Source: Weeksellaceae bacterium
GTDB taxonomy: Bacteria > Bacteroidota > Bacteroidia > Flavobacteriales > Weeksellaceae
Direction: 5' to 3'
Length of the DNA: 64,000 nucleotides
Assembly: GCA_019459455.1 (NCBI GenBank)
Contig: JAIBEX010000009.1
Coordinates: 248,001 to 312,000 of the forward strand
The notes under the pieces were generated by a model, which had not been told where the DNA came from, ran no database searches, and worked only from the letters and a program-made list of their open reading frames with translations. The translations under genes were made by a program, and so were the position numbers. Positions within the stretch are counted from its first letter, which is position 1. Every line of letters starts with the position of its first letter. Shown here piece by piece: positions 1-64,000 of this stretch.

Positions 1-713
1 ACACCTCCGAAAGCGGAGTTCGCGGACTGGAAAAGCAAATCGCTTCGGTTGCACGGTGGGTTGCGCTGCAAACGGCAATGGAAAAGGAATACGATCCAAA
101 AATTTCCATCGGTAAAATTGATGAAATCCTGGGTGTGCCCCGACCTAAGAACCTGTCTGAAATCACCGGAGTTCCGGGTGTGGTGACCGGTCTGGCCTGG
201 ACGCAGGTGGGCGGAGACATCCTGTTCATTGAAAGTATCCTCAGCGAGGGAAAAGGAAATCTGACCATGACGGGTAACTTGGGAAATGTGATGAAAGAAT
301 CGGCAACGATTGCTTTGGAATATATAAAGGCAAAACACGATGAGCTTGGGATTTCTTCGGATGACATCCAGAAAAACAACATCCATGTACACGTGCCAGA
401 AGGAGCCACCCCTAAAGACGGGCCTTCTGCCGGGATTGCCATGCTCACCTCCATCGTTTCGAGTTTCAAGAATAAAAAAGTAAAATCACACCTTGCAATG
501 ACAGGTGAAATTACACTGCGCGGCAAGGTACTTCCCGTGGGTGGTATAAAAGAGAAACTGCTGGCTGCTGCTAGAGCGGGAATCACACAGATTATACTTT
601 GCGAGGCTAACCGTAAGGATGTGGAGGAAATAAAAAAAGACTACCTGAAAAACCTGAAGGTGAGTTATGTAAACCGAATGAGCGAAGTCATCGAACTGGC
701 GCTTGAAAAATAA
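1..713 (+). CDS. lon: Lon protease, C-terminal part (5' end outside window)
   Basis: ATP-dependent cytosolic serine protease that degrades misfolded and regulatory proteins. The frame is open from base 3, upstream of the first in-window ATG at 78, so the gene enters from the left. The visible part is the end of the AAA+ lid ([10 protein letters not shown]) and the whole proteolytic domain. The catalytic Ser lies in PKDGPSAG (codon at 426-428) and the catalytic Lys in GGIKEK, forming the Lon Ser-Lys dyad. It ends in the usual helical tail and is followed by an intrinsic terminator. I infer the rest of the gene lies to the left and is intact. Confidence 0.97.
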
Positions 714-733
714 GACACCACACGCAATTCCTC

Positions 734-762
734 AGTCCTTCAGAATATGAAGGACTTTTTTT
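734..762 (+). terminator. Intrinsic terminator after lon
   Basis: A 9-bp perfect stem (AGTCCTTCA / TGAAGGACT) with a 5-base loop is followed by a T run. It lies 20 bases after the lon stop codon. Confidence 0.85.
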
Positions 763-791
763 ATCTTTATGCATCTTTAAAAACATGACCT

Positions 792-1172
792 ATGAAAATT
801 GTAAAACTAATTTTATTCACCATCCTGGGCCTGATGTTCGTTAATGCCGGCCTTGACAAATTTCTACATTACATGCCGGTACCTCCGGATCTGCCCGAAG
901 AAAGCAAGAAAGTATTCGGCGCATTTATGCAAATTCCCTGGCTTATGCCACTGGTGGGTGCTATTGAACTCGTGGGCGGGTTACTGGTTATTTTTCCAAA
1001 GACAAGGACTTTAGGTTCCATTGTACTTTTGCCTCTACTTGTGGGGATTTTGGCTCATAACTCGACGGTTGATCCGTCCGCAATAGGAATAGGTGTCGCG
1101 CTGGTGCTTTTCCTCATCAACCTGTGGATTCTGTTTGATAACAAGCAGAAGTTAAGTTCGATTTTCAGTTAA
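792..1172 (+). CDS. DoxX-family small membrane protein
   Basis: A 126-residue inner-membrane protein with about four hydrophobic segments. It starts with a signal-anchor-like helix followed by NAGLDKFLHY and, further on, GAIELVGGLLV, a pattern typical of DoxX/DoxD-like proteins. The biochemical role of these short DoxX proteins is not settled; some members are linked to quinone or thiosulfate metabolism, but nothing here supports a specific reaction. The gene stands alone, with terminators before (734-762) and after (1201-1232), so it is probably monocistronic. Confidence 0.8.
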   Translation: MKIVKLILFTILGLMFVNAGLDKFLHYMPVPPDLPEESKKVFGAFMQIPWLMPLVGAIELVGGLLVIFPKTRTLGSIVLLPLLVGILAHNSTVDPSAIGIGVALVLFLINLWILFDNKQKLSSIFS

Positions 1173-1200
1173 AAGAACTTTTATCCGTTCCTTCATTTTT

Positions 1201-1232
1201 AAAATTCCCCGTTAACATGGGGAATTTTTATT
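1201..1232 (+). terminator. Intrinsic terminator after the DoxX gene
   Basis: A 10-bp perfect stem (AAAATTCCCC / GGGGAATTTT) encloses an 8-base loop and runs into a T-rich tail. Confidence 0.85.
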
Positions 1233-1360
1233 TACAAACCGCTGATTTTTAATGTGATTATTTAACAAATCGTTTTACAGAGAACTTATAACCCATTTAC
1301 AAATATTACAGTGGATTCAGACGGAAATTTGATTCAACAAATCCAATAAAAATTTACGTT

Positions 1361-2272
1361 ATGAAGAATCTAAAGTCAAAAATCGTTCTTGGGAGCCTGG
1401 TATTTGCCACCGTTATCGCATGCAAAAAAGGAGACTATGCCGCAGGTTATTCCGAGGGTATACAGTCCACCGACAGTACAGTCAAGGTTTCCGACAGTAT
1501 TTCCTCGGCAGCAACCATGCAGGTGGAAGGGAAGCAGTTCATTAAGACTGCCGATGTGAACATGGAGGTGAAAGATGTTTATGAGGCCACCGTTGCTATA
1601 GAAAAGTCGCTGCTGCAATTGGGCGGATTCGTGACTTCCAGCCGTCTGAATTCCCGGGTTGTTTCTGAAGAGACCTTCAATACTTCAGACCAAAATGCAG
1701 TGATGGTACGCAAATTTCAAACCGAGAATTCGATGCAGGTCCGTGTTCCCACTGAAAAACTGGGAGCATTGCTTCAGTTCATCAACGACAGGAAAGTATT
1801 TCTGAATTCCCGCGTTATCCTTGCTGAAGATGTAACTGCCAATCTTAAACTTGCTGAACTGGAAGCGAAAAGGATTTCAAAAACAGGAGAAAATATTGCT
1901 AAGATCAAACCCAACAAAGATAAGGTGGAACTCGGCGACCAGAACATGAGTGAGGGAAACTACCAGGAAATTGCCGGGATGGATATGAATGACCGGCTGA
2001 AATACAGCACAGTGGATCTTTACCTTAAGGAACCGAACCTGCGAGTAGCTGAAATTGGGGTCGCCAATACCCAGAATATGGATAATAAATACAAATTCAA
2101 CTTTATTTATGAAACCAGGAATGCCTTTGTTGAGGGCTTTTACCTCACACAGAAGCTTATCGTTGGAATTGTGACCCTTTGGCCAATTCTGCTGGTGGGC
2201 GGTTTACTGTTCTATTTCCTGCGAAGAAGAAAAACAAGTCTTCATATCGGAAAAACAGAGATTCCGGAATAA
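1361..2272 (+). CDS. DUF4349 domain lipoprotein with C-terminal membrane helix
   Basis: A 303-residue exported lipoprotein. The N-terminus has a signal sequence ending in a lipobox, with the acylated Cys at residue 21 (VIAC). Residues about 60-285 match the DUF4349 pattern: a conserved FIKTADVNMEV strand, a segment about resolving two sides of a feature (GGFVTSSRLN), and near the end a single membrane helix followed by RRRK. The function of DUF4349 is not known to me. The lipobox and the C-terminal helix together suggest an envelope protein anchored at both ends. The neighbouring lipoprotein gene starts 118 bases downstream and may be separate. Confidence 0.8.
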   Translation: MKNLKSKIVLGSLVFATVIACKKGDYAAGYSEGIQSTDSTVKVSDSISSAATMQVEGKQFIKTADVNMEVKDVYEATVAIEKSLLQLGGFVTSSRLNSRVVSEETFNTSDQNAVMVRKFQTENSMQVRVPTEKLGALLQFINDRKVFLNSRVILAEDVTANLKLAELEAKRISKTGENIAKIKPNKDKVELGDQNMSEGNYQEIAGMDMNDRLKYSTVDLYLKEPNLRVAEIGVANTQNMDNKYKFNFIYETRNAFVEGFYLTQKLIVGIVTLWPILLVGGLLFYFLRRRKTSLHIGKTEIPE

Positions 2273-2389
2273 GGAATAGAAAAATGTGTGACGGTGATCG
2301 TTATGATTGATGTCATTTTCCTTAAAACGGAATGCAAAACCTTCGGACGGTCGTTCGGGGGTTTAGTATTTTTGATCAAAAGTTTTAAG

Positions 2390-2746
2390 ATGAAAAAAAT
2401 CACCTTTAGTTTATCCCTCAGTATTCTCCTGGTGGCTGGTTCCTGCACTACCAAACTGGTCTCTGCAAAGAAGCGGAATTCCGTAGAATCAGTAGTTGAA
2501 AGCGGTAAAAGCTATTTGTTCATTAAAAAGGACGGAACTAAAGTGCGACTGCGTATTATCGATCTACAGGAAGGAAAAATAACAGGTAAAACCACCTTGG
2601 AGGAGACGTTTAGTTTGGAAGTGAATGACGTTGCAGCTGTCAGGAAGAACAGTACAGTTAAAACACTTCTACTGACATCAGGAATTATTGCGGCAGTCCT
2701 CGTGTTTCCAGCCTATTATAATAATACACCGGTTATGCAAAATTAA
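2390..2746 (+). CDS. Small lipoprotein of unknown function
   Basis: A 118-residue protein. I place the start at the ATG at 2390 because the signal peptide and lipobox (LLVAGSC, Cys 19) begin there; an in-frame start at 2288 adds 34 residues that do not look like a signal. A TAnnTTTG match at 2367-2374 sits just upstream of this ATG and agrees with the choice. The mature part has a beta-rich stretch containing LFIKKDGTKVRLRI and ends in a hydrophobic helix. It resembles small Bacteroidota lipoproteins that carry a quick recognition pattern for SH3-like strands, but I do not recognise a family. Confidence 0.65.
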   Translation: MKKITFSLSLSILLVAGSCTTKLVSAKKRNSVESVVESGKSYLFIKKDGTKVRLRIIDLQEGKITGKTTLEETFSLEVNDVAAVRKNSTVKTLLLTSGIIAAVLVFPAYYNNTPVMQN

Positions 2747-2861
2747 ACCATTTCGGTTAGGCCTTCTGAAAGTATCACTGGGAATCATCTTAAATTTTGA
2801 AACATAAAATTTGGAACGCAAATTCAAAAATACTAAAATTTTCAATCCGTGCATTTTTCCG

Positions 2862-2869
2862 TAAATTTG
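2862..2869 (+). promoter_or_regulatory. Bacteroidota -7 promoter element for pgi
   Basis: TAAATTTG matches the TAnnTTTG consensus. It lies 42 bases upstream of the pgi ATG at 2911, giving a leader of about 35 bases. No convincing -33 box was seen. Confidence 0.5.
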
Positions 2870-2910
2870 CAACCTTACAACGACCTCCGAAGGTCAACAA
2901 CCTGAACATT

Positions 2911-4557
2911 ATGCTGCCAAAGATAAATCCCACACACACCAATGCCTGGAAAGCACTCAGCGAACATTTCGCAAAGAATGATTTTGAGCTTCGCACCCTT
3001 TTCAATTACAATCCAGAAAGATTTAACCACTTCTCAGTAAAAAGAGATGATTATCTGTTTGATTTCTCCAAAAACCTGCTGGACGAAAGAACATTTGAAA
3101 TTCTTCTGGATCTGGCTGAGGAATGTGGGCTAAAATCGGCAATTGAACAGATGTTCACCGGGGAGAAGATCAATGAAACGGAAGGCAGAGCGGTGCTCCA
3201 CACGGCCTTAAGAGATTTTTCGGACACGGAAATTCCTGTGGATGGCGAAAACATAAAACCGGCCATAAAAAAAGTACTGGAACAAATGAAAACCTTTTCA
3301 GACAAGGTAATTTCAGGCGTGCACAAAGGCTTTACAGGCCGGGAAATCACCGACGTCGTCAACATTGGTATCGGCGGTTCGGACTTAGGACCTGTGATGG
3401 TCTGTTCCGCACTTAAGCACTATAAAACAAGGCTCAATGTTCACTTCGTATCGAATGTGGACGGCAATCATATCGCCGAGGTCGTGAAAGACCTTGATCC
3501 GGAAACCACCCTTTTCATCATTGCGTCCAAGACCTTCACGACTCAGGAAACGATGACCAACGCTGAATCCGCCAAATCCTGGTTCCTGAAAAAGGGAGCG
3601 CAGGAAGATGTGGCAAAACATTTCGTAGCCCTTTCCACCAACACGGAAACAGTGAAGAAATTCGGTATCGCCGGTGAGAATATTTTTGAATTCTGGGACT
3701 GGGTAGGCGGCCGCTACTCTCTTTGGAGTGCCATCGGTTTAAGCATTGTTCTGGCAGTTGGTTATGAAAATTTTGAACAGTTGCTTAAAGGTGCGAATGA
3801 AACCGATGTCCATTTCCGCACCGCTGATTTCAGGGAAAATGTTCCTGTTCTGATGGCCCTTCTGGGAATATGGTACCGTAATTACCATCATGCGGGTTCC
3901 TACGCTGTTTTACCCTATTCCCAGTATCTGGACCGGTTCCCGGCCTATTTGCAGCAGGGTGATATGGAAAGTAACGGAAAATGTGTAGACCGGAACGGGG
4001 ACTTTGTGCAATATGAAACAGGCCCTGTAATCTGGGGCGAACCCGGCACAAACGGACAGCATGCGTTCTATCAGCTCATTCATCAGGGAACAGAACTCAT
4101 TCCGGCGGATTTCATCGCATATGTTAAATCATGCAACGAGGTTTCTGACCATCAGGAAAAACTCCTGGCTAACTTTTTCGCACAAACAGAAGCTTTGGCT
4201 TTCGGTAAAACACCGATTGAAGCGCGCGAAGAACTAGTAAAGGCAGGCAAATCAGAGGATGAGATAAAAAAGCTTCAAAACCATAAGGTCTTTCACGGAA
4301 ATAACCCAACTAATTCTTTGTTTTTCAATAAACTAACCCCATTTTCATTAGGGCAGCTCATTGCACTGTATGAACATAAAATTTTTGTCCAGGGCGTTAT
4401 TTGGAATGTGTTCAGTTTTGATCAGTTTGGCGTTGAATTAGGTAAAGTTCTGGCCGGCCAAATACTTCCGGAGCTGCAGGATAATAACCCGGTTGACTCG
4501 CACGACAGTTCGACGAATGGACTCATCCGGTATTTCAAAGAAAATTACAGGGCATGA
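2911..4557 (+). CDS. pgi: Glucose-6-phosphate isomerase
   Basis: Cytosolic enzyme that interconverts glucose 6-phosphate and fructose 6-phosphate. The protein is 548 residues from the ATG at 2911, matching the usual length of the long PGI form. The frame stays open 38 codons further up, but that part is AT-rich and contains the -7 promoter, so it is not coding. Diagnostic segments are [33 protein letters not shown] with the catalytic Glu, and [15 protein letters not shown] with the catalytic His. The stop codon overlaps the next gene by the ATGA junction at 4554-4557, which suggests translational coupling. Confidence 0.97.
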
Positions 4558-5387
4558 GTTTGCGGAATATATATTATTCTTTGAGTCCTGAACTCCGGTT
4601 GGCGGTCAGAAAACTCTATTACCTGCCACATGACCTCCTGCAGCAGTTATCCGGTAAGCGCAGCGAACTGCAGCCCGGAAAAGGCGACATTTACATCGGT
4701 TCGGGCGATTTTTTAAGTCAGGGAAAAAAACAGGTTCAGACCCTTACAGATCATATCGATCTGAAGGAGTCAGATGTAGTATTGGATATCGGGTGTGGTA
4801 TTGGGAGGACGGCGTTACCTCTGACCAAAATCTTAACGACCGGCCGGTATGAAGGCTTTGATGTTGTAAAAAAGGGAGTGGACTGGTGCAAAAGGCACAT
4901 CAGTATAAACTATCCTAATTTTCATTTTACCTTCGTATCCCTTCACAACGACCTCTACAATAACTTTAAAGCTAAGGGCGAAGAATTCAGTTTCCCTTAC
5001 CCCGACAGCACTTTTGACAAGATTTTTCTTTTCTCGGTTTTCACGCATATGAGAATTGAAGAAATTCAGCATTATCTCACCGAAATCAAAAGGGTTTTAA
5101 AACCCGAAGGAAAATGTCTTGCTACCTTTTTTTTATATGATCAGGATTTTGCTTCGAAAGAGCCGGACGATGGATTCAGTTTTCCGTATGAGTACCCCGC
5201 GGGGTATCGCCTTATGAGTAAAAAAGTACAGTCGGCGAATATTGCCATCAGTCTGGATCTTTTGAACAGGATGATGGATACCGCAGGATTACAGATAGAA
5301 AAAATTGAGTTTGGATATTGGAACGGGAAGATCGCTAAAGATATTGCGCTTAATTTTCAGGATACGGTAATAATAAAAAGTAAATAA
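4554..5387 (+). CDS. Class I SAM-dependent methyltransferase
   Basis: A 277-residue soluble protein. The SAM-binding motif I is clear at residues 78-85 (DIGCGIGR), followed by an acidic strand (YEGFDVV) and a [12 protein letters not shown] segment in motif II/III position. The fold is a class I methyltransferase; the substrate cannot be told from sequence. Its ATG overlaps the pgi stop codon, and folD starts 3 bases after its stop, so pgi, this gene and folD probably share a transcript. Confidence 0.85.
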
Positions 5388-5390
5388 GAT

Positions 5391-6266
5391 ATGGCTCAGA
5401 TTCTGGATGGACTTAAGGTGTCCAAAGACATTAAACAGGAAATTAAAGTAGAGGTTGATAAGATTCTTGCTGCCGGCAAAAGGCCACCACATCTTGCCGC
5501 CATCCTTGTGGGGGAAAGCGGAGCAAGTAAAGCTTATGTAAACAGTAAGGTAAAGGACTGTAAAGAAGTCGGCTTCAAATCTACCCTGCTTAAATTTTCT
5601 GATACCATTACCGAAGGGGAACTTTTGGGGGAAATCCAAAAACTCAACCAAAACCCGGACATAGATGGATTCATCGTACAGCTTCCGATTCCCAAGGGAA
5701 TGGATGAACAGAAGGTGATCGATGCAATTGATGCCTCTAAAGATGTAGACGGTTTTCATCCGGAAAATTTCGGCAGGATGGCCCTGGAGATGGAGGCTTA
5801 TCTGCCGGCTACCCCTTATGGTATCATGACCCTGTTGGAACGATATAACATAGACACGCAGGGGAAACACTGTGTGGTTATCGGTAGAAGCCGCATTGTC
5901 GGAAGACCCATGAGCATACTTATGAGCAGCAAGGGAAATCCCGGCAATGCGACGGTTACTCTCGTTCACAGCCATACCCAAAATATCGAGGAATTCACGA
6001 AGAATGCCGACATTGTAATCGTGGCACTGGGCGCACCAAAATACCTGAAAGGCAGCATGATCAAGAAAGGAGCGGTAATTGTGGATGTTGGCATCACCCG
6101 TGTGGAAGATACTGGCGAAAAAGGTTACCATCTGGAAGGTGATGTGGATTATGAAAGCTGCGAACCCAAAGCAGGCTGGATTACCCCCGTACCCGGTGGA
6201 GTGGGCCCGATGACGAGAGCAATGCTGATGAAAAATACACTGCTTGCTTACAAGCGGAAATTTTAG
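5391..6266 (+). CDS. folD: FolD: methylene-THF dehydrogenase / methenyl-THF cyclohydrolase
   Basis: Bifunctional enzyme of one-carbon metabolism that makes 10-formyl-THF from methylene-THF with NADP. At 291 residues it has the normal length. The catalytic Tyr and Lys are seen at residues 49 and 53 (YVNSK), followed by GFIVQLPIP, the PATPYGIM segment, the Rossmann motif GRSRIVGRP and the C-terminal PVPGGVGPMT signature. It lies 3 bases after the methyltransferase and 7 bases before queE, so it is part of the same tight gene run. Confidence 0.96.
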   Translation: MAQILDGLKVSKDIKQEIKVEVDKILAAGKRPPHLAAILVGESGASKAYVNSKVKDCKEVGFKSTLLKFSDTITEGELLGEIQKLNQNPDIDGFIVQLPIPKGMDEQKVIDAIDASKDVDGFHPENFGRMALEMEAYLPATPYGIMTLLERYNIDTQGKHCVVIGRSRIVGRPMSILMSSKGNPGNATVTLVHSHTQNIEEFTKNADIVIVALGAPKYLKGSMIKKGAVIVDVGITRVEDTGEKGYHLEGDVDYESCEPKAGWITPVPGGVGPMTRAMLMKNTLLAYKRKF

Positions 6267-6273
6267 AAAATAA

Positions 6274-6903
6274 ATGACAACAGATCAGGACATACTATTG
6301 AAACAGGGGAAATTGCTCCCGGTTATGGAGCATTTCTACACCATACAGGGCGAAGGTGCCCACACCGGAACCGCGGCATATTTCATCCGGCTTGGCGGCT
6401 GCGACGTGGGCTGCCACTGGTGCGATGTGAAAGAAAGCTGGGACCCGACCCTTCATGCACTAATGGATGTAGAAGAAGTGGCAGCAACTGCTGCCAGGCA
6501 TTGCAAAACCATAGTTTTGACCGGTGGCGAACCCCTGATGTGGAATCTGGAACTCCTGACCGGCAGATTGAAGGAACTTGGATGCACCATCCATATAGAA
6601 ACTTCGGGGGCCTACCCGATGAGCGGAACCCTGGACTGGATTACGCTTTCCCCTAAAAAAACGGGACTTCCACAACCGGACATTTACGAACATGCCAGCG
6701 AACTTAAGATGATTGTCTTTAACCGTCACGACTTTTTCTTTGCCGAAGAACAGGCCGCAAGGGTATCGCCAAACTGCAGGTTATATTTGCAGAGTGAATG
6801 GAGTAAAAGAGACGAAATATATCCGCAGATTACCGATTACATCCTGAAAAATCCACAATGGCAGGCGTCTGTACAGACCCACAAATATCTCAATATCCCT
6901 TGA
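6274..6903 (+). CDS. queE: 7-carboxy-7-deazaguanine synthase
   Basis: Radical-SAM enzyme that contracts the ring of 6-carboxytetrahydropterin to 7-carboxy-7-deazaguanine on the way to preQ0 and queuosine. The protein has 209 residues. The cluster-binding Cys residues are C43, C47 and C50, in CDVGCHWC, the CX3CX2C spacing. FYTIQGEGAHTG precedes the cluster and LTGGEP follows it, both typical of QueE. Other queuosine genes are not in the window. It lies 7 bases after folD; this may reflect co-transcription rather than a pathway link. Confidence 0.93.
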   Translation: MTTDQDILLKQGKLLPVMEHFYTIQGEGAHTGTAAYFIRLGGCDVGCHWCDVKESWDPTLHALMDVEEVAATAARHCKTIVLTGGEPLMWNLELLTGRLKELGCTIHIETSGAYPMSGTLDWITLSPKKTGLPQPDIYEHASELKMIVFNRHDFFFAEEQAARVSPNCRLYLQSEWSKRDEIYPQITDYILKNPQWQASVQTHKYLNIP

Positions 6904-6946
6904 ATTCATAAGAATTTTACTTACTTTTAACTTCTGATTCTGGTAA

Positions 6947-8323
6947 ATGCAACAACTTCGATTCTCAAGATATTTCAAGGGACTCATCATACTGCTTGAT
7001 ATTCTTATTATTGCGGGAGTTTTTGTGTTTTTCTTCGTTCAAAGAAATCATGACTTAAAGATTCGGGATGTAGACTGGGAACAGAATGCCCTGTCCATAC
7101 TTCTGCTTACCCTTTTCTGGATTTTACTGAGCGGCCGCACCAAACTGTATGATATCCCGCGAAATTTAACCTATACCCTATATCTGGAGCGGATTGTAAC
7201 CCATATCCTTATTTTTCTTTTCGGAATTATTCTTCTCGGCAAAGTCAGTAATAACATCTTTTTAAAGAATGAACGGTTTGAGTTGGCCCTGAGCATCTTC
7301 CTCATCTTCCTTTTACTGAAATCAACTATCTTTTTCCTGCTGAAGTCGCTACGCAGCATGGGAATCAACTTTAGGAACATTATGTTTCTGGGAACCAGGA
7401 ATGACGCAAGGGAAATCCTGGAAAATGTACTGAAGGATCGTACCGATTATGGCTTCCGGATTTTTGATTACCCAAATCCCGAAATCACAATCAGTGAACT
7501 GAAGCACTTTTGGAAGGAGAAGGGGATCTATACCCTGTACATGCCCGCCAATGACGCTGGAATTAACCATGACCTGAGGAGCGAAATTTACCGGCAGGCC
7601 GAAATGCACAAGGTCAGGATTGCGCTGTTCCCCGAATTAGAGCAAAATAACTTCTTCAATTATGAACTGAATTATGTAGAAACACAACCAGTGCTCACAC
7701 AGGCAAAATTTCCGCTGGAGTATTTTACCAATCACACGCTGAAGAGGATTTTTGATATATTCTTCTCAATCATCATTCTCATAGGCATCTGTTTCTGGCT
7801 GTTTCCAATCGTCGCACTCTTAATTAAACTCAACAGCAAAGGACCGGTTTTTTTCGTACAGAAGCGCTACGGATTTCAGGACCAGGTTTTTAGCTGCATA
7901 AAATTCCGGACAATGGTGGTTAATGAGGAATCATCTACAAGAACCACACAGAAGGATGATGACCGAATTACGGCGGTGGGAAAATTCCTGAGGACAACAA
8001 GTATTGACGAAATGCCTCAGTTCATCAATGTCATCATGGGAAGCATGTCTGTAGTGGGGCCAAGACCGCATATGCTGTTAATTGACGACTATTATAAAAC
8101 GCGTATTGGGCGATACGCCATCCGGAGCCTGGTTAAACCCGGCATCACAGGTCTTGCGCAGGTTAACGGTCTTCGCGGTGACTATGGCGATATGAGCATT
8201 GAAATGAAAAAAAGGATTCTGGCAGATTCATTTTATGTGAAGAACTGGAGCATGGTGCTGGATTTTGTAATCATTTTGAAAACGATGTTTCTGGTGGTCA
8301 CGGGCGACAAAAAAGCCGGATGA
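6947..8323 (+). CDS. Polyprenyl glycosylphosphotransferase (initiating sugar transferase)
   Basis: A 458-residue membrane enzyme of the WcaJ/bacterial sugar transferase type, which loads the first sugar phosphate onto undecaprenyl phosphate for exopolysaccharide or O-antigen synthesis. The N-terminal half has about four membrane helices, then a Rossmann-like linker region (FLGTRNDAREI), a further hydrophobic helix, and the catalytic domain with KRIFDI, GPVFFVQKR, CIKFRTM, SIDEMPQ and VVGPRPH. The sugar cannot be assigned. No capsule or O-antigen cluster accompanies it in the window, so it may initiate a glycan made elsewhere. Confidence 0.9.
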   Translation: MQQLRFSRYFKGLIILLDILIIAGVFVFFFVQRNHDLKIRDVDWEQNALSILLLTLFWILLSGRTKLYDIPRNLTYTLYLERIVTHILIFLFGIILLGKVSNNIFLKNERFELALSIFLIFLLLKSTIFFLLKSLRSMGINFRNIMFLGTRNDAREILENVLKDRTDYGFRIFDYPNPEITISELKHFWKEKGIYTLYMPANDAGINHDLRSEIYRQAEMHKVRIALFPELEQNNFFNYELNYVETQPVLTQAKFPLEYFTNHTLKRIFDIFFSIIILIGICFWLFPIVALLIKLNSKGPVFFVQKRYGFQDQVFSCIKFRTMVVNEESSTRTTQKDDDRITAVGKFLRTTSIDEMPQFINVIMGSMSVVGPRPHMLLIDDYYKTRIGRYAIRSLVKPGITGLAQVNGLRGDYGDMSIEMKKRILADSFYVKNWSMVLDFVIILKTMFLVVTGDKKAG

Positions 8324-8364
8324 ACCTCATTTATTTTTTATTAAAAAAACATTAATTTAGCCGA

Positions 8365-9117
8365 ATGATAAAAAAGTTTCTAAACGCTTTTGGAGAATAT
8401 TTTCTGCTGCTTGGAAAAGCAATTAGATCACCGCAGAAAATGTCGGTTTTCATGAAGCTTTTTTTTAGGGAAATTAATGACCTGGGTGTGAATTCTTTTG
8501 GGTTGGTGGTGTTCACTTCTATTTTTGTTGGGGCAGTAACCGCCATCCAAATGTTTAATAATTTCAGTTCCTCCTCCATTCCCATCCCTACCTCATTCAT
8601 CGGCTATGCTACTAAAGCTGTTTTGGTGCTGGAATTTTCACCCACGATTATCAGTCTGATTCTGGCCGGAAAAGTGGGCTCTTATATAGCCTCAAGCATT
8701 GGTACCATGCGTGTTACCGAACAGATTGATGCACTGGATATCATGGGAGTAAATTCACCTAATTTTCTTATTCTGCCCAAGATTCTCGCCTGTGTCATCT
8801 ATAATCCCCTATTAATTGGATTAAGTATGGCCGTTGGAATCCTCGGAGGATTTGGTGCTGGCGAACTTACAGGAAACTGGACAATATCCGACTTCACCAC
8901 TGGAGTACAGATGTATATGCCCATGCTCTTTTACTACTATGCCTTCATAAAGACTACCGTTTTTGCATTTATCATTGCCACAGTACCGTCATTTTTCGGG
9001 TATAATGTAAGTGGTGGATCTCTGGAAGTAGGCAGATCCAGTACACAGGCAGTGGTATGGACCATGGTTTTTATCATTATTTCTGAACTTTTATTAACTC
9101 AAATGATCTTAGGATAA
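8365..9117 (+). CDS. MlaE-type ABC transporter permease
   Basis: A 250-residue integral membrane protein of the MlaE/YrbE family, the permease of a phospholipid or sterol-like lipid transporter between outer and inner membranes. Family features seen are VGAVTAIQMF, the long LVLEFSPTIISLILAGKVG region, and the EQIDAL segment that contacts the ATPase. Its stop overlaps the ATPase start by one base (TAATG), so the two subunits are translationally coupled. The expected MCE-domain substrate-binding protein (MlaD type) is not next to it. Confidence 0.92.
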   Translation: MIKKFLNAFGEYFLLLGKAIRSPQKMSVFMKLFFREINDLGVNSFGLVVFTSIFVGAVTAIQMFNNFSSSSIPIPTSFIGYATKAVLVLEFSPTIISLILAGKVGSYIASSIGTMRVTEQIDALDIMGVNSPNFLILPKILACVIYNPLLIGLSMAVGILGGFGAGELTGNWTISDFTTGVQMYMPMLFYYYAFIKTTVFAFIIATVPSFFGYNVSGGSLEVGRSSTQAVVWTMVFIIISELLLTQMILG

Positions 9118-9929
9118 TGATAGAAATTAAGGACTTAACAAAAAAATTTGGAGATACAGAAGTTTTAAAAGGCATTTCAACAACCTTTGAAACGGGGAAA
9201 GTCAATCTGATTATCGGCCAGAGTGGATCAGGGAAAACCGTATTTCTTAAATCATTGCTGAATGTTTATGAACCTACCAGTGGGTCCATTCTTTTTGACG
9301 GCAGGGACGTCACCAAAATGAAGCGCGAGGAAAAACAGATTCTGCGCTCCGAAATAGGAACCGTTTTTCAGGGAAGTGCCCTCTTCGACTCCATGACGGT
9401 TGAAGAAAACATTATGTTCCCGTTGGATATGTTTTCAAATCTGACTTTCCGCGAAAAGAAACGCCGTGTCTTCGACGTAATGGGAAGGGTGCATCTGGAT
9501 AAAGCAGGCCGCAAGTTCCCGGCCGAAATCTCCGGAGGCATGCAGAAAAGGGTAGCCATTGCAAGGGCAATTGTGAACAGCCCTAAATATCTTTTCTGCG
9601 ATGAACCCAACTCCGGTCTGGACCCATATACCGCCAACGTGATCGATGACCTGCTTGTTGATATCACGCAGGAATACAACACCACGACCATCATAAACTC
9701 CCACGACATGAACTCGGTGATGACCATCGGCGAAAAGATTGTATATCTGAGAATGGGAATTAAGGAATGGGAAGGCAACAAGGACAACGTAATCACCGCA
9801 CGCAATAAAAACCTGATTGATTTCGTTTATTCATCAGAGTTGTTTAAAGAACTCCGGGAATATTTCCTTTCAACAGATAAAACTTCAATTGATAATATAG
9901 TAACCAAACCTCAGAATAATGACAACTAA
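9117..9929 (+). CDS. MlaF-type ABC transporter ATPase
   Basis: A 270-residue cytosolic ATPase that powers the preceding permease. It shows Walker A (GQSGSGKT), Q-loop (GTVFQGSALFDSMTVEENI), the ABC signature in the variant form ISGGMQKRVAIARA, Walker B (YLFCDEPNSGLDP) and the switch His in INSHDM. The SGGM variant is typical of the Mla ATPases. The gene overlaps the permease by one base and the following beta-barrel gene by 11 bases. Confidence 0.93.
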   Translation: MIEIKDLTKKFGDTEVLKGISTTFETGKVNLIIGQSGSGKTVFLKSLLNVYEPTSGSILFDGRDVTKMKREEKQILRSEIGTVFQGSALFDSMTVEENIMFPLDMFSNLTFREKKRRVFDVMGRVHLDKAGRKFPAEISGGMQKRVAIARAIVNSPKYLFCDEPNSGLDPYTANVIDDLLVDITQEYNTTTIINSHDMNSVMTIGEKIVYLRMGIKEWEGNKDNVITARNKNLIDFVYSSELFKELREYFLSTDKTSIDNIVTKPQNNDN

Positions 9930-10539
9930 AATTGTAGGCGGAATCCTTATCTTAAGTTCAGTTTTTGCATCGGCGCAGATTTCGGTCAGTGCGAAGGCCA
10001 ACCTCTTGTTTCCAACCGATAAACCAACCTGGAAGAATGTTTCTGCTGTAGCTGAAGAAGCATATGAAACCAGCGGAAAGAGCAATATGGGTTTCAATGC
10101 CGGACTTTCAGTAAAAGTTGATTTAGTAGGCGGCCTTTTTGTGATGCCTGAACTATACTACACCACTTTTAAGAACGAAGTGACCGACCCGTTGACCAAT
10201 ACCACTATTGAAGCCAAAAGCAACAGGGCCGACCTTCCGGTGCTGGTAGGTTATAATGTGTGGAGCGATGCCCTTGGAATTTTTGCAGGGCCAGTGGCAA
10301 GTTATAACTTAAGTACTGAGAATCAGTACAATGATTTTAAGGAAAATGCGAAGAATGAATTTACGGTGGGTTATCAATTTGGAGCTCAGTTCAAAATACA
10401 GAAACTGATCTTCACCGGAAGATATGAAGGCGCGATTACCCAGGACCAACGGGAATTCATTAACAACAATACGAGCCAAACGATTCGTTACGACACCCGA
10501 CCGAGTATGTTTCTCGCCGGGGTTGGATATAAGTTCTAA
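9919..10539 (+). CDS. Outer-membrane beta-barrel protein
   Basis: A 206-residue exported protein with a clean signal peptide ending in ASAQ near residue 19. Alternating hydrophobic strands such as GLFVMPELYYTTF and GYQFGAQFKIQKLIFTGRYEG, and a C-terminal aromatic (GVGYKF), mark a small outer-membrane barrel of the porin/OmpW-like type. It overlaps the Mla ATPase by 11 bases. Co-translation with a lipid transporter makes a role in outer-membrane lipid homeostasis possible, but that is inference from position only. Confidence 0.8.
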   Translation: MTTKIVGGILILSSVFASAQISVSAKANLLFPTDKPTWKNVSAVAEEAYETSGKSNMGFNAGLSVKVDLVGGLFVMPELYYTTFKNEVTDPLTNTTIEAKSNRADLPVLVGYNVWSDALGIFAGPVASYNLSTENQYNDFKENAKNEFTVGYQFGAQFKIQKLIFTGRYEGAITQDQREFINNNTSQTIRYDTRPSMFLAGVGYKF

Positions 10540-10544
10540 ATAAT

Positions 10545-10578
10545 AAAATACGCAAAACTCAGTAGTTTTGCGTATTTT
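10545..10578. terminator. Bidirectional terminator between convergent genes
   Basis: A perfect 15-bp stem (AAAATACGCAAAACT and its complement) with a 4-base loop. The stem arms supply A and T runs on both sides, so it can serve both the beta-barrel gene and the convergent 110-residue gene, whose stop codon lies inside the stem. Confidence 0.9.
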
Positions 10579-10891
10579 CTTTTTGTGTTGTATAGGTGGT
10601 AGTGATGTTGGCCTGCTGCTGTTTGGCAAGTTCTGCTGCCTGCCTTTCCAGGTCTTCTTTTTCCTTAATCAACTGCTTATATTCCCTCCTTTTCTGTTCT
10701 TCTTTCAGGGCTGAGCCTTTACTCACATACCCTACCACTCCCCCCAGGATGAGTCCTATACCAATGCCGGCAAGAATTCCCATAAGACTGATGGGCTCAA
10801 ACAGTTTTACCATTGAAAATTCAGGCAACATATAATAGAGCAGAAAGGCAAGTGCGAGAAGGATGATGCCTACAAAAGTCAAATTTTTCAT
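10559..10891 (-). CDS. Two-helix membrane protein with coiled-coil tail, unknown function
   Basis: A 110-residue protein with two predicted membrane helices (about residues 5-22 and 34-58, the second Gly-rich: LAGIGIGLILGGVVGYVS). A charged helical stretch of Lys, Glu and Gln (about 65-95) probably forms a coiled coil, and a Thr-rich tail follows. I do not recognise the family. A TAAATTTG -7 box at 10916-10923 on this strand gives it its own promoter; it overlaps the terminator of the upstream M48 gene. Confidence 0.6.
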   Translation of the reverse strand: MKNLTFVGIILLALAFLLYYMLPEFSMVKLFEPISLMGILAGIGIGLILGGVVGYVSKGSALKEEQKRREYKQLIKEKEDLERQAAELAKQQQANITTTYTTQKENTQNY

Positions 10892-10907
10892 AGTATATTA
10901 TTTAAAA

Positions 10908-10942
10908 AACCTTTCCAAATTTAATAAAATTATGGAAAGGTT
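10908..10942 (-). terminator. Intrinsic terminator of the M48 protease gene
   Basis: A 9-bp stem (AACCTTTCC / GGAAAGGTT) is followed on the minus strand by a T run. The loop and descending arm contain a TAAATTTG promoter element for the next gene, so termination and initiation signals are interleaved. Confidence 0.75.
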
Positions 10943-10968
10943 CGTTTATATCTTGATTTTATATCCTT

Positions 10969-11775
10969 TTATTTGCCTCCGGCAGCTCTGTAATAGGTTA
11001 AAGCCTTATCCATATAGGTGTTTAAGGCAGCAAGTCTGTTCTCCGGTCCCGGGTGAGTGGAAAGGAACTCCGGCGGACGTGATGCTCCACTGGATGCTGC
11101 TTCCATCCTGTTCCAGAAAGGGATTGCCTGCCTCGGATCGTACCCGGCCATACCCATCAGATACAGACCCATCTGATCCGCTTCAAGTTCCTGCTTTCTT
11201 CCATAAGCCATAAGCCCAACCTGAGCTCCAATAGGGTACAGCTGTTCAAAAATTCCTGCATATTGGCCACCGGAAACAGTAGAGCCAATAACAGCACCAC
11301 CTAACTGTGCAACCATGGCCTGCGAAATTCTCTCATTACCATGGCCTGCCAACGCATGCGATATTTCGTGTGCCAGTACGACGGCGAGACCGGTATCATT
11401 CTGTGTAACCGGTAGAATTCCAGTGTATACTGCAACTTTCCCGCCTGGCATTGCCCATGCGTTCAACTGCTTATTGTCGATCAGTTTAAATTCCCAATTA
11501 TAGTTTGTAAGATCTGCTTCACGACCTAAATTCTTATAATAATTATAAGCCGCATTTTTTATTCTTGTACCCACATTGGTCACACTTTTTGCCTGCGTAG
11601 TCCCTGTTATAACTTTGGCCTGTGTCATTGCCTTTTGGTATTCCTGTGCAGCCATCGAAGCGATCTCTGCATCGTTTGCAATCTGTAAAGACCTTCTTCC
11701 TGTTACAGGATTGGTGGTACATGCTACCATGGCAAATGACATTGCCCCAATCCCAATTATGTTTCTAATTTTCAT
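10969..11775 (-). CDS. M48-family metalloprotease lipoprotein (LoiP/BepA-like)
   Basis: A 268-residue periplasm-facing lipoprotein with the lipidated Cys at residue 19 (MVAC). The zinc site is HEISH at residues 136-140, with the third ligand supplied by the RKQELEADQMG segment. It belongs to the short M48C group, the outer-membrane quality-control proteases such as LoiP/YggG, which degrade or help assemble envelope proteins. There is no TPR domain, unlike BepA. It stands alone with its own terminator downstream. Confidence 0.92.
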   Translation of the reverse strand: MKIRNIIGIGAMSFAMVACTTNPVTGRRSLQIANDAEIASMAAQEYQKAMTQAKVITGTTQAKSVTNVGTRIKNAAYNYYKNLGREADLTNYNWEFKLIDNKQLNAWAMPGGKVAVYTGILPVTQNDTGLAVVLAHEISHALAGHGNERISQAMVAQLGGAVIGSTVSGGQYAGIFEQLYPIGAQVGLMAYGRKQELEADQMGLYLMGMAGYDPRQAIPFWNRMEAASSGASRPPEFLSTHPGPENRLAALNTYMDKALTYYRAAGGK

Positions 11776-11883
11776 AGTAAATTGTATTTGAATGATTCAG
11801 TTTTAACAATTATTATTCCAAATAAATTAAGGTCTTAGATTTGCATTACTTTTGTAGTGATTTTGTAAACAAATTTGTTAAAA

Positions 11884-12411
11884 ATGAAAAACTTATTAAT
11901 TTTAATGCCTTTTTTGATGGTTTTTTTGAACTGCGCCTCTCAGAACTACCTTGATCCGGCAACAGCTGAACGATTGGTGAACGAGGAGCAGTTTACCTTT
12001 ATGGCCCAAAAGGCGAATCCCACCAATTATGATGTCATCAGTATGGCAAACTCGATGCCCGGTTATGGATCCTCCAGAATGCTGAACCTTGACTACGGAT
12101 ATACGCTGACTCTTAAAAACAAGGAGATGACGGTGACTCTGCCATATTTTGGGAGGGCGTACAGTGCAAACGTTTATGATACCGATAAGCAGAGTTTCCG
12201 ATTTACTTCAAAAAACTATACCGTTCAGAAGTCCACCACCTCGAAAGGAAACCACCTGCTGCGCATCAAGCCGAATGATATTTCACACATCAGGCTTATT
12301 AACATTGAAATTTACAAGAACGGTAAGGCTTTCGTTTCTGTGGATGCCAATGACAGACAGCCCATTTCTTACGACGGGTATATTATGAGAAATGAGGAAT
12401 CTAAGAAGTAG
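11884..12411 (+). CDS. DUF4251 family lipoprotein
   Basis: A 175-residue exported protein starting at the ATG at 11884, where a signal peptide ending in a lipobox (FLNC) begins. The body matches the DUF4251 pattern: YGYTLTLKNKEMTVTLPYFGRAYS, then a strand-rich domain with GNHLLRIKP and a final SYDGYI. Its function is not known; the family is a beta-sandwich frequent in Bacteroidota. TAGATTTG and TACTTTTG upstream resemble the -7 consensus. The last 11 bases overlap the convergent meaB gene. Confidence 0.8.
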   Translation: MKNLLILMPFLMVFLNCASQNYLDPATAERLVNEEQFTFMAQKANPTNYDVISMANSMPGYGSSRMLNLDYGYTLTLKNKEMTVTLPYFGRAYSANVYDTDKQSFRFTSKNYTVQKSTTSKGNHLLRIKPNDISHIRLINIEIYKNGKAFVSVDANDRQPISYDGYIMRNEESKK

Positions 12412-13390
12412 GTTTTCCAAGGATTTTTTCAACAAATAATTTGGCTTCCGAACTTGGATTGGATTTAAGTTCGGAAGCATTTTTTTTATGCTTTTCGAAG
12501 GAAGTTTCAGAAGAATTTTCCTTCTGTGTCATCCTCAATATATATTCCTGCACCCAATACTCAAAGCGCTGTGCGGCCTGGAACTTTCTTACCTCATTAA
12601 ACCGCCCGGTCTTTACCTTTAATTCCACGAATTCCTCAATTTTTTTTAAGACCTCTTCCAGTCCCTCATTTTTTAATGCAGAACCCAGAAGAACCGGTAT
12701 TTTCCAGTCTTTTTCTTTGGAGGGAAGGAACTGCAGTGCGCGAATCAGGTCAGTTCTGGTATTTTTGGCTTTCTGCACGTTTTCCTCGTCCACTTTGTTT
12801 ATAAAGATCACGTCCACCATTTCCATTATACCGCGCTTTATTCCCTGCAACTCATCACCGCCGCCAATGATTTTGAGGAAAAGAAACACGTCCGTTATCC
12901 CGGAGACGAGCACTTCACTCTGTCCCACGCCCACCGTCTCTATCAAAATACAGTCGTAGCCGGCGGCCTCACAGATCAGCATGCTTTCAAATGTCGTGTT
13001 GGCGACACCTCCTAAAAACCCGGAGGTTGGCGAGGGGCGTATGAAAGCGTTTTCTTCCTTTGAGAGTTCTTCCATTCTGGTCTTGTCGCCCAAGATAGAA
13101 CCTTTGTTAAGCGACGAACTGGGGTCAATGGCCAAGACTGCTACCTTTCGTCCTTTCTGAATGGCCAGTTTTCCAAAATTTTCAATGAAAGTAGATTTTC
13201 CTGCCCCTGGCACGCCCGTAATTCCAATCCGTACAGATTTTCCCGTAAAAGGCATGATTGTTTTCAGTAATTCCTCTGCCTGCTCACGGTGCTCCGGTTT
13301 CTTGCTTTCAACAAGCGTGATTGCTTTACCCAGCAGACGTTTATCGCCTGCTTTTATCCCTGCTATTAAGTCGTCTGTGGAAATCTCCAT
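12401..13390 (-). CDS. meaB: MeaB, methylmalonyl-CoA mutase-associated G protein
   Basis: A 329-residue cytosolic GTPase of the G3E family (MeaB/ArgK). It protects and reloads the adenosylcobalamin of methylmalonyl-CoA mutase. The P-loop is at residues 59-67 (GVPGAGKST). Also seen are AIDPSSSLNKGSILGDKTRM, IETVGVGQSE (Walker B-like G3 region) and FINKVDEEN (the NKxD base motif). A mutase gene lies about 4.5 kb away on the same strand (17940-20057), so both partners are in the window although not adjacent. Confidence 0.94.
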   Translation of the reverse strand: MEISTDDLIAGIKAGDKRLLGKAITLVESKKPEHREQAEELLKTIMPFTGKSVRIGITGVPGAGKSTFIENFGKLAIQKGRKVAVLAIDPSSSLNKGSILGDKTRMEELSKEENAFIRPSPTSGFLGGVANTTFESMLICEAAGYDCILIETVGVGQSEVLVSGITDVFLFLKIIGGGDELQGIKRGIMEMVDVIFINKVDEENVQKAKNTRTDLIRALQFLPSKEKDWKIPVLLGSALKNEGLEEVLKKIEEFVELKVKTGRFNEVRKFQAAQRFEYWVQEYILRMTQKENSSETSFEKHKKNASELKSNPSSEAKLFVEKILGKPTS

Positions 13391-13466
13391 CTTTAAAAAA
13401 ACTAAATTTAAATTTTATATTTCAAATGCAGAAATGAACGTCCAATGTTGCCCCGACTGTATCCTC

Positions 13467-14459
13467 TTAACGTAAGCTGATGCCCAATCCCGGTTTGTCA
13501 GAAAGATGGAGGCACCCTAAGACAACTTCACTCCCATTTGCGAAATCGTTCGAAATCAGGTTTGCTCCATCCAAATCGGCATAATCGCACAGGCCCGCCA
13601 ACGCAATTCCAGCGGAGATTCCCACCGTTGACTCCGTCATACACCCAATCATCACCTTTAACCCAAATTTTCTTGCCTCCGAGATCATCTCCAGTGCTGG
13701 TGTGATTCCGCCTGCTTTCATTACCTTAATATTTACGCTGCTGTAGTGTCCGGCAAGCACTTTCAGGTCGGAAAGGTTCTGACAGTCCTCATCACACATC
13801 CAGTTCGCATGCATATTCTTATCCAAACCATTGAATCTTCCGGTGGGCAGCGGCTGCTCCAGATACATAAACCCTGCTGTACGTTCATTATTTTGGAGGA
13901 AGTCACAATCCTCTTCCGATAGGCTGGCATTTGAGTCCAGTGCCACCTCCCGGTTGGTATTTAAAAGTTTATAGACGGCCTCCCGGTCCAGCCCACTGCA
14001 TTTCACCTTGAATTTCTGCCAACTGCTTTGGTTTATTTTCCTTAATTGCTGATCGATATTATCAATGCATATTGTGAAAGAGGATTCGGGTAACGTACCG
14101 ATATCCAGGTTCATCAGCTGTGTAAAACTTTTGATTTCCAGTTTGCCATAAAGATCCCAGAATGCGCAGTCCAGCGCCGACATCAGGAACGGATGGAGAT
14201 TCAATGTCAACAGAAATCTGAAAAACTCCTTTGGGTGTACGATCTCATGATTTTCAAGCTCCTTTTTAATTCGGTCTAAACTAATTTCAAATTGATCCAA
14301 TTCAATCTTATAGTAATTAATAGCGACACACTCGCCGAATCCGGTTTCTCCGTTTGCCAACAACATCACGGTAAGCGAATCGCGGAAATCATAGCTCCCG
14401 TATGAAATAGAAAAGGTTTCCCGAAGCTTTAACCGATACGTACGCCAGGTGATAGTCAT
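13467..14459 (-). CDS. Dipeptide epimerase (L-Ala-D/L-Glu epimerase type)
   Basis: A 330-residue member of the enolase superfamily, muconate-lactonizing subgroup. The proposed catalytic residues are all visible: K151 and K153 in FKVKCSG, metal ligands D175 (ALDSNAS), E201 (EQPL) and D223 (CDEDC), and K248 in KVMKAGG. The family epimerises L-Ala-D-Glu from murein peptides to L-Ala-L-Glu, which can then be hydrolysed and reused. Substrate specificity in Bacteroidota members varies, so the exact dipeptide is uncertain. It is not in an operon with other recycling genes here. Confidence 0.88.
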   Translation of the reverse strand: MTITWRTYRLKLRETFSISYGSYDFRDSLTVMLLANGETGFGECVAINYYKIELDQFEISLDRIKKELENHEIVHPKEFFRFLLTLNLHPFLMSALDCAFWDLYGKLEIKSFTQLMNLDIGTLPESSFTICIDNIDQQLRKINQSSWQKFKVKCSGLDREAVYKLLNTNREVALDSNASLSEEDCDFLQNNERTAGFMYLEQPLPTGRFNGLDKNMHANWMCDEDCQNLSDLKVLAGHYSSVNIKVMKAGGITPALEMISEARKFGLKVMIGCMTESTVGISAGIALAGLCDYADLDGANLISNDFANGSEVVLGCLHLSDKPGLGISLR

Positions 14460-14535
14460 GAATAATAATTAAAAAATTATATAAACAAAAATAGTTGATT
14501 TAATCTAACTTTGAATTCCATCAAATCCCTCCATT

Positions 14536-14814
14536 ATGAAAAAAATTATTTTTACAGCAGCGGCAGCATCTCTATTTATGGTTTCCTGCGCCAGAAGTAC
14601 AGCAGTTACGGGGCCTAAATATACCTCATCGGAGAAATTATTACAGGGTAAAACCGTATTTGAGAATTCCTGCAACAAATGTCACGCGTTGCCCGAACCT
14701 TCCAAGCATACGGACGCCGAATGGATTAACACTTTAAGTAGGATGGCCCCACGGGCGAAGCTTACGCCGGACCAACATCAGATGGTTTATGACTACCTGA
14801 TTTCCCAAAACTAA
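14536..14814 (+). CDS. Small c-type cytochrome lipoprotein
   Basis: A 92-residue exported protein with a lipobox (VSC, Cys 18). It carries a single haem attachment site CNKCH at residues 46-50 and a candidate axial Met in SRMAP. It begins LLQGKTVFENSCNKCHALPEP, like short cytochrome c domains of Bacteroidota electron-transfer chains. The redox partner is unknown. Confidence 0.88.
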   Translation: MKKIIFTAAAASLFMVSCARSTAVTGPKYTSSEKLLQGKTVFENSCNKCHALPEPSKHTDAEWINTLSRMAPRAKLTPDQHQMVYDYLISQN

Positions 14815-14816
14815 AA

Positions 14817-14840
14817 AAACGCTTCCAATTGGGAGCGTTT
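14817..14840. terminator. Bidirectional terminator
   Basis: A 10-bp stem (AAACGCTTCC / GGGAGCGTTT, one G-U pair) with an AATT loop is flanked by A and T runs. It lies right after the cytochrome stop codon and about 95 bases beyond the convergent TPR gene, so it can end both transcripts. Confidence 0.85.
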
Positions 14841-14934
14841 TCTGGAAATGTTCCGAAACCAACCCGGAACCAATGATTCTTTGTTAAACATCCAAACTTT
14901 CCGCTCATAATTCACGGAAGCCTGGGGCTGCGTC

Positions 14935-15459
14935 TTATCGTTTAATTTTATCCTTACCTGTAAGTTTTCTGCCGGATATTTTTGCTTTTAAAAATTTTTT
15001 GCGGTCTTTCACCAATTTCAACGAGCATTCGTCAAAACATAACTGTTCGCTTTCCCGCAAAAATCTTAAAGCATTCTTCAAGCTCCCTCTTTTTTCAGAA
15101 AGCAAAGAACGTAAATTCAGGATTGTGAACCTGTCTATTCCCTTGATTCGGATTGCGAAATTAATCAGTCTTTCTGCCTCCATATAATCTTCATTGCTGA
15201 TGAGACAACTGATATAGTATTGTGGTGTATTGATGTTGTTTACATCGTACATCATCGCCTCCGCAAAATATTCCAGCGCCTGTTCATAATCTTTCAGGAC
15301 TTCTGAATATATTCTTCCCATCAGGGTTAGCGCATCGGCATCCTCCGGATCATACGACAGCGCGTAATTAAGGGCTTCCAGACAATCAGCTATGTTGTAG
15401 GTATAGTAATCCAGCGCTTCAAAATAATATTTGCTTTTAGTTAAGTCCATTTCTGTCAT
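14935..15459 (-). CDS. TPR-like helical-repeat protein, third gene of the rtcB-prfH operon
   Basis: A 174-residue soluble protein made of helical repeats. The clearest TPR unit reads ADALTLMGRIYSEVLKDYEQ, with the usual A/L/G/Y spacing, and further degenerate repeats follow. The C-terminus is very basic (KAKISGRKLTGKDKIKR). The start is only 2 bases after the prfH stop, so it is translated with prfH and rtcB. I do not know a named function. The operon position and basic tail suggest an accessory to ribosome rescue or RNA repair, perhaps RNA- or ribosome-binding; this is inference. Confidence 0.75.
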   Translation of the reverse strand: MTEMDLTKSKYYFEALDYYTYNIADCLEALNYALSYDPEDADALTLMGRIYSEVLKDYEQALEYFAEAMMYDVNNINTPQYYISCLISNEDYMEAERLINFAIRIKGIDRFTILNLRSLLSEKRGSLKNALRFLRESEQLCFDECSLKLVKDRKKFLKAKISGRKLTGKDKIKR

Positions 15460-15461
15460 TT

Positions 15462-16136
15462 TTAAATTCGTTTTTCAGTTGGTTTCTTTCTTTTTTTGAA
15501 AGATTTCTGCCGATCATTCTTTTTAAAATCGATTCCCGCAAATGTTCGGATCGGGTTTCCCCTTTGCACACTCAAATGATTGTTCCATGTGGCCTGCATC
15601 CTTTTTTCCAATTGCTGAATATGAAATTCCATTACTTTCTCTTTTAATCTGCCGACTGAAAGTTTTTTATTTTCCAGCTGCGAACGGGAATCCTGTACGA
15701 AAACACTTTGTCCGGTTTTCAGATAGGTTGCACGGACTGCCGTGTTCACTTTATTCACGTTCTGTCCGCCGCTTCCCTGACTTCTGGCCGTTTGAAACTG
15801 AATTTCTTTTTCATTGAACTCTATCTTTTCCAAACCCTCCAGTTCAAAAACTCCGATAAACCAATTGCTTCTTTTGTGCAATTTTCTGAATCTGCTTTTC
15901 CCAATCCAAAGAATGCTTCCAAGCCAGTTTTCCAGGAATTCAGCGACTCCTTTGCCTTTTAAAAGTAAGGTAGCAGATTTTAAAGTCAGATTTTCATCGC
16001 CATTTTCTCGGTGGATAATTTCGTAACCGATTTTATTATTTTTTGCTTCCTCAAGAAAGACCTTCAGAACTTTGGCGACTACCCATTGACATTCTAAAGG
16101 TCCTCTTCCTGAGGTTATTTGTATTAATTTTTCCAT
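15462..16136 (-). CDS. prfH: PrfH, release-factor-like ribosome rescue protein
   Basis: A 224-residue class I release-factor homologue. The GGQ motif that triggers peptidyl-tRNA hydrolysis is at residues 123-125 in GSGGQNVNK, and a basic C-terminal tail follows (KKNDRQKSFKKRKKPTEKR). It lacks the RF1/RF2 N-terminal helical domain and the canonical codon-reading tripeptide of RF1. prfH genes are known to sit next to rtcB, and PrfH with RtcB2 has been reported to rescue and repair ribosomes cut in the 16S decoding centre. Here it lies 11 bases after rtcB. Confidence 0.9.
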   Translation of the reverse strand: MEKLIQITSGRGPLECQWVVAKVLKVFLEEAKNNKIGYEIIHRENGDENLTLKSATLLLKGKGVAEFLENWLGSILWIGKSRFRKLHKRSNWFIGVFELEGLEKIEFNEKEIQFQTARSQGSGGQNVNKVNTAVRATYLKTGQSVFVQDSRSQLENKKLSVGRLKEKVMEFHIQQLEKRMQATWNNHLSVQRGNPIRTFAGIDFKKNDRQKSFKKRKKPTEKRI

Positions 16137-16147
16137 TATTTTAATTG

Positions 16148-17539
16148 CTATTTATCCATCCTCACAATTCGAGGTTGAAAAGTCCCGAGAATATCCACCA
16201 ATTCACTTTGTGTATTCATAACTTCATTGATGTCCTTGTACGCCATTGGTGCTTCTTCGGCATTTCCACCCATCAACGTGACATTTTTGAGTTTTAATTC
16301 TTTCCTGATGTCATTTTGAGTGAAACGGTTTCTGCATTCTCCTCTGGAAAAAGCTCTTCCTGCTCCGTGAGAAGCCGAGTTCAGTGAATCGGGATTTCCT
16401 TTTCCGCGGACGATGAACCCTTTTGCCGTCATCGATCCCGGAATCATTCCCAATTCATTTTCACTAGCGGGAGTCGCACCTTTTCTGTGAACAATCATTT
16501 CTTTACCGTTGTGGATTTCCTTCCATGCAAAATTGTGGTGGTTTTCGATTTTAGCCTTTACTCTTCCTCCAACTGCCTTTACCAATCTTCTGTGAATATC
16601 GTCGTGACAGGCAGAAGCATAATCCCCTGCGAGGTTCATCGCTGTCCAGTATTCCAGACCGAGATGCGTGTTCAAATCCAGCCAGGCGAAGTTTTGAGCT
16701 TCTTTTGGCAACGGACATTGTTCAGTCGCAATTTTTGTATAATATTGAGCGATCTCTGCTCCCAATCCACGAGAACCGCTGTGCGAAAGGATCCCAAGGT
16801 ATTTTCCTTTTGGAAGTCCTATTTGACCGTCTTCTTCGGAAATCTCCACTTCCCCGAATTCTACAAAGTGATTTCCACCGCCGGAACTTCCCATTTGTTT
16901 CATGGCTTTTCCTTTTAATCTTCTCAAAACCGGAATCATATCGAACGTATCTCTATCGAATATTTCGTGATCGACGTGTGATTTGTGCGTCTCATTCATT
17001 CCAAATTTTGTATGTTCGGCAAGCGCTTTTTCGTATTTATCCCTTGCTCCGTCCAGATATGAAACCGGTATATCCAAAATACTCAGGCTCATTCTGCAAC
17101 CAATGTCCATCCCGACTCCGTAAGGAATTACGGCATTCTCTACGGCGAGAACACCGCCAATCGGAAGTCCGTAACCGCTGTGTGCATCCGGCATCAAAGC
17201 TCCCTGTGTTGAAATCGGGAGTTTCAATGCAGTATACAGCTGGTTTTTCGCTTCTTCTGAAATATTATTTCCGAAAATCCGGAAAGATGCACGGTTTGCA
17301 TTGAGCATTCTTTTTTCTGTTTTCTTTGCCATAAGCAAAGCTTCCGCAATTTGGCCAAAGGTTAAATCTTCCTCAAAATTTTCAGGATTTTGCTGGATTT
17401 CCTTTAGAAGAGATTTTACAAAGTGAATGTTTTTGGTTGCAAAATTTCTTTTCATGACTTCCAAAGCGATGTTGACGCTCTGATTATTTGGATAGCCTAG
17501 TTTTAGTATATCTTTTCCTTTTAGTTTTAAATTTCCCAT
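16148..17539 (-). CDS. rtcB: RtcB RNA ligase
   Basis: A 463-residue GTP- and Mn-dependent ligase that joins 3'-phosphate (or 2',3'-cyclic phosphate) and 5'-OH RNA ends. The guanylylated His is H391 in HGAGRAFSRG. Metal-site segments are GMDIGC (D145, C148), GGGNHF (H224), SHSGSRG (H253) and HNFAW (H335). No rtcA or RtcR regulator is present; instead the gene is followed by prfH, as in RtcB2-PrfH pairs. No good TAnnTTTG box lies in the 200 bases before its ATG, so it may depend on read-through from the leader promoter at 17908-17937. Confidence 0.95.
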   Translation of the reverse strand: MGNLKLKGKDILKLGYPNNQSVNIALEVMKRNFATKNIHFVKSLLKEIQQNPENFEEDLTFGQIAEALLMAKKTEKRMLNANRASFRIFGNNISEEAKNQLYTALKLPISTQGALMPDAHSGYGLPIGGVLAVENAVIPYGVGMDIGCRMSLSILDIPVSYLDGARDKYEKALAEHTKFGMNETHKSHVDHEIFDRDTFDMIPVLRRLKGKAMKQMGSSGGGNHFVEFGEVEISEEDGQIGLPKGKYLGILSHSGSRGLGAEIAQYYTKIATEQCPLPKEAQNFAWLDLNTHLGLEYWTAMNLAGDYASACHDDIHRRLVKAVGGRVKAKIENHHNFAWKEIHNGKEMIVHRKGATPASENELGMIPGSMTAKGFIVRGKGNPDSLNSASHGAGRAFSRGECRNRFTQNDIRKELKLKNVTLMGGNAEEAPMAYKDINEVMNTQSELVDILGTFQPRIVRMDK

Positions 17540-17550
17540 TGTTTTTTAAT

Positions 17551-17582
17551 AAGATGTTAGATATTAGACCCAAGATGTTAGA
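17551..17582. repeat. Two 11-bp direct repeats upstream of rtcB
   Basis: AAGATGTTAGA occurs at 17551-17561 and again at 17572-17582, two helical turns apart (21 bases). It sits immediately before the rtcB start. It could be an operator or simply a member of a dispersed Flavobacteriia repeat. Confidence 0.6.
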
Positions 17583-17729
17583 CATTCTGGCGCCGAATAT
17601 TTTTTCTACTATAATCTAGTTGATTGTATAAGGAAACTCGTTTCTCGTTTTGCAATGGAATTCTGCGAAAGCGGGAAATGGCTCCTCATTAAATTTAATT
17701 TCGGGAAATTTTTGAATTGAAATTTAGAC

Positions 17730-17762
17730 AAGAAAAAACCCGAAATCTTACGACTCCGGGTT
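17730..17762 (-). terminator. Intrinsic terminator / possible attenuator in the rtcB leader
   Basis: On the minus strand an AACCCG / CGGGTT stem (17757-17762 with 17737-17742), extendable by three weaker pairs, encloses a loop of about 8 bases and runs into TTTTTTCTTG. It lies 24 bases after the stop codon of the 25-codon leader ORF and 190 bases before rtcB. As the only strong promoter upstream is at 17908-17937, transcripts reaching rtcB would have to read through it. Confidence 0.75.
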
Positions 17763-17786
17763 GTGATATTTCATTATACTGTTGTT

Positions 17787-17864
17787 CTAAGAAGGTACCA
17801 AACCACGAAGCCTCGCCTTTGCAAAAGGCAATCCTGTTAATGAATGTTGATTAAATTTGAACAT
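17787..17864 (-). CDS. 25-residue leader ORF upstream of rtcB-prfH
   Basis: An ATG-to-TAG frame of 26 codons, too short for routine gene calling. The peptide has Lys at positions 3 and 16 and Arg at 18 and 20. Residues 16-18 read K-A-R and 18-20 read R-L-R, overlapping +X+ motifs. Codons 12-17 include a perfect hairpin (GCCTTT / AAAGGC, 17815-17829). A promoter with both boxes lies 44-73 bases upstream of the ATG and an intrinsic terminator follows the stop. The layout looks like a leader peptide with attenuation, but whether it is translated is unknown; it could also be a small RNA with a chance ORF. Confidence 0.5.
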   Translation of the reverse strand: MFKFNQHSLTGLPFAKARLRGLVPS

Positions 17865-17907
17865 TGCTTCGTTGTTTTTTTTGTTGGTGGAACTTGATTT
17901 TCAGGTG

Positions 17908-17937
17908 CAAATATAGAATAAATTCCGGAACTGCAAA
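17908..17937 (-). promoter_or_regulatory. Promoter of the rtcB leader
   Basis: On the minus strand TTTG (17937-17934) is followed after 18 bases by TATATTTG (17915-17908). This matches both the -33 and -7 boxes of the Bacteroidota housekeeping sigma factor with normal spacing. Expected transcription start is near 17902, 38 bases before the leader ATG. Confidence 0.75.
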
Positions 17938-17939
17938 TT

Positions 17940-20057
17940 TTAGCTTAACATTTTATCCAAAATCTCGCATGCGGATTTGGGCAAATTGGTTCCGGGCCCG
18001 AAGATGAAATCGGCTCCGTTCTGATACAGATAATCATAATCCTGTTGTGGAATCACACCGCCCACGACAATCCGTATATCGCCGGCTCCAAGTTTCCTGA
18101 GTTCAGCGACAACCTGAGGAACGAGTGTCTTGTGTCCGGCTGCGAGCGAAGATACCCCGAGAATATGAATGTCATTTTCCACGGCCTGTTTCGCCACTTC
18201 TTCAGGCGTCTGGAACAGTGGTGCAACGTCCACATCAAAGCCCATGTCGGCGAAGGCAGTAGCTACAACTTTAGCTCCCCGGTCATGACCGTCCTGACCC
18301 ATTTTTACCACCATGATCCGTGGGCGTCTTCCTTGCTGATCCTCAAACTTCTGGGTTAGGGCAATGGCTTTTTCAAAATATTCGTTCTTACTTGCATTCA
18401 TGGCGTAAACTCCCTGTATTGTTCTGATATTGGCTTTGTAACGTCCGTAACTTTCTTCCATCGCATCACTCATTTCGCCCAAAGTCACCCTGCGGCGCGC
18501 AGCTTCGATGCAGATTTCCAACAAATTTCCATTTCCTGACCGGGCAGATTCCTTTAATGTTTCAAGGACTTCAACAACTTTCTCTGCATTTCGGTTCACT
18601 TTTATCTGATCAAGTCTTTCAATCTGTTTCCTGCGCACTTCGGAATTGTCAATGTCCAGGATCTCAAGTTCCATTTGCTTCTGGGTCGATTTGAAGGAGT
18701 TCACCCCAATAATAAATTCTTCACCACTGTCAATCTTTGCCTGCTTTTTTGCGGCGGCCTCTTCAATCCTCATCTTAGGGATACCTGCTTCAATTGCTTT
18801 GGTCATTCCACCTTCCTTTTCAACCTCCTCAATGAATTTCATCGCCTCATCAATCATTAGCTGGGTCAGGCTTTCTACAAGATGGCTTCCGCCCATCGGG
18901 TCCACGACATCGCAGATTCCGCTTTCCTGCTGCAGAATAATCTGTGTATTTCTCGCAATTTTAGCTGAATAATCGGTCGGTAAAGCAATCGCCTCGTCAA
19001 GCGCATTTGTATGCAGAGACTGCGTTCCGCCAAGGGCTGCCGAGAGGGCTTCGATGGCAGTACGTGTAATGTTGTTAAAGGGTTCCTGCTCGGTAAGGCT
19101 CCAGCCCGAAGTTTGGGAATGCGTTCTCAAAGCCAAAGATTTCGGATTTTGTGGACTGAACTGCGCCAACAGATCGGCCCAAATGTAGCGCGCGGCCCTC
19201 ATCTTCGCAATTTCCATAAAATGATTCATTCCCACTGCCCAGAAAAAGGACAATCTCGGTGCAAAATCATCCACTTTCATTCCTGCTTTCATTCCTGTTC
19301 TCACATATTCGAGCCCGTCGGCAAGCGTGTACGCCATCTCAAGCACAGGCGTGGCACCGGCTTCCTGCATGTGATAGCCGGAAATGGAAATGGAATTGAA
19401 CTTCGGGATATTTTTAGCCGTATATTCAAATATATCGGCAATGATTTTCATGGAAGGCGTTGGCGGATAGATATAGGTGTTGCGCACCATGAATTCTTTC
19501 AGGATGTCATTTTGTATGGTTCCGGAAAGCTTATCCTGAGAGACGCCCTGTTCTTCCGCAGCCACGATATAAAATGCCAAAACCGGCAAGACCGCACCGT
19601 TCATGGTCATGGAAACCGATATTTCATCCAAAGGAATCTGATCGAAAAGGATTTTCATATCCTCCACCGAATCAATGGCTACGCCGGCTTTCCCTACATC
19701 TCCCACTACCCGCGGATGGTCCGAATCATAGCCGCGGTGTGTCGCCAAATCGAAGGCTACAGACAGACCTTTCTGTCCTGCTGCTAAGTTTCGGCGGTAA
19801 AAGGCATTGGATTCTTCTGCAGTGGAAAATCCCGCATACTGCCTGATGGTCCACGGTTTCTGCACATACATGGTGGAATAGGGCCCTCTTAAAAAAGGAG
19901 CAATCCCAGCGGAATATTGCTTTTCAGTCAAGTAATTTGAATCTTTTTCAGTGTAAGAGGATTTCATTTCCAGACCGTCTTTTTCAAAAAAATAAGGTAG
20001 CCGGTCCGGAAAATCAACGGAAAAATCAGGGGTTTGGTTAAGGATCTTATGACGCAT
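17940..20057 (-). CDS. scpA: Methylmalonyl-CoA mutase (single-subunit type)
   Basis: A 705-residue adenosylcobalamin enzyme interconverting (R)-methylmalonyl-CoA and succinyl-CoA. The N-terminal barrel is recognisable from [20 protein letters not shown] and [18 protein letters not shown]. The B12-binding domain shows DGHDRGAKV (lower-axial His), GVSSLAAGH and [10 protein letters not shown]. No small subunit (mutA) is adjacent on either side; the length and solitary gene fit the homodimeric Sbm/ScpA form. The TAAATTTG box at 20087-20094 gives it its own promoter. Its G-protein chaperone gene meaB is at 12401-13390. Confidence 0.93.
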
Positions 20058-20086
20058 TTATGCTTGCTTTAGGGAAGGTAAAGTTA

Positions 20087-20094
20087 CAAATTTA
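20087..20094 (-). promoter_or_regulatory. -7 promoter element for methylmalonyl-CoA mutase
   Basis: TAAATTTG on the minus strand, 30 bases before the ATG. No clear -33 box. Confidence 0.5.
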
Positions 20095-20160
20095 AAAAAT
20101 TTACGACGGCGAATAAATGAAAAACCTCATTTGGTAAAGAGGTTTCAGTTTGCTGTGATT

Positions 20161-20796
20161 TTATTTCCTCACCTTGATTGTGCACCCTATGGCTACAGTC
20201 TTCGGTGTCTTTATTTCCTGACCCCTCAACAGACTGTCTACCGCATCCCGGACATAAAATTCAGATACATCATTGGCGTCTTCGTAATTGTTGTCGATGG
20301 CACCAATATATCTTACAATATTTGTCCCTTTTTCCTTATTGAGGATGAAAACATGCGGGGTCTTGGTTGCACCGTACTGCGGGTAGATCTTCTGGCCTTC
20401 ATCAACAAGATAGGGAAATGTAAAACCTTTCTCTTTTGCCCTTACAATCATTTCCCTGAAATCATCCTCAGGCTGGACCTGCGGGTCATTGGGGTTGATG
20501 GCAATGACCGGATAGTCCTGAGAAGCATACCTTTTGTCCAAAGCAACAATTCGCTCTTCATATTTTTTGGCGTACGGACAGTGATTGCAGGTAAAAATTA
20601 CGATGAATCCTTTTGCTGATTTATAGTCACTGAGGGAGACCATCTTCCCGTCTATGTTTTTGAGGCTGAAATCAGTAGCCTCGTCACCGATTGCGTAGCC
20701 TTTTTTCACCGGTTGTGTTGTGAACGTCTGTTGTGATTGGGCCTGCACGGCACCTGTTAAAAGTAACAGGCAGATTAAATAGAATTTAAACTTCAT
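20161..20796 (-). CDS. Exported thioredoxin-fold (redoxin/AhpC-TSA like) protein
   Basis: A 211-residue protein with a signal peptide ending in VQAQ near residue 20. The redox centre is CNHCP at residues 70-74 (CxxC). Flanking segments (DFSLKNIDGKMVSLSDYKSA and YGATKTPHVFIL with the cis-Pro) fit the peroxiredoxin-like thioredoxin family that carries CNHCPYA. It probably works in the periplasm as a thiol-disulfide or peroxide-reducing protein; the partner is unknown. It is close to a second thioredoxin-fold gene at 20807-21300. Confidence 0.85.
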   Translation of the reverse strand: MKFKFYLICLLLLTGAVQAQSQQTFTTQPVKKGYAIGDEATDFSLKNIDGKMVSLSDYKSAKGFIVIFTCNHCPYAKKYEERIVALDKRYASQDYPVIAINPNDPQVQPEDDFREMIVRAKEKGFTFPYLVDEGQKIYPQYGATKTPHVFILNKEKGTNIVRYIGAIDNNYEDANDVSEFYVRDAVDSLLRGQEIKTPKTVAIGCTIKVRK

Positions 20797-20806
20797 GGTA
20801 AATGTT

Positions 20807-21300
20807 TTATGGTTGATTAAGATATTGACTTACGGCTTCCTGAAGCTCGCCCTTGGTCATCTCACCGTTATGAAAAAGAATTTTTTTCCCTTTTTGTAAA
20901 ACACCGTTGCCGGGATTTCGCCTCCCCAATCGCTGTTAAAACGTGGAATCCAGGTGTTCATGCGTTTATTATCGTCCAACAGCACCACTTCGGCCGTGAG
21001 GCTCTTCTCCCGGATGAATTTTTTCACCCTTTCAATATCTTTTGTACGGTCCAGGGATACCAAAAGCATTTTGAAGTTAAGATCTCCTTCATATTTGCGG
21101 TTAACTTCCATAAAATGTGGCAGTTCTTTTACACATGGCGCGCACGTTGTTGCCCAAAAATTCACGATGAGTAACTCTGCGTTTTCATCCGCAATCCTTT
21201 TTTCCAGTTCCTCATATCTTAAAAAGGGAATGCTTTCCTGCTGCGACCTGGCGACCTGGAAAGAAAAAGCTAGGAAAAGAATGAATATAAATTTTCTCAT
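20807..21300 (-). CDS. TlpA-like thioredoxin with a -1 frameshift near the 3' end
   Basis: A periplasmic thioredoxin with a signal peptide and a CAPC centre (Cys 53 and 56 from the ATG at 21300). The unshifted frame stops at 20857 after a short unnatural tail. Moving to the -1 frame inside the A7 run (minus strand of 20881-20887) gives a normal C-terminal helix, beginning KILFHNGEMTKGELQEAV and ending at the TAA at 20807-20809. The A7 run is in phase as A_AAA_AAA, the classic slippery heptamer. So the gene is either programmed to slip, truncated by a 1-base deletion, or carries a sequencing error. Full product would be 164 residues. Confidence 0.75.
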
Positions 21301-21303
21301 ATC

Positions 21304-21311
21304 CAAAATTA
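21304..21311 (-). promoter_or_regulatory. -7 promoter element abutting the tlpA-like start codon
   Basis: TAATTTTG on the minus strand, with its G only 4 bases before the A of the ATG at 21300. Transcription would start at or within the start codon, so the mRNA may be leaderless. Confidence 0.45.
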
Positions 21312-21420
21312 GGGATTTTGTTTGACTTAAAATGAGAGCCGATTTCCTTCATTTAAAAGAGCAGCAACTGAAACAATTACGCAGGTCATTTGATTTATGT
21401 GCAAAAAAAAACATAAAAAA

Positions 21421-21438
21421 AACGGGCTAAAGCCCGTT
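21421..21438 (-). terminator. Intrinsic terminator of the small acidic lipoprotein gene
   Basis: AACGGGCT / AGCCCGTT, an 8-bp perfect stem with a 2-base loop, followed on the minus strand by a T run (TTTTTTTATG). Confidence 0.85.
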
Positions 21439-21460
21439 CCAACTGATTTGTAGCAAATCA

Positions 21461-21724
21461 TTATTTTGTTGCATCACCATCACCATCGGTAGCTTCCTGA
21501 GCACCTTCTTTAACATTCTGCGCACCCTCTTCAATGGCGTCACCAGTTGCGTTTACTGCCTCACCAACTGCTGATGAATCAGAGATAATTGGAACTGAGT
21601 CATTGTCAACAACTACAATTGCTGCTGAATCCGCCGCACCGTCGGTAGCCACGGTTTCTGTTTTTTTACATGAAATTAAGGTCACTGCGGCAAAAGCTGC
21701 CGCGATAAAGATTGATTTTTTCAT
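21461..21724 (-). CDS. Small acidic Ala-rich lipoprotein
   Basis: An 87-residue lipoprotein with the acylated Cys at residue 19 or close to it (TLISC). The mature chain is rich in Ala, Asp, Val and Glu, including AVNATGDAIEEGAQNVKEGAQEA, which has an 11-residue LEA-like amphipathic periodicity. No enzyme motif. Similar short envelope lipoproteins with such repeats are common in Flavobacteriia; function unknown. Monocistronic, with its own terminator. Confidence 0.7.
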   Translation of the reverse strand: MKKSIFIAAAFAAVTLISCKKTETVATDGAADSAAIVVVDNDSVPIISDSSAVGEAVNATGDAIEEGAQNVKEGAQEATDGDGDATK

Positions 21725-21767
21725 AAGATAAATATTTTAAATGTGCGCTAATATATAAAAACTCAGC

Positions 21768-22859
21768 TTAATACTGATAATTTTCTTCCTCACCCTTCAT
21801 TTTCTCAGCATTTTCTGCCATAATCACCGCATCAATCATCTCCTGGATATCGCCATTCATGTACGCATCCAGATTGTACACCGACTTATTGACACGGTGG
21901 TCTGTGACCCTGCCCTGCGGATAATTGTAGGTCTTGATCTTGGCAGAGCGGTCCCCTGTGGATACCATTGTCTTCCTTTGGGCAGCTATATCGCCGGTAA
22001 CCCTTTGCAGTTCAATATCGTACAGTTTGGTACGGAGCATTTCCATTGCAAGTTCGCGGTTTGCAAGCTGGGATCGTGCCTGCTGACACACCACCACCAT
22101 TCCCGAAGGCTTGTGCGTGAGCTGTACCTTTGTTTCCACTTTGTTTACATTCTGACCCCCTGCACCACCCGAACGTGAGGTCTGCATTTCAATATCAGCG
22201 GGATTCAGTTCAAAATCCACTTCTTCAGCTTCAGGTAAAACCGCAACGGTGATCGCAGAGGTATGAACCCTGCCCTGAGATTCAGTTTCCGGGACACGCT
22301 GCACGCGGTGAACGCCTGATTCAAATTTCATTATTCCATAAACGCCTTCGCCCTCAACTTTCAGAATCAGTTCCTTATACCCTTTAGAAGCCTCACTTGC
22401 ATCCGTAATTTCGTGTTTCCAGCCTTTGGTCTTGAAAAACATGGCGTATGCACGGTAAACATCTTCCACAAAAATAGCGGCCTCGTCGCCCCCCGTGCCG
22501 GCACGTAATTCTATAATTACATTTTTATCATCTGTGGGATCTTTCGGTATGAGCAGGACTTTCAGTTCCTCCTCCAGGCCCGGGATCTTTTCAATGGCCT
22601 CATTTTTCTCCATTTTTGCCATTTCCACAAATTCTCTGTCGGATCCGTCAGCAATGATTTCATCAGATTCCTCAATGGTATTCAGCGCCTGTTTGTACTG
22701 GTCAAAAACGGCCACGATTTTTCCGAGGTCACTGTATTCCTTGTTAAGGGAGGAATATTTTTTCTGGTCCGTGATGACATCAGGCTGAATGATAAGGTCC
22801 GCAACTTCGTTATAGCGCTGTTTTATTGCTTCGAGTTTGGGGATGAGGGATTTTGACAT
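21768..22859 (-). CDS. prfA: Peptide chain release factor 1
   Basis: A 363-residue class I release factor recognising UAA and UAG. The GGQ motif is in [12 protein letters not shown], and the codon-reading tripeptide is P-E-T in [10 protein letters not shown], a P-x-T version as in RF1 (RF2 would have SPF). Length is normal. It is transcribed from a TATCTTTG box at 22879-22886. The window therefore has both the housekeeping RF1 and its paralogue PrfH. Confidence 0.96.
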
Positions 22860-22878
22860 TTCTGGAAATTTGTGAGGG

Positions 22879-22886
22879 CAAAGATA
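22879..22886 (-). promoter_or_regulatory. -7 promoter element for prfA
   Basis: TATCTTTG on the minus strand, giving a leader of about 15 bases before the prfA ATG. Confidence 0.5.
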
Positions 22887-23013
22887 AGGAATTTGATGCG
22901 GATGTGGTATGTAGAAAGAACGGAAGTATCGTTGGGAAGTAAAAACTCCACATACATAAAAGTTATATAACCGGAAGGTAGTATCCTGCGCGTAAATGAC
23001 CGTTCTAATAAAC

Positions 23014-25272
23014 TTAATTGGATGGTCTTGCCATACGGGTCTCGTAAAGTTTCAGGAACATTTTTGAAATGCGGGTGAGTACAGCCTGAATGTCACGGCT
23101 TTGGAGAAATACATTCGTTTGTAATGTTCCCTCTTTGGTACTCGGCTTCATTTTGTTGATATTGGAAATTTGGAAATCCAGCCTGTCATTGATATAACTT
23201 CTCACTTCATCCCTTTCTTTACGGATGGATTCCATATTTTCATCTTTGGTCTGTTCCAGCGAAGCCAGTACAAGATTGAAGAAATTACTCATTTTCAAAT
23301 CCAGCGTTTTTAAGTCCTTCAGGAACTGCTTGTCATCAATTACATGCAGGTTTTTGATGAAGTACAGCGCTTCATCACTCAGAAATTTGGTCGACTGGGA
23401 CAGATCCTGAATAAAATCACTGCTGAAAATAATGGTCTGTGCAGTCTGTTTATCATTCTTGCTCAGAGATTTTATGTATTTTATACTCTGACTTCTTACA
23501 CTATAACCGTGCTCCTCCAAATCTTTAAGCGCTTTGTTGGCCAGTTCAAGTTTTGTAATATCTCCATTGATCAAACCATCTAAAATTAAGTTATAACTGG
23601 ATGCGATCTCTGAAACAGTAGAACTGATCAGTGACTGATACTTTTGTACCGTATTCATGTCGGCATTTTCGAGAATTTTAAGACGGTCTTTGCTTTTCTT
23701 GGTATGAATCTCTTCTTTGTTAAACCGGATATGAGAAACAATAATAAACGTAAAAACAATAGCCATAAGGATAAAAGTACCGGTTTGACCCCCTTTATAA
23801 AGTATGAGTGCAAACAGAGCGGAAACTGTGAAGGCAATGAATGCGGTTATAAACCAACCGCCGATAACGGAAAGCACACCAGCCACGCGGTAAACAGCGC
23901 TGTCTCTTCCCCAGGCGCGGTCTGCAAGGGAACTTCCCATCGCAACCATGAAAGTAACATAGGTGGTGGACAGCGGTAATTTTTCAGAGGTTGCCCATGC
24001 TATAATGACAGAGGCCAAAACAAGATTGGTTGATGCACGTACAAGGTCGAATGCAGCAGTATCCACCGTTTTAGTTGCCTCCCGGAGTTTCTTTTTTTCA
24101 AAACTCGTTTCGTAACGCTTCATAATAGATTCAGGAACAATAATCCCAAAAATTTTACTGAAGGTGATGGACGAATTCACAATACTTCTGGAAATTGCGT
24201 TTGCTTTAAAGCGCTCAACGCCTTCTTCCTGTCTGCCCAGATTTACTTCTGTTTCGGTTACCTTTTTTGCTTTGGCACTCAACCAAATCGTGAGACCCAT
24301 AATTACCCCTGCGATGAGCAGCATATAATTGGGAACAATAACATCGTTGCCGGCAAGGTAGTCCATATAATATTCATTCGCAGGAACACCGGAAGCGATC
24401 CAGTTCTGATAAGCAAGAAGTCCGGTAATGGGAACCCCGATAAAGTTAACAAGGTCGTTTCCGGCGAATGCCATCGCCAGAGAGAAAGTTCCGGCCAGAA
24501 CCACCACTTTTAGTGGATTTACCCGTGCAAATCTCTGCAGAATAAACAGAGTAGCGGAGGAAATCACAAAAATACCCATTAAGATGATAAGCGTATTGCT
24601 GCTGATGAGCTTCGATGTTTCAGAGGTCAGCAGGGTTGTTCCCTTCATACCTTTTATTAAAAGAAAATACACGATGGAGGTAATCCCAACGCCTGAAAAA
24701 AGGGCGCCGTAGCGGTTAAGCTTGTCCTCAAACTGAAAGGTAAAAAGGAGTCTGCAAAGGTACTGAATGACTGCCCCAGACGTAAAAGCAACGAGGATGG
24801 AAAGAAAAATTCCGGAGACTATATTTTTGGTGCTTTCAAAATTAATGTATTTCCATATTTCGTTGATGTTTTCATTTTTGGACATAGAGAATAAAATTCC
24901 CGCCGTCAGAGCCGCACCCAGTAATTCGAATATGATAGAAACGGTGGTAGAAGTTGGCAAACCCAAACTGTTAAAGACATCGAGCAAAATAATATCTGTG
25001 AGCATCACTGCCAGAAAGACAATCAGGATCACCTCAAAAGTAAAATATTGCGGATAAAATATTCCTTTTCTGGCAATTTCCATAATTCCACTGGAAAAAA
25101 ATGAACCGATAACAATTCCGGCAATCGCAATAATGATAATCGTTCTGTATGAGGCAACCTGCGAACCTATTGCGGAATTCAGAAAGTTTACGGCATCATT
25201 ACTTACCCCTACAATTAAATCAAGAGCAGCCAACAAAAGGAGAGCACCAATGACGAAAATGAAAAAATCCAT
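23014..25272 (-). CDS. PiT-family inorganic phosphate transporter with C-terminal helical domain
   Basis: A 752-residue membrane protein. Residues about 1-520 form the PiT transporter, with its duplicated signature: [15 protein letters not shown] near the N-terminus and [17 protein letters not shown] in the middle, plus [11 protein letters not shown] and [25 protein letters not shown]. The last 220 residues are soluble and helical, resembling PhoU/PitA-accessory (DUF47-like) proteins that are usually encoded separately. The fusion suggests the transporter carries its own regulatory domain. It probably imports metal-phosphate using the proton or sodium gradient. Confidence 0.9.
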
Positions 25273-25345
25273 CTGAAAGTTTATTGCTAAAGTACAAAGG
25301 ATTCCGCGGTAACTATCTTCCTATTAACAATATTTAACACAAAAA

Positions 25346-25367
25346 AACCGCTTCCTTGGAAACGGTT
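25346..25367 (-). terminator. Intrinsic terminator after the 94-residue membrane protein gene
   Basis: AACCG and CGGTT arms joined by an almost complete TTCC/GGAA continuation, followed on the minus strand by TTTTTTTGTG. It separates the 94-residue gene from the PiT transporter gene. Confidence 0.75.
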
Positions 25368-25433
25368 CATAAATATATGGTTTTGCTTTGTGACTGCTTT
25401 TCCCGGAATTGTGTGGGAAAGCAGTGACATCAA

Positions 25434-25718
25434 CTAGTGATGACCGTGATTGTCATGATGCAGAAACGGACCTTCACCCTTAGGATTGCTGTAAATGACT
25501 TCAGCTCCCTGTTCCACAACTGTTTTTCTTCTTACATCTTCCGGATCAAAAGGTGCGGTTTTACCAAAATATTCCTTTAAACCGGAGGTCAGCCACATGG
25601 GGATTACCACTCCGAAGAACATGAAGATGCACCAGAATCCTACCAGGAACATGACTATAAAAAACACAAACCAGAAAAACTGGTACCCTGGCCAAAATGA
25701 AGATAATATCAATAACAT
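25434..25718 (-). CDS. Small membrane protein with His-rich tail, unknown function
   Basis: A 94-residue protein. Residues about 10-43 form one long or two short membrane helices rich in Phe and Trp (FFWFVFFIVMFLVGFW). A soluble part with PFDPEDVRRKTVVEQG follows, and the chain ends in HHDNHGHH, a possible metal-binding tail. I do not recognise the family. A TAATTTTG box at 25736-25743 lies 18 bases before the ATG, and a terminator follows, so it is an independent unit. Confidence 0.6.
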   Translation of the reverse strand: MLLILSSFWPGYQFFWFVFFIVMFLVGFWCIFMFFGVVIPMWLTSGLKEYFGKTAPFDPEDVRRKTVVEQGAEVIYSNPKGEGPFLHHDNHGHH

Positions 25719-25843
25719 CGTTTTCAGATTTTGAGCAAAATTAAATTATTTTACTTGATAATAAAAGTTTTCCGCGCTGTTTTTTCAACGGGCGCCTGTT
25801 TTTCACTTCATAAACCCAAGGGTAATGGAAGGCGCAAAAAACA

Positions 25844-27451
25844 TCAATGTGCAATGGAGGCAAAAAAATCGTTCCCCTTGTCATCGGAAATAATGAACGC
25901 AGGGAAATTCTGGATTTCAATCTTACGGACCGCTTCCATACCCAACCCTTCAAAGTCCACCACCTCCACGGATTTGATGTTTTCCTTCGCCAGGATCGCT
26001 GCCGGACCGCCAACCGAACCGAGGTAGAACCCACCATATTTTGCACAGGCCTCGGTCACCTCTTTACTTCGGTTTCCTTTTGCCAGCATGATCATGCTCC
26101 CGCCGAGGCTCTGGAATTCATCTACATAGACATCCATCCTCCCCGCCGTGGTCGGTCCAAAACTTCCGGAAGCCATTCCTTCTGGAGTTTTTGCAGGACC
26201 TGCGTAATAAACCGGGTGATTCTTGAAATATTCCGGCATTGGTTTTCCGCTGTCAATGAGTTCCTTGATCTTTGCATGGGCAATATCCCGCGCTACGATT
26301 AATGTTCCGTTAAGGCTGAGTCGCGTCTTGATCGGGTATTTGGACAGTTCAGCCAGGATTTCGGACATCGGTCTGTTTAGGTCAATCGTAACGGCTGCCT
26401 CAAGATGCGGTGCCGTTTCCGGAAGGAATCTCTTCGGGTCGGTCTCCAGTTGCTCCAGGAAAATCCCTTCGCGGCTTATAAATCCTTTAATGTTCCGGTC
26501 AGCTGAACAGGATACGCCCATTCCTACCGGACAGGAAGCGGCATGACGCGGCAAACGGATCACGCGTACGTCGTGTGTCAGATATTTTCCGCCAAACTGC
26601 GCTCCGATTGCACTTTCCTGACAGATTTTCTGCACTCGCTTTTCCCATTGCAGATCACGGAATGCCTGACCGCCCATATTACCTTCGGTTGGAAGATGAT
26701 CGTAATACCCTGCACTGGCTTTTTTAACGGCTGCTAAATTGGCTTCAGCAGAAGTCCCGCCGATTACGAGCGCTAAATGGTAAGGCGGACAGGCCGCTGT
26801 TCCCAAATCCATAATCCTTTCCCGCACAAACGCTTCCAGCGAGGTTTCGTTCAGTAATGATTTTGTTTTCTGGTAAAGGAAAGTCTTGTTGGCAGAGCCG
26901 CCGCCTTTTGCAAGAAAAAGAAATTTGTATTCCTCTCCTTTCGTTGCGTAAATATCAATCTGCGCCGGTAGGTTGGAACCGGAGTTCTTTTCTTCAAACA
27001 TGGTTAAAGGAACCACCTGGGAATATCTAAGATTTCTGTTTTGATACGTATTATAGATTCCCCTGGAAATCCATTCTGCATCATTTGCACCGGTGTACAC
27101 ATTTTCGCCTTTTTTTGCCACACAGATTGCCGTTCCGGTGTCCTGACAGGAAGGCAGGGCTCCTTCAACAGCCACAGCAGCATTCTGCAGGAGATTGTAA
27201 GCCACAAAACGGTCGTTGTCGGTGGCTTCGGGATCGTCAATGATATTTTTGAGTTTCTGCAGATGTGAAGAACGCAGCATGAAAGAGACGTCAGCGAGCG
27301 CATTTTCGGCAAGCAGTTCCAACGCTTTTGGATCTATGCTCAGGATTTCGCGGCCACCGAGGTAATCCACCTTTAAATATTCTGAACTGAGTTTTCTGTA
27401 TTGGGTATCGTCTTTTAGAATGGGGAAAGGTTCCTGGTACTGAAATTCCAT
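25844..27451 (-). CDS. fumA: Class I (iron-sulfur) fumarate hydratase
   Basis: A 535-residue TCA-cycle enzyme interconverting fumarate and L-malate with a [4Fe-4S] cluster. The cluster Cys candidates are in [27 protein letters not shown] and [13 protein letters not shown]. Other family segments are [16 protein letters not shown] and the C-terminal beta domain with GPTTAGRMD and GSVGGPAA. I start it at the ATG at 27451 because the TAATTTTG promoter lies at 27470-27477, over the more upstream start. It is divergent from the unrelated class II fumarase gene. Confidence 0.93.
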
Positions 27452-27469
27452 AGTTTGATTTTTGTGCTG

Positions 27470-27477
27470 CAAAATTA
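27470..27477 (-). promoter_or_regulatory. -7 promoter element for the class I fumarase
   Basis: TAATTTTG on the minus strand, 19 bases before the ATG at 27451. It rules out the in-frame start at 27472. Confidence 0.5.
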
Positions 27478-27660
27478 GGGAATTTTTCAGGTGCAGAAAA
27501 AGTGATTTAGATGCGTAGCTGGTTCTAACATTATCAAATACTTTATTTAAATTACGGGTACCATATTTTCTTTAAAGCTTACCAAGTATAACAGCTAAAC
27601 AATTGGCCAGATGCTGTTATTGATTTAATTCCTTAACTTTAAATTTAAATTATATTTCTT

Positions 27661-29043
27661 ATGAATTACAGAACAGAACACGATACCATGGGCGACGTGC
27701 AGGTTCCCGCCGACAAATTCTGGGGCGCACAGACCGAACGTTCGCGGAATAACTTCAAAATCGGCCCTGAAGGCTCAATGCCACACGAAATAATTGAAGC
27801 CTTCGCCTACCTGAAAAAAGCTGCCGCCTACACCAATGCCGAATTAGGCGTGCTGCCGGCAGAAAAAAGAGATATGATCGGGCAGGTCTGTGATGAGATA
27901 CTTGAGGGAAAACTGAATGATCAGTTTCCGCTGGTAATCTGGCAAACCGGCTCCGGCACCCAGAGCAATATGAATGTGAATGAAGTCATCTCCAACCGTG
28001 CGCACGTAAATAATGGAGGAAAATTGGGCGAAAAACCGGTCATCCATCCCAATGATGACGTGAACAAGTCCCAAAGCTCAAATGATACATTTCCGACCGC
28101 CATGCACATCGCGGCCTATAAAAAAGTTGTGGAGCATACCCTGCCGGCGGTAGAAAAACTTCGCAGTACACTGCAGCAAAAGACGGAAGAATTTAAAGAT
28201 ATTGTAAAGATCGGCAGAACGCACCTGATGGATGCAACGCCTTTAACCTTAGGCCAGGAATTTTCCGGTTATGTAGCTCAGCTCAACTATGCCATTAAAG
28301 CCATTACCAATACTTTTGAACACCTGCAGGAAATCGCTTTGGGCGGAACCGCCGTGGGAACCGGTCTGAACACGCCTGAAGGATACGACGTTTTGGTTGC
28401 GAAATACATCTCAGATTTTACAGGGCTTCCATTCGTAACCGCCCCTAATAAATTCGAAGCCCTGGCTGCACACGATGCTATTGTGGAAACCCATGGCGCC
28501 TTAAAACAACTTGCTGTTGCACTTTACAAAATTGCGCAGGACATACGCCTGCTGGCTTCGGGTCCACGGAGTGGAATCGGTGAAATCCTGATACCCGAAA
28601 ATGAACCCGGCTCGTCTATTATGCCGGGAAAAGTAAACCCAACGCAAAGTGAAGCAATGACTATGGTCTGCGCACAGGTATTGGGAAATGACACTACGGT
28701 ATCTTTCGCCGCAACGCAGGGAAATTATGAACTGAATGTTTTTAAACCGGTGATGGCCTATAATTTTTTACAGTCGGCGCAGTTGTTGGGAGACGCATGT
28801 ATTTCCTTCAATGATCACTGTGCGGAGGGAATTGAACCGAATCTACCAAGAATTAAAGAACTGGTTGATAAATCGCTGATGTTGGTAACGGCTCTAAACC
28901 CGCACATCGGCTACGAAAATGCGGCGAAAATCGCCAAGACCGCACATAAAAACGGCACAACCCTTAAAGAAGAGGCCATTAATCTGGGATTACTGACATC
29001 TGAACAGTTTGACCAATGGGTAAAACCGGAGGATATGGTATAG
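27661..29043 (+). CDS. fumC: Class II fumarate hydratase
   Basis: A 460-residue oxygen-stable fumarase of the aspartase/fumarase superfamily, with no iron-sulfur cluster. Signature segments are [31 protein letters not shown] (catalytic His region) and the lyase signature [11 protein letters not shown]. Length is normal. It is transcribed away from the class I gene, with 209 bases between the two start codons, so they share a regulatory region. Confidence 0.96.
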
Positions 29044-29080
29044 GGAAGAATCAAGACATCAATACTATTAACCCTCCCGA

Positions 29081-29551
29081 TTATTTGGGAGGATTTGGCT
29101 TTCCGGGTTGCAGGAGGGACTCAAAATAAGCACTCAGGGTTTTTCTGTCGTGCGGGCTCAGGTTGGCTTCAGGATGGTAGGCCACGTAGCCGGGCATCGG
29201 CATCTTGCGGTCCTCGAGGCTTTGGACTGCGTTTTCCAGAATATTTTTTCTCAGGTCTTCATTATAATTCCCCCAAACGGAGAAATTGGCATGTTCCCGA
29301 CCTTCGTTAATGTGGTGTTTTATTGACCAGGACAGCGGAGCAACATAGGCATAGCGGGGATATTTAGTCTCGTTCGTATGACAGTCGTAACAGGAGTTCC
29401 TCAGGATTTTTGCAATTTCAGGAGGGGTATCCATTACCGCTACAAAATCTTTGGAACCGTCAACAGGAGGATTGGATCGGTTTACCGGTGCAAACTGCAT
29501 GATTACAAAGGCAATCAGGCTATAGAGCAGAATCTTCTTCAGTGTTTTCAT
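29081..29551 (-). CDS. Haem-binding domain protein (c-type)
   Basis: A 156-residue protein with an N-terminal membrane anchor (residues about 7-20) and one haem-binding motif, CYDCH, in NSCYDCHTNETKYP. The following PLSWSIKHHINEGREHANFSVW and the PMPGYVAYHPEANLS tail fit the Bacteroidota haem-binding domain family, whose members are found near cytochromes. Its start overlaps the stop of the upstream Ig-like gene by one base (TAATG), so they are co-translated. Confidence 0.85.
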   Translation of the reverse strand: MKTLKKILLYSLIAFVIMQFAPVNRSNPPVDGSKDFVAVMDTPPEIAKILRNSCYDCHTNETKYPRYAYVAPLSWSIKHHINEGREHANFSVWGNYNEDLRKNILENAVQSLEDRKMPMPGYVAYHPEANLSPHDRKTLSAYFESLLQPGKPNPPK

Positions 29552-31299
29552 TACTTTCTCTCCAGGATTCGCTCAGGGCCGGCAGGTGGATTCACTCCGC
29601 GGCTGCCGGGATTCCGGTCTCTGGCCGGGTTAGTGGGTGTAGTTACTGCAGGAATTGTCGTTTCAGGTTTCTGCGGATCCAGCTTGCGCGTATCCTTCAG
29701 GTCCCAGTCCTCCACCAGCTCCCAAAGCGGACGGACCGTTATTTTTTTGTAGAAAACGTAAGCCTCTTCAGCAAACACCTGATTCTGGAAATCGGCACCG
29801 TCCCAATGCCCGTTCCCATTATTATCCACCAGGATACGGACAAAATACTCCCCGGGCTTTACGATACTGAATTTTACTTCAGAGGCATCAGTCAGCGTAG
29901 TGTACTGAACTTTTTCCGATGCATCCAGCAGCTGAAGCCAGTATTTGGCCTCCGGTTTATTGCTGAGGCGGACGGTAAAACTGCCATAATTCTGAACTTT
30001 ATCAGCTTCAAAATCAAAACGGTACGGTTTGGCGGTGCTTTCATAAAAAGAAGAAACCGTTTTGCTCGGGATGGTAAGCTGATACTTATTTCCTTCGTTA
30101 AAGTTTGCGTTTACAAGAATCTGGTAGGGGTTCGATTCCGAAATGCGTGCGGTAAAAGGAGTTGCTGTTAAACTGTCGATCGTAAGTGTCCATTTTTCCG
30201 GCTGAAGGCGGTCGATGATATAATTGCTCGTAATCCTGAAATCCGACCTGGGCGGAAGAAGTGAACCATTTTCATTTGAGATCACCATCTCATTTGTATC
30301 ATTCCGCTTGTAAAAAACGGAGACCGTATCCTGTTTTCCATCAGCATTATAGCTAAGCTTCACATTTTCGGTGACATCCGTGCCTATGTTCTGCTTCAGC
30401 GCGTCAAACCAAATCTTTACACTGTCCGATTTTGCACGGTGGGTCACTTTATAGTCCTTCAGTTTTTCGGTAACGGACAGAACTTCCACTTTCGCTGGAT
30501 TACCCTCAAAAAGCATCAGGATTCCTCCCGGAATTTCCTTCATTTCAAGATAACGAAGTGCTTTTTTGGAAGGATAGAGCTGTATAGGCAGGCCCGAAAT
30601 TGAATTTCCCAGAACTACCGGGTCTTTTCTGAATCCCACCTTTTCCTTGCCCGGGTCGTACACCGAGTTGGCATTTTCATCTTCGAAAGCCACAATCCTG
30701 TAGCTTCCGGGCGAAAGGTAATTGAGTTTGTAATACCCGTCCTCATCAACGCGCGTAATATAATAAGGCTTCTGACGGTAATCCATGGAATCCTTATCCT
30801 GATAAAGACCCACCACCTTACTTATCTTTGCTGAGGCTGCTTTGATCTGCATCGCATCCGTAACCTCTCCGCTGATGTAGAGGTCATCAATTTTTTCTCC
30901 GGTAGAAAAGGCGTAATTATAATAAGGTAGAACATTCCCCTCATTATGATCCTGGATGGAACTTCCAAAATTAAAACTGTAGGTCGTATTGGCCTGCAGG
31001 GTGTCTTCCCATTGGATTACTATTTCCCTGGTGGCGAGGTTAGAAGGAAGAATGCGCTTAATCTTTCTGATAGGCGGCGAAATAATGAGGTTCTTATTTA
31101 CATCCTTCAGGGTGATATATTCATCAAAAGCGATTCGGAGTTCTTTCAGGTCCCGGGAAACATTCACACGCGGCGTGTCTATACTGGAACCAATGATGCG
31201 GGGAGCAATTGTATCCTTATCTCCGCCTACGGGTGACCCAACTCTCGCACATGAAAGCAGAAGAACAGCAGAAAGCACAAGAAGGAACAGCTTATTCAT
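29551..31299 (-). CDS. Lipoprotein with bacterial Ig-like domain (Big_5 type)
   Basis: A 582-residue outer-surface or periplasmic lipoprotein (LLLSC lipobox, Cys about 17). The first domain (IAPRIIGSSIDTPRVN... with FDEYITL and WEDTLQANTTYSFNF) is the Big_5/SbsA Ig-like fold. A carboxypeptidase-regulatory-like strand set follows (SPGSYRIVAFEDENANSVYDPGKE) and appears again near the C-terminus (GEYFVRILVDNNGNGHWD). The ATG at 31299 is preferred over a TTG at 31302, since the promoter at 31314-31321 lies right before it. The role is unknown. Confidence 0.82.
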   Translation of the reverse strand: MNKLFLLVLSAVLLLSCARVGSPVGGDKDTIAPRIIGSSIDTPRVNVSRDLKELRIAFDEYITLKDVNKNLIISPPIRKIKRILPSNLATREIVIQWEDTLQANTTYSFNFGSSIQDHNEGNVLPYYNYAFSTGEKIDDLYISGEVTDAMQIKAASAKISKVVGLYQDKDSMDYRQKPYYITRVDEDGYYKLNYLSPGSYRIVAFEDENANSVYDPGKEKVGFRKDPVVLGNSISGLPIQLYPSKKALRYLEMKEIPGGILMLFEGNPAKVEVLSVTEKLKDYKVTHRAKSDSVKIWFDALKQNIGTDVTENVKLSYNADGKQDTVSVFYKRNDTNEMVISNENGSLLPPRSDFRITSNYIIDRLQPEKWTLTIDSLTATPFTARISESNPYQILVNANFNEGNKYQLTIPSKTVSSFYESTAKPYRFDFEADKVQNYGSFTVRLSNKPEAKYWLQLLDASEKVQYTTLTDASEVKFSIVKPGEYFVRILVDNNGNGHWDGADFQNQVFAEEAYVFYKKITVRPLWELVEDWDLKDTRKLDPQKPETTIPAVTTPTNPARDRNPGSRGVNPPAGPERILERK

Positions 31300-31313
31300 C
31301 AAAGAATTTTGTG

Positions 31314-31321
31314 CAAATTTA
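31314..31321 (-). promoter_or_regulatory. -7 promoter element for the Ig-like lipoprotein
   Basis: TAAATTTG on the minus strand with its G 15 bases before the ATG at 31299. It overlaps the intergenic space after the serine hydrolase gene. Confidence 0.5.
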
Positions 31322-31326
31322 AAGAT

Positions 31327-32592
31327 TTATTCCTCATTTACACCCGCCGAATCGGTTTCGCTGCTTGAAGAGTCACTTGCCCCCTGTCCCAAGGTCTTTT
31401 TAAGGCGTTCCACCTCCATCGGATACGGGTCAAAAAGACTGGCCAGTGACAGCGCAGAGTAAGGCTGTCTGGAGAATTTATTCCCAATGGCAACAATGGT
31501 GACATTGGAACCCAACAGGTGGGCAAAAACAGAATTAGTGCCGTGCCACCATCCGGTGTGGTAGGTGAGTTTGGTTCCGTTGTCGTACACTTTCATACGG
31601 AAGCCGATACCATAGTTGTTCACTCCCGGTTTCTCATTGCTGTACGGTTCAAAGATCATTTGTTTCAGGTCTGCGCGCAGGAAATTATCCGCATACATCG
31701 CCCGGGAGAAGTTCAGTAAATCACGGGGCGTGGTATACACATTTTTATCTCCATAGATGAGGTCCAGACGGTCGTAAGGATATACCCTGGGACCACGGTT
31801 GTAAAAAGATTTGGAAGCGCGGGCTGTATCCTTCTCCTGGAAGACAAAACTGTTTTTCATCTTCAATGGTTTGAAGACCATTTGCTCCATTGCAGCAGGA
31901 AAAGGCGTTCGTGTCACCTTTTCAATCAGCAGGGCTAGCATTGCGAAATTTGTATTGCAATACATGAAACCGGTCTCAGGCGCCCGGGAAACCTCCGGCC
32001 GGTAGCGGATCATGAGGTTCAGGATATCCTGATTCGTGAGGAATTTTTTGGAAAGTTCTGCCGGCTGGGGTTCAATTTTTTCTACAAAATACTCATATTT
32101 TGGGAGGCCACTGCGCTGGGTGAGCAAAGATTTAACGGTTATACCTGGATAAGGGAATTTGGGGAAGTATTTTGTAAGTTGGTCATCCAGCTTAATCTTT
32201 CCTGCTTCCACCAGTTTCATTACCGCCATCGCGGTGATGCTTTTGCTAATGGATGCCACGTGAAGCGGGGTGGTCTGAGTAATGGGTTCCTGACTGTTGT
32301 CCTGGGCGAAACCGCGGTAACCTTCATAAAGAATATCATCCCCTTTCGCGATAAGAAATCCTCCCCAAAGGTCTCCACCTTCCCAGACGGTCTGGTAATA
32401 CTGACCGATGACCGCATCCACTGAGTCGCCGTTCACCTGTCTGCTGTCCTTACGGTGAAAGACTTCTTTCAAATCTACGTTACCGAAATTGGGAAGTTGC
32501 GTATCCTGCTGCTTATTGAATAGACTGAGATCTTTTTTACATGAACCCAACAACGTAAGACACAGAATCGCCAGCCAAAAATTTTTTATCAT
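31327..32592 (-). CDS. Serine hydrolase lipoprotein (class C beta-lactamase fold)
   Basis: A 421-residue lipoprotein from the ATG at 32592, where a lipobox signal (LLGSC) begins; the longer in-frame start adds 11 non-signal residues. The active-site SxxK is in ASISKSITAM, and the YxN motif is YCNTN. A HTG motif, the KTG equivalent, is in LTYHTGWWHG. These are marks of the penicillin-binding/AmpC-like hydrolase family, which in Bacteroidota includes esterases and D-peptidases. No evidence of true beta-lactamase activity. It ends 28 bases before the Ig-like lipoprotein start. Confidence 0.88.
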   Translation of the reverse strand: MIKNFWLAILCLTLLGSCKKDLSLFNKQQDTQLPNFGNVDLKEVFHRKDSRQVNGDSVDAVIGQYYQTVWEGGDLWGGFLIAKGDDILYEGYRGFAQDNSQEPITQTTPLHVASISKSITAMAVMKLVEAGKIKLDDQLTKYFPKFPYPGITVKSLLTQRSGLPKYEYFVEKIEPQPAELSKKFLTNQDILNLMIRYRPEVSRAPETGFMYCNTNFAMLALLIEKVTRTPFPAAMEQMVFKPLKMKNSFVFQEKDTARASKSFYNRGPRVYPYDRLDLIYGDKNVYTTPRDLLNFSRAMYADNFLRADLKQMIFEPYSNEKPGVNNYGIGFRMKVYDNGTKLTYHTGWWHGTNSVFAHLLGSNVTIVAIGNKFSRQPYSALSLASLFDPYPMEVERLKKTLGQGASDSSSSETDSAGVNEE

Positions 32593-32762
32593 TTTCTTCT
32601 TTACAAATGAGCGGCAATTTAGCAAAATACCGAAAGGTAGTTGTATGACCGCAGTAATATTAAGATTACTTTAACACTGACGGACATAGGAATGTTTCCT
32701 GAGTTAAAATCTAAAAAGGTCTGTCGACGCCCACACCAGCAGCATTACGAAAATTTTTTCCG

Positions 32763-33692
32763 CTAATAAAATTGTGCGAGAATCTTATCCACAATGACCT
32801 GTGCGAGCTTTTCCTTGCTTTGGTGGGTCCAGCCAGCAATGTGGGGAGTTACGATGGCCTTGTCGGAATTTAAAAGAAAGTTCAAATCGCCGTTTTCCAT
32901 CTCCAGATGATCAAAGGAAGCTTTTTCGAACTCAAGGACATCCAGCGCGGCACCTTTTACCTTTCCGGATTTAAGGCCTTCAACTAAAGCTTTCGTTTTT
33001 ACATTATTTCCGCGTGAGGTGTTGATTAGATAGAAGTCATGTTTCATTCCGGAAATAAAGGCTTCATCAATCAGGTAGTGAGTCTCCGGTGTCAGCGGAA
33101 TGTGAAGACTGACAATCTCAGCTTCATCCATAAGCTGGTACAAGGTCACCTGGGTGGCGTACTCATCGCCCAAATTTGGTTTGATGTCATGGAAAACAAC
33201 ATTCACTCCGAAACCGGAAAGCCGTTTTGCCACCGACTTGCCCATGTTCCCATACCCAATGATGCCGAAGGTTTTCCCCCAAAGTTCATCCCCGCGGTTC
33301 TCTTCACGTTTCCAGATGCCATTCTTTACTTCTGCAGAGGAAATTAGGAGTCTGTTTGTAAGCAGGAGCAGCATTCCTAAAACATGTTCTGCTACTGCAT
33401 CACGGTTCCCTTCCGGTGAATTGATGAGGGTGATGCCGAACTCTTCAGCGGCGGACACGTCAATATTCTCCATCCCTGCACCTACCCGAGCTATGAATTT
33501 CAGATTCTTTGCCTTAGTAAGGAAGTTGCGGTCCAGCGGAATGCGGCTCCGTATAATAAGACCTCCGTAACCGCTAATTTTATCTAACACCTCAGCATAG
33601 CCGGAAGTAAAATCATCATCCAACAGGAAACCTTTTGCAGAAAGCTGTTCGGCAATTAAAGGATGATTTTTGTCGAGTTGAAGGATTTTCAT
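32763..33692 (-). CDS. D-2-hydroxyacid dehydrogenase, NAD-dependent
   Basis: A 309-residue cytosolic dehydrogenase of the phosphoglycerate/formate/lactate dehydrogenase family. The Rossmann motif is GIIGYGNMGKS. The catalytic Arg is in INTSRG, the Glu in LEFEKAS region, and the His in TPHIAGWT. ARVGAGMENID is another family segment. It is shorter than SerA and has no ACT domain. The preferred substrate (3-phosphoglycerate, glyoxylate, lactate) cannot be told by eye. Confidence 0.9.
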   Translation of the reverse strand: MKILQLDKNHPLIAEQLSAKGFLLDDDFTSGYAEVLDKISGYGGLIIRSRIPLDRNFLTKAKNLKFIARVGAGMENIDVSAAEEFGITLINSPEGNRDAVAEHVLGMLLLLTNRLLISSAEVKNGIWKREENRGDELWGKTFGIIGYGNMGKSVAKRLSGFGVNVVFHDIKPNLGDEYATQVTLYQLMDEAEIVSLHIPLTPETHYLIDEAFISGMKHDFYLINTSRGNNVKTKALVEGLKSGKVKGAALDVLEFEKASFDHLEMENGDLNFLLNSDKAIVTPHIAGWTHQSKEKLAQVIVDKILAQFY

Positions 33693-33738
33693 TTTACTTT
33701 AGAAGCAGTGAAAGGAATTTTTAAAAATGCCGGCAGGC

Positions 33739-34263
33739 TCAGTCCTGGGGTTCCTGGAATAGCCTCTTCAGTTCCACCGAATCTGCAGCCTTCATCCTTC
33801 CGGACAGTATCAGGGATAGTTCCTTTCTTCTCAGTGCAGCCTCAAATCTTGACTTTTCCAATTCGGTTTCCGGCTCCATATTCGGGATTGGAATGGGTCT
33901 GTTAAACTCATCAACTGCTACAAAGGTGTAGATTCCTTCATTGGTGTGGATTTTTTTCTGATTGATGGGGTCATCCAGCCACACATCCACATAAATCTCC
34001 ATGGAAGTGGAAAAAGCGCGTGATACTTTAGACTCCAGTACCACGATGCCACCTTCGGGAATCGGATAGTTAAAGGAAACATGATTTACGGATGCCGTAA
34101 CAACGCGACGCTCGCAATGCCTCGCCGCCGAAATGGAAGCACAGCGGTCCATTTTGGCAAGCAGTTCGCCGCCGAAAAGATTCCTGAGTGAGTTGGTTTC
34201 GTTCGGAAGAACGATGTTGGTCATTATTGTGAGCGATTCGCTCGCTTTTTTGCTTTGCGCCAT
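33739..34263 (-). CDS. Acyl-CoA thioesterase (hotdog fold)
   Basis: A 174-residue hotdog thioesterase of the YciA/BFIT type that hydrolyses acyl-CoA to free acid and CoA. Diagnostic parts are VLPNETNSLRNLFGGELLAKMD, where the catalytic Asn/Asp and the GG turn lie, and ASVNHVSFNYPI. The start at 34263 keeps the first strand (SLTIMTN); it makes the gene overlap the end of the HU-domain gene by 40 bases. A later ATG at 34224 would overlap the HU stop by one base (TAATG) but would lose that strand. Confidence 0.88.
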   Translation of the reverse strand: MAQSKKASESLTIMTNIVLPNETNSLRNLFGGELLAKMDRCASISAARHCERRVVTASVNHVSFNYPIPEGGIVVLESKVSRAFSTSMEIYVDVWLDDPINQKKIHTNEGIYTFVAVDEFNRPIPIPNMEPETELEKSRFEAALRRKELSLILSGRMKAADSVELKRLFQEPQD

Positions 34264-35006
34264 TTTTTTGTGGGGTATTTTTTAGATGTCCAGGCTTTTT
34301 TCGCTGTTGTCTTCTTTGCCGGAACCACAGCAACCGTGGAAATAGAGTCCTGTTTCAGCGAATCCAGCCTTGCCTGGTTCAGCGTGTCTATTTTTACGGG
34401 TTCCTGCTTCTTTTGCTTCGGCGCTGTTTTTAATGAAGATTCGGTAAATGATTTTCTGCCAAACAGCAGCTCGGGCTGCGTGATTCCGAAATAGGCAAGC
34501 GCCGCTACGGGGAGCGCCAAAAGAATGACCCAAAGGAGGGGACGGTTGAAACGGTACGTATCCCCAGAAGCTGCAGCATTGCCCTTTCTTTTCCGCAAAT
34601 CATTAAGATTGATTTCCTCCAGACCGTAGAAGTCAGAACGGTCGCCGGAAAGCCTGTTACCATGGAAAAGAACGGAATCGGCAGAGATCTTGAACTCACC
34701 CAGATTTTCCACGCTGAAATTCTCGCCTTCATTTATTTTATTCTTCCAGAAGTTTATCTGGGCACTGATTTCCTGCGAGGCACTTTCAAGGCCGATGTTT
34801 TTTCTTGAGCTCACAAAGTGGTCAAACTCCGGACCCACTGCTTCATAATTGGGGTGATAACTGATTTTCCGCCCCGGGGGAAGCAGGGTCCTGTCCTCCG
34901 GGTTCAGGACCGCAGCCGCATTTTCCAATACGAAATCGCCAAAGCCCGAAACCGTTACTTTTTCCTTTTCCTTCAGAAATTCAAGAATGAGTGCAGAAAT
35001 ATTCAT
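34224..35006 (-). CDS. CCDC81-like prokaryotic HU-domain protein
   Basis: A 260-residue protein. The N-terminal 110 residues contain two HU-like repeats (the first with VTVSGFGDFVLENAAAVLNP, the second with FSVENLGEFKISADSVLFHGN), as in the Bacteroidota proteins annotated as CCDC81-like HU domain proteins. After a membrane helix (about residues 152-174: PLLWVILLALPVAALAYFG) comes a Lys/Thr/Ser-rich tail ending in KKAWTSKKYPTKKWRKAKKR. The start at 35006 is chosen because a promoter lies at 35013-35020. A protein with HU domain, one membrane helix and a basic tail could tether DNA or peptidoglycan; its role is unknown. Confidence 0.8.
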   Translation of the reverse strand: MNISALILEFLKEKEKVTVSGFGDFVLENAAAVLNPEDRTLLPPGRKISYHPNYEAVGPEFDHFVSSRKNIGLESASQEISAQINFWKNKINEGENFSVENLGEFKISADSVLFHGNRLSGDRSDFYGLEEINLNDLRKRKGNAAASGDTYRFNRPLLWVILLALPVAALAYFGITQPELLFGRKSFTESSLKTAPKQKKQEPVKIDTLNQARLDSLKQDSISTVAVVPAKKTTAKKAWTSKKYPTKKWRKAKKRANRSQ

Positions 35007-35012
35007 TGTCGG

Positions 35013-35020
35013 CAAATTTA
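35013..35020 (-). promoter_or_regulatory. -7 promoter element next to the HU-domain gene start
   Basis: TAAATTTG on the minus strand with its G 7 bases before the A of the ATG at 35006. The mRNA would have a leader of only a few bases or none. Confidence 0.45.
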
Positions 35021-35112
35021 AGATTTTTTTGCTGATTTCTGATTTTAGAATATAAAAAGACTGTCCGGAGACAGTCCTACTTTTTGATTGCAAACAAACC
35101 AGATGAATTACC

Positions 35113-37221
35113 TTATTTCTTTAACAAGACTGACACCCCGAACAGAAAATTGACTCCGGCCTGAGAAAAATAGTATGGTGACCCGTCATAAACATACCCG
35201 TTGTTCACGTATTTCTTATCAAAAACATTGTTGACCAAAAATTTAAAGTCCACATCTGTTCTTCTAAAATTCATGGTGTATTTCACATTAATATCGGCGA
35301 GGAAATAATCTTCCAGCTTCAGTTCCGGATTATTGGTATTGTCCAGAAACTGGCTGCCGACATATTGATTCTGCAGGCCGAGGCTAAAGTTTCTGAAAGG
35401 GGAAAAGTCGACCAATACGTTCGCAATAATCTCCGGTGAAAATGCGATGGGCGTCTCTCCCAGGTGCTGTACTCCGGAAGCATTCGCCATATTATATTCC
35501 AGATTCCGGTTCTTGCTGAAAGTTGCATTACCGGAAAACTTTAATTTGTCGGTAAGGCTGACCACCGCACCCATTTCAACACCCATACGGTAACTTTTCC
35601 CTGAGTTTTCGCGTATGAATTCCCCTATATCATTAATTTTACCGTTAAGCACCAGCTGATTTACATAATTCATGTAATAGAGGTTGGCCGTGAATATGAA
35701 ATTCTTCCAGCTTTTCTCAATTCCGGTTTCAAAATCATGCAGTTTTTCCGGTTGGATGTCCGGGTTGGAGAAAAGGTCGTCGCGGTTCGGCTCACGGTGT
35801 GCGTGGGCATACGATAGGAAGAGCTTCCCGGAATTGATTTTATAGTTAAGTCCGAATTTGGGATTAAAGAACAGCCAGTTTCGGCTGAGATCAGCGCCCT
35901 CTCCATCTCCCTGAGAGATAATCCGGGTATCGTAGGAAATATTCCTCAACTGTAAATCGCCGAAGAACTCCAGCTGGTTCCATTTGTAGATTCCCTTCGC
36001 AAAACCTGCCAGTTCGTCTTTCACGGAACGGTTCCTGTAGTATTCATGCCCGGAAATCTGCGGATAGTATACTCCGGTTACGTTTCCGTAATGCTTTCCA
36101 AAATACTGGTTAGCCACCACTCCGAAGTTGAGGTCAACATTATCAATCTTCCCGTATAGGGTGCTCACCGCCCCGTAAAAATCATTATCAAGCCATTTCT
36201 TGCGGATGAAATCCGAATAGGCTTCCGCACCCTGATTAGGCAGGTTGTATTTTGAAAATGCTGCACCCTGCTTGTAGTTCTCGTAATACCCTTTCCCTTT
36301 AGTATAATGAAGTGTGGTTTCAAGATTCCAGCTGGTGCTCAAGCCCTGATTCCATAGCAACTGATAGTGGTTCTGACGGTAATTGTCCGTTTCATTACCG
36401 TAGAATCCCACGATATTTTCCCAGTCTGCATCATAGATTGCACCTGCAAAATTAAAGGTCGGCTTGGTTTCCCAGGTTGCTTTGTCAATTCCGTTCCATG
36501 CCTGATAGGTTTTCTCCTTTCCGCCAAATGCCATTAACCGTATTTTTGTTCTTCCTTCCTCGAACAGGGCACTTAAGTTATATGAGTCTAGATCTGAGAA
36601 GGCACGGTCCACATATCCGTCCGAATGGATCTTTGTGTAACGCCCCATTACGCTGAGCCAGTTGTTCCAGAATTTACCGCTGCCGGCCTCCGCGGAATAT
36701 TTATAGGTATTGAAAGATCCGTATGAATTGTCGGACCGGATGTAAAATTTGTCCGAAGGATCTTTCGAGATCACGTTTACGCTGGCACCGAATGCAGACA
36801 CGCCGTTGGAGGAGGTTCCCACACCGCGCTGGATGATAATCTGTGAGGCAGAACTGGTGAGATCGGGTACATCAACAAAAAAAGTTCCCTGCGATTCCGA
36901 ATCGTTGTAGGGAACGCCGTTCATCATAACATTGATGCTCGTGCCACCAACTCCCCTGATTTTGAACCCGGTATATCCCACTCCGTTTCCGGCATCGGAT
37001 GTTGAAATGACGGAAGTTTGGTTTTTGAGCAACACCGGCAAATCCTGACCGAGGTTTTTCCTGTCCAGATCCTTTTCAACACTGATGATTTCCTTGGCTA
37101 CGGGAAGGCGTTTGGTGAACGTTAGGCTTTCAATCTCGTGAACCTTTACGGTATCGACCTGTAACGACTGCGCTAAATAAAGAGGGCCTGCGCAAAGCCC
37201 TAAAATAACAAATCCTTTCAT
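35113..37221 (-). CDS. TonB-dependent outer-membrane receptor, TPP-riboswitch controlled (probable thiamine uptake)
   Basis: A 702-residue TonB-dependent receptor: signal peptide, plug domain about residues 40-155 (LPVLLKNQTSVISTSDAGNGVGYTGFKIRGVGG, then VDVPDLTSSASQIIIQRGVGTSSNG) and a 22-strand barrel ending in an aromatic-rich C-terminus. There is no N-terminal carboxypeptidase-like domain, so it is a plain importer rather than a SusC. A TPP riboswitch at 37290-37357 precedes it in the same orientation. Known precedent links TPP-regulated TonB receptors of Bacteroidota to thiamine uptake. Substrate is inferred from the riboswitch; pyrimidine or thiazole precursors are also possible. Confidence 0.88.
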   Translation of the reverse strand: MKGFVILGLCAGPLYLAQSLQVDTVKVHEIESLTFTKRLPVAKEIISVEKDLDRKNLGQDLPVLLKNQTSVISTSDAGNGVGYTGFKIRGVGGTSINVMMNGVPYNDSESQGTFFVDVPDLTSSASQIIIQRGVGTSSNGVSAFGASVNVISKDPSDKFYIRSDNSYGSFNTYKYSAEAGSGKFWNNWLSVMGRYTKIHSDGYVDRAFSDLDSYNLSALFEEGRTKIRLMAFGGKEKTYQAWNGIDKATWETKPTFNFAGAIYDADWENIVGFYGNETDNYRQNHYQLLWNQGLSTSWNLETTLHYTKGKGYYENYKQGAAFSKYNLPNQGAEAYSDFIRKKWLDNDFYGAVSTLYGKIDNVDLNFGVVANQYFGKHYGNVTGVYYPQISGHEYYRNRSVKDELAGFAKGIYKWNQLEFFGDLQLRNISYDTRIISQGDGEGADLSRNWLFFNPKFGLNYKINSGKLFLSYAHAHREPNRDDLFSNPDIQPEKLHDFETGIEKSWKNFIFTANLYYMNYVNQLVLNGKINDIGEFIRENSGKSYRMGVEMGAVVSLTDKLKFSGNATFSKNRNLEYNMANASGVQHLGETPIAFSPEIIANVLVDFSPFRNFSLGLQNQYVGSQFLDNTNNPELKLEDYFLADINVKYTMNFRRTDVDFKFLVNNVFDKKYVNNGYVYDGSPYYFSQAGVNFLFGVSVLLKK

Positions 37222-37289
37222 TCTTTTAATTTTAGATTAATTGAATAAAAGGGGTCGAAAAAATTATACAATAAAATGGTCTTTAAACC

Positions 37290-37357
37290 AGTCCCTAAAC
37301 AGCATTACCTGTTCCAGGTTCATTGGGTATAATCTCAGCTTATTACAGCACCCCTTA
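37290..37357 (-). promoter_or_regulatory. TPP (thi-box) riboswitch
   Basis: On the minus strand the region has the aptamer landmarks in order: GGGGTGC, then GCTGAGATTATACCC, then GAACCTGGAACAGGTAATGC, and TTTAGGGA at the end. These match conserved thi-box sequences for the pyrophosphate- and pyrimidine-sensing helices. It sits 69 bases before the receptor ATG. Downstream, ACCCCTT (37255-37249) can pair with AAGGGGT at the start of the aptamer, giving a possible alternate structure. Confidence 0.93.
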
Positions 37358-37392
37358 AATTTTCTGTCGCGAAATTAATAAAAATATATCAA

Positions 37393-38121
37393 TTAGTAAC
37401 CCTTATTGCGGGCATCAATATAATAATAATTGCGGCCGTCTTTGGTTACCTCAAACAGTCTGGCGAGCTTCCAGCTGTAGTTTCTCTTGATGTCGGAATA
37501 TTCAAAAGGAACAACTACATTGTTGTTGATGTCGATGACGCCAAAACGGTTGTTGTACGACGCTATGATCATCGGGTTGTCAAGGTCGTCTCCCTCCATT
37601 ATATGAAGATAGAGATACTGCGGATAAATCTTGTAACTCCGGAAATCTTCAGCGTTCTTAAATGTGGTATCTTCAATAATGCCATAATAGCCGTTCTTGA
37701 CATAGGAGTGAAACTTCTGTTTTTTAAATTCAAACGGGCATTTTGCAAGGTCGGCATCCTTAAACTGGTAAACCCGCTTGCCGGTCATATCAATACGGAA
37801 ATCAACTCCTTCCTTCCGTACGGAAGCATATTTCGAAATGCCGAACTTCCTGACCTTGGTATTCGGAGAATTCAATAAATTGCAGTCTTCTGTAAAGAAT
37901 CCGACATTACTGTACTCGGCCTTAATAATGAGTTTTCCCTGCTGATTTACGAAACCGAATTTGCCCTCACGCTGCTGGGGAATCAAGGCCGGAATTTCTT
38001 CATTGACCTTAAGCAAATCATTGTTTTGGATTGCAGCACCCCCGGAAGCAGCGCCCTTTTTGGACTGCGCAAAACTACCTAAAGTAGATAGACATAAAAG
38101 AATTATCAACAGTTTTCTCAT
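37393..38121 (-). CDS. WG-repeat exported protein
   Basis: A 242-residue protein from the ATG at 38121, where the signal peptide (LLIILLCLSTLGSFAQ) begins; the 10 extra upstream codons overlap a promoter. The mature part has WG-like repeat units, such as GKFGFVNQQGKLIIKAEY and NRFGVIDINNNVVVPFEYSDIK, separated by a less regular middle. WG repeats are beta-structured and of unknown function in Bacteroidota. It follows the XrtF partner gene but has its own -7 box at 38137-38144. Confidence 0.75.
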   Translation of the reverse strand: MRKLLIILLCLSTLGSFAQSKKGAASGGAAIQNNDLLKVNEEIPALIPQQREGKFGFVNQQGKLIIKAEYSNVGFFTEDCNLLNSPNTKVRKFGISKYASVRKEGVDFRIDMTGKRVYQFKDADLAKCPFEFKKQKFHSYVKNGYYGIIEDTTFKNAEDFRSYKIYPQYLYLHIMEGDDLDNPMIIASYNNRFGVIDINNNVVVPFEYSDIKRNYSWKLARLFEVTKDGRNYYYIDARNKGY

Positions 38122-38136
38122 ACCATGCTCTTTTTG

Positions 38137-38144
38137 CAAATTTA
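38137..38144 (-). promoter_or_regulatory. -7 promoter element for the WG-repeat gene
   Basis: TAAATTTG on the minus strand, 16 bases before the ATG at 38121. It lies inside the longer in-frame ORF and so supports the downstream start. Confidence 0.5.
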
Positions 38145-38154
38145 CGGCCATTTT

Positions 38155-38589
38155 TTAATTCGTGCGCTCTGTCTGTTTTCGGTAGTAAAACATTGGGATG
38201 ATGAGCAGTAAAATGAGCGGCTGGATTACAAATCTCCGGATATAGAAGGAAAACACATAGCCTACCTCAAATTCTGTATAAAGACAGTACAAATATACTG
38301 GAAAGCTGATCAGAAAAAAAATCACCATCAAGATAATGGCCTGCACAGTCCAGCGCCTGTTTTTAAATATGAAATGAATGGTCAGTGCAGAAAAAACAAG
38401 GTTCAACAAAAACCGTAAGAAATGATGCAGAATGAGTTTACCCCGTTTCAAGGGCGGGAATTCCAATTGTAAACCTACCTTGTGAAAGTAATCAATAAGG
38501 GGATCATAAAATATATGATCCTCCAGCGCACGCACTCCTATAAGGCCTGCGACACTAAGAACTACAAAAAGCCATTTACCTGCTTTCAT
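38155..38589 (-). CDS. Exosortase F system-associated protein
   Basis: A 144-residue membrane protein with about four hydrophobic helices, and a conserved LEDHIFYDPLIDYFH segment typical of the small partner gene found beside xrtF in Flavobacteriia. It overlaps xrtF by 14 bases, so the two are coupled. Its biochemical role is not established; it may hold XrtF in the membrane or handle its substrate. Confidence 0.85.
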   Translation of the reverse strand: MKAGKWLFVVLSVAGLIGVRALEDHIFYDPLIDYFHKVGLQLEFPPLKRGKLILHHFLRFLLNLVFSALTIHFIFKNRRWTVQAIILMVIFFLISFPVYLYCLYTEFEVGYVFSFYIRRFVIQPLILLLIIPMFYYRKQTERTN

Positions 38590-39109
38590 CAGTCTTTAAT
38601 GCAAAAAATTTAATCCAGACCAGCCACAGAATGACGACCATACCGTAAATAAATGCAGGAAACAGATAGTTGTGCGTCATTTTTCCGAACTGCGGGAGGT
38701 CAGAGAGCACCATATTAAGTCCGCTAATGCGCAAGACATTCATGAAATGAAGGAAAACCAAACCTGCAATTACATACAGGAACGTTTTGTAACCCCTGTA
38801 AAACGCAAGCACAAAAGCAGCGAACAGAATCATCACCGAGACCGCATTGCACCCTTCCACCATTCGGGAAACATACTTCTCCTTCACATAAAACCAGGTC
38901 GTAAGATTTTCGGGCTGATGATAAAGCTGTGTTGCAAATCCAAAAATATTCTGTACGTACTGCACCTGTAGTGCTACCCATTGTGAAAAAGAATCAAGGC
39001 CTCCGGATGCTGACTGGGTGAGATACCACTGATAACCCAGAAAAAGCACCAGATAAATAAAGGTAAACCTTAGCAGTATGAACAGTACCGGCTTGAAATC
39101 CTTGAACAT
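38576..39109 (-). CDS. xrtF: Exosortase XrtF
   Basis: A 177-residue integral membrane protein of the exosortase/archaeosortase superfamily, transpeptidase-like enzymes that process C-terminal sorting signals. The catalytic Cys is C87 (VEGCNAVS), followed by Arg R127 (NVLRISG) and His H146 (KMTHNYLFP), the superfamily triad in order. It is much shorter than EpsH-type exosortases, as expected for XrtF. Its promoter TATCTTTG at 39114-39121 almost touches the ATG. No protein in the window shows an obvious PEP-CTERM-like tail, so the substrate lies elsewhere or is unrecognised. Confidence 0.9.
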   Translation of the reverse strand: MFKDFKPVLFILLRFTFIYLVLFLGYQWYLTQSASGGLDSFSQWVALQVQYVQNIFGFATQLYHQPENLTTWFYVKEKYVSRMVEGCNAVSVMILFAAFVLAFYRGYKTFLYVIAGLVFLHFMNVLRISGLNMVLSDLPQFGKMTHNYLFPAFIYGMVVILWLVWIKFFALKTDESR

Positions 39110-39113
39110 AAGG

Positions 39114-39121
39114 CAAAGATA
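39114..39121 (-). promoter_or_regulatory. -7 promoter element abutting the xrtF start codon
   Basis: TATCTTTG on the minus strand with its G 5 bases before the A of the xrtF ATG. Start of transcription would coincide with the start codon. Confidence 0.45.
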
Positions 39122-39142
39122 GCAAAATCGGATGCAAATTAT

Positions 39143-39150
39143 TATATTTG
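39143..39150 (+). promoter_or_regulatory. -7 promoter element for the amgK-like operon
   Basis: TATATTTG at 39143-39150, so transcription would begin near 39155. This lies after an in-frame ATG at 39132 and before a TTG at 39168, favouring the TTG as start. It is back to back with the xrtF promoter. Confidence 0.45.
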
Positions 39151-39167
39151 TGCGATACTCAAAGATT

Positions 39168-40184
39168 TTGGAAAAAGCCCAACTGTTTCTGGAAAAATAT
39201 ACCAGGGAAAAGGCCTCAGCCTTTTACGCACTTCCCCAAAGCGGATCATCTCGCAGCAATTTTTTCGCTACATCGGCCGGTAAGGATTTCATCATCACTT
39301 ACAACGATAATTTACGGGAAAATGATAGTTTTTTCTATTTATCAAGTATTTTTTCGGATTTGAAACTGAATACCCCGCATATCTTTGAGATTTCGGATGA
39401 CCGAAAATTGTACATCCAGGAACATTTGGGTAAACATACCCTTTCAGATATCATTGATAAGGAAGGGTGCAGCGACCGCGTTAAATCAATCGTAAAGCAA
39501 AGTTTAACCCGCCTGTACGAAATGCAGCAACTTACCCGGGGGCAGATTGATTTCAGCCGGGCATTTGAATATGAACGGTATGATGAACTGCCGATCCAGA
39601 ATGATCTTTTTTATTTCAAGAGTTTCGTGGCAGATGTGCTGGAAATTCCTTACCATAAATCGAACCTGCTGAAGGAGTTTCGGAACCTTACTCTAAAACT
39701 CGAGCAACTTACGCCCCGATGCCTTATGATTCGCGATTTCCAGTCACGGAACATTATGGTGAATGACCGCGATGAAGTATGTTTCATTGACTATCAGTCC
39801 GCAATGGAGGGCCCGGCAATGTACGATGTAATCTCGTTTCTCTATCAGGCGAAAGCCAATTTCCCTGACGAATTCAAGGAGGAAATGCTGAAATACTATT
39901 TTTCACATTATGAAGATGCGACTGCGCATCAACTTTTAGAAGAGTCGCTGAATCCTCTGAAGCTAATCAGGTTTATGCAGGTGCTTGGTGCTTATGGCTT
40001 CCGCGGGCTTATCCAGCGGAAATCACATTTCATGACCAGCATTTCTGCCGGAATTGAGAACCTTTGCAGATTTGCAGTGACCTGGGATGAAATAGATGCT
40101 TATCCCGAACTGAAAAAACTCATACAAGAGCTGAAGACCGAAGAATCTAAAAATAAAATAGAAGCAATACTGAATAAAATATGA
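39168..40184 (+). CDS. AmgK-like sugar kinase (aminoglycoside phosphotransferase fold)
   Basis: A 338-residue kinase if it starts at the TTG at 39168 (350 from the ATG at 39132, which the promoter at 39143-39150 disfavours). The catalytic loop is RDFQSRNIMV and the metal-binding Asp follows in CFIDYQSAMEGP, as in the APH family. The nearest relatives by pattern are AmgK, which phosphorylates the anomeric hydroxyl of N-acetylmuramate and N-acetylglucosamine in peptidoglycan recycling. The overlapping RapZ-domain gene and the MurU-like gene next in line strengthen this. The exact sugar is inferred. Confidence 0.75.
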   Translation: MEKAQLFLEKYTREKASAFYALPQSGSSRSNFFATSAGKDFIITYNDNLRENDSFFYLSSIFSDLKLNTPHIFEISDDRKLYIQEHLGKHTLSDIIDKEGCSDRVKSIVKQSLTRLYEMQQLTRGQIDFSRAFEYERYDELPIQNDLFYFKSFVADVLEIPYHKSNLLKEFRNLTLKLEQLTPRCLMIRDFQSRNIMVNDRDEVCFIDYQSAMEGPAMYDVISFLYQAKANFPDEFKEEMLKYYFSHYEDATAHQLLEESLNPLKLIRFMQVLGAYGFRGLIQRKSHFMTSISAGIENLCRFAVTWDEIDAYPELKKLIQELKTEESKNKIEAILNKI

Positions 40185-40600
40185 GTCTTACAATAGAAAT
40201 ACACAGCTTTTCATACAAAAAAGGCGGCATACCGAAGGACGGCACTGGAAACGGGGGCGGGTTCGCGTTCGACTGCCGTGGAATCCTGAATCCGGGAAGG
40301 ATAGAAGAGTATAAACCGCAAACCGGCAAAGATGCCGCTGTCCAGGAATATCTTGAGACCAAAACTGAAATGCCCAGATTCCTGAAACTGGTGCAGGAAA
40401 TGATTGCCATCAACATTAAAAATTATCTGGAGAGAAACTTCGAACACCTGCAGATTAATTTCGGCTGCACAGGCGGACAGCACCGCTCCGTATACTGTGC
40501 GGAGAAGACCGCTGCATTTATCCGTGAAAAATATCCGCAGGCATTGGTGCACGTTCATCACGACGAGCAGCCACAGCTCAATAAGCAATCCCTATCCTAA
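40181..40600 (+). CDS. Free-standing RapZ C-terminal domain protein
   Basis: A 139-residue protein equal to the C-terminal half of RapZ only. Recognised segments are KDGTGNGGGFAFDCRGILNPGR and NFGCTGGQHRSVYCAE, the latter being the conserved CTGGxHRSV loop. The N-terminal P-loop kinase half is absent. In enterobacteria this domain binds glucosamine-6-phosphate and the small RNA GlmZ. Here it overlaps the AmgK-like gene by 4 bases (ATGA), with a MurU-like gene 4 bases after its stop. It may sense an amino-sugar in this pathway; that is inference. Confidence 0.88.
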   Translation: MSLTIEIHSFSYKKGGIPKDGTGNGGGFAFDCRGILNPGRIEEYKPQTGKDAAVQEYLETKTEMPRFLKLVQEMIAINIKNYLERNFEHLQINFGCTGGQHRSVYCAEKTAAFIREKYPQALVHVHHDEQPQLNKQSLS

Positions 40601-40604
40601 CCCT

Positions 40605-41318
40605 ATGAAAGCCCTTATTTTCGCTGCCGGAAAAGGAACACGGCTTAAGCCTTTCACAGATTACCATCCGAAAGCTTTGGTAAAAGTGAACGGAATTCCG
40701 CTGCTGGAAAGAAATATCAGGTATCTGCAATCATACGGCATCAACGATTTCGTTATCAACATTCATCATTTCGGAGACCAGATTCTGGATTTCCTGAAAA
40801 AGAACAGCAGTTTTGGCGCGAAGATTGAGATTTCAGACGAAAGAAATGAGTTACTGGAAACCGGGGGTGGTTTGGTTTTTGCAAAACCGTTCCTGAATCA
40901 GGAGGAGGACTTCCTCATCATCAACGCAGACATCCTTACTGACCTTAATCTTAGTGAGCTGGTGAGTTATCATAAACAAAATAATGATTTTGCGACACTA
41001 GCGGTGTCGGACAGGATCAGTTCGCGGAAACTTCTGTTCAATGACGAAATGATCCTTCGCGGATGGCTTCATGTGGAAAGCGGTGAACAGCGTTTGGCGG
41101 AATTCAACAAAGGATTTAAACCCTTGGCTTTCAGCGGCGTTCACTGCATAAATCCGTCAATGTTCAGCAAAATTAAAAGAACGGGGAAATTCTCCATTAT
41201 GGAGGAATACCTGGACATTATGCTTACTGAAAGTATTCACGGCTATAAACATCAGGCCCATTTGGTGGATGTAGGAAGACCGGAATCGGTAATCCTTGCG
41301 GAACAGTATTTTAAATAA
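40605..41318 (+). CDS. MurU-like sugar-1-phosphate nucleotidyltransferase
   Basis: A 237-residue nucleotidyltransferase starting at the ATG at 40605; the open frame runs further up but only through the RapZ-domain gene in another frame. The N-terminal signature AAGKGTRLKPFTDYHPKALV binds the nucleotide, ETGGGLVFA and INADILTDL follow. By pattern it matches MurU, which makes UDP-MurNAc from MurNAc 1-phosphate and UTP downstream of AmgK. Specificity could also be GlcNAc or another sugar. It lies between the RapZ-domain gene and the LOG-family gene. Confidence 0.82.
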   Translation: MKALIFAAGKGTRLKPFTDYHPKALVKVNGIPLLERNIRYLQSYGINDFVINIHHFGDQILDFLKKNSSFGAKIEISDERNELLETGGGLVFAKPFLNQEEDFLIINADILTDLNLSELVSYHKQNNDFATLAVSDRISSRKLLFNDEMILRGWLHVESGEQRLAEFNKGFKPLAFSGVHCINPSMFSKIKRTGKFSIMEEYLDIMLTESIHGYKHQAHLVDVGRPESVILAEQYFK

Positions 41319-41323
41319 GAATT

Positions 41324-42082
41324 ATGAGTAAAATTAAAAGAGGGAAAGGCCTTACCAAAATAATCACAGGACCCGAATTCGAAATTGACCAAAGACTCCA
41401 AAGCCATTTCCAGGAAAAGACCTGGGATGAGACGATCACCAAAGACAGCTGGATGGTCTTTAAAATCATGGCCGAGTTGGTGGACGGCTATGAAAAACTG
41501 GCCAAGATAGGTCCCTGCGTTTCTATATTCGGTTCTGCAAGGCTCAGGGAAGGTGATAAATATTATGAACTGGCTGTAGAGATTGCAGAAAAGATAACCG
41601 CTATCGGCTTTGGAATCATTACCGGAGGTGGGCCTGGAATTATGGAAGCCGGAAATAAAGGTGCCCGGAATGGTGAAGGGAAATCAATAGGGCTTAATAT
41701 CGACTTGCCCTTTGAACAGCATTTTAATCCCTATATAGACAAAAACTATTCAATGGACTTCAATTACTTTTTTGTGAGGAAAGTGATGTTTGTGAAATAT
41801 TCTCAGGGGTTTATTGTTATGCCCGGCGGGTTTGGAACCCTGGATGAGTTTTCTGAAGCCCTGACGCTCATTCAAACCGCTAAAATTGCCAGGTTTCCTG
41901 TAGTTCTGGTAGGTACCGAGTTTTGGAGTGGGCTGCTGAACTGGTTTAAGAACACTTTACTTAAGGACGGAATGATCGCCGAAGAGGACCTCAATTTGTA
42001 CCGTATTGTAGATTCCGCTGACGAGGCCGTATCGCACATCAAGGCCTTTTACGACAAATATACTATAGGTGTGAATTTTTAG
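41324..42082 (+). CDS. LOG-family Rossmann protein (TIGR00730 type)
   Basis: A 252-residue protein with the LOG/lysine-decarboxylase-like signatures GGGPGIMEAGNKGA and PGGFGTLDEFSEAL. Members release the base from nucleoside 5'-monophosphates (phosphoribohydrolase activity), including cytokinin activation in plants. The physiological role in this operon is unclear. It starts 5 bases after the MurU-like gene. Confidence 0.92.
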   Translation: MSKIKRGKGLTKIITGPEFEIDQRLQSHFQEKTWDETITKDSWMVFKIMAELVDGYEKLAKIGPCVSIFGSARLREGDKYYELAVEIAEKITAIGFGIITGGGPGIMEAGNKGARNGEGKSIGLNIDLPFEQHFNPYIDKNYSMDFNYFFVRKVMFVKYSQGFIVMPGGFGTLDEFSEALTLIQTAKIARFPVVLVGTEFWSGLLNWFKNTLLKDGMIAEEDLNLYRIVDSADEAVSHIKAFYDKYTIGVNF

Positions 42083-42093
42083 TTGGCATATAT

Positions 42094-42127
42094 TTTGCGA
42101 ACCTATAATGTATTATACCTATATTTG
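42094..42127 (+). promoter_or_regulatory. Promoter of the DUF6702 gene
   Basis: TTTG (42094-42097), 22 bases of spacer and TATATTTG (42120-42127), a two-box Bacteroidota promoter. Start is expected near 42132, 11 bases before the ATG. Confidence 0.6.
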
Positions 42128-42142
42128 AAAATATAAAAAAAA

Positions 42143-42613
42143 ATGAAAAAAATTTTACATATATTATCCATTTTAACAGTTTTTGTGATGTTCAGCTTTG
42201 CATCGCAGGACTTTTATTCGTCAATGACGAAAGTGGATTACGTAGAAGGCAGTAAGACGCTAAAGTTTACTACAAAACTGAATACCAGCCATATTTCAGA
42301 CGCCATTAAAATAAATCCCAACACAGCCCAGTTTGAAGCAGAAGTGAAGAAATACGTGAATAATAACCTCGACGTCTTCGTGAACGGTTCAGCAAGAACA
42401 CTTACATTTACTGGTAGCCAGGTTAAAGGAGAAACTGTTTGGGTGTATTTTGAATCTGGAGGCGTAGGTGAAATCAATTCGATGAGAATTAAGAATACGA
42501 TTCTTCTCGGAACATTTCCAAAACAGTTTAATCTTGTGAATATTGCTTATAAAGGACAGCAGAAAACGATGAATTTCCAGAGAGGAAAAGAAGTTAATGA
42601 GGTGTCATTCTAG
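42143..42613 (+). CDS. DUF6702 family exported protein
   Basis: A 156-residue exported protein with signal peptide ending near SFAS (residue about 21). The mature part alternates short strands (VDYVEGSKTLKFTTKLNTSHI, then VYFESGGV) and ends in GQQKTMNFQRGKEVNEVSF, the usual tail of the DUF6702 family. Family function unknown. Own two-box promoter; followed by a strong terminator shared with the convergent DUF5689 gene. Confidence 0.8.
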   Translation: MKKILHILSILTVFVMFSFASQDFYSSMTKVDYVEGSKTLKFTTKLNTSHISDAIKINPNTAQFEAEVKKYVNNNLDVFVNGSARTLTFTGSQVKGETVWVYFESGGVGEINSMRIKNTILLGTFPKQFNLVNIAYKGQQKTMNFQRGKEVNEVSF

Positions 42614-42638
42614 ATAAACCATCCACATTACTATAAAT

Positions 42639-42670
42639 AAAGAAGGACTGCTTTTCAGCAGTCCTTCTTT
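42639..42670. terminator. Bidirectional terminator between convergent genes
   Basis: A perfect 13-bp stem (AAAGAAGGACTGC and complement) with a 6-base loop. Its A and T ends serve both the DUF6702 gene and the DUF5689 gene. Confidence 0.9.
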
Positions 42671-42688
42671 ATTATTGAGAAAATTCTG

Positions 42689-44743
42689 TTACTGTCCTTT
42701 AACCTTTACATTGTCGATCTCCCATGTGGTTGATGCTGTTGTCGTAGACGTATACTTAAAGGCAATCCTGATATTCTTATTAACATACGCATTCAGGTTT
42801 AAGCTACCGGAACTGGTCCAGGTATTAAATGCGGTTAGATTGGTATCTAAAGCTGCCGGCAACTGAACCCAAGTGGTCGTTGAAGGTGTACCGGTGTAAT
42901 TTTCCGTGATGTAAACCTCAAGTGGGTTACCTGCGTACCTGCCGTCGGAATCAAATGACATGCTCGCTGAGGACAATCCGCTCAAACTGATTGGTTTTGA
43001 GATCAGCCAGTCTTCATTCACATTATTCACAGTCGCAAAGCCGTTCATTACCGCACATGGTGCAGGATTTCCAAAGTTCTGGATATTCCATACCTGAGCT
43101 CCCGAAACACTTACAGCAGTCCAGTTATCCGTTAAAGCTCCTGAAAAAGTCTCAGTGAAGATGGTTGCCGGAGGTATGCTGCCGTCGCATCTTGGGTTGT
43201 CCAAATCGGCGTGGACTTGTTTAGGAATCCAAAGTTGATAAGTGCCGTTGAAGATGCTTAAAATAGCAAAGACGTCACCTCTTCCTCCATCGACTTCGCT
43301 GCCTGCGAAAGTGGCAAAATTACTTGTTCTTAAGAGAATGGTATTTCCAGCGCAGTCTTTCAGGGTTCTGTTCGTAGCCGAAGTTCCTGCATAAGGCTTA
43401 CCAAGGTCAGCATCAATGAATTCAAGATCTCTGATTTTGATCCATCTTCCCACGTCTGCTGCTGTGAGCTGCGTGATGGTTCTTTCAGTTGGAACAACAG
43501 GCGAAACCGCAAGTCCGGAATCGAAGAAATGTTTGTAGACATCGGTTTCAGCAATCTGACCGACATTTCCGTTAAATGGCTGACCCAATTGGATTTCACC
43601 ATTAACATTACCTACATAAAGTCCGTTCAGTTTAATGTACACCTCCTTGCCGACTTTGAATCTAGAATCCTGGTAAAGGTTCGTTTTGTTGATGTTTACA
43701 CGGATTCCTCCTGTAGCGTCTTCCACATAAACATATTTGAAAAGGTTTCCGGTTTCATCGTTCGCCGTCACCTTTCCTTTCAGCACATAATTGCCGTTTA
43801 TCTGAGTAAGGGCGCCTGTATAGAACTGCTTCACTTCCGCAACTGTTTTGGGGGTCATGGCAGTCAGGTCAAGTGTGCATGGGTTCGCTGTAATCCCGTC
43901 CAGTCTTGGGAAGCTGTTCATATCAAGGTCCGATACCTTATTAATGTACATTTGGTAAGTCGAGTTGAACTTGCTGTAGATCCCAACAAACGTTCCGTTT
44001 CCTGCTGGGAGCATCTGATTTGCAAAAGAGGCGAAACCACTGTTTCTAACAACCCTGTTTGCTGTAGTGGTACCGTCGTTGATTCTTCTGTCCACACTCG
44101 TGCCGTCCGGAGCATAATTCATACATAGAACACGGCTGTCGAATTCCGCATTATTGATTTGGATAAGGGCTCCAAGCAGGTTATCATTTGCAGCGATCAT
44201 CTGAGCCAGGGTAAGTACTTTGGGCACAATTTTTTCCCTGATTGTACATGACCTGAAGATGTGTGCAGGAATAGCACTTTCAGGAATCCTGGCAACACCG
44301 TTCGCCGTGGTTACAGAGGCATCCTTCACGCCCAGCTGCACCAGATTTCCGTAGGTCCCCAAAGCGAGGTCATTCAGTTTAATATAAATCTTTGATCCCT
44401 GTGGGAATTTAGTGTAGGTGCTCACCGCATCCACACTGATCGTGAATCCATGAGTTGGATTCGTGGGACTGTCCTGGATGTAGATGGTCTTGTAAATGTT
44501 CCCGCTCTCGTCGGAGGACGATACGTATCCTTCCATCACCGCGGTGGAATTGCTTGGGAACACATAGGTGGTGCCCGTGTAAAGCGCCTTCACCTGTGCA
44601 ATAGTCATGGTGGCAGTAAGGTCCTGGCACTGGTAACCTGCAAGATTAGGCTCATCATATTTATCATCATGAACGCATCCGGTAATTACCAGGGAAGCGA
44701 ACACGATATATAAAAATTTCAAAAATGAACTGTATTTTTTCAT
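42689..44743 (-). CDS. DUF5689 surface lipoprotein with C-terminal jelly-roll domain
   Basis: A 684-residue lipoprotein (VITGC, Cys 23). It has two DUF5689 repeats, about residues 40-280 and 290-525. Each contains an OB-like unit: GYVSSSDESGNIYKTIYIQD in the first and GKVTANDETGNLFKYVYVED in the second, with a shared G-T-Y-Q-x-x-I end. Residues about 535-684 form a jelly-roll domain of the choice-of-anchor J type (AVMNGFATVNNVNEDWLIS to WEIDNVKVKG). It follows the TonB receptor by 16 bases, so it is probably its cell-surface partner. Ligand binding by the OB-like units, perhaps nucleic acid, is inference. Confidence 0.85.
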   Translation of the reverse strand: MKKYSSFLKFLYIVFASLVITGCVHDDKYDEPNLAGYQCQDLTATMTIAQVKALYTGTTYVFPSNSTAVMEGYVSSSDESGNIYKTIYIQDSPTNPTHGFTISVDAVSTYTKFPQGSKIYIKLNDLALGTYGNLVQLGVKDASVTTANGVARIPESAIPAHIFRSCTIREKIVPKVLTLAQMIAANDNLLGALIQINNAEFDSRVLCMNYAPDGTSVDRRINDGTTTANRVVRNSGFASFANQMLPAGNGTFVGIYSKFNSTYQMYINKVSDLDMNSFPRLDGITANPCTLDLTAMTPKTVAEVKQFYTGALTQINGNYVLKGKVTANDETGNLFKYVYVEDATGGIRVNINKTNLYQDSRFKVGKEVYIKLNGLYVGNVNGEIQLGQPFNGNVGQIAETDVYKHFFDSGLAVSPVVPTERTITQLTAADVGRWIKIRDLEFIDADLGKPYAGTSATNRTLKDCAGNTILLRTSNFATFAGSEVDGGRGDVFAILSIFNGTYQLWIPKQVHADLDNPRCDGSIPPATIFTETFSGALTDNWTAVSVSGAQVWNIQNFGNPAPCAVMNGFATVNNVNEDWLISKPISLSGLSSASMSFDSDGRYAGNPLEVYITENYTGTPSTTTWVQLPAALDTNLTAFNTWTSSGSLNLNAYVNKNIRIAFKYTSTTTASTTWEIDNVKVKGQ

Positions 44744-44759
44744 TGTAGTATTTTTATTG

Positions 44760-47579
44760 TTAAAATCTTAAATAAACATTTGCAAAGAACGTTCTTCCCC
44801 TGTCATACCATAATTTAGGTCCGAAATAAGAATAGGTTCTGTTGGCATCTGCCAGAGATTCCGGGAAATTAACATTTCTTCCCTGCTCAAATCCTCCGGT
44901 CACATAGTCCCTGTTATCCAGGATGTTGTTTACACTGACGCTAAGGCCCATTCTGTATTTCCCGAAAACAAATGATTTTCCGGCATTTGCATTCAGCATA
45001 AACTGGTCTTCAAATTTTTGCTGTGCGGTCAGCCTGGCAATCTGCTCCGGAGTTACACCGTCATAATCATCGCCAGTTAAAGGATTGGTGTACATGGCAG
45101 GGGTCTTGTTCAGTGCAGAGAAATCCAGATACTGGTCCTGAAGGTAATTGGCAGAAGCACCCAACCACCAGAATTTTGTTGAATTATATCTAAGTCCAAA
45201 TGAGTAGGCCTTCTGTGGTGTTCCCGCTACCTTATAGTCCTTAATTTTTGCAGTACCCCAGTCATCTCTGTATCCCAGATCATCGTCAAATGTAGATACT
45301 TTCGGATTGTTCGTGATTCGGTAATCCCCATAGCTTGCTACCGCGTTTGCAGACAAAGTCGGGGTAATTTTAACTTCTGCCCCAAATTCAAGGCCTTTAT
45401 AAGTTTTATCAACTCCACTCAGAATCTCGGCTACTAAAGCATCGCGATTTTCCGTAACTGGTCCACCGGGGATGGGTTTTGAGTCGGTAACGTCTGCAAA
45501 ATACCGGGAAACTTCCGTCGCATTATTCATAGTGGTATAATAAGCCCCTAACCTTAGTTTTAAGATCTGCCCTCTCAGGATATAACTAAGATCATTGGAA
45601 TTGATGATTTGATTTTCAACACTTGGAGTAATCATATTGGTCACCCTTGGGCTGATAAAAATTTCATTAAGCGTTGGAGCTAAGCTGAAAAGCGCCCCGT
45701 TATAGACGATGAAGTTCTTACCGTTGATCTTGTAGGTCACCCTTCCCTTCAAACCGGCATCGAACGCATCGAAAGTTTCGCTCTTGCCTTTTCCGTTATA
45801 AACCGCATGTCTGAATTTTCCGTCTCTCTGCGATTCTGAATATGAAGAAAAAACGGAAGCCATGACGTTCCATTTCGGAAAATCAACTTCAGTAGAGGCA
45901 TTCAGTGCGTAAGTGTTCCTTAAGAGATCGTAAGAATACTGCGTCCTGTCGCCCACCATGATTTTTCTCTCCGGATTGTCCAGGTCATTTGGTGCATCGC
46001 TGTTGAAGGCGTTCAGGTCATAGCCATAAAATGCGCCCAAAAGGTCTTTCATTTCCCTGAAATTATCAGATTTCAGATTCTGGTAATTGAAGTTCAGGTT
46101 GAGTTTCCAGTTAGAGGCCAGCTTGGTGTCAAAGTGAGAAGCAAAGTTTAAGGTGTTGTCCTTATTCACATCTTCCACAATGGTGTACACCGCACCCCTC
46201 TGGTTTCCGTCCATGTCGTACTTGTTCAGGTTGTTGGCCGAATAAAGCGCGTTCCAGTCAATCTGGCTGATGTTAGGGTTGGTTTGCCATTGGTTCACGT
46301 AAGCGTCAAACTGTGACTGTTCCCCATCAGTAATCGTCGTTCCACCATCTGAAGTAGCCTCTTCGAAACCGGAGAACAGATAACCCGGCAGTTTCCTGTA
46401 GTAGGTTGGATTTGGATCTGCGGCATGAAACCAGTCCAGCCTGCTCCGTCCGTCTCTGCCGAACTGGTAGGAAATGGTGTTGTTCCAGTTGCTGTTTTCC
46501 CCTATTTTCAAATAATCCGTCAGCATGAAGATTGGTTCAAAAACCTTTCTTATCCTGGAATTTCTTTTTTCGCCGTCTTGCCATCCCCAGTATGCATTGT
46601 AGTTCTTACCCATTAAATCATAGGTTTCCTGCGTGTTTGGAGAATTGGATGCCCGGTAGGTAGGTGCTCCAAAAGCCGTTAAATTAATCGCATGTCTGCT
46701 GCTGAACTGTTTTTCAATCGCTGCAAAATAGGCGTATGAATCCTGGTATGTTCCGTCAATAACGCCATCATCAGCCCATCTTCTGCTTCCTGAGAAGGTG
46801 AAAGCCCATCCATTCTTGGTGAGTCCGCTGGAATAGGTGGCCATTGCACGGTGAAAATAGCTTCTGTTGGTAAAGGAATAGGCGAGCGATGTCTGCTTTC
46901 TGTAGCTGGACGCCCGGGTGTTATAATATACCACCCCGCCTAAGTTTCCGAAGGTATATTCCGAAGGGGTAATATTATCCACATTTTCATAAGGATATCT
47001 GGTGACGTCGTTCAAACCGCCCCAGTTGCTGAAGTCCACCTTTCCGTCATCATTTTTGGACATCGGAACGCCGTTGAAAAGGATGTCTTCAAAACGGTTT
47101 TCAATACCGCGTGGGCGAAACCAGTAAGCACCAAGTTCAAATGCAGCAACATTCTGGAAGACGTCGCGGCCGGAACTCAGAAGTCCCACGGTTGGCTGCA
47201 TGGAGGATCCACTTTCATCAGTATCGCCTGCAGAATCATCAATTACCATGACGCCCGCATCTGCAGGAGCGACATTTAAACTGATTACGCCCAAATCTTT
47301 CTTTTTCTCGTCTGAGGTAACCTCAAATTCAACTATTTTAGGTTCAAAGCTTGGTTTAAAAACGGTAATCAGGTATCGTCCGGGCTGTAAATCCACAAAC
47401 TGGAAATATCCGATTTTGTCAGCCGTAACATCATTGCCGGACTGCGCAAGGTCAATCTCAGCATTCTCAACTGGCTTCCCGGCAGCATCTTTCACATAGG
47501 CATAGACCGTGGTCTGTGCAAAATAAAAAGAGGCTGGAAGCAAGGTAAACAGAGAGATTAAAGATAATTTTTTAATCAT
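44760..47579 (-). CDS. TonB-dependent receptor with N-terminal carboxypeptidase-like domain
   Basis: A 939-residue outer-membrane receptor. A signal peptide is followed by a carboxypeptidase-regulatory-like domain (about residues 23-100, VYAYVKDAAGKPVENAEIDLAQSGNDV), a plug (FQNVAAFELGAYWFRPRGIENRFEDILFNGVPMS) and a large barrel ending in GRTFFANVYLRF. The plug lacks a standard TonB box that I could see. It is first in an operon with the DUF5689 lipoprotein and is divergent from an exported nuclease-like gene. Those neighbours point to oligonucleotide, nucleoside or phosphate uptake. No SusD homologue is present. Confidence 0.9.
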   Translation of the reverse strand: MIKKLSLISLFTLLPASFYFAQTTVYAYVKDAAGKPVENAEIDLAQSGNDVTADKIGYFQFVDLQPGRYLITVFKPSFEPKIVEFEVTSDEKKKDLGVISLNVAPADAGVMVIDDSAGDTDESGSSMQPTVGLLSSGRDVFQNVAAFELGAYWFRPRGIENRFEDILFNGVPMSKNDDGKVDFSNWGGLNDVTRYPYENVDNITPSEYTFGNLGGVVYYNTRASSYRKQTSLAYSFTNRSYFHRAMATYSSGLTKNGWAFTFSGSRRWADDGVIDGTYQDSYAYFAAIEKQFSSRHAINLTAFGAPTYRASNSPNTQETYDLMGKNYNAYWGWQDGEKRNSRIRKVFEPIFMLTDYLKIGENSNWNNTISYQFGRDGRSRLDWFHAADPNPTYYRKLPGYLFSGFEEATSDGGTTITDGEQSQFDAYVNQWQTNPNISQIDWNALYSANNLNKYDMDGNQRGAVYTIVEDVNKDNTLNFASHFDTKLASNWKLNLNFNYQNLKSDNFREMKDLLGAFYGYDLNAFNSDAPNDLDNPERKIMVGDRTQYSYDLLRNTYALNASTEVDFPKWNVMASVFSSYSESQRDGKFRHAVYNGKGKSETFDAFDAGLKGRVTYKINGKNFIVYNGALFSLAPTLNEIFISPRVTNMITPSVENQIINSNDLSYILRGQILKLRLGAYYTTMNNATEVSRYFADVTDSKPIPGGPVTENRDALVAEILSGVDKTYKGLEFGAEVKITPTLSANAVASYGDYRITNNPKVSTFDDDLGYRDDWGTAKIKDYKVAGTPQKAYSFGLRYNSTKFWWLGASANYLQDQYLDFSALNKTPAMYTNPLTGDDYDGVTPEQIARLTAQQKFEDQFMLNANAGKSFVFGKYRMGLSVSVNNILDNRDYVTGGFEQGRNVNFPESLADANRTYSYFGPKLWYDRGRTFFANVYLRF

Positions 47580-47626
47580 GGTAATTTATTTAAATTCACT
47601 TTTATCACTGGTTAATTAAGGGGGAA

Positions 47627-47634
47627 CAAATTTA
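47627..47634 (-). promoter_or_regulatory. -7 promoter element for the TonB receptor / DUF5689 operon
   Basis: TAAATTTG on the minus strand, giving a leader of about 43 bases. The divergent intergenic region (47580-47828) is AT-rich and has near-repeats TTAAACA (47653-47659) and TTTAACA (47662-47668), possible operator sites. Confidence 0.45.
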
Positions 47635-47828
47635 AACTTATTTTTTGTTAAGTTAAACATTTTTAACATTTTATTGGTTCCTAAGCCGCGTTAAATTTAT
47701 CAACCTAATAAAAGCAGGATAATGTCTTACTGTTTTAACTTTAGCCATCTTTATAAATCTAAATAATGATAAATAACTGTCAAATAATTACTAATTTTAT
47801 CGCCTGAAAAATTACATGCAAAAAAAGA

Positions 47829-49031
47829 ATGAAAAAATATTTTGTTATCACTGCAGTACTGTGTTTCGGACTCGTATTTTCGCAGAAAAAACAGGTTCAG
47901 AGAGCCACGGTAGCTTTTATGAATGTCGAAAACCTTTGGGACACCGTTCCGTCATTTGATTACATAGACGGCACCAAAGATGTAAACAATCCGGCGTTTC
48001 ACAGAAGTGTTCCCCTGGATTCCCTCAAACTCATGGTGACTACCGAAGACTACAGAGGTCCGTGGAGTGATGAACTTGTGATGGGTAAAAAGGTGATAAG
48101 AACACAGATTCTGGCCGAAGAATTTACAGCAAACAGCGCAAAAAACTGGGATGGCCAGAAATACAGCGATAAAATGTCGAAGATTGCAAAACTGATTTCC
48201 GAACTTGGAAGGCAGTACACCAATGACAACCCGGCAATCGTTGGACTTATAGAAGTAGAGAACAGACAGGTTATAGAAGACCTCATCAGGCAGCCCATAC
48301 TTGCGAAAAGTGATTACGGCATTGTACACTACAACTCTTATGACGCCAGAGGAATCGACATAGCCATCATCTATCAGAAAAAAAGATTCAAACCTACAGA
48401 AACCTATAAAAAAGAGATCAAGATCTTTGATGACGAAGGCAAAAGGAGCTACACCAGAGACGTTTTGGTGGTGAAGGGACTGCTTGACGGCGAAAAAGTG
48501 GGTGTTTTTATGAACCACTGGCCTTCAAGAAGCGGTGGTGAAGCCCGTTCTCTTCCGCGGCGTATTGCAGCAGCGGCCGTACTGAAAGCAGAAATGGACA
48601 AAGCCAGAGCGGAGAGCCCGGACATTAAACTGATTGCAATGGGCGATTTTAATGACGATCCCGTAAGCCCTAGCCTTAAAAAGCACCTGGGGGCGGTAGG
48701 TGAACCTTCTGAACTATCCGAAAAAACCCCTTACTATAACCTGATGACGAAACTGTACAAGGCAGGCGTTGCTTCTTTGGCCTACCGGGACGCTCCAAAC
48801 CTCTTTGATCAGATCATCGTTTCGAAGAACCTGTACTCACCGGAAAAAATGACTCCGACCTACTCGGTATACAAAGGAGAAATATACGCACCGTCTTACC
48901 TGGTGAATTCCCAGGGTCAGTGGAAAGGATATCCATTCCGCTCGTGGGACGGCGACCGTTATACAGGAGGATACAGTGACCACTTTCCGGCTGTCTCTGT
49001 ACTTCAGAGAGAATATACACCCAATAAATAA
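47829..49031 (+). CDS. Exported endonuclease/exonuclease/phosphatase-family enzyme
   Basis: A 400-residue protein with a signal peptide ending near VFSQ (residue about 19). The EEP fold residues are visible: FMNVENLWD (metal Asn), GLIEVEN (metal Glu), NHWPSRSGGEARSLP, MGDFNDDP (catalytic Asp and Asn) and GYSDHFPAVS (Asp-His pair). The family cleaves phosphodiesters or phosphomonoesters in nucleic acids, lipids or inositol phosphates. An exported nuclease fits the divergent TonB receptor/DUF5689 pair as an extracellular nucleic-acid scavenging set. There is no type IX C-terminal sorting domain, so it is probably periplasmic. Confidence 0.88.
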   Translation: MKKYFVITAVLCFGLVFSQKKQVQRATVAFMNVENLWDTVPSFDYIDGTKDVNNPAFHRSVPLDSLKLMVTTEDYRGPWSDELVMGKKVIRTQILAEEFTANSAKNWDGQKYSDKMSKIAKLISELGRQYTNDNPAIVGLIEVENRQVIEDLIRQPILAKSDYGIVHYNSYDARGIDIAIIYQKKRFKPTETYKKEIKIFDDEGKRSYTRDVLVVKGLLDGEKVGVFMNHWPSRSGGEARSLPRRIAAAAVLKAEMDKARAESPDIKLIAMGDFNDDPVSPSLKKHLGAVGEPSELSEKTPYYNLMTKLYKAGVASLAYRDAPNLFDQIIVSKNLYSPEKMTPTYSVYKGEIYAPSYLVNSQGQWKGYPFRSWDGDRYTGGYSDHFPAVSVLQREYTPNK

Positions 49032-49051
49032 GGGCAATCAATCATAATATA

Positions 49052-49077
49052 GCCGGAACTCATGTTCCGGTTTTTTT
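49052..49077 (+). terminator. Intrinsic terminator after the nuclease-like gene
   Basis: CCGGAAC / GTTCCGG, a 7-bp stem extendable by one G-U pair, with a TCAT loop, followed by seven T. Confidence 0.85.
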
Positions 49078-49116
49078 ATGGACTGTAATTTGTAACTTTA
49101 CTACAAATCCAACACA

Positions 49117-49533
49117 ATGAAAAAGCTTATCCTGTTCCTTATCTTTGCTACGCTTACGCTAAACTGCGCTTCTCAGCAACCGCCCGCGGAAAAAGATTCC
49201 GGCGTTCTGAAACCTGAAAAAAATGACGACGGTGAGTGGGACCTGATTGTAATTGATACCGAGTACGATTATTTCCTGAATGCCATAGCAAAGCCAAAGA
49301 GCATGTATACGGAAAGTGTTCTAAAATCCCGGAATATAAGCCTCGTGGAGCAGTGGAATTCCTATTATCGAACCGGGCGGTACCGCAATATACTTGAATC
49401 CGATATAGACTATGACTCAAATGAAAATTACGGACTAACTTTTGAGTACAAACTATACCAGGTTTTTGCCTATGTAAACTGGAAATACAAGGTACGGTTC
49501 CTCGGGCTTAGTGGCATGGATTATTCTCGATAA
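49117..49533 (+). CDS. DUF6146 family lipoprotein
   Basis: A 138-residue exported lipoprotein with lipobox TLNC (Cys about 17). The mature part has a DLIVIDTEYDYFLNAIAKPKSMY segment and a run YGLTFEYKLYQVFAYVNWKYKVRFLGL, as in the DUF6146 family of Flavobacteriia. Function unknown. It ends in a strong terminator shared with the sod gene on the other strand. Confidence 0.8.
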   Translation: MKKLILFLIFATLTLNCASQQPPAEKDSGVLKPEKNDDGEWDLIVIDTEYDYFLNAIAKPKSMYTESVLKSRNISLVEQWNSYYRTGRYRNILESDIDYDSNENYGLTFEYKLYQVFAYVNWKYKVRFLGLSGMDYSR

Positions 49534-49534
49534 A

Positions 49535-49561
49535 AAAAGGTCCGGCAATGCCGGACCTTTT
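49535..49561. terminator. Bidirectional terminator between the DUF6146 gene and sod
   Basis: A perfect 12-bp stem (AAAAGGTCCGGC and complement) with an AAT loop, flanked by A and T runs on both strands. Confidence 0.9.
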
Positions 49562-49580
49562 ATGAATTGATTTGCTTTTC

Positions 49581-50177
49581 TTACTTATTGAAGAGTTCCT
49601 CTACTTTATCCCAGTTAATTACACTGAAGAAAGCCGAAACATAGTCCGGTCTTCTGTTCTGGTAGTTCAGGTAGTAAGCGTGTTCCCATACATCCAGACC
49701 AAGAATTGGCGTTCCCTGGCAGTCGGCAACAGGCATCAGCGGGTTGTCCTGGTTTGGAGTGGAACATACAGTAACTGAACCGTCGTCTTTTTTGCAAAGC
49801 CAGGCCCAGCCGGAACCGAATCTTGTTTTAGCCGCTTCGGAGAAATCGGTCTTGAATTTTTCGAAACCACCATAAGTTTCCAGTGCGGCTTTTACCTTGC
49901 CCACGGGCTCATTGCTACCGCCCGGAGTCATGATTTCCCAGAACAGGGTATGGTTGAAGTGACCGCCGCCGTTATTTCTAACTGCCGGCTTATCGGTTCC
50001 CGTTTTGCAGATTTCCTCTATGGTTTTACCCGCAAGGTCGGTACCTTCAATGGCCTTGTTCAGGTTATCGATGTACGCCTGGTGGTGTTTCGTGTGGTGG
50101 ATTTCCATTGTTCTGGCATCAATGGTAGGCGCTAATGCGTCGTAAGCATATCCTAACTGTGGTAATTCGAATGACAT
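49581..50177 (-). CDS. sodB: Superoxide dismutase [Fe/Mn]
   Basis: A 198-residue cytosolic enzyme that dismutates superoxide to hydrogen peroxide and oxygen. It starts at the ATG at 50177 ([10 protein letters not shown]); ten further codons upstream are not coding. Metal ligands are His in [11 protein letters not shown], His in [11 protein letters not shown], and Asp and His in [20 protein letters not shown]. Fe or Mn cannot be told by eye, so the symbol is provisional (sodA is the Mn form). A TATCTTTG promoter at 50205-50212 precedes it. Confidence 0.95.
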
Positions 50178-50204
50178 AATGCTGTTATTTTTAAAGTTAA
50201 TTCT

Positions 50205-50212
50205 CAAAGATA
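50205..50212 (-). promoter_or_regulatory. -7 promoter element for sod
   Basis: TATCTTTG on the minus strand, giving a leader of about 23 bases before the ATG at 50177. Confidence 0.5.
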
Positions 50213-50419
50213 AGGATTCATAAAAATCTTTGCCTTATAAAAATTCTTAAAAAAATGATAAAAGAGATAGACAGAATGAAAAACCTTCGTGAATTAACTA
50301 TTGGCAACTAAACCTGCTTCGTTTTTGTAGCCCTACGCATTAGACCGCCTATCTTCTTTACTTCGAAAATATAAATCGTGCTTTATGCAAAACGCCCATG
50401 AGCAATTAAGGCAAAGAAA

Positions 50420-50437
50420 AACCGCCGTTTGGCGGTT
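50420..50437 (-). terminator. Intrinsic terminator of the DUF6705 gene
   Basis: AACCGCC / GGCGGTT, a 7-bp perfect stem with a 4-base loop, followed on the minus strand by TTTTCTTT. Apart from this, 50213-50419 holds nothing I can identify. Confidence 0.8.
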
Positions 50438-50441
50438 GCTG

Positions 50442-51002
50442 TTATTGTTTTGTAAATATTAAATTATCTACATCTGGTAAATAAACCGTTGTATCTGTAC
50501 CGGGTGGACAATTATCATCACCCCCTTCCTGCGGTTGGTAATCCCAGGAAAGCTGGGTGGCATTTATCCTTTTTAAATAAACTAGTCCCCCTCCTACATT
50601 ACAATTGGTTCCACTATAGCTAAAATCAACAATATTCTTTGTTGGATCTGTTCCAAAACTATAAAATTTAATATTAAGATTGTTAATATTTTGTGTATCC
50701 TGCAAAATTATGCCTATGGAATTTTTTACAATATACTTTACAACTAAAGCATCTTGAAAGAAATTCTTTTTTGCACTTTTTACTAACATATTGTCTGTTT
50801 TTGTTATAAATAACGTAATCTCATGTCCTTGATAAGTAGCTTTATAAGTTCCTACATATGGTAGTAGTTCATTGTTTAAATCCTTCACATAAGAATTTGC
50901 AGGAATATCCCAAAGAGGAGTATTTAAAGGAAGCGTTTGTGCTTTACAAGATATACAAAACATAAACAATCCTAAAAGTATTAATACTTGTATTTTTTTC
51001 AT
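50442..51002 (-). CDS. DUF6705 family lipoprotein
   Basis: A 186-residue exported lipoprotein starting at the ATG at 51002, where the signal and lipobox (CISC) begin. The mature part has a WDIPANSYVKDLNNELLPYVGTYKATYQGHEITLFI strand set and ends in a PGTDTTVYLPDVDNLIFTKQ motif, as seen in DUF6705 proteins of Chryseobacterium. Function unknown. The codon use looks more AT-rich than neighbours, and a gene remnant lies directly upstream, so this spot may be a turnover site. Confidence 0.75.
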   Translation of the reverse strand: MKKIQVLILLGLFMFCISCKAQTLPLNTPLWDIPANSYVKDLNNELLPYVGTYKATYQGHEITLFITKTDNMLVKSAKKNFFQDALVVKYIVKNSIGIILQDTQNINNLNIKFYSFGTDPTKNIVDFSYSGTNCNVGGGLVYLKRINATQLSWDYQPQEGGDDNCPPGTDTTVYLPDVDNLIFTKQ

Positions 51003-51019
51003 AATATTTTGTTTTAATT

Positions 51020-51125
51020 TTAAGGGCAAGGTGTCGCCTTGGGTTCGTTGTTTGCGTCTAAACTGATATTTTGAACTGCATTTATTGTACCGTCACCATT
51101 ATAATCTACCCTTTGCAAAGATATA
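51020..51125 (-). pseudogene. Remnant of a gene with an EF-hand/dockerin-like motif
   Basis: On the minus strand a frame ends at TAA (51020-51022) with a sequence that looks coding: a D-Y-N-G-D-G-T-I-N-A calcium-loop motif, then about 18 polar residues and the stop. No start, signal peptide or upstream domain is present, so it is the 3' end of a lost gene or a chance frame. A TATCTTTG box at 51116-51123 overlaps its upstream edge and may now drive the DUF6705 gene. The original family is not known. Confidence 0.45.
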
Positions 51126-51129
51126 ACAG

Positions 51130-51157
51130 AACTGCCCCGAATCACTTCAGGGCAGTT
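51130..51157. terminator. Hairpin after rho, possible terminator
   Basis: AACTGCCC / GGGCAGTT, an 8-bp perfect stem with a 12-base loop. The T run is on the plus side; on the minus side (rho transcript) the tail TTCTGTTAT is weak. The stem lies 32 bases after the rho stop codon. Confidence 0.5.
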
Positions 51158-51188
51158 TTTATTTCAATTGATGATGAAAAAACAAAGT

Positions 51189-53033
51189 CTATCTGTTCAT
51201 ACTCATCAGGAACTCTTCGTTGCTTTCAGTATTTTTTATGCTTCTGTTCACGAATTCCATGGCCTCCACGGGATTCATATCCGACAGGTATTTGCGGAAG
51301 ATCCACATGCGCTGCATGGTTTTCTCGTCCAGGAGCAGGTCGTCTTTTCTCGTGCTGGAGGATACCAGGTCGATGGCAGGGTAAATACGCTTGTTCGCAA
51401 TCTTTCTGTCCAGCTGAAGTTCCATGTTACCGGTTCCCTTGAACTCTTCAAAAATTACCTCATCCATTTTGGAGCCGGTGTCTATAAGTGCCGTGGCAAT
51501 GATGGTAAGGGAGCCGCCGTTTTCAATGTTCCGGGCTGCACCGAAAAACCTTTTCGGCTTGTGAAGCGCATTGGCATCCACCCCTCCGGAAAGGACTTTC
51601 CCTGAAGCCGGTGTTACGGTGTTGTATGCCCTGGCAAGTCTCGTAATGGAATCCAGAAGGATTACAACGTCGTGACCACATTCCACCATTCTTTGGGCTT
51701 TTGCCAATACAAGGTTGGCCACTTTCACATGTTTGTCAGCAGCTTCGTCAAATGTAGAAGCAATAACTTCCGCATTTACGCTTCTTTCCATATCGGTAAC
51801 TTCTTCGGGTCTTTCATCAATCAGAAGGACCATCATATAGGCTTCCGGGTGGTTGGCTGAGATCGCATTTGCGATATCCTTTAGCAGCATGGTCTTCCCC
51901 GTTTTAGGCTGGGCCACGATCATGGCACGCTGCCCTTTTCCGATAGGTGCAAATAAATCGACAACCCTGGTGGAAACGGTGGAGCCTTTTCCGGCGAGGT
52001 TGAATTTTTCTTCCGGGAAAAGCGGGGTCAGGTATTCAAAAGAAACCCGGTCTTTAATGAAGGCCAGATCGCGTCCGTTTACTTCCAGAGGCTTCTGAAG
52101 TGAAAAATATTTTTCACCTTCTTTCGGCAGCCTTACGATTCCCTTAACGGCATCACCCGTTTTAAGGCCGTAGTTCCGTATCTGCGCCGTTGAAACGTAC
52201 ACATCATCCGGAGAGGAGATGTAGGAGAAATCCGGCGAACGCAGGAAACCGTAATTGTCCGGAAGTATTTCCAGAACCCCTTCAATGGTTACAAGGCCAT
52301 CGAAACTGTATTCCTTTTTCGGTTCCGCTTCTTCCTGATTCTCGCCGTTGCGTTGCGGTTTCTGATTTTTATGCTGATTTCCGTTCGGCTGCTGATTGGG
52401 ATTGGGCTGCTGAGTCGGATTTTGTTGCTGATTTTGGTTCTGTTGTTGATTTTGATTCTGTTGTTGACGCCCGGAATTTTGATTCTGCTGATTCGGATGC
52501 TTTGGTTTTGGTTGCATAACCTCTTCCTTTACCTCGGGAACCTCGGTTGCCACTTCCTGTTCGGTTATATCTTCTGCAGGTTTATTAACGGGCTGCTCCT
52601 TTTTCTTTCTTTGTCCCTGTGGTTTCTGCTGTGGGTGGTTTTCTTTTGGTGCCTCCTCCGGCTTTGCCTCATGCTCTACAACAGTTGGCGTTTCAGCTTC
52701 GGGTACCGGCGTTTCGGTTATTTCAATCATTTGAGGCATCGGATTAGCCTGTGCTTTGGACGCCGGTTTCTTTTTAGGCGCAGGCTTTCTGGCAGGTTTA
52801 GGCTTTTCAGCAGGTTTATCAGAGGATTCCGGTAATTCAGTTGCCTGAACTGGAGGTTTTTCTGTAGTATTGTAATATTCTTTTGCCGTTTTGGAATTGG
52901 ACGCCTGAAAGTCCAGAATAGCAAAAATAATGGTATTTTCGTCACTGTTTCTGGCTACTTTCACCTCCAAATCTTTGGCAATCCTGGTCAGCTCCGCAAT
53001 GGATTTAGACCTTAGTGTTTCTAAGTTAAACAT
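51189..53033 (-). CDS. rho: Transcription termination factor Rho with long N/Q-rich insert
   Basis: A 614-residue hexameric RNA helicase that ends transcription. The N-terminal Rho domain (residues 1-50) is followed by a disordered region: Pro/Lys/Glu-rich from about 60 to 180, then almost pure Asn/Gln/Pro from 181 to 233 (DNA 52335-52493). The RNA-binding OB domain follows ([25 protein letters not shown]), then the RecA-like ATPase with Walker A QPKTGKT and the Q-loop/R-loop region ([21 protein letters not shown]). E. coli Rho (419 residues) lacks the insert. Similar inserts are known in some Bacteroidota and Clostridia. Confidence 0.97.
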
Positions 53034-53141
53034 ATATAAGGGTGGTGTGTTACGTAAAAAATGATGTTATGTAAGTGTTTGTAAAAAAGTTTAGCCGGGC
53101 GGCTTATTCCGTAGAATCTGTAATGCAAATCTACACTTATT

Positions 53142-53172
53142 TTTGAAATGTGCAAAATTTGTGCTATTTTTG
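53142..53172 (+). promoter_or_regulatory. Promoter of the DUF4293 gene
   Basis: TTTG (53142-53145), a 19-base spacer and TATTTTTG (53165-53172). Start expected near 53177, 13 bases before the ATG at 53190. The region is divergent from rho. Confidence 0.65.
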
Positions 53173-53189
53173 CGCGAACTAACTGAAAA

Positions 53190-53579
53190 ATGCTGCAGAG
53201 AATACAAACCATTTTCATGATCCTTGTCGCCCTTGCCGGGGCTGCGCTTCATTTTACCGGGCTGGATGTGGATCTTTTTGGAAGCAAATATGTTATCGCT
53301 TCTCTTTCTCTTCTGTCCTTCATCCTTGCGGTGATTTCTATTTTCAGTTTCAAGAAAAGACCGAGACAGATCATGTTGAACACCATCAACATGTTTATAA
53401 ACGCTTTGTTGATTGGCTTATTGATGTACTGGCTGCTAAGCTTACCTGGAGGAATTTCTTTTCCTGAGAAAGGTATTGAACCTGTTTTTCCACTTATTGG
53501 GCTGTTTTGTTTGCTTATGGCAAATATTTACATCCGCCGGGACGACAGGCTCGTAAAATCTGTGGACCGTATCCGGTAA
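53190..53579 (+). CDS. DUF4293 membrane protein
   Basis: A 129-residue inner-membrane protein with four predicted helices, separated by short loops. The start MLQRIQTIFMILVALAG and the ending NIYIRRDDRLVKSVDRIR are the mark of DUF4293. Function unknown. In Flavobacteriia the family is often found beside rho, as here, where it is divergent from it. Confidence 0.88.
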   Translation: MLQRIQTIFMILVALAGAALHFTGLDVDLFGSKYVIASLSLLSFILAVISIFSFKKRPRQIMLNTINMFINALLIGLLMYWLLSLPGGISFPEKGIEPVFPLIGLFCLLMANIYIRRDDRLVKSVDRIR

Positions 53580-53606
53580 CCTTACAACGATTTTTTTGAG
53601 TGTAAT

Positions 53607-53633
53607 AACAGTTCCCTCCGGGAGCTGTTTTTT
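53607..53633 (+). terminator. Intrinsic terminator after the DUF4293 gene
   Basis: AACAGTTCCC / GGGAGCTGTT, a 10-bp stem with one G-U pair and a 3-base loop, followed by eight or more T. Confidence 0.85.
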
Positions 53634-53687
53634 TTAGCTGTCCAGTGCTGTGACCGTCTGATTTCAATCTAATTCAATCTATTTCCG

Positions 53688-53695
53688 TAATTTTG
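53688..53695 (+). promoter_or_regulatory. -7 promoter element for the MsbA-like exporter
   Basis: TAATTTTG, 18 bases before the ATG at 53713; leader about 13 bases. Confidence 0.5.
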
Positions 53696-53712
53696 CCACT
53701 CAAAACCTTTAG

Positions 53713-55545
53713 ATGAATCACTACAAACGGGCAATTCAATATATACTACCCTATAAGAGTACCATTGCACTGGGCATTTTCTTTAATATTCTTTATGCAC
53801 TTTTCAACATCATAGCCATGCTTGGCTTTATTCCGGTGCTGAATATTCTTTTTGATAAAAAATCACCGCGCATTGAGCGCAAGCCTGAGTTTAACGGTGA
53901 AATCTTTAACCTTGGAACCTATGGAAAAGACAGTTTCAACTATTTCATACAGCAGCTTGAAATAGAGCGGGGTCCGGAATATGTACTTTTACTCACCTGT
54001 ATCGTCTTTATATCCATGTTTTTATTCCGGAATATCTTCAGCTATTTTTCCGAATTCTACCTTACCTATTCCCGAACCGGCGTTTCCAGGGATTTCCGGA
54101 GCCAACTGCACAGCAAAATCCTGGAACTGCCGGTAGCGTTTTTTTCGGACACAAGAAAAGGCGATGTTTTTGCGAGGATTACTTCTGACGTTGGAGAGAT
54201 TGAAGGTAATATCCTGAACAGCCTCATTGACATTATCCGGTCGCCCATCGTCATTATCCTGACCATGGGATATCTGCTCTATTCAAATTTTCAGCTTACC
54301 GTATTCACCCTGATTGTTTTTCCTGTTATGGGTACCCTGATCTCAATAATTGGTAAAAGCCTGAAAAAAGATACGGGCGAAGCCCAGAATGAGCTTGGTA
54401 AAATGTACTCCTATGTGGATGAAACGCTGGTGGGACTTAAAGTAATCAAGATCTTCAACGCATCGGAACAAATCCGGAACCGTTTTGACAATACCCTGAA
54501 CACCATCCGCCATCTGTCCTTAAGGTTATTTAAGAAGAAAGCTCTGGCCTCACCTGTAAGTGAACTCCTGGGGGCAACGACCATAGGAATGATTGTCTAT
54601 TTTGGCGGTAAGCTTGCGCTGCAGGGCCAAGGTCTTTCCGGGGCGGAATTCATCGTTTACATTTCGCTCTTTTACACCATTCTGGACCCGCTTAAAAGGC
54701 TTTCAAACTCAATCTCCAACTTCCAGAAAGGCGAAGTTTCTGCGAAAAGGGTTTTCGAAATCCTGGATGCCGACTACCAGCTGAAAGAAATTGAAAATGC
54801 CGTTGAGATTGATGACTTCCGAGAAAAAATTGAATTCAAAAACATCAGCTTTGCCTATGAGGACCGAAAGGTGCTGGAGAATTTCTCTCTGGTAATCCCA
54901 AAAGGTAAAAGTGTTGCACTTGTAGGACAAAGTGGGAGCGGCAAAAGTACGATTGCAAACCTCATTACCCGTTTCTATGATGTGCAGTCGGGGGAAATCC
55001 TGATTGACGGCATCAACATCAAAAACCTGAAACTGTCCAGTTACCGCAAACTTTTCGGTCTGGTGACACAGGATAATATTTTATTCAATGACACCATTGC
55101 CAACAATATTGCGTTAGGAAATCTGACTGCTGGGAAAGACCGTGTTGAAAGTGCAGCACAGGTAGCCAACGCCCATGATTTCATCCTTGACCTTCCAAAG
55201 GGTTATGACACGGGAATCGGTGAGGCAGGAGGTAAACTTTCAGGTGGACAGAAGCAGCGGGTCTCGATCGCCCGTGCAGTGCTAAAAAATCCACCGATCA
55301 TGATTCTGGATGAGGCGACCTCTGCTTTGGATACGGAATCCGAAAGATTTGTACAGGATGCACTGGAGAAAATGATGCAGAACAGAACCTCACTCGTCAT
55401 TGCCCACAGGCTGTCTACCATTCAGAAGGCAGACACCATCGTGGTGATGGAACGGGGTAAGATTGTGGAACAGGGACCGCACACTGAGCTTTACGACCAT
55501 GACGGGGTTTACAGAAAACTGGTGGATTTACAGAATTTTGACTAA
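53713..55545 (+). CDS. MsbA-like ABC exporter (fused permease and ATPase)
   Basis: A 610-residue half-transporter working as a homodimer in the inner membrane. The N-terminal ABC membrane domain (about residues 15-330) has six helices. The ATPase domain has Walker A GQSGSGKST, Q-loop LVTQDNILFNDTI, signature LSGGQKQRVSIARA, Walker B IMILDEATSALD and H-loop IAHRLSTI. Type I exporters of this shape include MsbA for lipid A, but other lipid or drug exporters look alike. The role in lipid A transport is a guess from family only. Confidence 0.93.
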   Translation: MNHYKRAIQYILPYKSTIALGIFFNILYALFNIIAMLGFIPVLNILFDKKSPRIERKPEFNGEIFNLGTYGKDSFNYFIQQLEIERGPEYVLLLTCIVFISMFLFRNIFSYFSEFYLTYSRTGVSRDFRSQLHSKILELPVAFFSDTRKGDVFARITSDVGEIEGNILNSLIDIIRSPIVIILTMGYLLYSNFQLTVFTLIVFPVMGTLISIIGKSLKKDTGEAQNELGKMYSYVDETLVGLKVIKIFNASEQIRNRFDNTLNTIRHLSLRLFKKKALASPVSELLGATTIGMIVYFGGKLALQGQGLSGAEFIVYISLFYTILDPLKRLSNSISNFQKGEVSAKRVFEILDADYQLKEIENAVEIDDFREKIEFKNISFAYEDRKVLENFSLVIPKGKSVALVGQSGSGKSTIANLITRFYDVQSGEILIDGINIKNLKLSSYRKLFGLVTQDNILFNDTIANNIALGNLTAGKDRVESAAQVANAHDFILDLPKGYDTGIGEAGGKLSGGQKQRVSIARAVLKNPPIMILDEATSALDTESERFVQDALEKMMQNRTSLVIAHRLSTIQKADTIVVMERGKIVEQGPHTELYDHDGVYRKLVDLQNFD

Positions 55546-55605
55546 TTTTTCGGTGATTGTAAAAAAGTAGGACCCTGCCAAAAGGATAACAGCATCTTCA
55601 TCCCC

Positions 55606-57741
55606 TTATTTAAAAATATTTCCAATAAAATTTCCTATTTCGGCAAAATCATCGGGATTGTTAAAACTGCGTGAATGCAGTGCTGTGGCAGTATTATCTT
55701 TAGTATTTGGTGTTGGATAGACCAGGAGATAATTACTCGATTTAAATATGCTATTGAGATAATCCGGTACATTCTGCATTTCCGGAAGATACGATTTCAT
55801 CCCACGTTTGGCCATCATCAGGATAAGCGCGTCATCCGATTTCATTTTCTCTGCAATTTCCGGCAAATCCGCCCAGTTGTGCAAAATGACAAATTCCGCA
55901 TCGACAGTTGCTTTTTTCTTAATGTTTTCGAGCATTTTAACCATATTGCCATCTGCATAAAAGGTGAGTTTCGTGGCAGAGTTGCGGGAGATGTTCCAAA
56001 TTTTAAGAAGGGCTGTATAAAATCCGGGTTCGTATTGCGCATTGGCGGGAATAAGTATATGATATCCCCTTATCGTTGAAACCGGCTGAACCGCATGATA
56101 AACAAGCACATTAACGGATTCATTTGTCAGATAGCCGTTGTACAGATTATACACAAAGCCCGACGAAAATCCTTTGTTCTTATCAACACTGATAAGAAGG
56201 TCGGTGATTCTGTGCTCCTTGATTTCGTTGTTGATGCCATTTATGACATCCGAATCATGTCTTTTCAGGACATTTAACTTTAGATCCGCAGCTGAAGCAA
56301 TTTCAGAGGCAGCATTCAGCAGTTTTTCTGCATTTTTATTAGAGGATTCATTCTTCTTTTCATTGATGATATTCAGTGCGTATACCTGCTCTGTATTTCT
56401 TTTGGATTTCATAAGCAATGCCAAATTGGTCATAGGCGCAACCGTTTCCTGATAATTGACTGCAAGGAGTATTTTCTCATCCTCATCCTGGTTGTCAGAC
56501 AGCCGGTCTTCACTTTCCGCATTTGCGATGTTTTTTGCGCTTTTTTGTGTTACAAATGAGGATACCGTACATGAAACCAGTATTAAAAGGATACTTCCGT
56601 TCAGTATGCTTTCGTTGAGGAGCCTAATGGGCTCACCATTCTCTGTTTCCCCGATAACGATATTGTATCCCACCATTACCGTTGCCAGCGTCGCAGCTGC
56701 GGATGCTGAGGAAAGGCCAAAAATAAGACGGCCCTCATTATTCGTAAACCTGAAGGTTTTCTGTGTGGCTATTGAAGCAAGGTATTTTCCTCCCAATGAA
56801 ATAACGGTCATAATCAGGGCTACTTTAATGGTTTCAAAATCCTTGAAAAAAGCCTGAAAGTCAATAATCATTCCCACACTTATTAAAAAGAAAGGAATAA
56901 AAATGGCGTTTCCTACAAAATCAATCCGGTTCATCAGCGCAGAGGTGTGCGGAATCAGTTTGTTGAGTGCCAGCCCAGCCAGGAAAGCGCCTATAATTGC
57001 TTCTACACCCGCAAGTTCGGCAAACAGCGAAGCCAAATAGATCATCACCATTACGAAGATGAAATGCGATACCTTATCCTGTACATTCTTGAAGAACCAC
57101 CGGGCAACCACCGGAAATCCATATAAAACTACGCCACCGAAAATAAGAATGGATACCGTAAGCCGGACCCAGAACGAAGTAGTTACCGTTCCCTGCGCCA
57201 TGCCTACACAAACGGCGAGCACCAATAGGGCGAGGACATCGGTAATCATGGTTCCGCCCACCGTAACGTTTACCGCACGGTTTTTGGAAATCCCGAGCTT
57301 GCTTACCAAAGGATAGGAAATAAGGGTATGCGAGGAAAAGATACTTGCAAAAAGAACTGCCACCAGCATGGCGTATCCCAGAATATAGTAGCCGGCAAAA
57401 ATACCGAAAATGAGCGGTATAGCGAAGGTATACATTCCGAAACCCAAGCTCTTCCATTTGTTCTTTTTGAATTCTGTTAAGTCGATTTCCAACCCGGCAA
57501 GAAACATAATGAACAGCAGCCCCGTGGTTCCGATGACAACCACACTGGCATCTCTCGGCAATACATTAAACCCGTTGGGTCCTATTACAGCACCGGCGAT
57601 AATGAGGCCGATAAGGTGCGGAACTTTAATTTTATTCAGTAAAATAGGTGCGGACAGAATGATAACCAGGATGACCAGAAACTTAAGAACAGGGTCTTCT
57701 AAAGGAAGCACGAAATGCCCTGCAGCGCTTAGTATACTCAT
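55606..57741 (-). CDS. CPA2-type cation/proton antiporter with C-terminal universal-stress-like domain
   Basis: A 711-residue membrane protein. Residues about 1-400 form the antiporter with about 12 helices (GLIIAGAVIGPNGFNVLP, GLLFIMFLAGLEIDLTEF, ISKNRAVNVTVGGTMITDVLALLVLAV, the last with the GGTxITD ion site and the VGVEAIIGAFLAGLALN segment). Residues about 430-700 fold as a pair of universal-stress-like domains, here without a visible ATP-binding motif. It probably exchanges Na or K for protons. It starts 6 bases after the preceding lipoprotein gene. Confidence 0.9.
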   Translation of the reverse strand: MSILSAAGHFVLPLEDPVLKFLVILVIILSAPILLNKIKVPHLIGLIIAGAVIGPNGFNVLPRDASVVVIGTTGLLFIMFLAGLEIDLTEFKKNKWKSLGFGMYTFAIPLIFGIFAGYYILGYAMLVAVLFASIFSSHTLISYPLVSKLGISKNRAVNVTVGGTMITDVLALLVLAVCVGMAQGTVTTSFWVRLTVSILIFGGVVLYGFPVVARWFFKNVQDKVSHFIFVMVMIYLASLFAELAGVEAIIGAFLAGLALNKLIPHTSALMNRIDFVGNAIFIPFFLISVGMIIDFQAFFKDFETIKVALIMTVISLGGKYLASIATQKTFRFTNNEGRLIFGLSSASAAATLATVMVGYNIVIGETENGEPIRLLNESILNGSILLILVSCTVSSFVTQKSAKNIANAESEDRLSDNQDEDEKILLAVNYQETVAPMTNLALLMKSKRNTEQVYALNIINEKKNESSNKNAEKLLNAASEIASAADLKLNVLKRHDSDVINGINNEIKEHRITDLLISVDKNKGFSSGFVYNLYNGYLTNESVNVLVYHAVQPVSTIRGYHILIPANAQYEPGFYTALLKIWNISRNSATKLTFYADGNMVKMLENIKKKATVDAEFVILHNWADLPEIAEKMKSDDALILMMAKRGMKSYLPEMQNVPDYLNSIFKSSNYLLVYPTPNTKDNTATALHSRSFNNPDDFAEIGNFIGNIFK

Positions 57742-57747
57742 AACCTA

Positions 57748-58314
57748 TTATCTTAAAAGTTCTACAGAAAATTTGGAGATACAGGAATTGTCCACCTGTA
57801 TTTCCCTGCTTCCTGCAAGCCTGTTAGCAGTGATGGTTCCCAGTTCAATTTTGAAGATGCGCAGATTTGGAGCTTCCGGCTCACTCTGAGAGGTAAAGTG
57901 GATTCGGGTTCCGTCATAACTTCCATTATACACCCGCACGACCCCGGTTTTATTTACATTTTTAGCGATAAGAACCCCGTTGTCCTGGGTGATTTCCCAT
58001 TCGTCTACGCGCACATCACCTACAACATAATCCGTGCAGTTGGAGTCGGTACATATCATTTTACCATTCCATTTTCCGGTTATATCCACAGGTAAGGGCT
58101 TAACTGCAATACTGTCCTTTTGTGAGATCAGACTGTCTTTCATTTGCAGGAGTTTGTGATACTCCGCTTCTTTTAAAGCAAAGTTTTTTTCCTTTTCCAG
58201 AAGGGCCATTTCCCTCTGGTGAACTTCCTGCTGCTTTTTCTTGAGACCTTCATCGCAGGAAATAAAAAGAAAAAGGTACAATACCGCTGTAAAGTATTTG
58301 ATGAACTTCCACAT
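57748..58314 (-). CDS. Lipoprotein with coiled coil, unknown function
   Basis: A 188-residue exported lipoprotein with a lipobox ending in LFISC (Cys about 20). Residues about 25-70 form a coiled coil with many Glu, Lys and Gln. A beta-rich domain follows, with GKWNGKMICTDSNCTDYVVGDVRVDEWEI and a DGTRIHFTS loop; the three Cys may form a disulfide. I do not recognise the family. It is followed after 6 bases by the antiporter gene, on the same transcript. Confidence 0.65.
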   Translation of the reverse strand: MWKFIKYFTAVLYLFLFISCDEGLKKKQQEVHQREMALLEKEKNFALKEAEYHKLLQMKDSLISQKDSIAVKPLPVDITGKWNGKMICTDSNCTDYVVGDVRVDEWEITQDNGVLIAKNVNKTGVVRVYNGSYDGTRIHFTSQSEPEAPNLRIFKIELGTITANRLAGSREIQVDNSCISKFSVELLR

Positions 58315-58342
58315 AAGATTTCTTTGTGAAAATATACAAAAA

Positions 58343-58363
58343 AAATCCGGAAGGTCCGGATTT
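58343..58363 (-). terminator. Intrinsic terminator after psd
   Basis: AAATCCGG / CCGGATTT, an 8-bp perfect stem with a 5-base loop, followed on the minus strand by TTTTTGTATATT. It separates the psd transcript from the lipoprotein-antiporter operon. Confidence 0.8.
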
Positions 58364-58382
58364 CACATCTTATGCAGTTATT

Positions 58383-59036
58383 TTATTCTTTCATCTTCGC
58401 GATGATATCGATACCACCTTTTGTTTTATCACCAATTTTACAGATGATCTCCGTGTCAAGAGGAAGAAAAACATCCATTCTTGAACCGAATTTAATAAAT
58501 CCGAACTCATGTCCCGCTTTGGCCACATCGCCTTCATTACAGTTAAAGACTATCCGGCGGGCAACATAACCGGCAATCTGCCGGAACACCACCTGATGAT
58601 GGGTTAAACTCTCCACCGCTACAGTGGTCCTTTCATTTTCCGTTGACGATTTCTCGTGCCACGCAACAAGGTATTTCCCAGGATGGTATTTTTTATAGAT
58701 TACCCTCCCGGACACCGGATAACGGCAAATATGTACATTGAGCGGCGACATGAATATGGAAACCTGAATGGCCTTCCCTTTAATGAATTCGCTTTCATCC
58801 ACTTCCTTAATCATGACCACTTTACCGTCCACCGGCGCGATTACATTTTCCTTATGGTCCTCAATATCCCTGTTCGGAACCCTGAAAAACCAAAACACCA
58901 ACCCGTAAATTACCAGCATTGGAATAATCACAATAAGCGCCCAGATTTCCAGGTAATAGACGGATAAAAAGCCAAGCACTGCGAAAATGACCGTTGCTAC
59001 GGCTATGGTCCCTTTGGATTCTCTGTGAAGTTTCAT
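58383..59036 (-). CDS. psd: Phosphatidylserine decarboxylase family protein
   Basis: A 217-residue membrane enzyme converting phosphatidylserine to phosphatidylethanolamine. It has two N-terminal membrane helices (about residues 8-50), the IFMSPLNVHICRYPVSGRV segment with the catalytic His/Asp region, and the self-cleavage site KFGSRMD near the C-terminus, where Ser becomes the pyruvoyl group. The short length matches the type II (archaeal/Bacteroidota) Psd. It starts 3 bases after cdsA, which makes its CDP-diacylglycerol precursor. Confidence 0.93.
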   Translation of the reverse strand: MKLHRESKGTIAVATVIFAVLGFLSVYYLEIWALIVIIPMLVIYGLVFWFFRVPNRDIEDHKENVIAPVDGKVVMIKEVDESEFIKGKAIQVSIFMSPLNVHICRYPVSGRVIYKKYHPGKYLVAWHEKSSTENERTTVAVESLTHHQVVFRQIAGYVARRIVFNCNEGDVAKAGHEFGFIKFGSRMDVFLPLDTEIICKIGDKTKGGIDIIAKMKE

Positions 59037-59039
59037 GAA

Positions 59040-59939
59040 TTAAAAATATTTATCTAAAATAAAGTACAAATATACGACAGGTGCACATATAATAAAACTG
59101 TCCAACCGGTCTAAAATCCCGCCGTGTCCCGGAATGATGTTTCCGGAGTCCTTTACTCCAAAACTTCTCTTCAGCTGGCTTTCAACCAGGTCACCCAAAG
59201 GTGCAAAAACCGAGATTAGAAATCCAACTACCATCCAGTTACCGCGCAGTTCAGGAAAATACCTTTCAACAAAAAAGGAAAGGACCAGCGTAAGCACCAC
59301 GCCACCGGCAAAACCTTCCCAGGTCTTTTTAGGAGAAATTTTTGGTGCCATCTTATGTTTCCCGAAGAATTTTCCCGTGAGGAACGCGAAAGTATCACTG
59401 CTCCAGATCAGGATGAACATAAAGAATACTTCAAGAGTAAAGACGTCCTGATAAGCCGAATATTTTGGCAGGCCCAACGCAAAACCAAAAGGCAATGCCG
59501 TGTAGATTACGGTGAAAATAAGTTTGCCGCTGTCGAAATAAAGTTCGCTGGTATATTTAAACAGGGTGACGACGGAAATCAGGATCAGCGATAGGGCCAG
59601 AATTTCAGACAGGCGGAAATCGAAATAAAAGCCGTGATTGAAATATCTTTTACTGAACATGTAGAATACAAAAAAGGCCAAAGGCAATACAATCCACCGC
59701 TCATAACCCGATCCAAACTTCATCATTTTCATGCACTCCCAAGTGGCGGCCATGAAAAGAAAGGCAATGAGTCCGTAGTACAGATAATGCTGCTTTACAA
59801 GATCCGGAAAAATACGGTTGATGGTTTCAGCGCCCATAGGATGCACGCAGGCCATAAGGACAATAATATATACTAAACCTGACGCGGTACGCTGAATTAA
59901 ATTTTTGTCCAAAATGATACGGTAGGTATTAATCTTCAA
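59040..59939 (-). CDS. cdsA: Phosphatidate cytidylyltransferase
   Basis: A 299-residue integral membrane enzyme making CDP-diacylglycerol from phosphatidate and CTP. It has about eight membrane helices and the CDS signature, with SPKKTWEGFAGG and VKDSGNIIPGHGGILDRLDS. It overlaps the preceding LUD gene by 11 bases at its ATG; a TTG in ILDKNLIQR would remove the overlap and may be the true start. With psd it forms the start of the phosphatidylethanolamine path; the intervening PssA is not in the window. Confidence 0.93.
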   Translation of the reverse strand: MKINTYRIILDKNLIQRTASGLVYIIVLMACVHPMGAETINRIFPDLVKQHYLYYGLIAFLFMAATWECMKMMKFGSGYERWIVLPLAFFVFYMFSKRYFNHGFYFDFRLSEILALSLILISVVTLFKYTSELYFDSGKLIFTVIYTALPFGFALGLPKYSAYQDVFTLEVFFMFILIWSSDTFAFLTGKFFGKHKMAPKISPKKTWEGFAGGVVLTLVLSFFVERYFPELRGNWMVVGFLISVFAPLGDLVESQLKRSFGVKDSGNIIPGHGGILDRLDSFIICAPVVYLYFILDKYF

Positions 59940-60510
59940 TCAGGAGAAGGAAAAGCTTGGTGCTGTTCCGGGAAGGAGCATCCAGTTTGTTTTGATTTCC
60001 GCTGATGGAGGTTAGGTTCTTCACATTTCCGTTACGTTTAATCTTGCTCATGGCCTCATTGAGGTTAGAAACAATCTGTGAAACGTTTGCCATTACGATA
60101 ATTTTTTCAGGCAGACGCGAAGAATGAAAATGTTTGATGTTATTATGGGAAAGCATGATCCGACCATCATATGCGATAAGGTATTCGCAGGTAATGAAGG
60201 CAGCGTCATTAAAAAGTTCAAGATTGTCGGAAAACGGAACTTTTACTACATCAAGGAAATTTTTCAAATCCCTGTCGCAGCAGAAAACCGATTTTAATCC
60301 TTCAATCCTAATGATTTGATTAAGGGTTTGAAGCGCTTCAGCTTCATCGGCACAGTAATTAAAGAATCCCCCGGAATGGGTGAAAAGCTGGGCAAATTTA
60401 TAGTCCAGATCGGCGTGTTTCAGCGAATCTCCCAACCTTTCCAGGCTCTGATTCCCTTCCTCCTCAGGCTGGTTCATTATTTTGCCAACAAATTTCTTAA
60501 ATAGACTCAA
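59929..60510 (-). CDS. LUD-domain protein (LutC-like), upstream of cdsA
   Basis: A 193-residue protein with the LUD/LutC-YkgG fold: LKHADLDYKFAQLF, then DAAFITCEYLIAYDGRIMLSH and FHSSRLPEKIIVMANVSQIV near the end. LutC works with lactate-utilising iron-sulfur proteins LutA and LutB, but those are not adjacent. Here the protein is placed with phospholipid genes, just ahead of cdsA, as often in Flavobacteriia. Its role there is unknown. It ends 11 bases inside the cdsA ORF. Confidence 0.82.
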   Translation of the reverse strand: MSLFKKFVGKIMNQPEEEGNQSLERLGDSLKHADLDYKFAQLFTHSGGFFNYCADEAEALQTLNQIIRIEGLKSVFCCDRDLKNFLDVVKVPFSDNLELFNDAAFITCEYLIAYDGRIMLSHNNIKHFHSSRLPEKIIVMANVSQIVSNLNEAMSKIKRNGNVKNLTSISGNQNKLDAPSRNSTKLFLLLIED

Positions 60511-60585
60511 CTTCCTTTAATTAGTATATCAATACAAAAATATAAAATAAATCAGTTAATCATCTAAATGATTTGTTTAAAAACG

Positions 60586-60631
60586 AAAAAACCCGATATT
60601 TAGTCTCTTGCGATTCTATATCGGGTTTTTT
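60586..60631. terminator. Bidirectional terminator between ftsH and the LUD gene
   Basis: A perfect 14-bp stem (AAAAAACCCGATAT and complement) with an 18-base loop. It lies 13 bases after the ftsH stop codon and ends the rsfS-ftsH transcript, so LUD-cdsA-psd is a separate unit. Confidence 0.85.
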
Positions 60632-60643
60632 GATAAGTATTTT

Positions 60644-62644
60644 TTACAGCTGGGTCGTACTTTCCGGGGCTGCTACCTGCTCATCAGGGATTTGATTCTG
60701 ATCCGTTTCTGCAAGGGTACCGTTGGCACCGCTTACCGGATGTTCGGTCAGTTCAGGGTCCCATGCTCTTTTTCCAAAGATCTCTTCCAGGTCTTCCCGG
60801 AAAATAACCTCCTTCTCCAGCAGTTTTTTAGCCAGACTGTCGAGTTTATCCCGGTTTTCAGCTAAAATCTTCAATGCCCGACTGTATTGGTTCTCGATGA
60901 TTTTGGAAATCTCTTCGTCAATCATCTTAGCGGTCTGTTCGGAATAAGGTTTTCCAAAACTGTATTCACTCTGTCCTGAACTGTCGTAATAAGAGATATT
61001 ACCCACCTTATCGTTCAGTCCGTAAATGGTAACCATGGCCTGTGCTTGTTTTGTAACCCGTTCCAGGTCAGAAAGTGCCCCTGTCGATATATTCCCGAAT
61101 GCAGTTTGCTCTGCTGCACGCCCTCCTAAAGTGGCACACAGTTCATCATACATTTGCTCGGTTGTGGTTAATGACCGTTCTTCAGGAAGATACCACGCAG
61201 CACCCAACGAACGCCCTCTGGGCACTATGGTTACCTTTAATAGCGGCGCAGCGTGTTCTACAAGCCAGGATATCGCAGCGTGTCCTGCCTCATGGTAGGC
61301 AACACGGCGTTTTTCTGAAGGCTTTATGGCCTTATTTTTCTTTTCAAGCCCACCAATGATCCGGTCTACCGCATCCAGGAAATCCTGTTTATTTACCGAT
61401 TCGTGATTGTTCCGGGCGGCAATCAGTGCTGCCTCATTACAGACATTTGCGATATCCGCTCCACTGAAGCCCGGTGTTTGCTTGGCCAGGAATTCTCGGT
61501 CTATGCTGTCATCCAGTTTTATTTTTGAAAGGTGAACGTCAAAAATTTCGCGTCTCTCGTGCAGTTCCGGAAGATCCACGTAGATGGACCGGTCAAAACG
61601 TCCGGCCCGCATCAGGGCTTTATCCAGGATATCGGCCCGGTTCGTAGCACCCATTACAATAACATTGGTATCTGTTCCAAAACCGTCCATTTCTGTAAGA
61701 AGCTGATTAAGTGTGTTTTCACGCTCATCATTACCCCCGGTGAAGTTGCCTTTTCCTCTGGCTCTACCAATGGCATCAATCTCATCAATGAAAATAATCG
61801 CTGGTGATTTTGCTTTGGCCTGGGCAAATAAATCCCGGACACGGGAGGCACCAACACCCACAAACATTTCCACAAAATCTGATCCTGATAATGAAAAGAA
61901 CGGCACTTTGGCTTCGCCTGCCACCGCTTTTGCAAGAAGGGTCTTACCGGTTCCCGGAGGACCGACCAACAGCACCCCTTTAGGAATCTTACCTCCCAGT
62001 TTCGTGTATTTTTCAGAGTTCTTTAGAAAGTCCACGACTTCCTGAACCTCTTCCTTTGCGCCTTCTAACCCCGCTACGTCCTTAAACGTGGTCTGTACCT
62101 TGTCTTTCTCATCAAAAAGTTTCGCTCTGGACTTCCCGATGGAGAAAATCTGACCGCCAGGACCGCCTGATCCTGCCATTTTTCTAAAGAAAATAAAGTA
62201 GATGATAAACATGATGATGAGCCCCACCGCAATCTGGATAAGGAAGCTTTCCATTACACTGCCAGCAGTGTCGACGTTTATCGTGGTCTTTATCTGAGGG
62301 TTTTCTGTCTTGGTCTTGTCAAACTTTTCCATCAGAAGTCGGAGTTCGCCATACTTCAAAGTATAGTCAGCGCCGGGAGTGGTTTCGAGCGCGGAAAACG
62401 GACTCGGCTCCTTAGGTGAATTTTTAGCGAGCGCGGTCCTGGCCTGTGGGGTCAGAAAGACATCTGCCGTAAAATTGTCCCTATATGCTTTTATATTCTG
62501 TACTTTTCCCTCCTTCATCATATCAAAAAACTGTTCTTCAGTGATCTCTGACGTTGCTGACGGCATAAAAAGCCCGCGGCCAAAGAAAAGAAGAAAGGCC
62601 ATGATGGCTAAAGGGAAAAACCAGTTAAATCCTTTATTGTTCAT
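60644..62644 (-). CDS. ftsH: ATP-dependent zinc metalloprotease FtsH
   Basis: A 666-residue inner-membrane AAA protease that removes damaged membrane proteins and regulates lipid A synthesis in other bacteria. Two membrane helices flank a periplasmic domain (residues about 5-150). The AAA module has Walker A GPPGTGKT, Walker [11 protein letters not shown], and the SRH with [18 protein letters not shown]. The zinc site is HEAGHA with the downstream Asp in DLERVTKQ. The C-terminal tail is rich in Glu, Gln and Pro. It follows rsfS by 19 bases. Confidence 0.97.
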
Positions 62645-62663
62645 TCAGTTGGTCTTTAGTGAT

Positions 62664-63026
62664 TTAAGCTTCAATTTTTGTAATTTGAGCATCGCCCCAA
62701 AGTTCCTCGATATCGTAATATTCCCGAACCTGTTTCTGGAACACATGAACGACTACAGAAACATAGTCAACGAGTACCCACATAGCGTTTTCGGATCCCT
62801 CCACATGCCATGGACGCTCCTGAAGCTCATTCCGTACTTTTTTCTCGATATTTCCTGCGATGGCAGAAACCTGCGTATTTGAGTTTCCGCTGCAGATGAT
62901 GAAAGTTTCAGCTACAGAATTTTCTATCTTCGAAAGGTCAAAGATCATAATCTCCTCTCCTTTGGTATCCTGTATTGCATCTACGATTTTATCTATTAGT
63001 GCCTGTTTATCAGTTGTTTTATTCAT
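62664..63026 (-). CDS. rsfS: Ribosomal silencing factor RsfS
   Basis: A 120-residue protein that binds ribosomal protein uL14 and blocks 30S-50S joining when nutrients run low. The RsfS/Iojap pattern is clear: AIQDTKGEEIMIFDLSKIENSVAETFIICSGNSNTQVSAIA, RPWHVEG and WVLVDYVSVVVHVF. It starts at the ATG at 63026; the upstream in-frame codons cover the promoter at 63044-63051. It is first in the transcript with ftsH. Confidence 0.94.
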   Translation of the reverse strand: MNKTTDKQALIDKIVDAIQDTKGEEIMIFDLSKIENSVAETFIICSGNSNTQVSAIAGNIEKKVRNELQERPWHVEGSENAMWVLVDYVSVVVHVFQKQVREYYDIEELWGDAQITKIEA

Positions 63027-63043
63027 TAAAATTGGTATAATCT

Positions 63044-63051
63044 GCAAATTT
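63044..63051 (-). promoter_or_regulatory. -7 promoter element for rsfS-ftsH
   Basis: TAAATTTG on the minus strand, 18 bases before the rsfS ATG. It supports the ATG at 63026 rather than an upstream in-frame start. Confidence 0.5.
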
Positions 63052-63101
63052 ATTCTTTTTTCTTTATTTTCACGTGCTATAAAGTATTAAAACTTTCTTA
63101 A

Positions 63102-63818
63102 ATGACCCACCTGTTTTACCTGGAGAAGTGCGCTTCCACCAATGATGAAATACTACAGTTCCTTCATTCTGAAACCAACGAGGTGACATCGGTTTACACC
63201 TTTAATCAAACCATGGGGCGGGGCCAATATGGTAATCTCTGGAAGACCTCGGAAAATGAAAATATTGCCATCACAACAGGGGTGAAAGAAAGCCTTATAA
63301 AAACTTCAGATTCTATATTCAATTTCTATACCGCCATAGTTCTTCGGGATTTTGTGGCCAATTTGACAAAAGCGGTGGTGAAAATCAAATGGCCGAATGA
63401 TTTGATCATCGAGAACAAGAAGGTCTCCGGAATTCTCATAGAAAAAAAAAAGACGGATAACACACCGTTTTTCCTTATTGGAATCGGGCTAAATGTCCTG
63501 CAGGAAGATTTTAAAACCTTTCCGAGGGCTGGATCACTGCTCACACAGACAGGGAAAAGCTACGACCTTCACAGCCTAGCGACTGAGTTATACCTTCATA
63601 TTTCAACGAACATCATATCTGGCTTAACTGAGATGGAAATCCTCTCCCAGTACAACATACACCTTTACCGGAGGAGTGAGGTGACCGTCTTCGAAAAAGA
63701 CAAAACGCGACAAAATGGCATTATAAAAAAGGCGGATGAACATGGATTTTTATGGATTGATCTTGAGAAAGACGGTGTACAGAAGTTCTCTCACAAAGAA
63801 ATTGAGATGCTCTACTGA
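63102..63818 (+). CDS. birA: Biotin-[acetyl-CoA carboxylase] ligase
   Basis: A 238-residue ligase that joins biotin to the biotin carboxyl carrier protein. It has only the catalytic and C-terminal domains; there is no DNA-binding domain, so it is not a repressor as in E. coli. The nucleotide/biotin loop is GRGQYGNLWKT, with KWPNDLIIENKKVSGILIEKK following. It is divergent from rsfS, and its end overlaps the next convergent gene by 7 bases. Confidence 0.93.
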   Translation: MTHLFYLEKCASTNDEILQFLHSETNEVTSVYTFNQTMGRGQYGNLWKTSENENIAITTGVKESLIKTSDSIFNFYTAIVLRDFVANLTKAVVKIKWPNDLIIENKKVSGILIEKKKTDNTPFFLIGIGLNVLQEDFKTFPRAGSLLTQTGKSYDLHSLATELYLHISTNIISGLTEMEILSQYNIHLYRRSEVTVFEKDKTRQNGIIKKADEHGFLWIDLEKDGVQKFSHKEIEMLY

Positions 63819-64000
63819 TTGGCCCTCTTAAAATACAGGAACGCAGCCAGTGGAGCAAAGACCATGTTTGGCAGCCACATGGCCAGAGCCGGGGTCAGTG
63901 TTTTATTTTCGGAAACCACCTTCAGTGCTTCAAACGAAAAAACAAAGATAAATGCCAGTGCAATTCCGATTGCGAGGTTCACCCCCAGACCACCCCGTTT
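63812..64000 (-). CDS. LptF/LptG-type permease, C-terminal fragment (5' end outside window)
   Basis: The window edge cuts this gene. The visible 62 residues read as two membrane helices (GLGVNLAIGIALAFIFVFSFEAL and LAMWLPNMVFAPLAAFLYF) separated by a short loop, the typical ending of YjgP/YjgQ permeases. These permeases (LptF/LptG) export lipopolysaccharide from the inner membrane with the ATPase LptB. The frame is open to the window end, and its stop (63812-63814) lies inside the birA stop region. Confidence 0.85.
   Translation of the reverse strand, partial: KRGGLGVNLAIGIALAFIFVFSFEALKVVSENKTLTPALAMWLPNMVFAPLAAFLYFKRANQ

Follow-up and report, generated by a model that had tools for sequence, protein, structure and literature searches.

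A candidate ribosome-controlled transcription attenuator ahead of rtcB-prfH in Flavobacteriales

The analysed stretch of DNA (64,000 nucleotides, referred to as the window) contains on its minus strand an rtcB gene followed by prfH (Table 1). In the original prediction, a promoter, an ORF of 25 codons and a terminator had been placed ahead of rtcB on this strand, with about 190 bases between terminator and gene. All of these elements were found where they had been placed, and the start of rtcB (17539) is located ~190 nt downstream of the terminator. A gene for a TPR-repeat protein (window 14935-15459, minus strand) begins two bases after prfH and probably shares the operon with rtcB-prfH.

Table 1. 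Features of the leader and the downstream genes, and a candidate leader ORF of E. coli
Feature	Position	Strand	Remarks
Bacteroidota-type promoter	17908..17937	minus	-33 box TTTG, 17937-17934; -7 box TATATTTG, 17915-17908
Segment 1 (ACGAAGC; core CGAAGC)	17866..17872	minus	just 5' of leader start codon; partner of segment 2; 1:2 covariation
Leader ORF, 25 codons, MFKFNQHSLTGLPFAKARLRGLVPS	17787..17864	minus	open in relatives
Hairpin within ORF (GCCTTTTGCAAAGGC)	17815..17829	minus	predicted fold between segments 1 and 2
Segment 2 (GGCTTCGTGGTTTGG; also GGCUUCGuGGUU)	17798..17812	minus	ORF end; partner of segment 1 or 3
Segment 3 (AACCCGGAGTC)	17752..17762	minus	terminator 5' arm; antiterminator partner
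Segment 4 and U tract (TTTCGGGTTTTTT)	17733..17745	minus	terminator 3' arm; 3:4 covariation
Terminator stem	17762-17737	minus	followed by U tract; whole element to 17733
rtcB (RNA ligase RtcB family)	16148..17539	minus	PF01139, E 2e-81; regulated gene
prfH (release factor H)	15462..16136	minus	TIGR03072, 209.9 bits vs cut-off 166.65; operon gene 2
E. coli ORF MTNPLSMTLCRPFQD	L210:2679-2726 (14EC020); L209:2740-2787 (MG1655)		candidate leader peptide

A scan for sigma-70 promoters was at chance level (6 sites vs 4.7 expected), and the Bacteroidota motif was therefore used instead. Both boxes of the promoter in the window fit the pattern TTTG / TAnnTTTG. All 133 relatives have TAnnTTTG within the 100 nt that precede the leader ATG, most of them at a distance of 49-51 nt. 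Between terminator and rtcB it was found in none of the 40 relatives with a locatable rtcB start. As far as this motif can tell, the claim that no other good promoter precedes rtcB was borne out, and a separate rtcB promoter downstream of the terminator, which would speak against attenuation, was not found in these intervals. The only recognisable promoter predicted for rtcB-prfH is located upstream of the leader.

The leader RNA folds better than shuffled sequences (z -2.8) and contains four segments. Segment 1 abuts the leader start codon in all leaders, 2-7 nt before it. Segment 2 consists of GCUUCG plus an outer stretch and is complementary to segments 1 and 3; segment 3 reads AACCCGgAGUC as RNA. 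Judged from the sequence, the layout is that of a classic four-segment attenuator, in which a 2:3 antiterminator would exclude the 3:4 terminator. No clear antiterminator pairing had been recognised in the original prediction; this has to be corrected, as an antiterminator is present in the pairing of segment 2 with segment 3. The pairs GCC:GGC of the hairpin within the ORF are replaced by ACC:GGT in relatives. A search of the window against the Rfam families gave no match at gathering score, and only chance-level matches at E values up to 10.

In a first DNA search, the leader was detected in 8 of 59 relatives (own genome counted), upstream of rtcB with or without a methylmalonyl-CoA mutase gene nearby. 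A covariance model was built from eight sequences. Of 321 family genomes it matched 208, almost all of them a single time. Where model matches lay on the opposite strand, they reflect the near-palindromic terminator and were left out of alignment A6. Of the same 321 genomes, 211 contain PrfH, and 201 contain both leader and PrfH (Fisher p about 1e-62, ancestry uncorrected). Seven genomes had a leader match without PrfH. Six of these were examined (G072, G102, G152, G212, G341 and G008), and the operon was decayed or PrfH was missing; the match in the seventh (G308) was weak (E 0.009). Most of the PrfH genomes without a model match carry a divergent leader, several of them with an extra gene before rtcB. 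In G102 (L075, 1200-2721), tandem fragments of the rtcB 3' end follow an intact rtcB, and prfH is missing.

From this family, which we take to be the Weeksellaceae, 134 distinct leaders were extracted. Outside the family, the same leader build was present in 15 of 20 operons examined (L190-L197, L199-L202, L204-L206), either before rtcB or before an additional gene that precedes rtcB. The second large family is presumably the Flavobacteriaceae, and a Flavobacteriaceae MAG (L214) carries the leader. The comparison indicates that the leader has been conserved within the Flavobacteriales, and its retention in different genera rules out a chance origin.

Covariation was found in all three helices (1:2, 2:3 and 3:4). 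Variants of the 1:2 helix include GAAGC:GCUUC, GAAGAA:UUCUUC, GAAGAC:GUCUUC (L199), GAAGUAAA:UUUACUUC (L202) and CUGAAG:CUUCAG (L205). The outer part of 2:3 varies in step with the terminator arm, as in GGUUU:AAACC, GCUUU:AAAGC (L091), GGCUU:AAGCC (L194), GAUUAC:GUAAUC (L200) and GGACUU:AAGUCC (L205). In 23 divergent representatives, cognate duplexes were more stable than partner-swapped ones, with -10.5 vs -8.2 kcal/mol for 1:2, -14.7 vs -11.6 kcal/mol for 2:3 and -17.0 vs -13.0 kcal/mol for 3:4. For each helix, 0 of 20000 permutations reached the cognate value (ancestry uncorrected). In this set, the wrong stretch was picked as segment 3 of L201, which weakens rather than strengthens the partner-swap tests. 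The same result was obtained for 1:2 and 2:3 with 68 unique family combinations (0 of 5000 permutations each, ancestry uncorrected). In an alignment of 83 rows, 1:2 and 3:4 together had 51 cells changed on both sides vs 8.7 in shuffles, and 2:3 had 23 vs 5.5. The number of 2:3 pairs with changes on both sides was 3 and did not exceed that of shuffles; the 1:2/3:4 model, and not 2:3, had guided this alignment. Pairing dropped from >90% to <60% when the partner was slid by 1-3 columns.

The leader could also be read chiefly as a gene for a trans-acting sRNA or small protein, or as the 3' end of the mutase gene, with rtcB expressed separately. Termination would yield a discrete RNA of ~165 nt, the leader follows a methylmalonyl-CoA mutase gene in the window, and G008 keeps the leader although rtcB-prfH is lost; there it directly precedes the TPR gene that elsewhere follows prfH. 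However, the leader persists in L005-L007 and L011, where no mutase match was found upstream of it, and the hairpin was rejected as a mutase 3' end on this ground. The leader tracks rtcB-prfH across genera and has its own promoter motif, with none after it, and neither an sRNA nor a plain 3' end would have a use for a covarying antiterminator. Separate expression of this kind is considered very improbable.

Lack of conservation of the ORF or the terminator in relatives would argue against attenuation. The terminator is kept and covaries, and the ORF was open in 134 of 134 leaders, with 25-27 codons in 132 of them and 19 codons in two (L066 and L087), in which the stop codon precedes segment 2. 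Shuffled bodies of the 23 representatives were expected to yield 5.3 open ORFs. A pN/pS value of 0.57 was calculated for codons 2-12, and 0.61 and 0.97 for the wrong frames. Selection on the leader peptide appears to be weak, so that the argument for translation of the ORF is based mostly on the conservation of its length and frame. Phe2 was present in 134 of 134 leaders, a count that reflects an extraction pattern requiring Phe2; it is usual, not universal, in other families. The peptide end VHS is kept as well (pN/pS 0.24 in codons 23-25). The conservation of Phe2 and VHS is outside the explanation offered by an attenuator and was counted against this reading.

Folding under constraint was carried out with transcripts cut after segment 3 and with the ribosome footprint made unavailable. 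Such partial transcripts were used because the full-length transcript, folded to minimum energy, gave the terminator in most cases, also when a ribosome was placed at the start. All 133 leaders formed 2:3 when the footprint lay at the start codon or at codon 6. When it lay at the stop codon, 1:2 formed in 83, neither helix in 8, and 2:3 still in 42. Without a ribosome, 2:3 was thermodynamically preferred in transcripts up to segment 3 (126 of 133), and termination of an untranslated leader would thus require that 1:2 forms first. The distance from the ATG to the segment 2 core is 53-60 nt. If a footprint of ~15 nt on each side is assumed, a ribosome with its P site up to about codon 12-13 should leave segment 2 free.

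These data point to the following mechanism. Transcription would begin ahead of the leader ORF and produce a nascent RNA with the four segments. If the ORF is translated to its end, the ribosome would cover segment 2, the 3:4 terminator would form and transcription would stop before rtcB. A ribosome stalled within about the first 12 codons would mask segment 1, or segment 1 would be unable to close over it; the free segment 2 could then pair with the emerging segment 3, no terminator would form, and rtcB-prfH would be transcribed. The position of the ribosome would decide, and the peptide itself would be mostly irrelevant. The signal would likely be ribosomes that initiate but fail to elongate, especially those cut in the 16S decoding centre, and ribosome-targeting drugs probably trigger the switch as well. 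We infer translation as the input, the polarity in which an early stall means expression, and the physiological signal. On the sequence evidence, the leader is very probably a ribosome-controlled transcription attenuator of rtcB-prfH. The core idea of the original prediction, a ribosome-sensing attenuator, was strongly supported by the comparison; its mechanistic detail was not.

That detail concerned the +X+ motifs K-A-R and R-L-R, at which macrolide-dependent arrest would switch the operon on. KAR and RLR are present in the peptide of the window, and RLR in 101 of 134 leader peptides. However, a role in macrolide stalling was not supported, and the motifs are not conserved. RLR is encoded by segment 2, and at this place divergent leaders have RFG, CFG, LQD or ASR. 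Segment 2 is read in another frame in L007 and L009 (RFG, CFG) and in the third frame in L206 (ASR), and it lies past the stop codon in the two 19-codon leaders; CUUCG occurs in all three ORF frames among the leaders. Thus, the RNA and not the peptide is conserved there, and peptide-specific arrest was rejected because of the three frames. An arrest motif of the ErmDL type is neither conserved in the peptide nor placed to free the antiterminator, since a stall on KAR/RLR would place the ribosome on segment 2 and thus promote termination. Macrolide-dependent arrest at these motifs is extremely unlikely, and an early stall is the likelier signal.

The folds might instead be switched by a small molecule or a protein, e.g. 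RtcB acting on its own leader. The strong conservation of the alternative structures together with weak peptide selection would fit such a switch, but the leader lacks an Rfam family match, the ORF has kept its frame and length despite its varying sequence (5.3 open ORFs were expected from the shuffled bodies of the 23 representatives), segment 1 abuts the start codon throughout, and the parallel from Pseudomonas (see below) depends on leader translation. Control by a ligand in place of the translating ribosome is regarded as improbable.

The proposed ribosome-controlled switch resembles several known systems. In Pseudomonas aeruginosa, armZ (PA5471) encodes an RtcB-like protein, adjoins prfH (PA5470) and is controlled by the leader PA5471.1 (PMC12057347, PMC13041342). 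It is proposed that full translation of PA5471.1 leads to a 3:4 terminator; ribosomes stalled early in the ORF lead to expression, and activation also follows from an amber codon at position 3 (PMC12057347, PMC13041342). Both systems share a short leader ORF before an operon of an rtcB-like gene and prfH, and, as predicted for Flavobacteriales, expression upon an early stall. This parallel, which has experimental support in Pseudomonas, is one of layout and logic. The Flavobacteriales leader differs in its ORF of 25-27 codons, its CGAAG/CUUCG segments and the lack of a recognisable Shine-Dalgarno sequence; derepression of the MexXY efflux pump by ArmZ is a feature of Pseudomonas. With amino-acid attenuators of the trp type, the leader shares four segments, mutually exclusive 1:2, 2:3 and 3:4 pairings and the proposed deciding role of ribosome position. 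In contrast to these, it lacks a stretch of codons for a single amino acid, and the stall window would lie at the beginning of the ORF; it would thus report a general failure of elongation. In the attenuators of bmrCD, vmlR and mef/mel, disturbed translation of a short ORF likewise blocks termination before a ribosome-protecting gene, whereas the present leader has no conserved drug-arrest peptide motif and would control genes that repair and rescue ribosomes.

The RtcB2-PrfH operon of E. coli ATCC25922 has the same two genes in the same order and protects E. coli against cleavage of 16S rRNA by colicin E3; that study reported no leader regulation (PMC9223846). In vitro, ribosomes cut by colicin E3 initiate almost normally but cease to elongate within about eight codons (PMC2615495); they would therefore stop in the part of the leader where the antiterminator forms. 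Colicin-type damage may be the signal read by the leader, and drugs that slow elongation should act alike. Tobramycin strongly raises prfH in P. aeruginosa PA14 (listed value 491.76; PMC8120321). For Flavobacterium psychrophilum, leader-peptide attenuation has been suggested for amino-acid operons (PMC9723704). A leader of the present type before rtcB-prfH of Bacteroidota was not described in the largely non-subscription literature searched. The kind of switch is known from Pseudomonas, and the Bacteroidota version is apparently undescribed. For the question how bacteria notice cut ribosomes, the leader would provide a concrete and widely conserved candidate sensor with the damaged machine itself as the reader; such regulation is little described in the phylum. 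The antibiotic response of armZ in Pseudomonas would then be an instance of a more general rule for rtcB-prfH operons. The model makes predictions that can be tested by single-base changes.

Candidate leaders were also found beyond Flavobacteriales. Upstream of rtcB of Fulvivirga sediminis (L217), an unrelated-looking leader ORF MMVQKIHIALLTGMLAA is followed by a terminator, and GACCGGG within the ORF pairs with the terminator arm CCCGGUC. Folding under constraint gave the antiterminator when a ribosome was placed at the start, and the terminator when it was placed at the stop. In Chitinophaga (L207, L212) and Edaphocola (L215), short ORFs with a hairpin at the stop codon precede rtcB. In E. 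coli, a different short ORF (MTNPLSMTLCRPFQD), which is not annotated and has a strong Shine-Dalgarno sequence, is located upstream of rtcB2-prfH and followed by a T-rich stretch; the upstream region contains a CUGCAAGG:CUUUGCAG pairing. Tentatively, and with rather less than even confidence, attenuation by stalled or damaged ribosomes could be a general switch of rtcB2-prfH that was invented several times, with the cell reading damage as the early failure of a sentinel ORF. The separate inventions would be the Flavobacteriales sequence family, Fulvivirga and PA5471.1, with Chitinophaga, Edaphocola and E. coli as possible further cases.

Two additional elements were observed between leader and rtcB. 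A GGAGC-ATTTCCCGCT motif is located 3' of the terminator (window 17667-17685, minus strand) and at the same place in relatives; it was rejected as a dispersed repeat, since its own genome contains one exact and one mismatched copy. A conserved gene of ~245-260 codons without a Pfam or NCBIfam family stands between leader and rtcB in several Flavobacteriales (L191:511-1269, L213:1637-2368 and others) and directly before rtcB in Mucilaginibacter, and is possibly a third part of the rtcB-prfH system.
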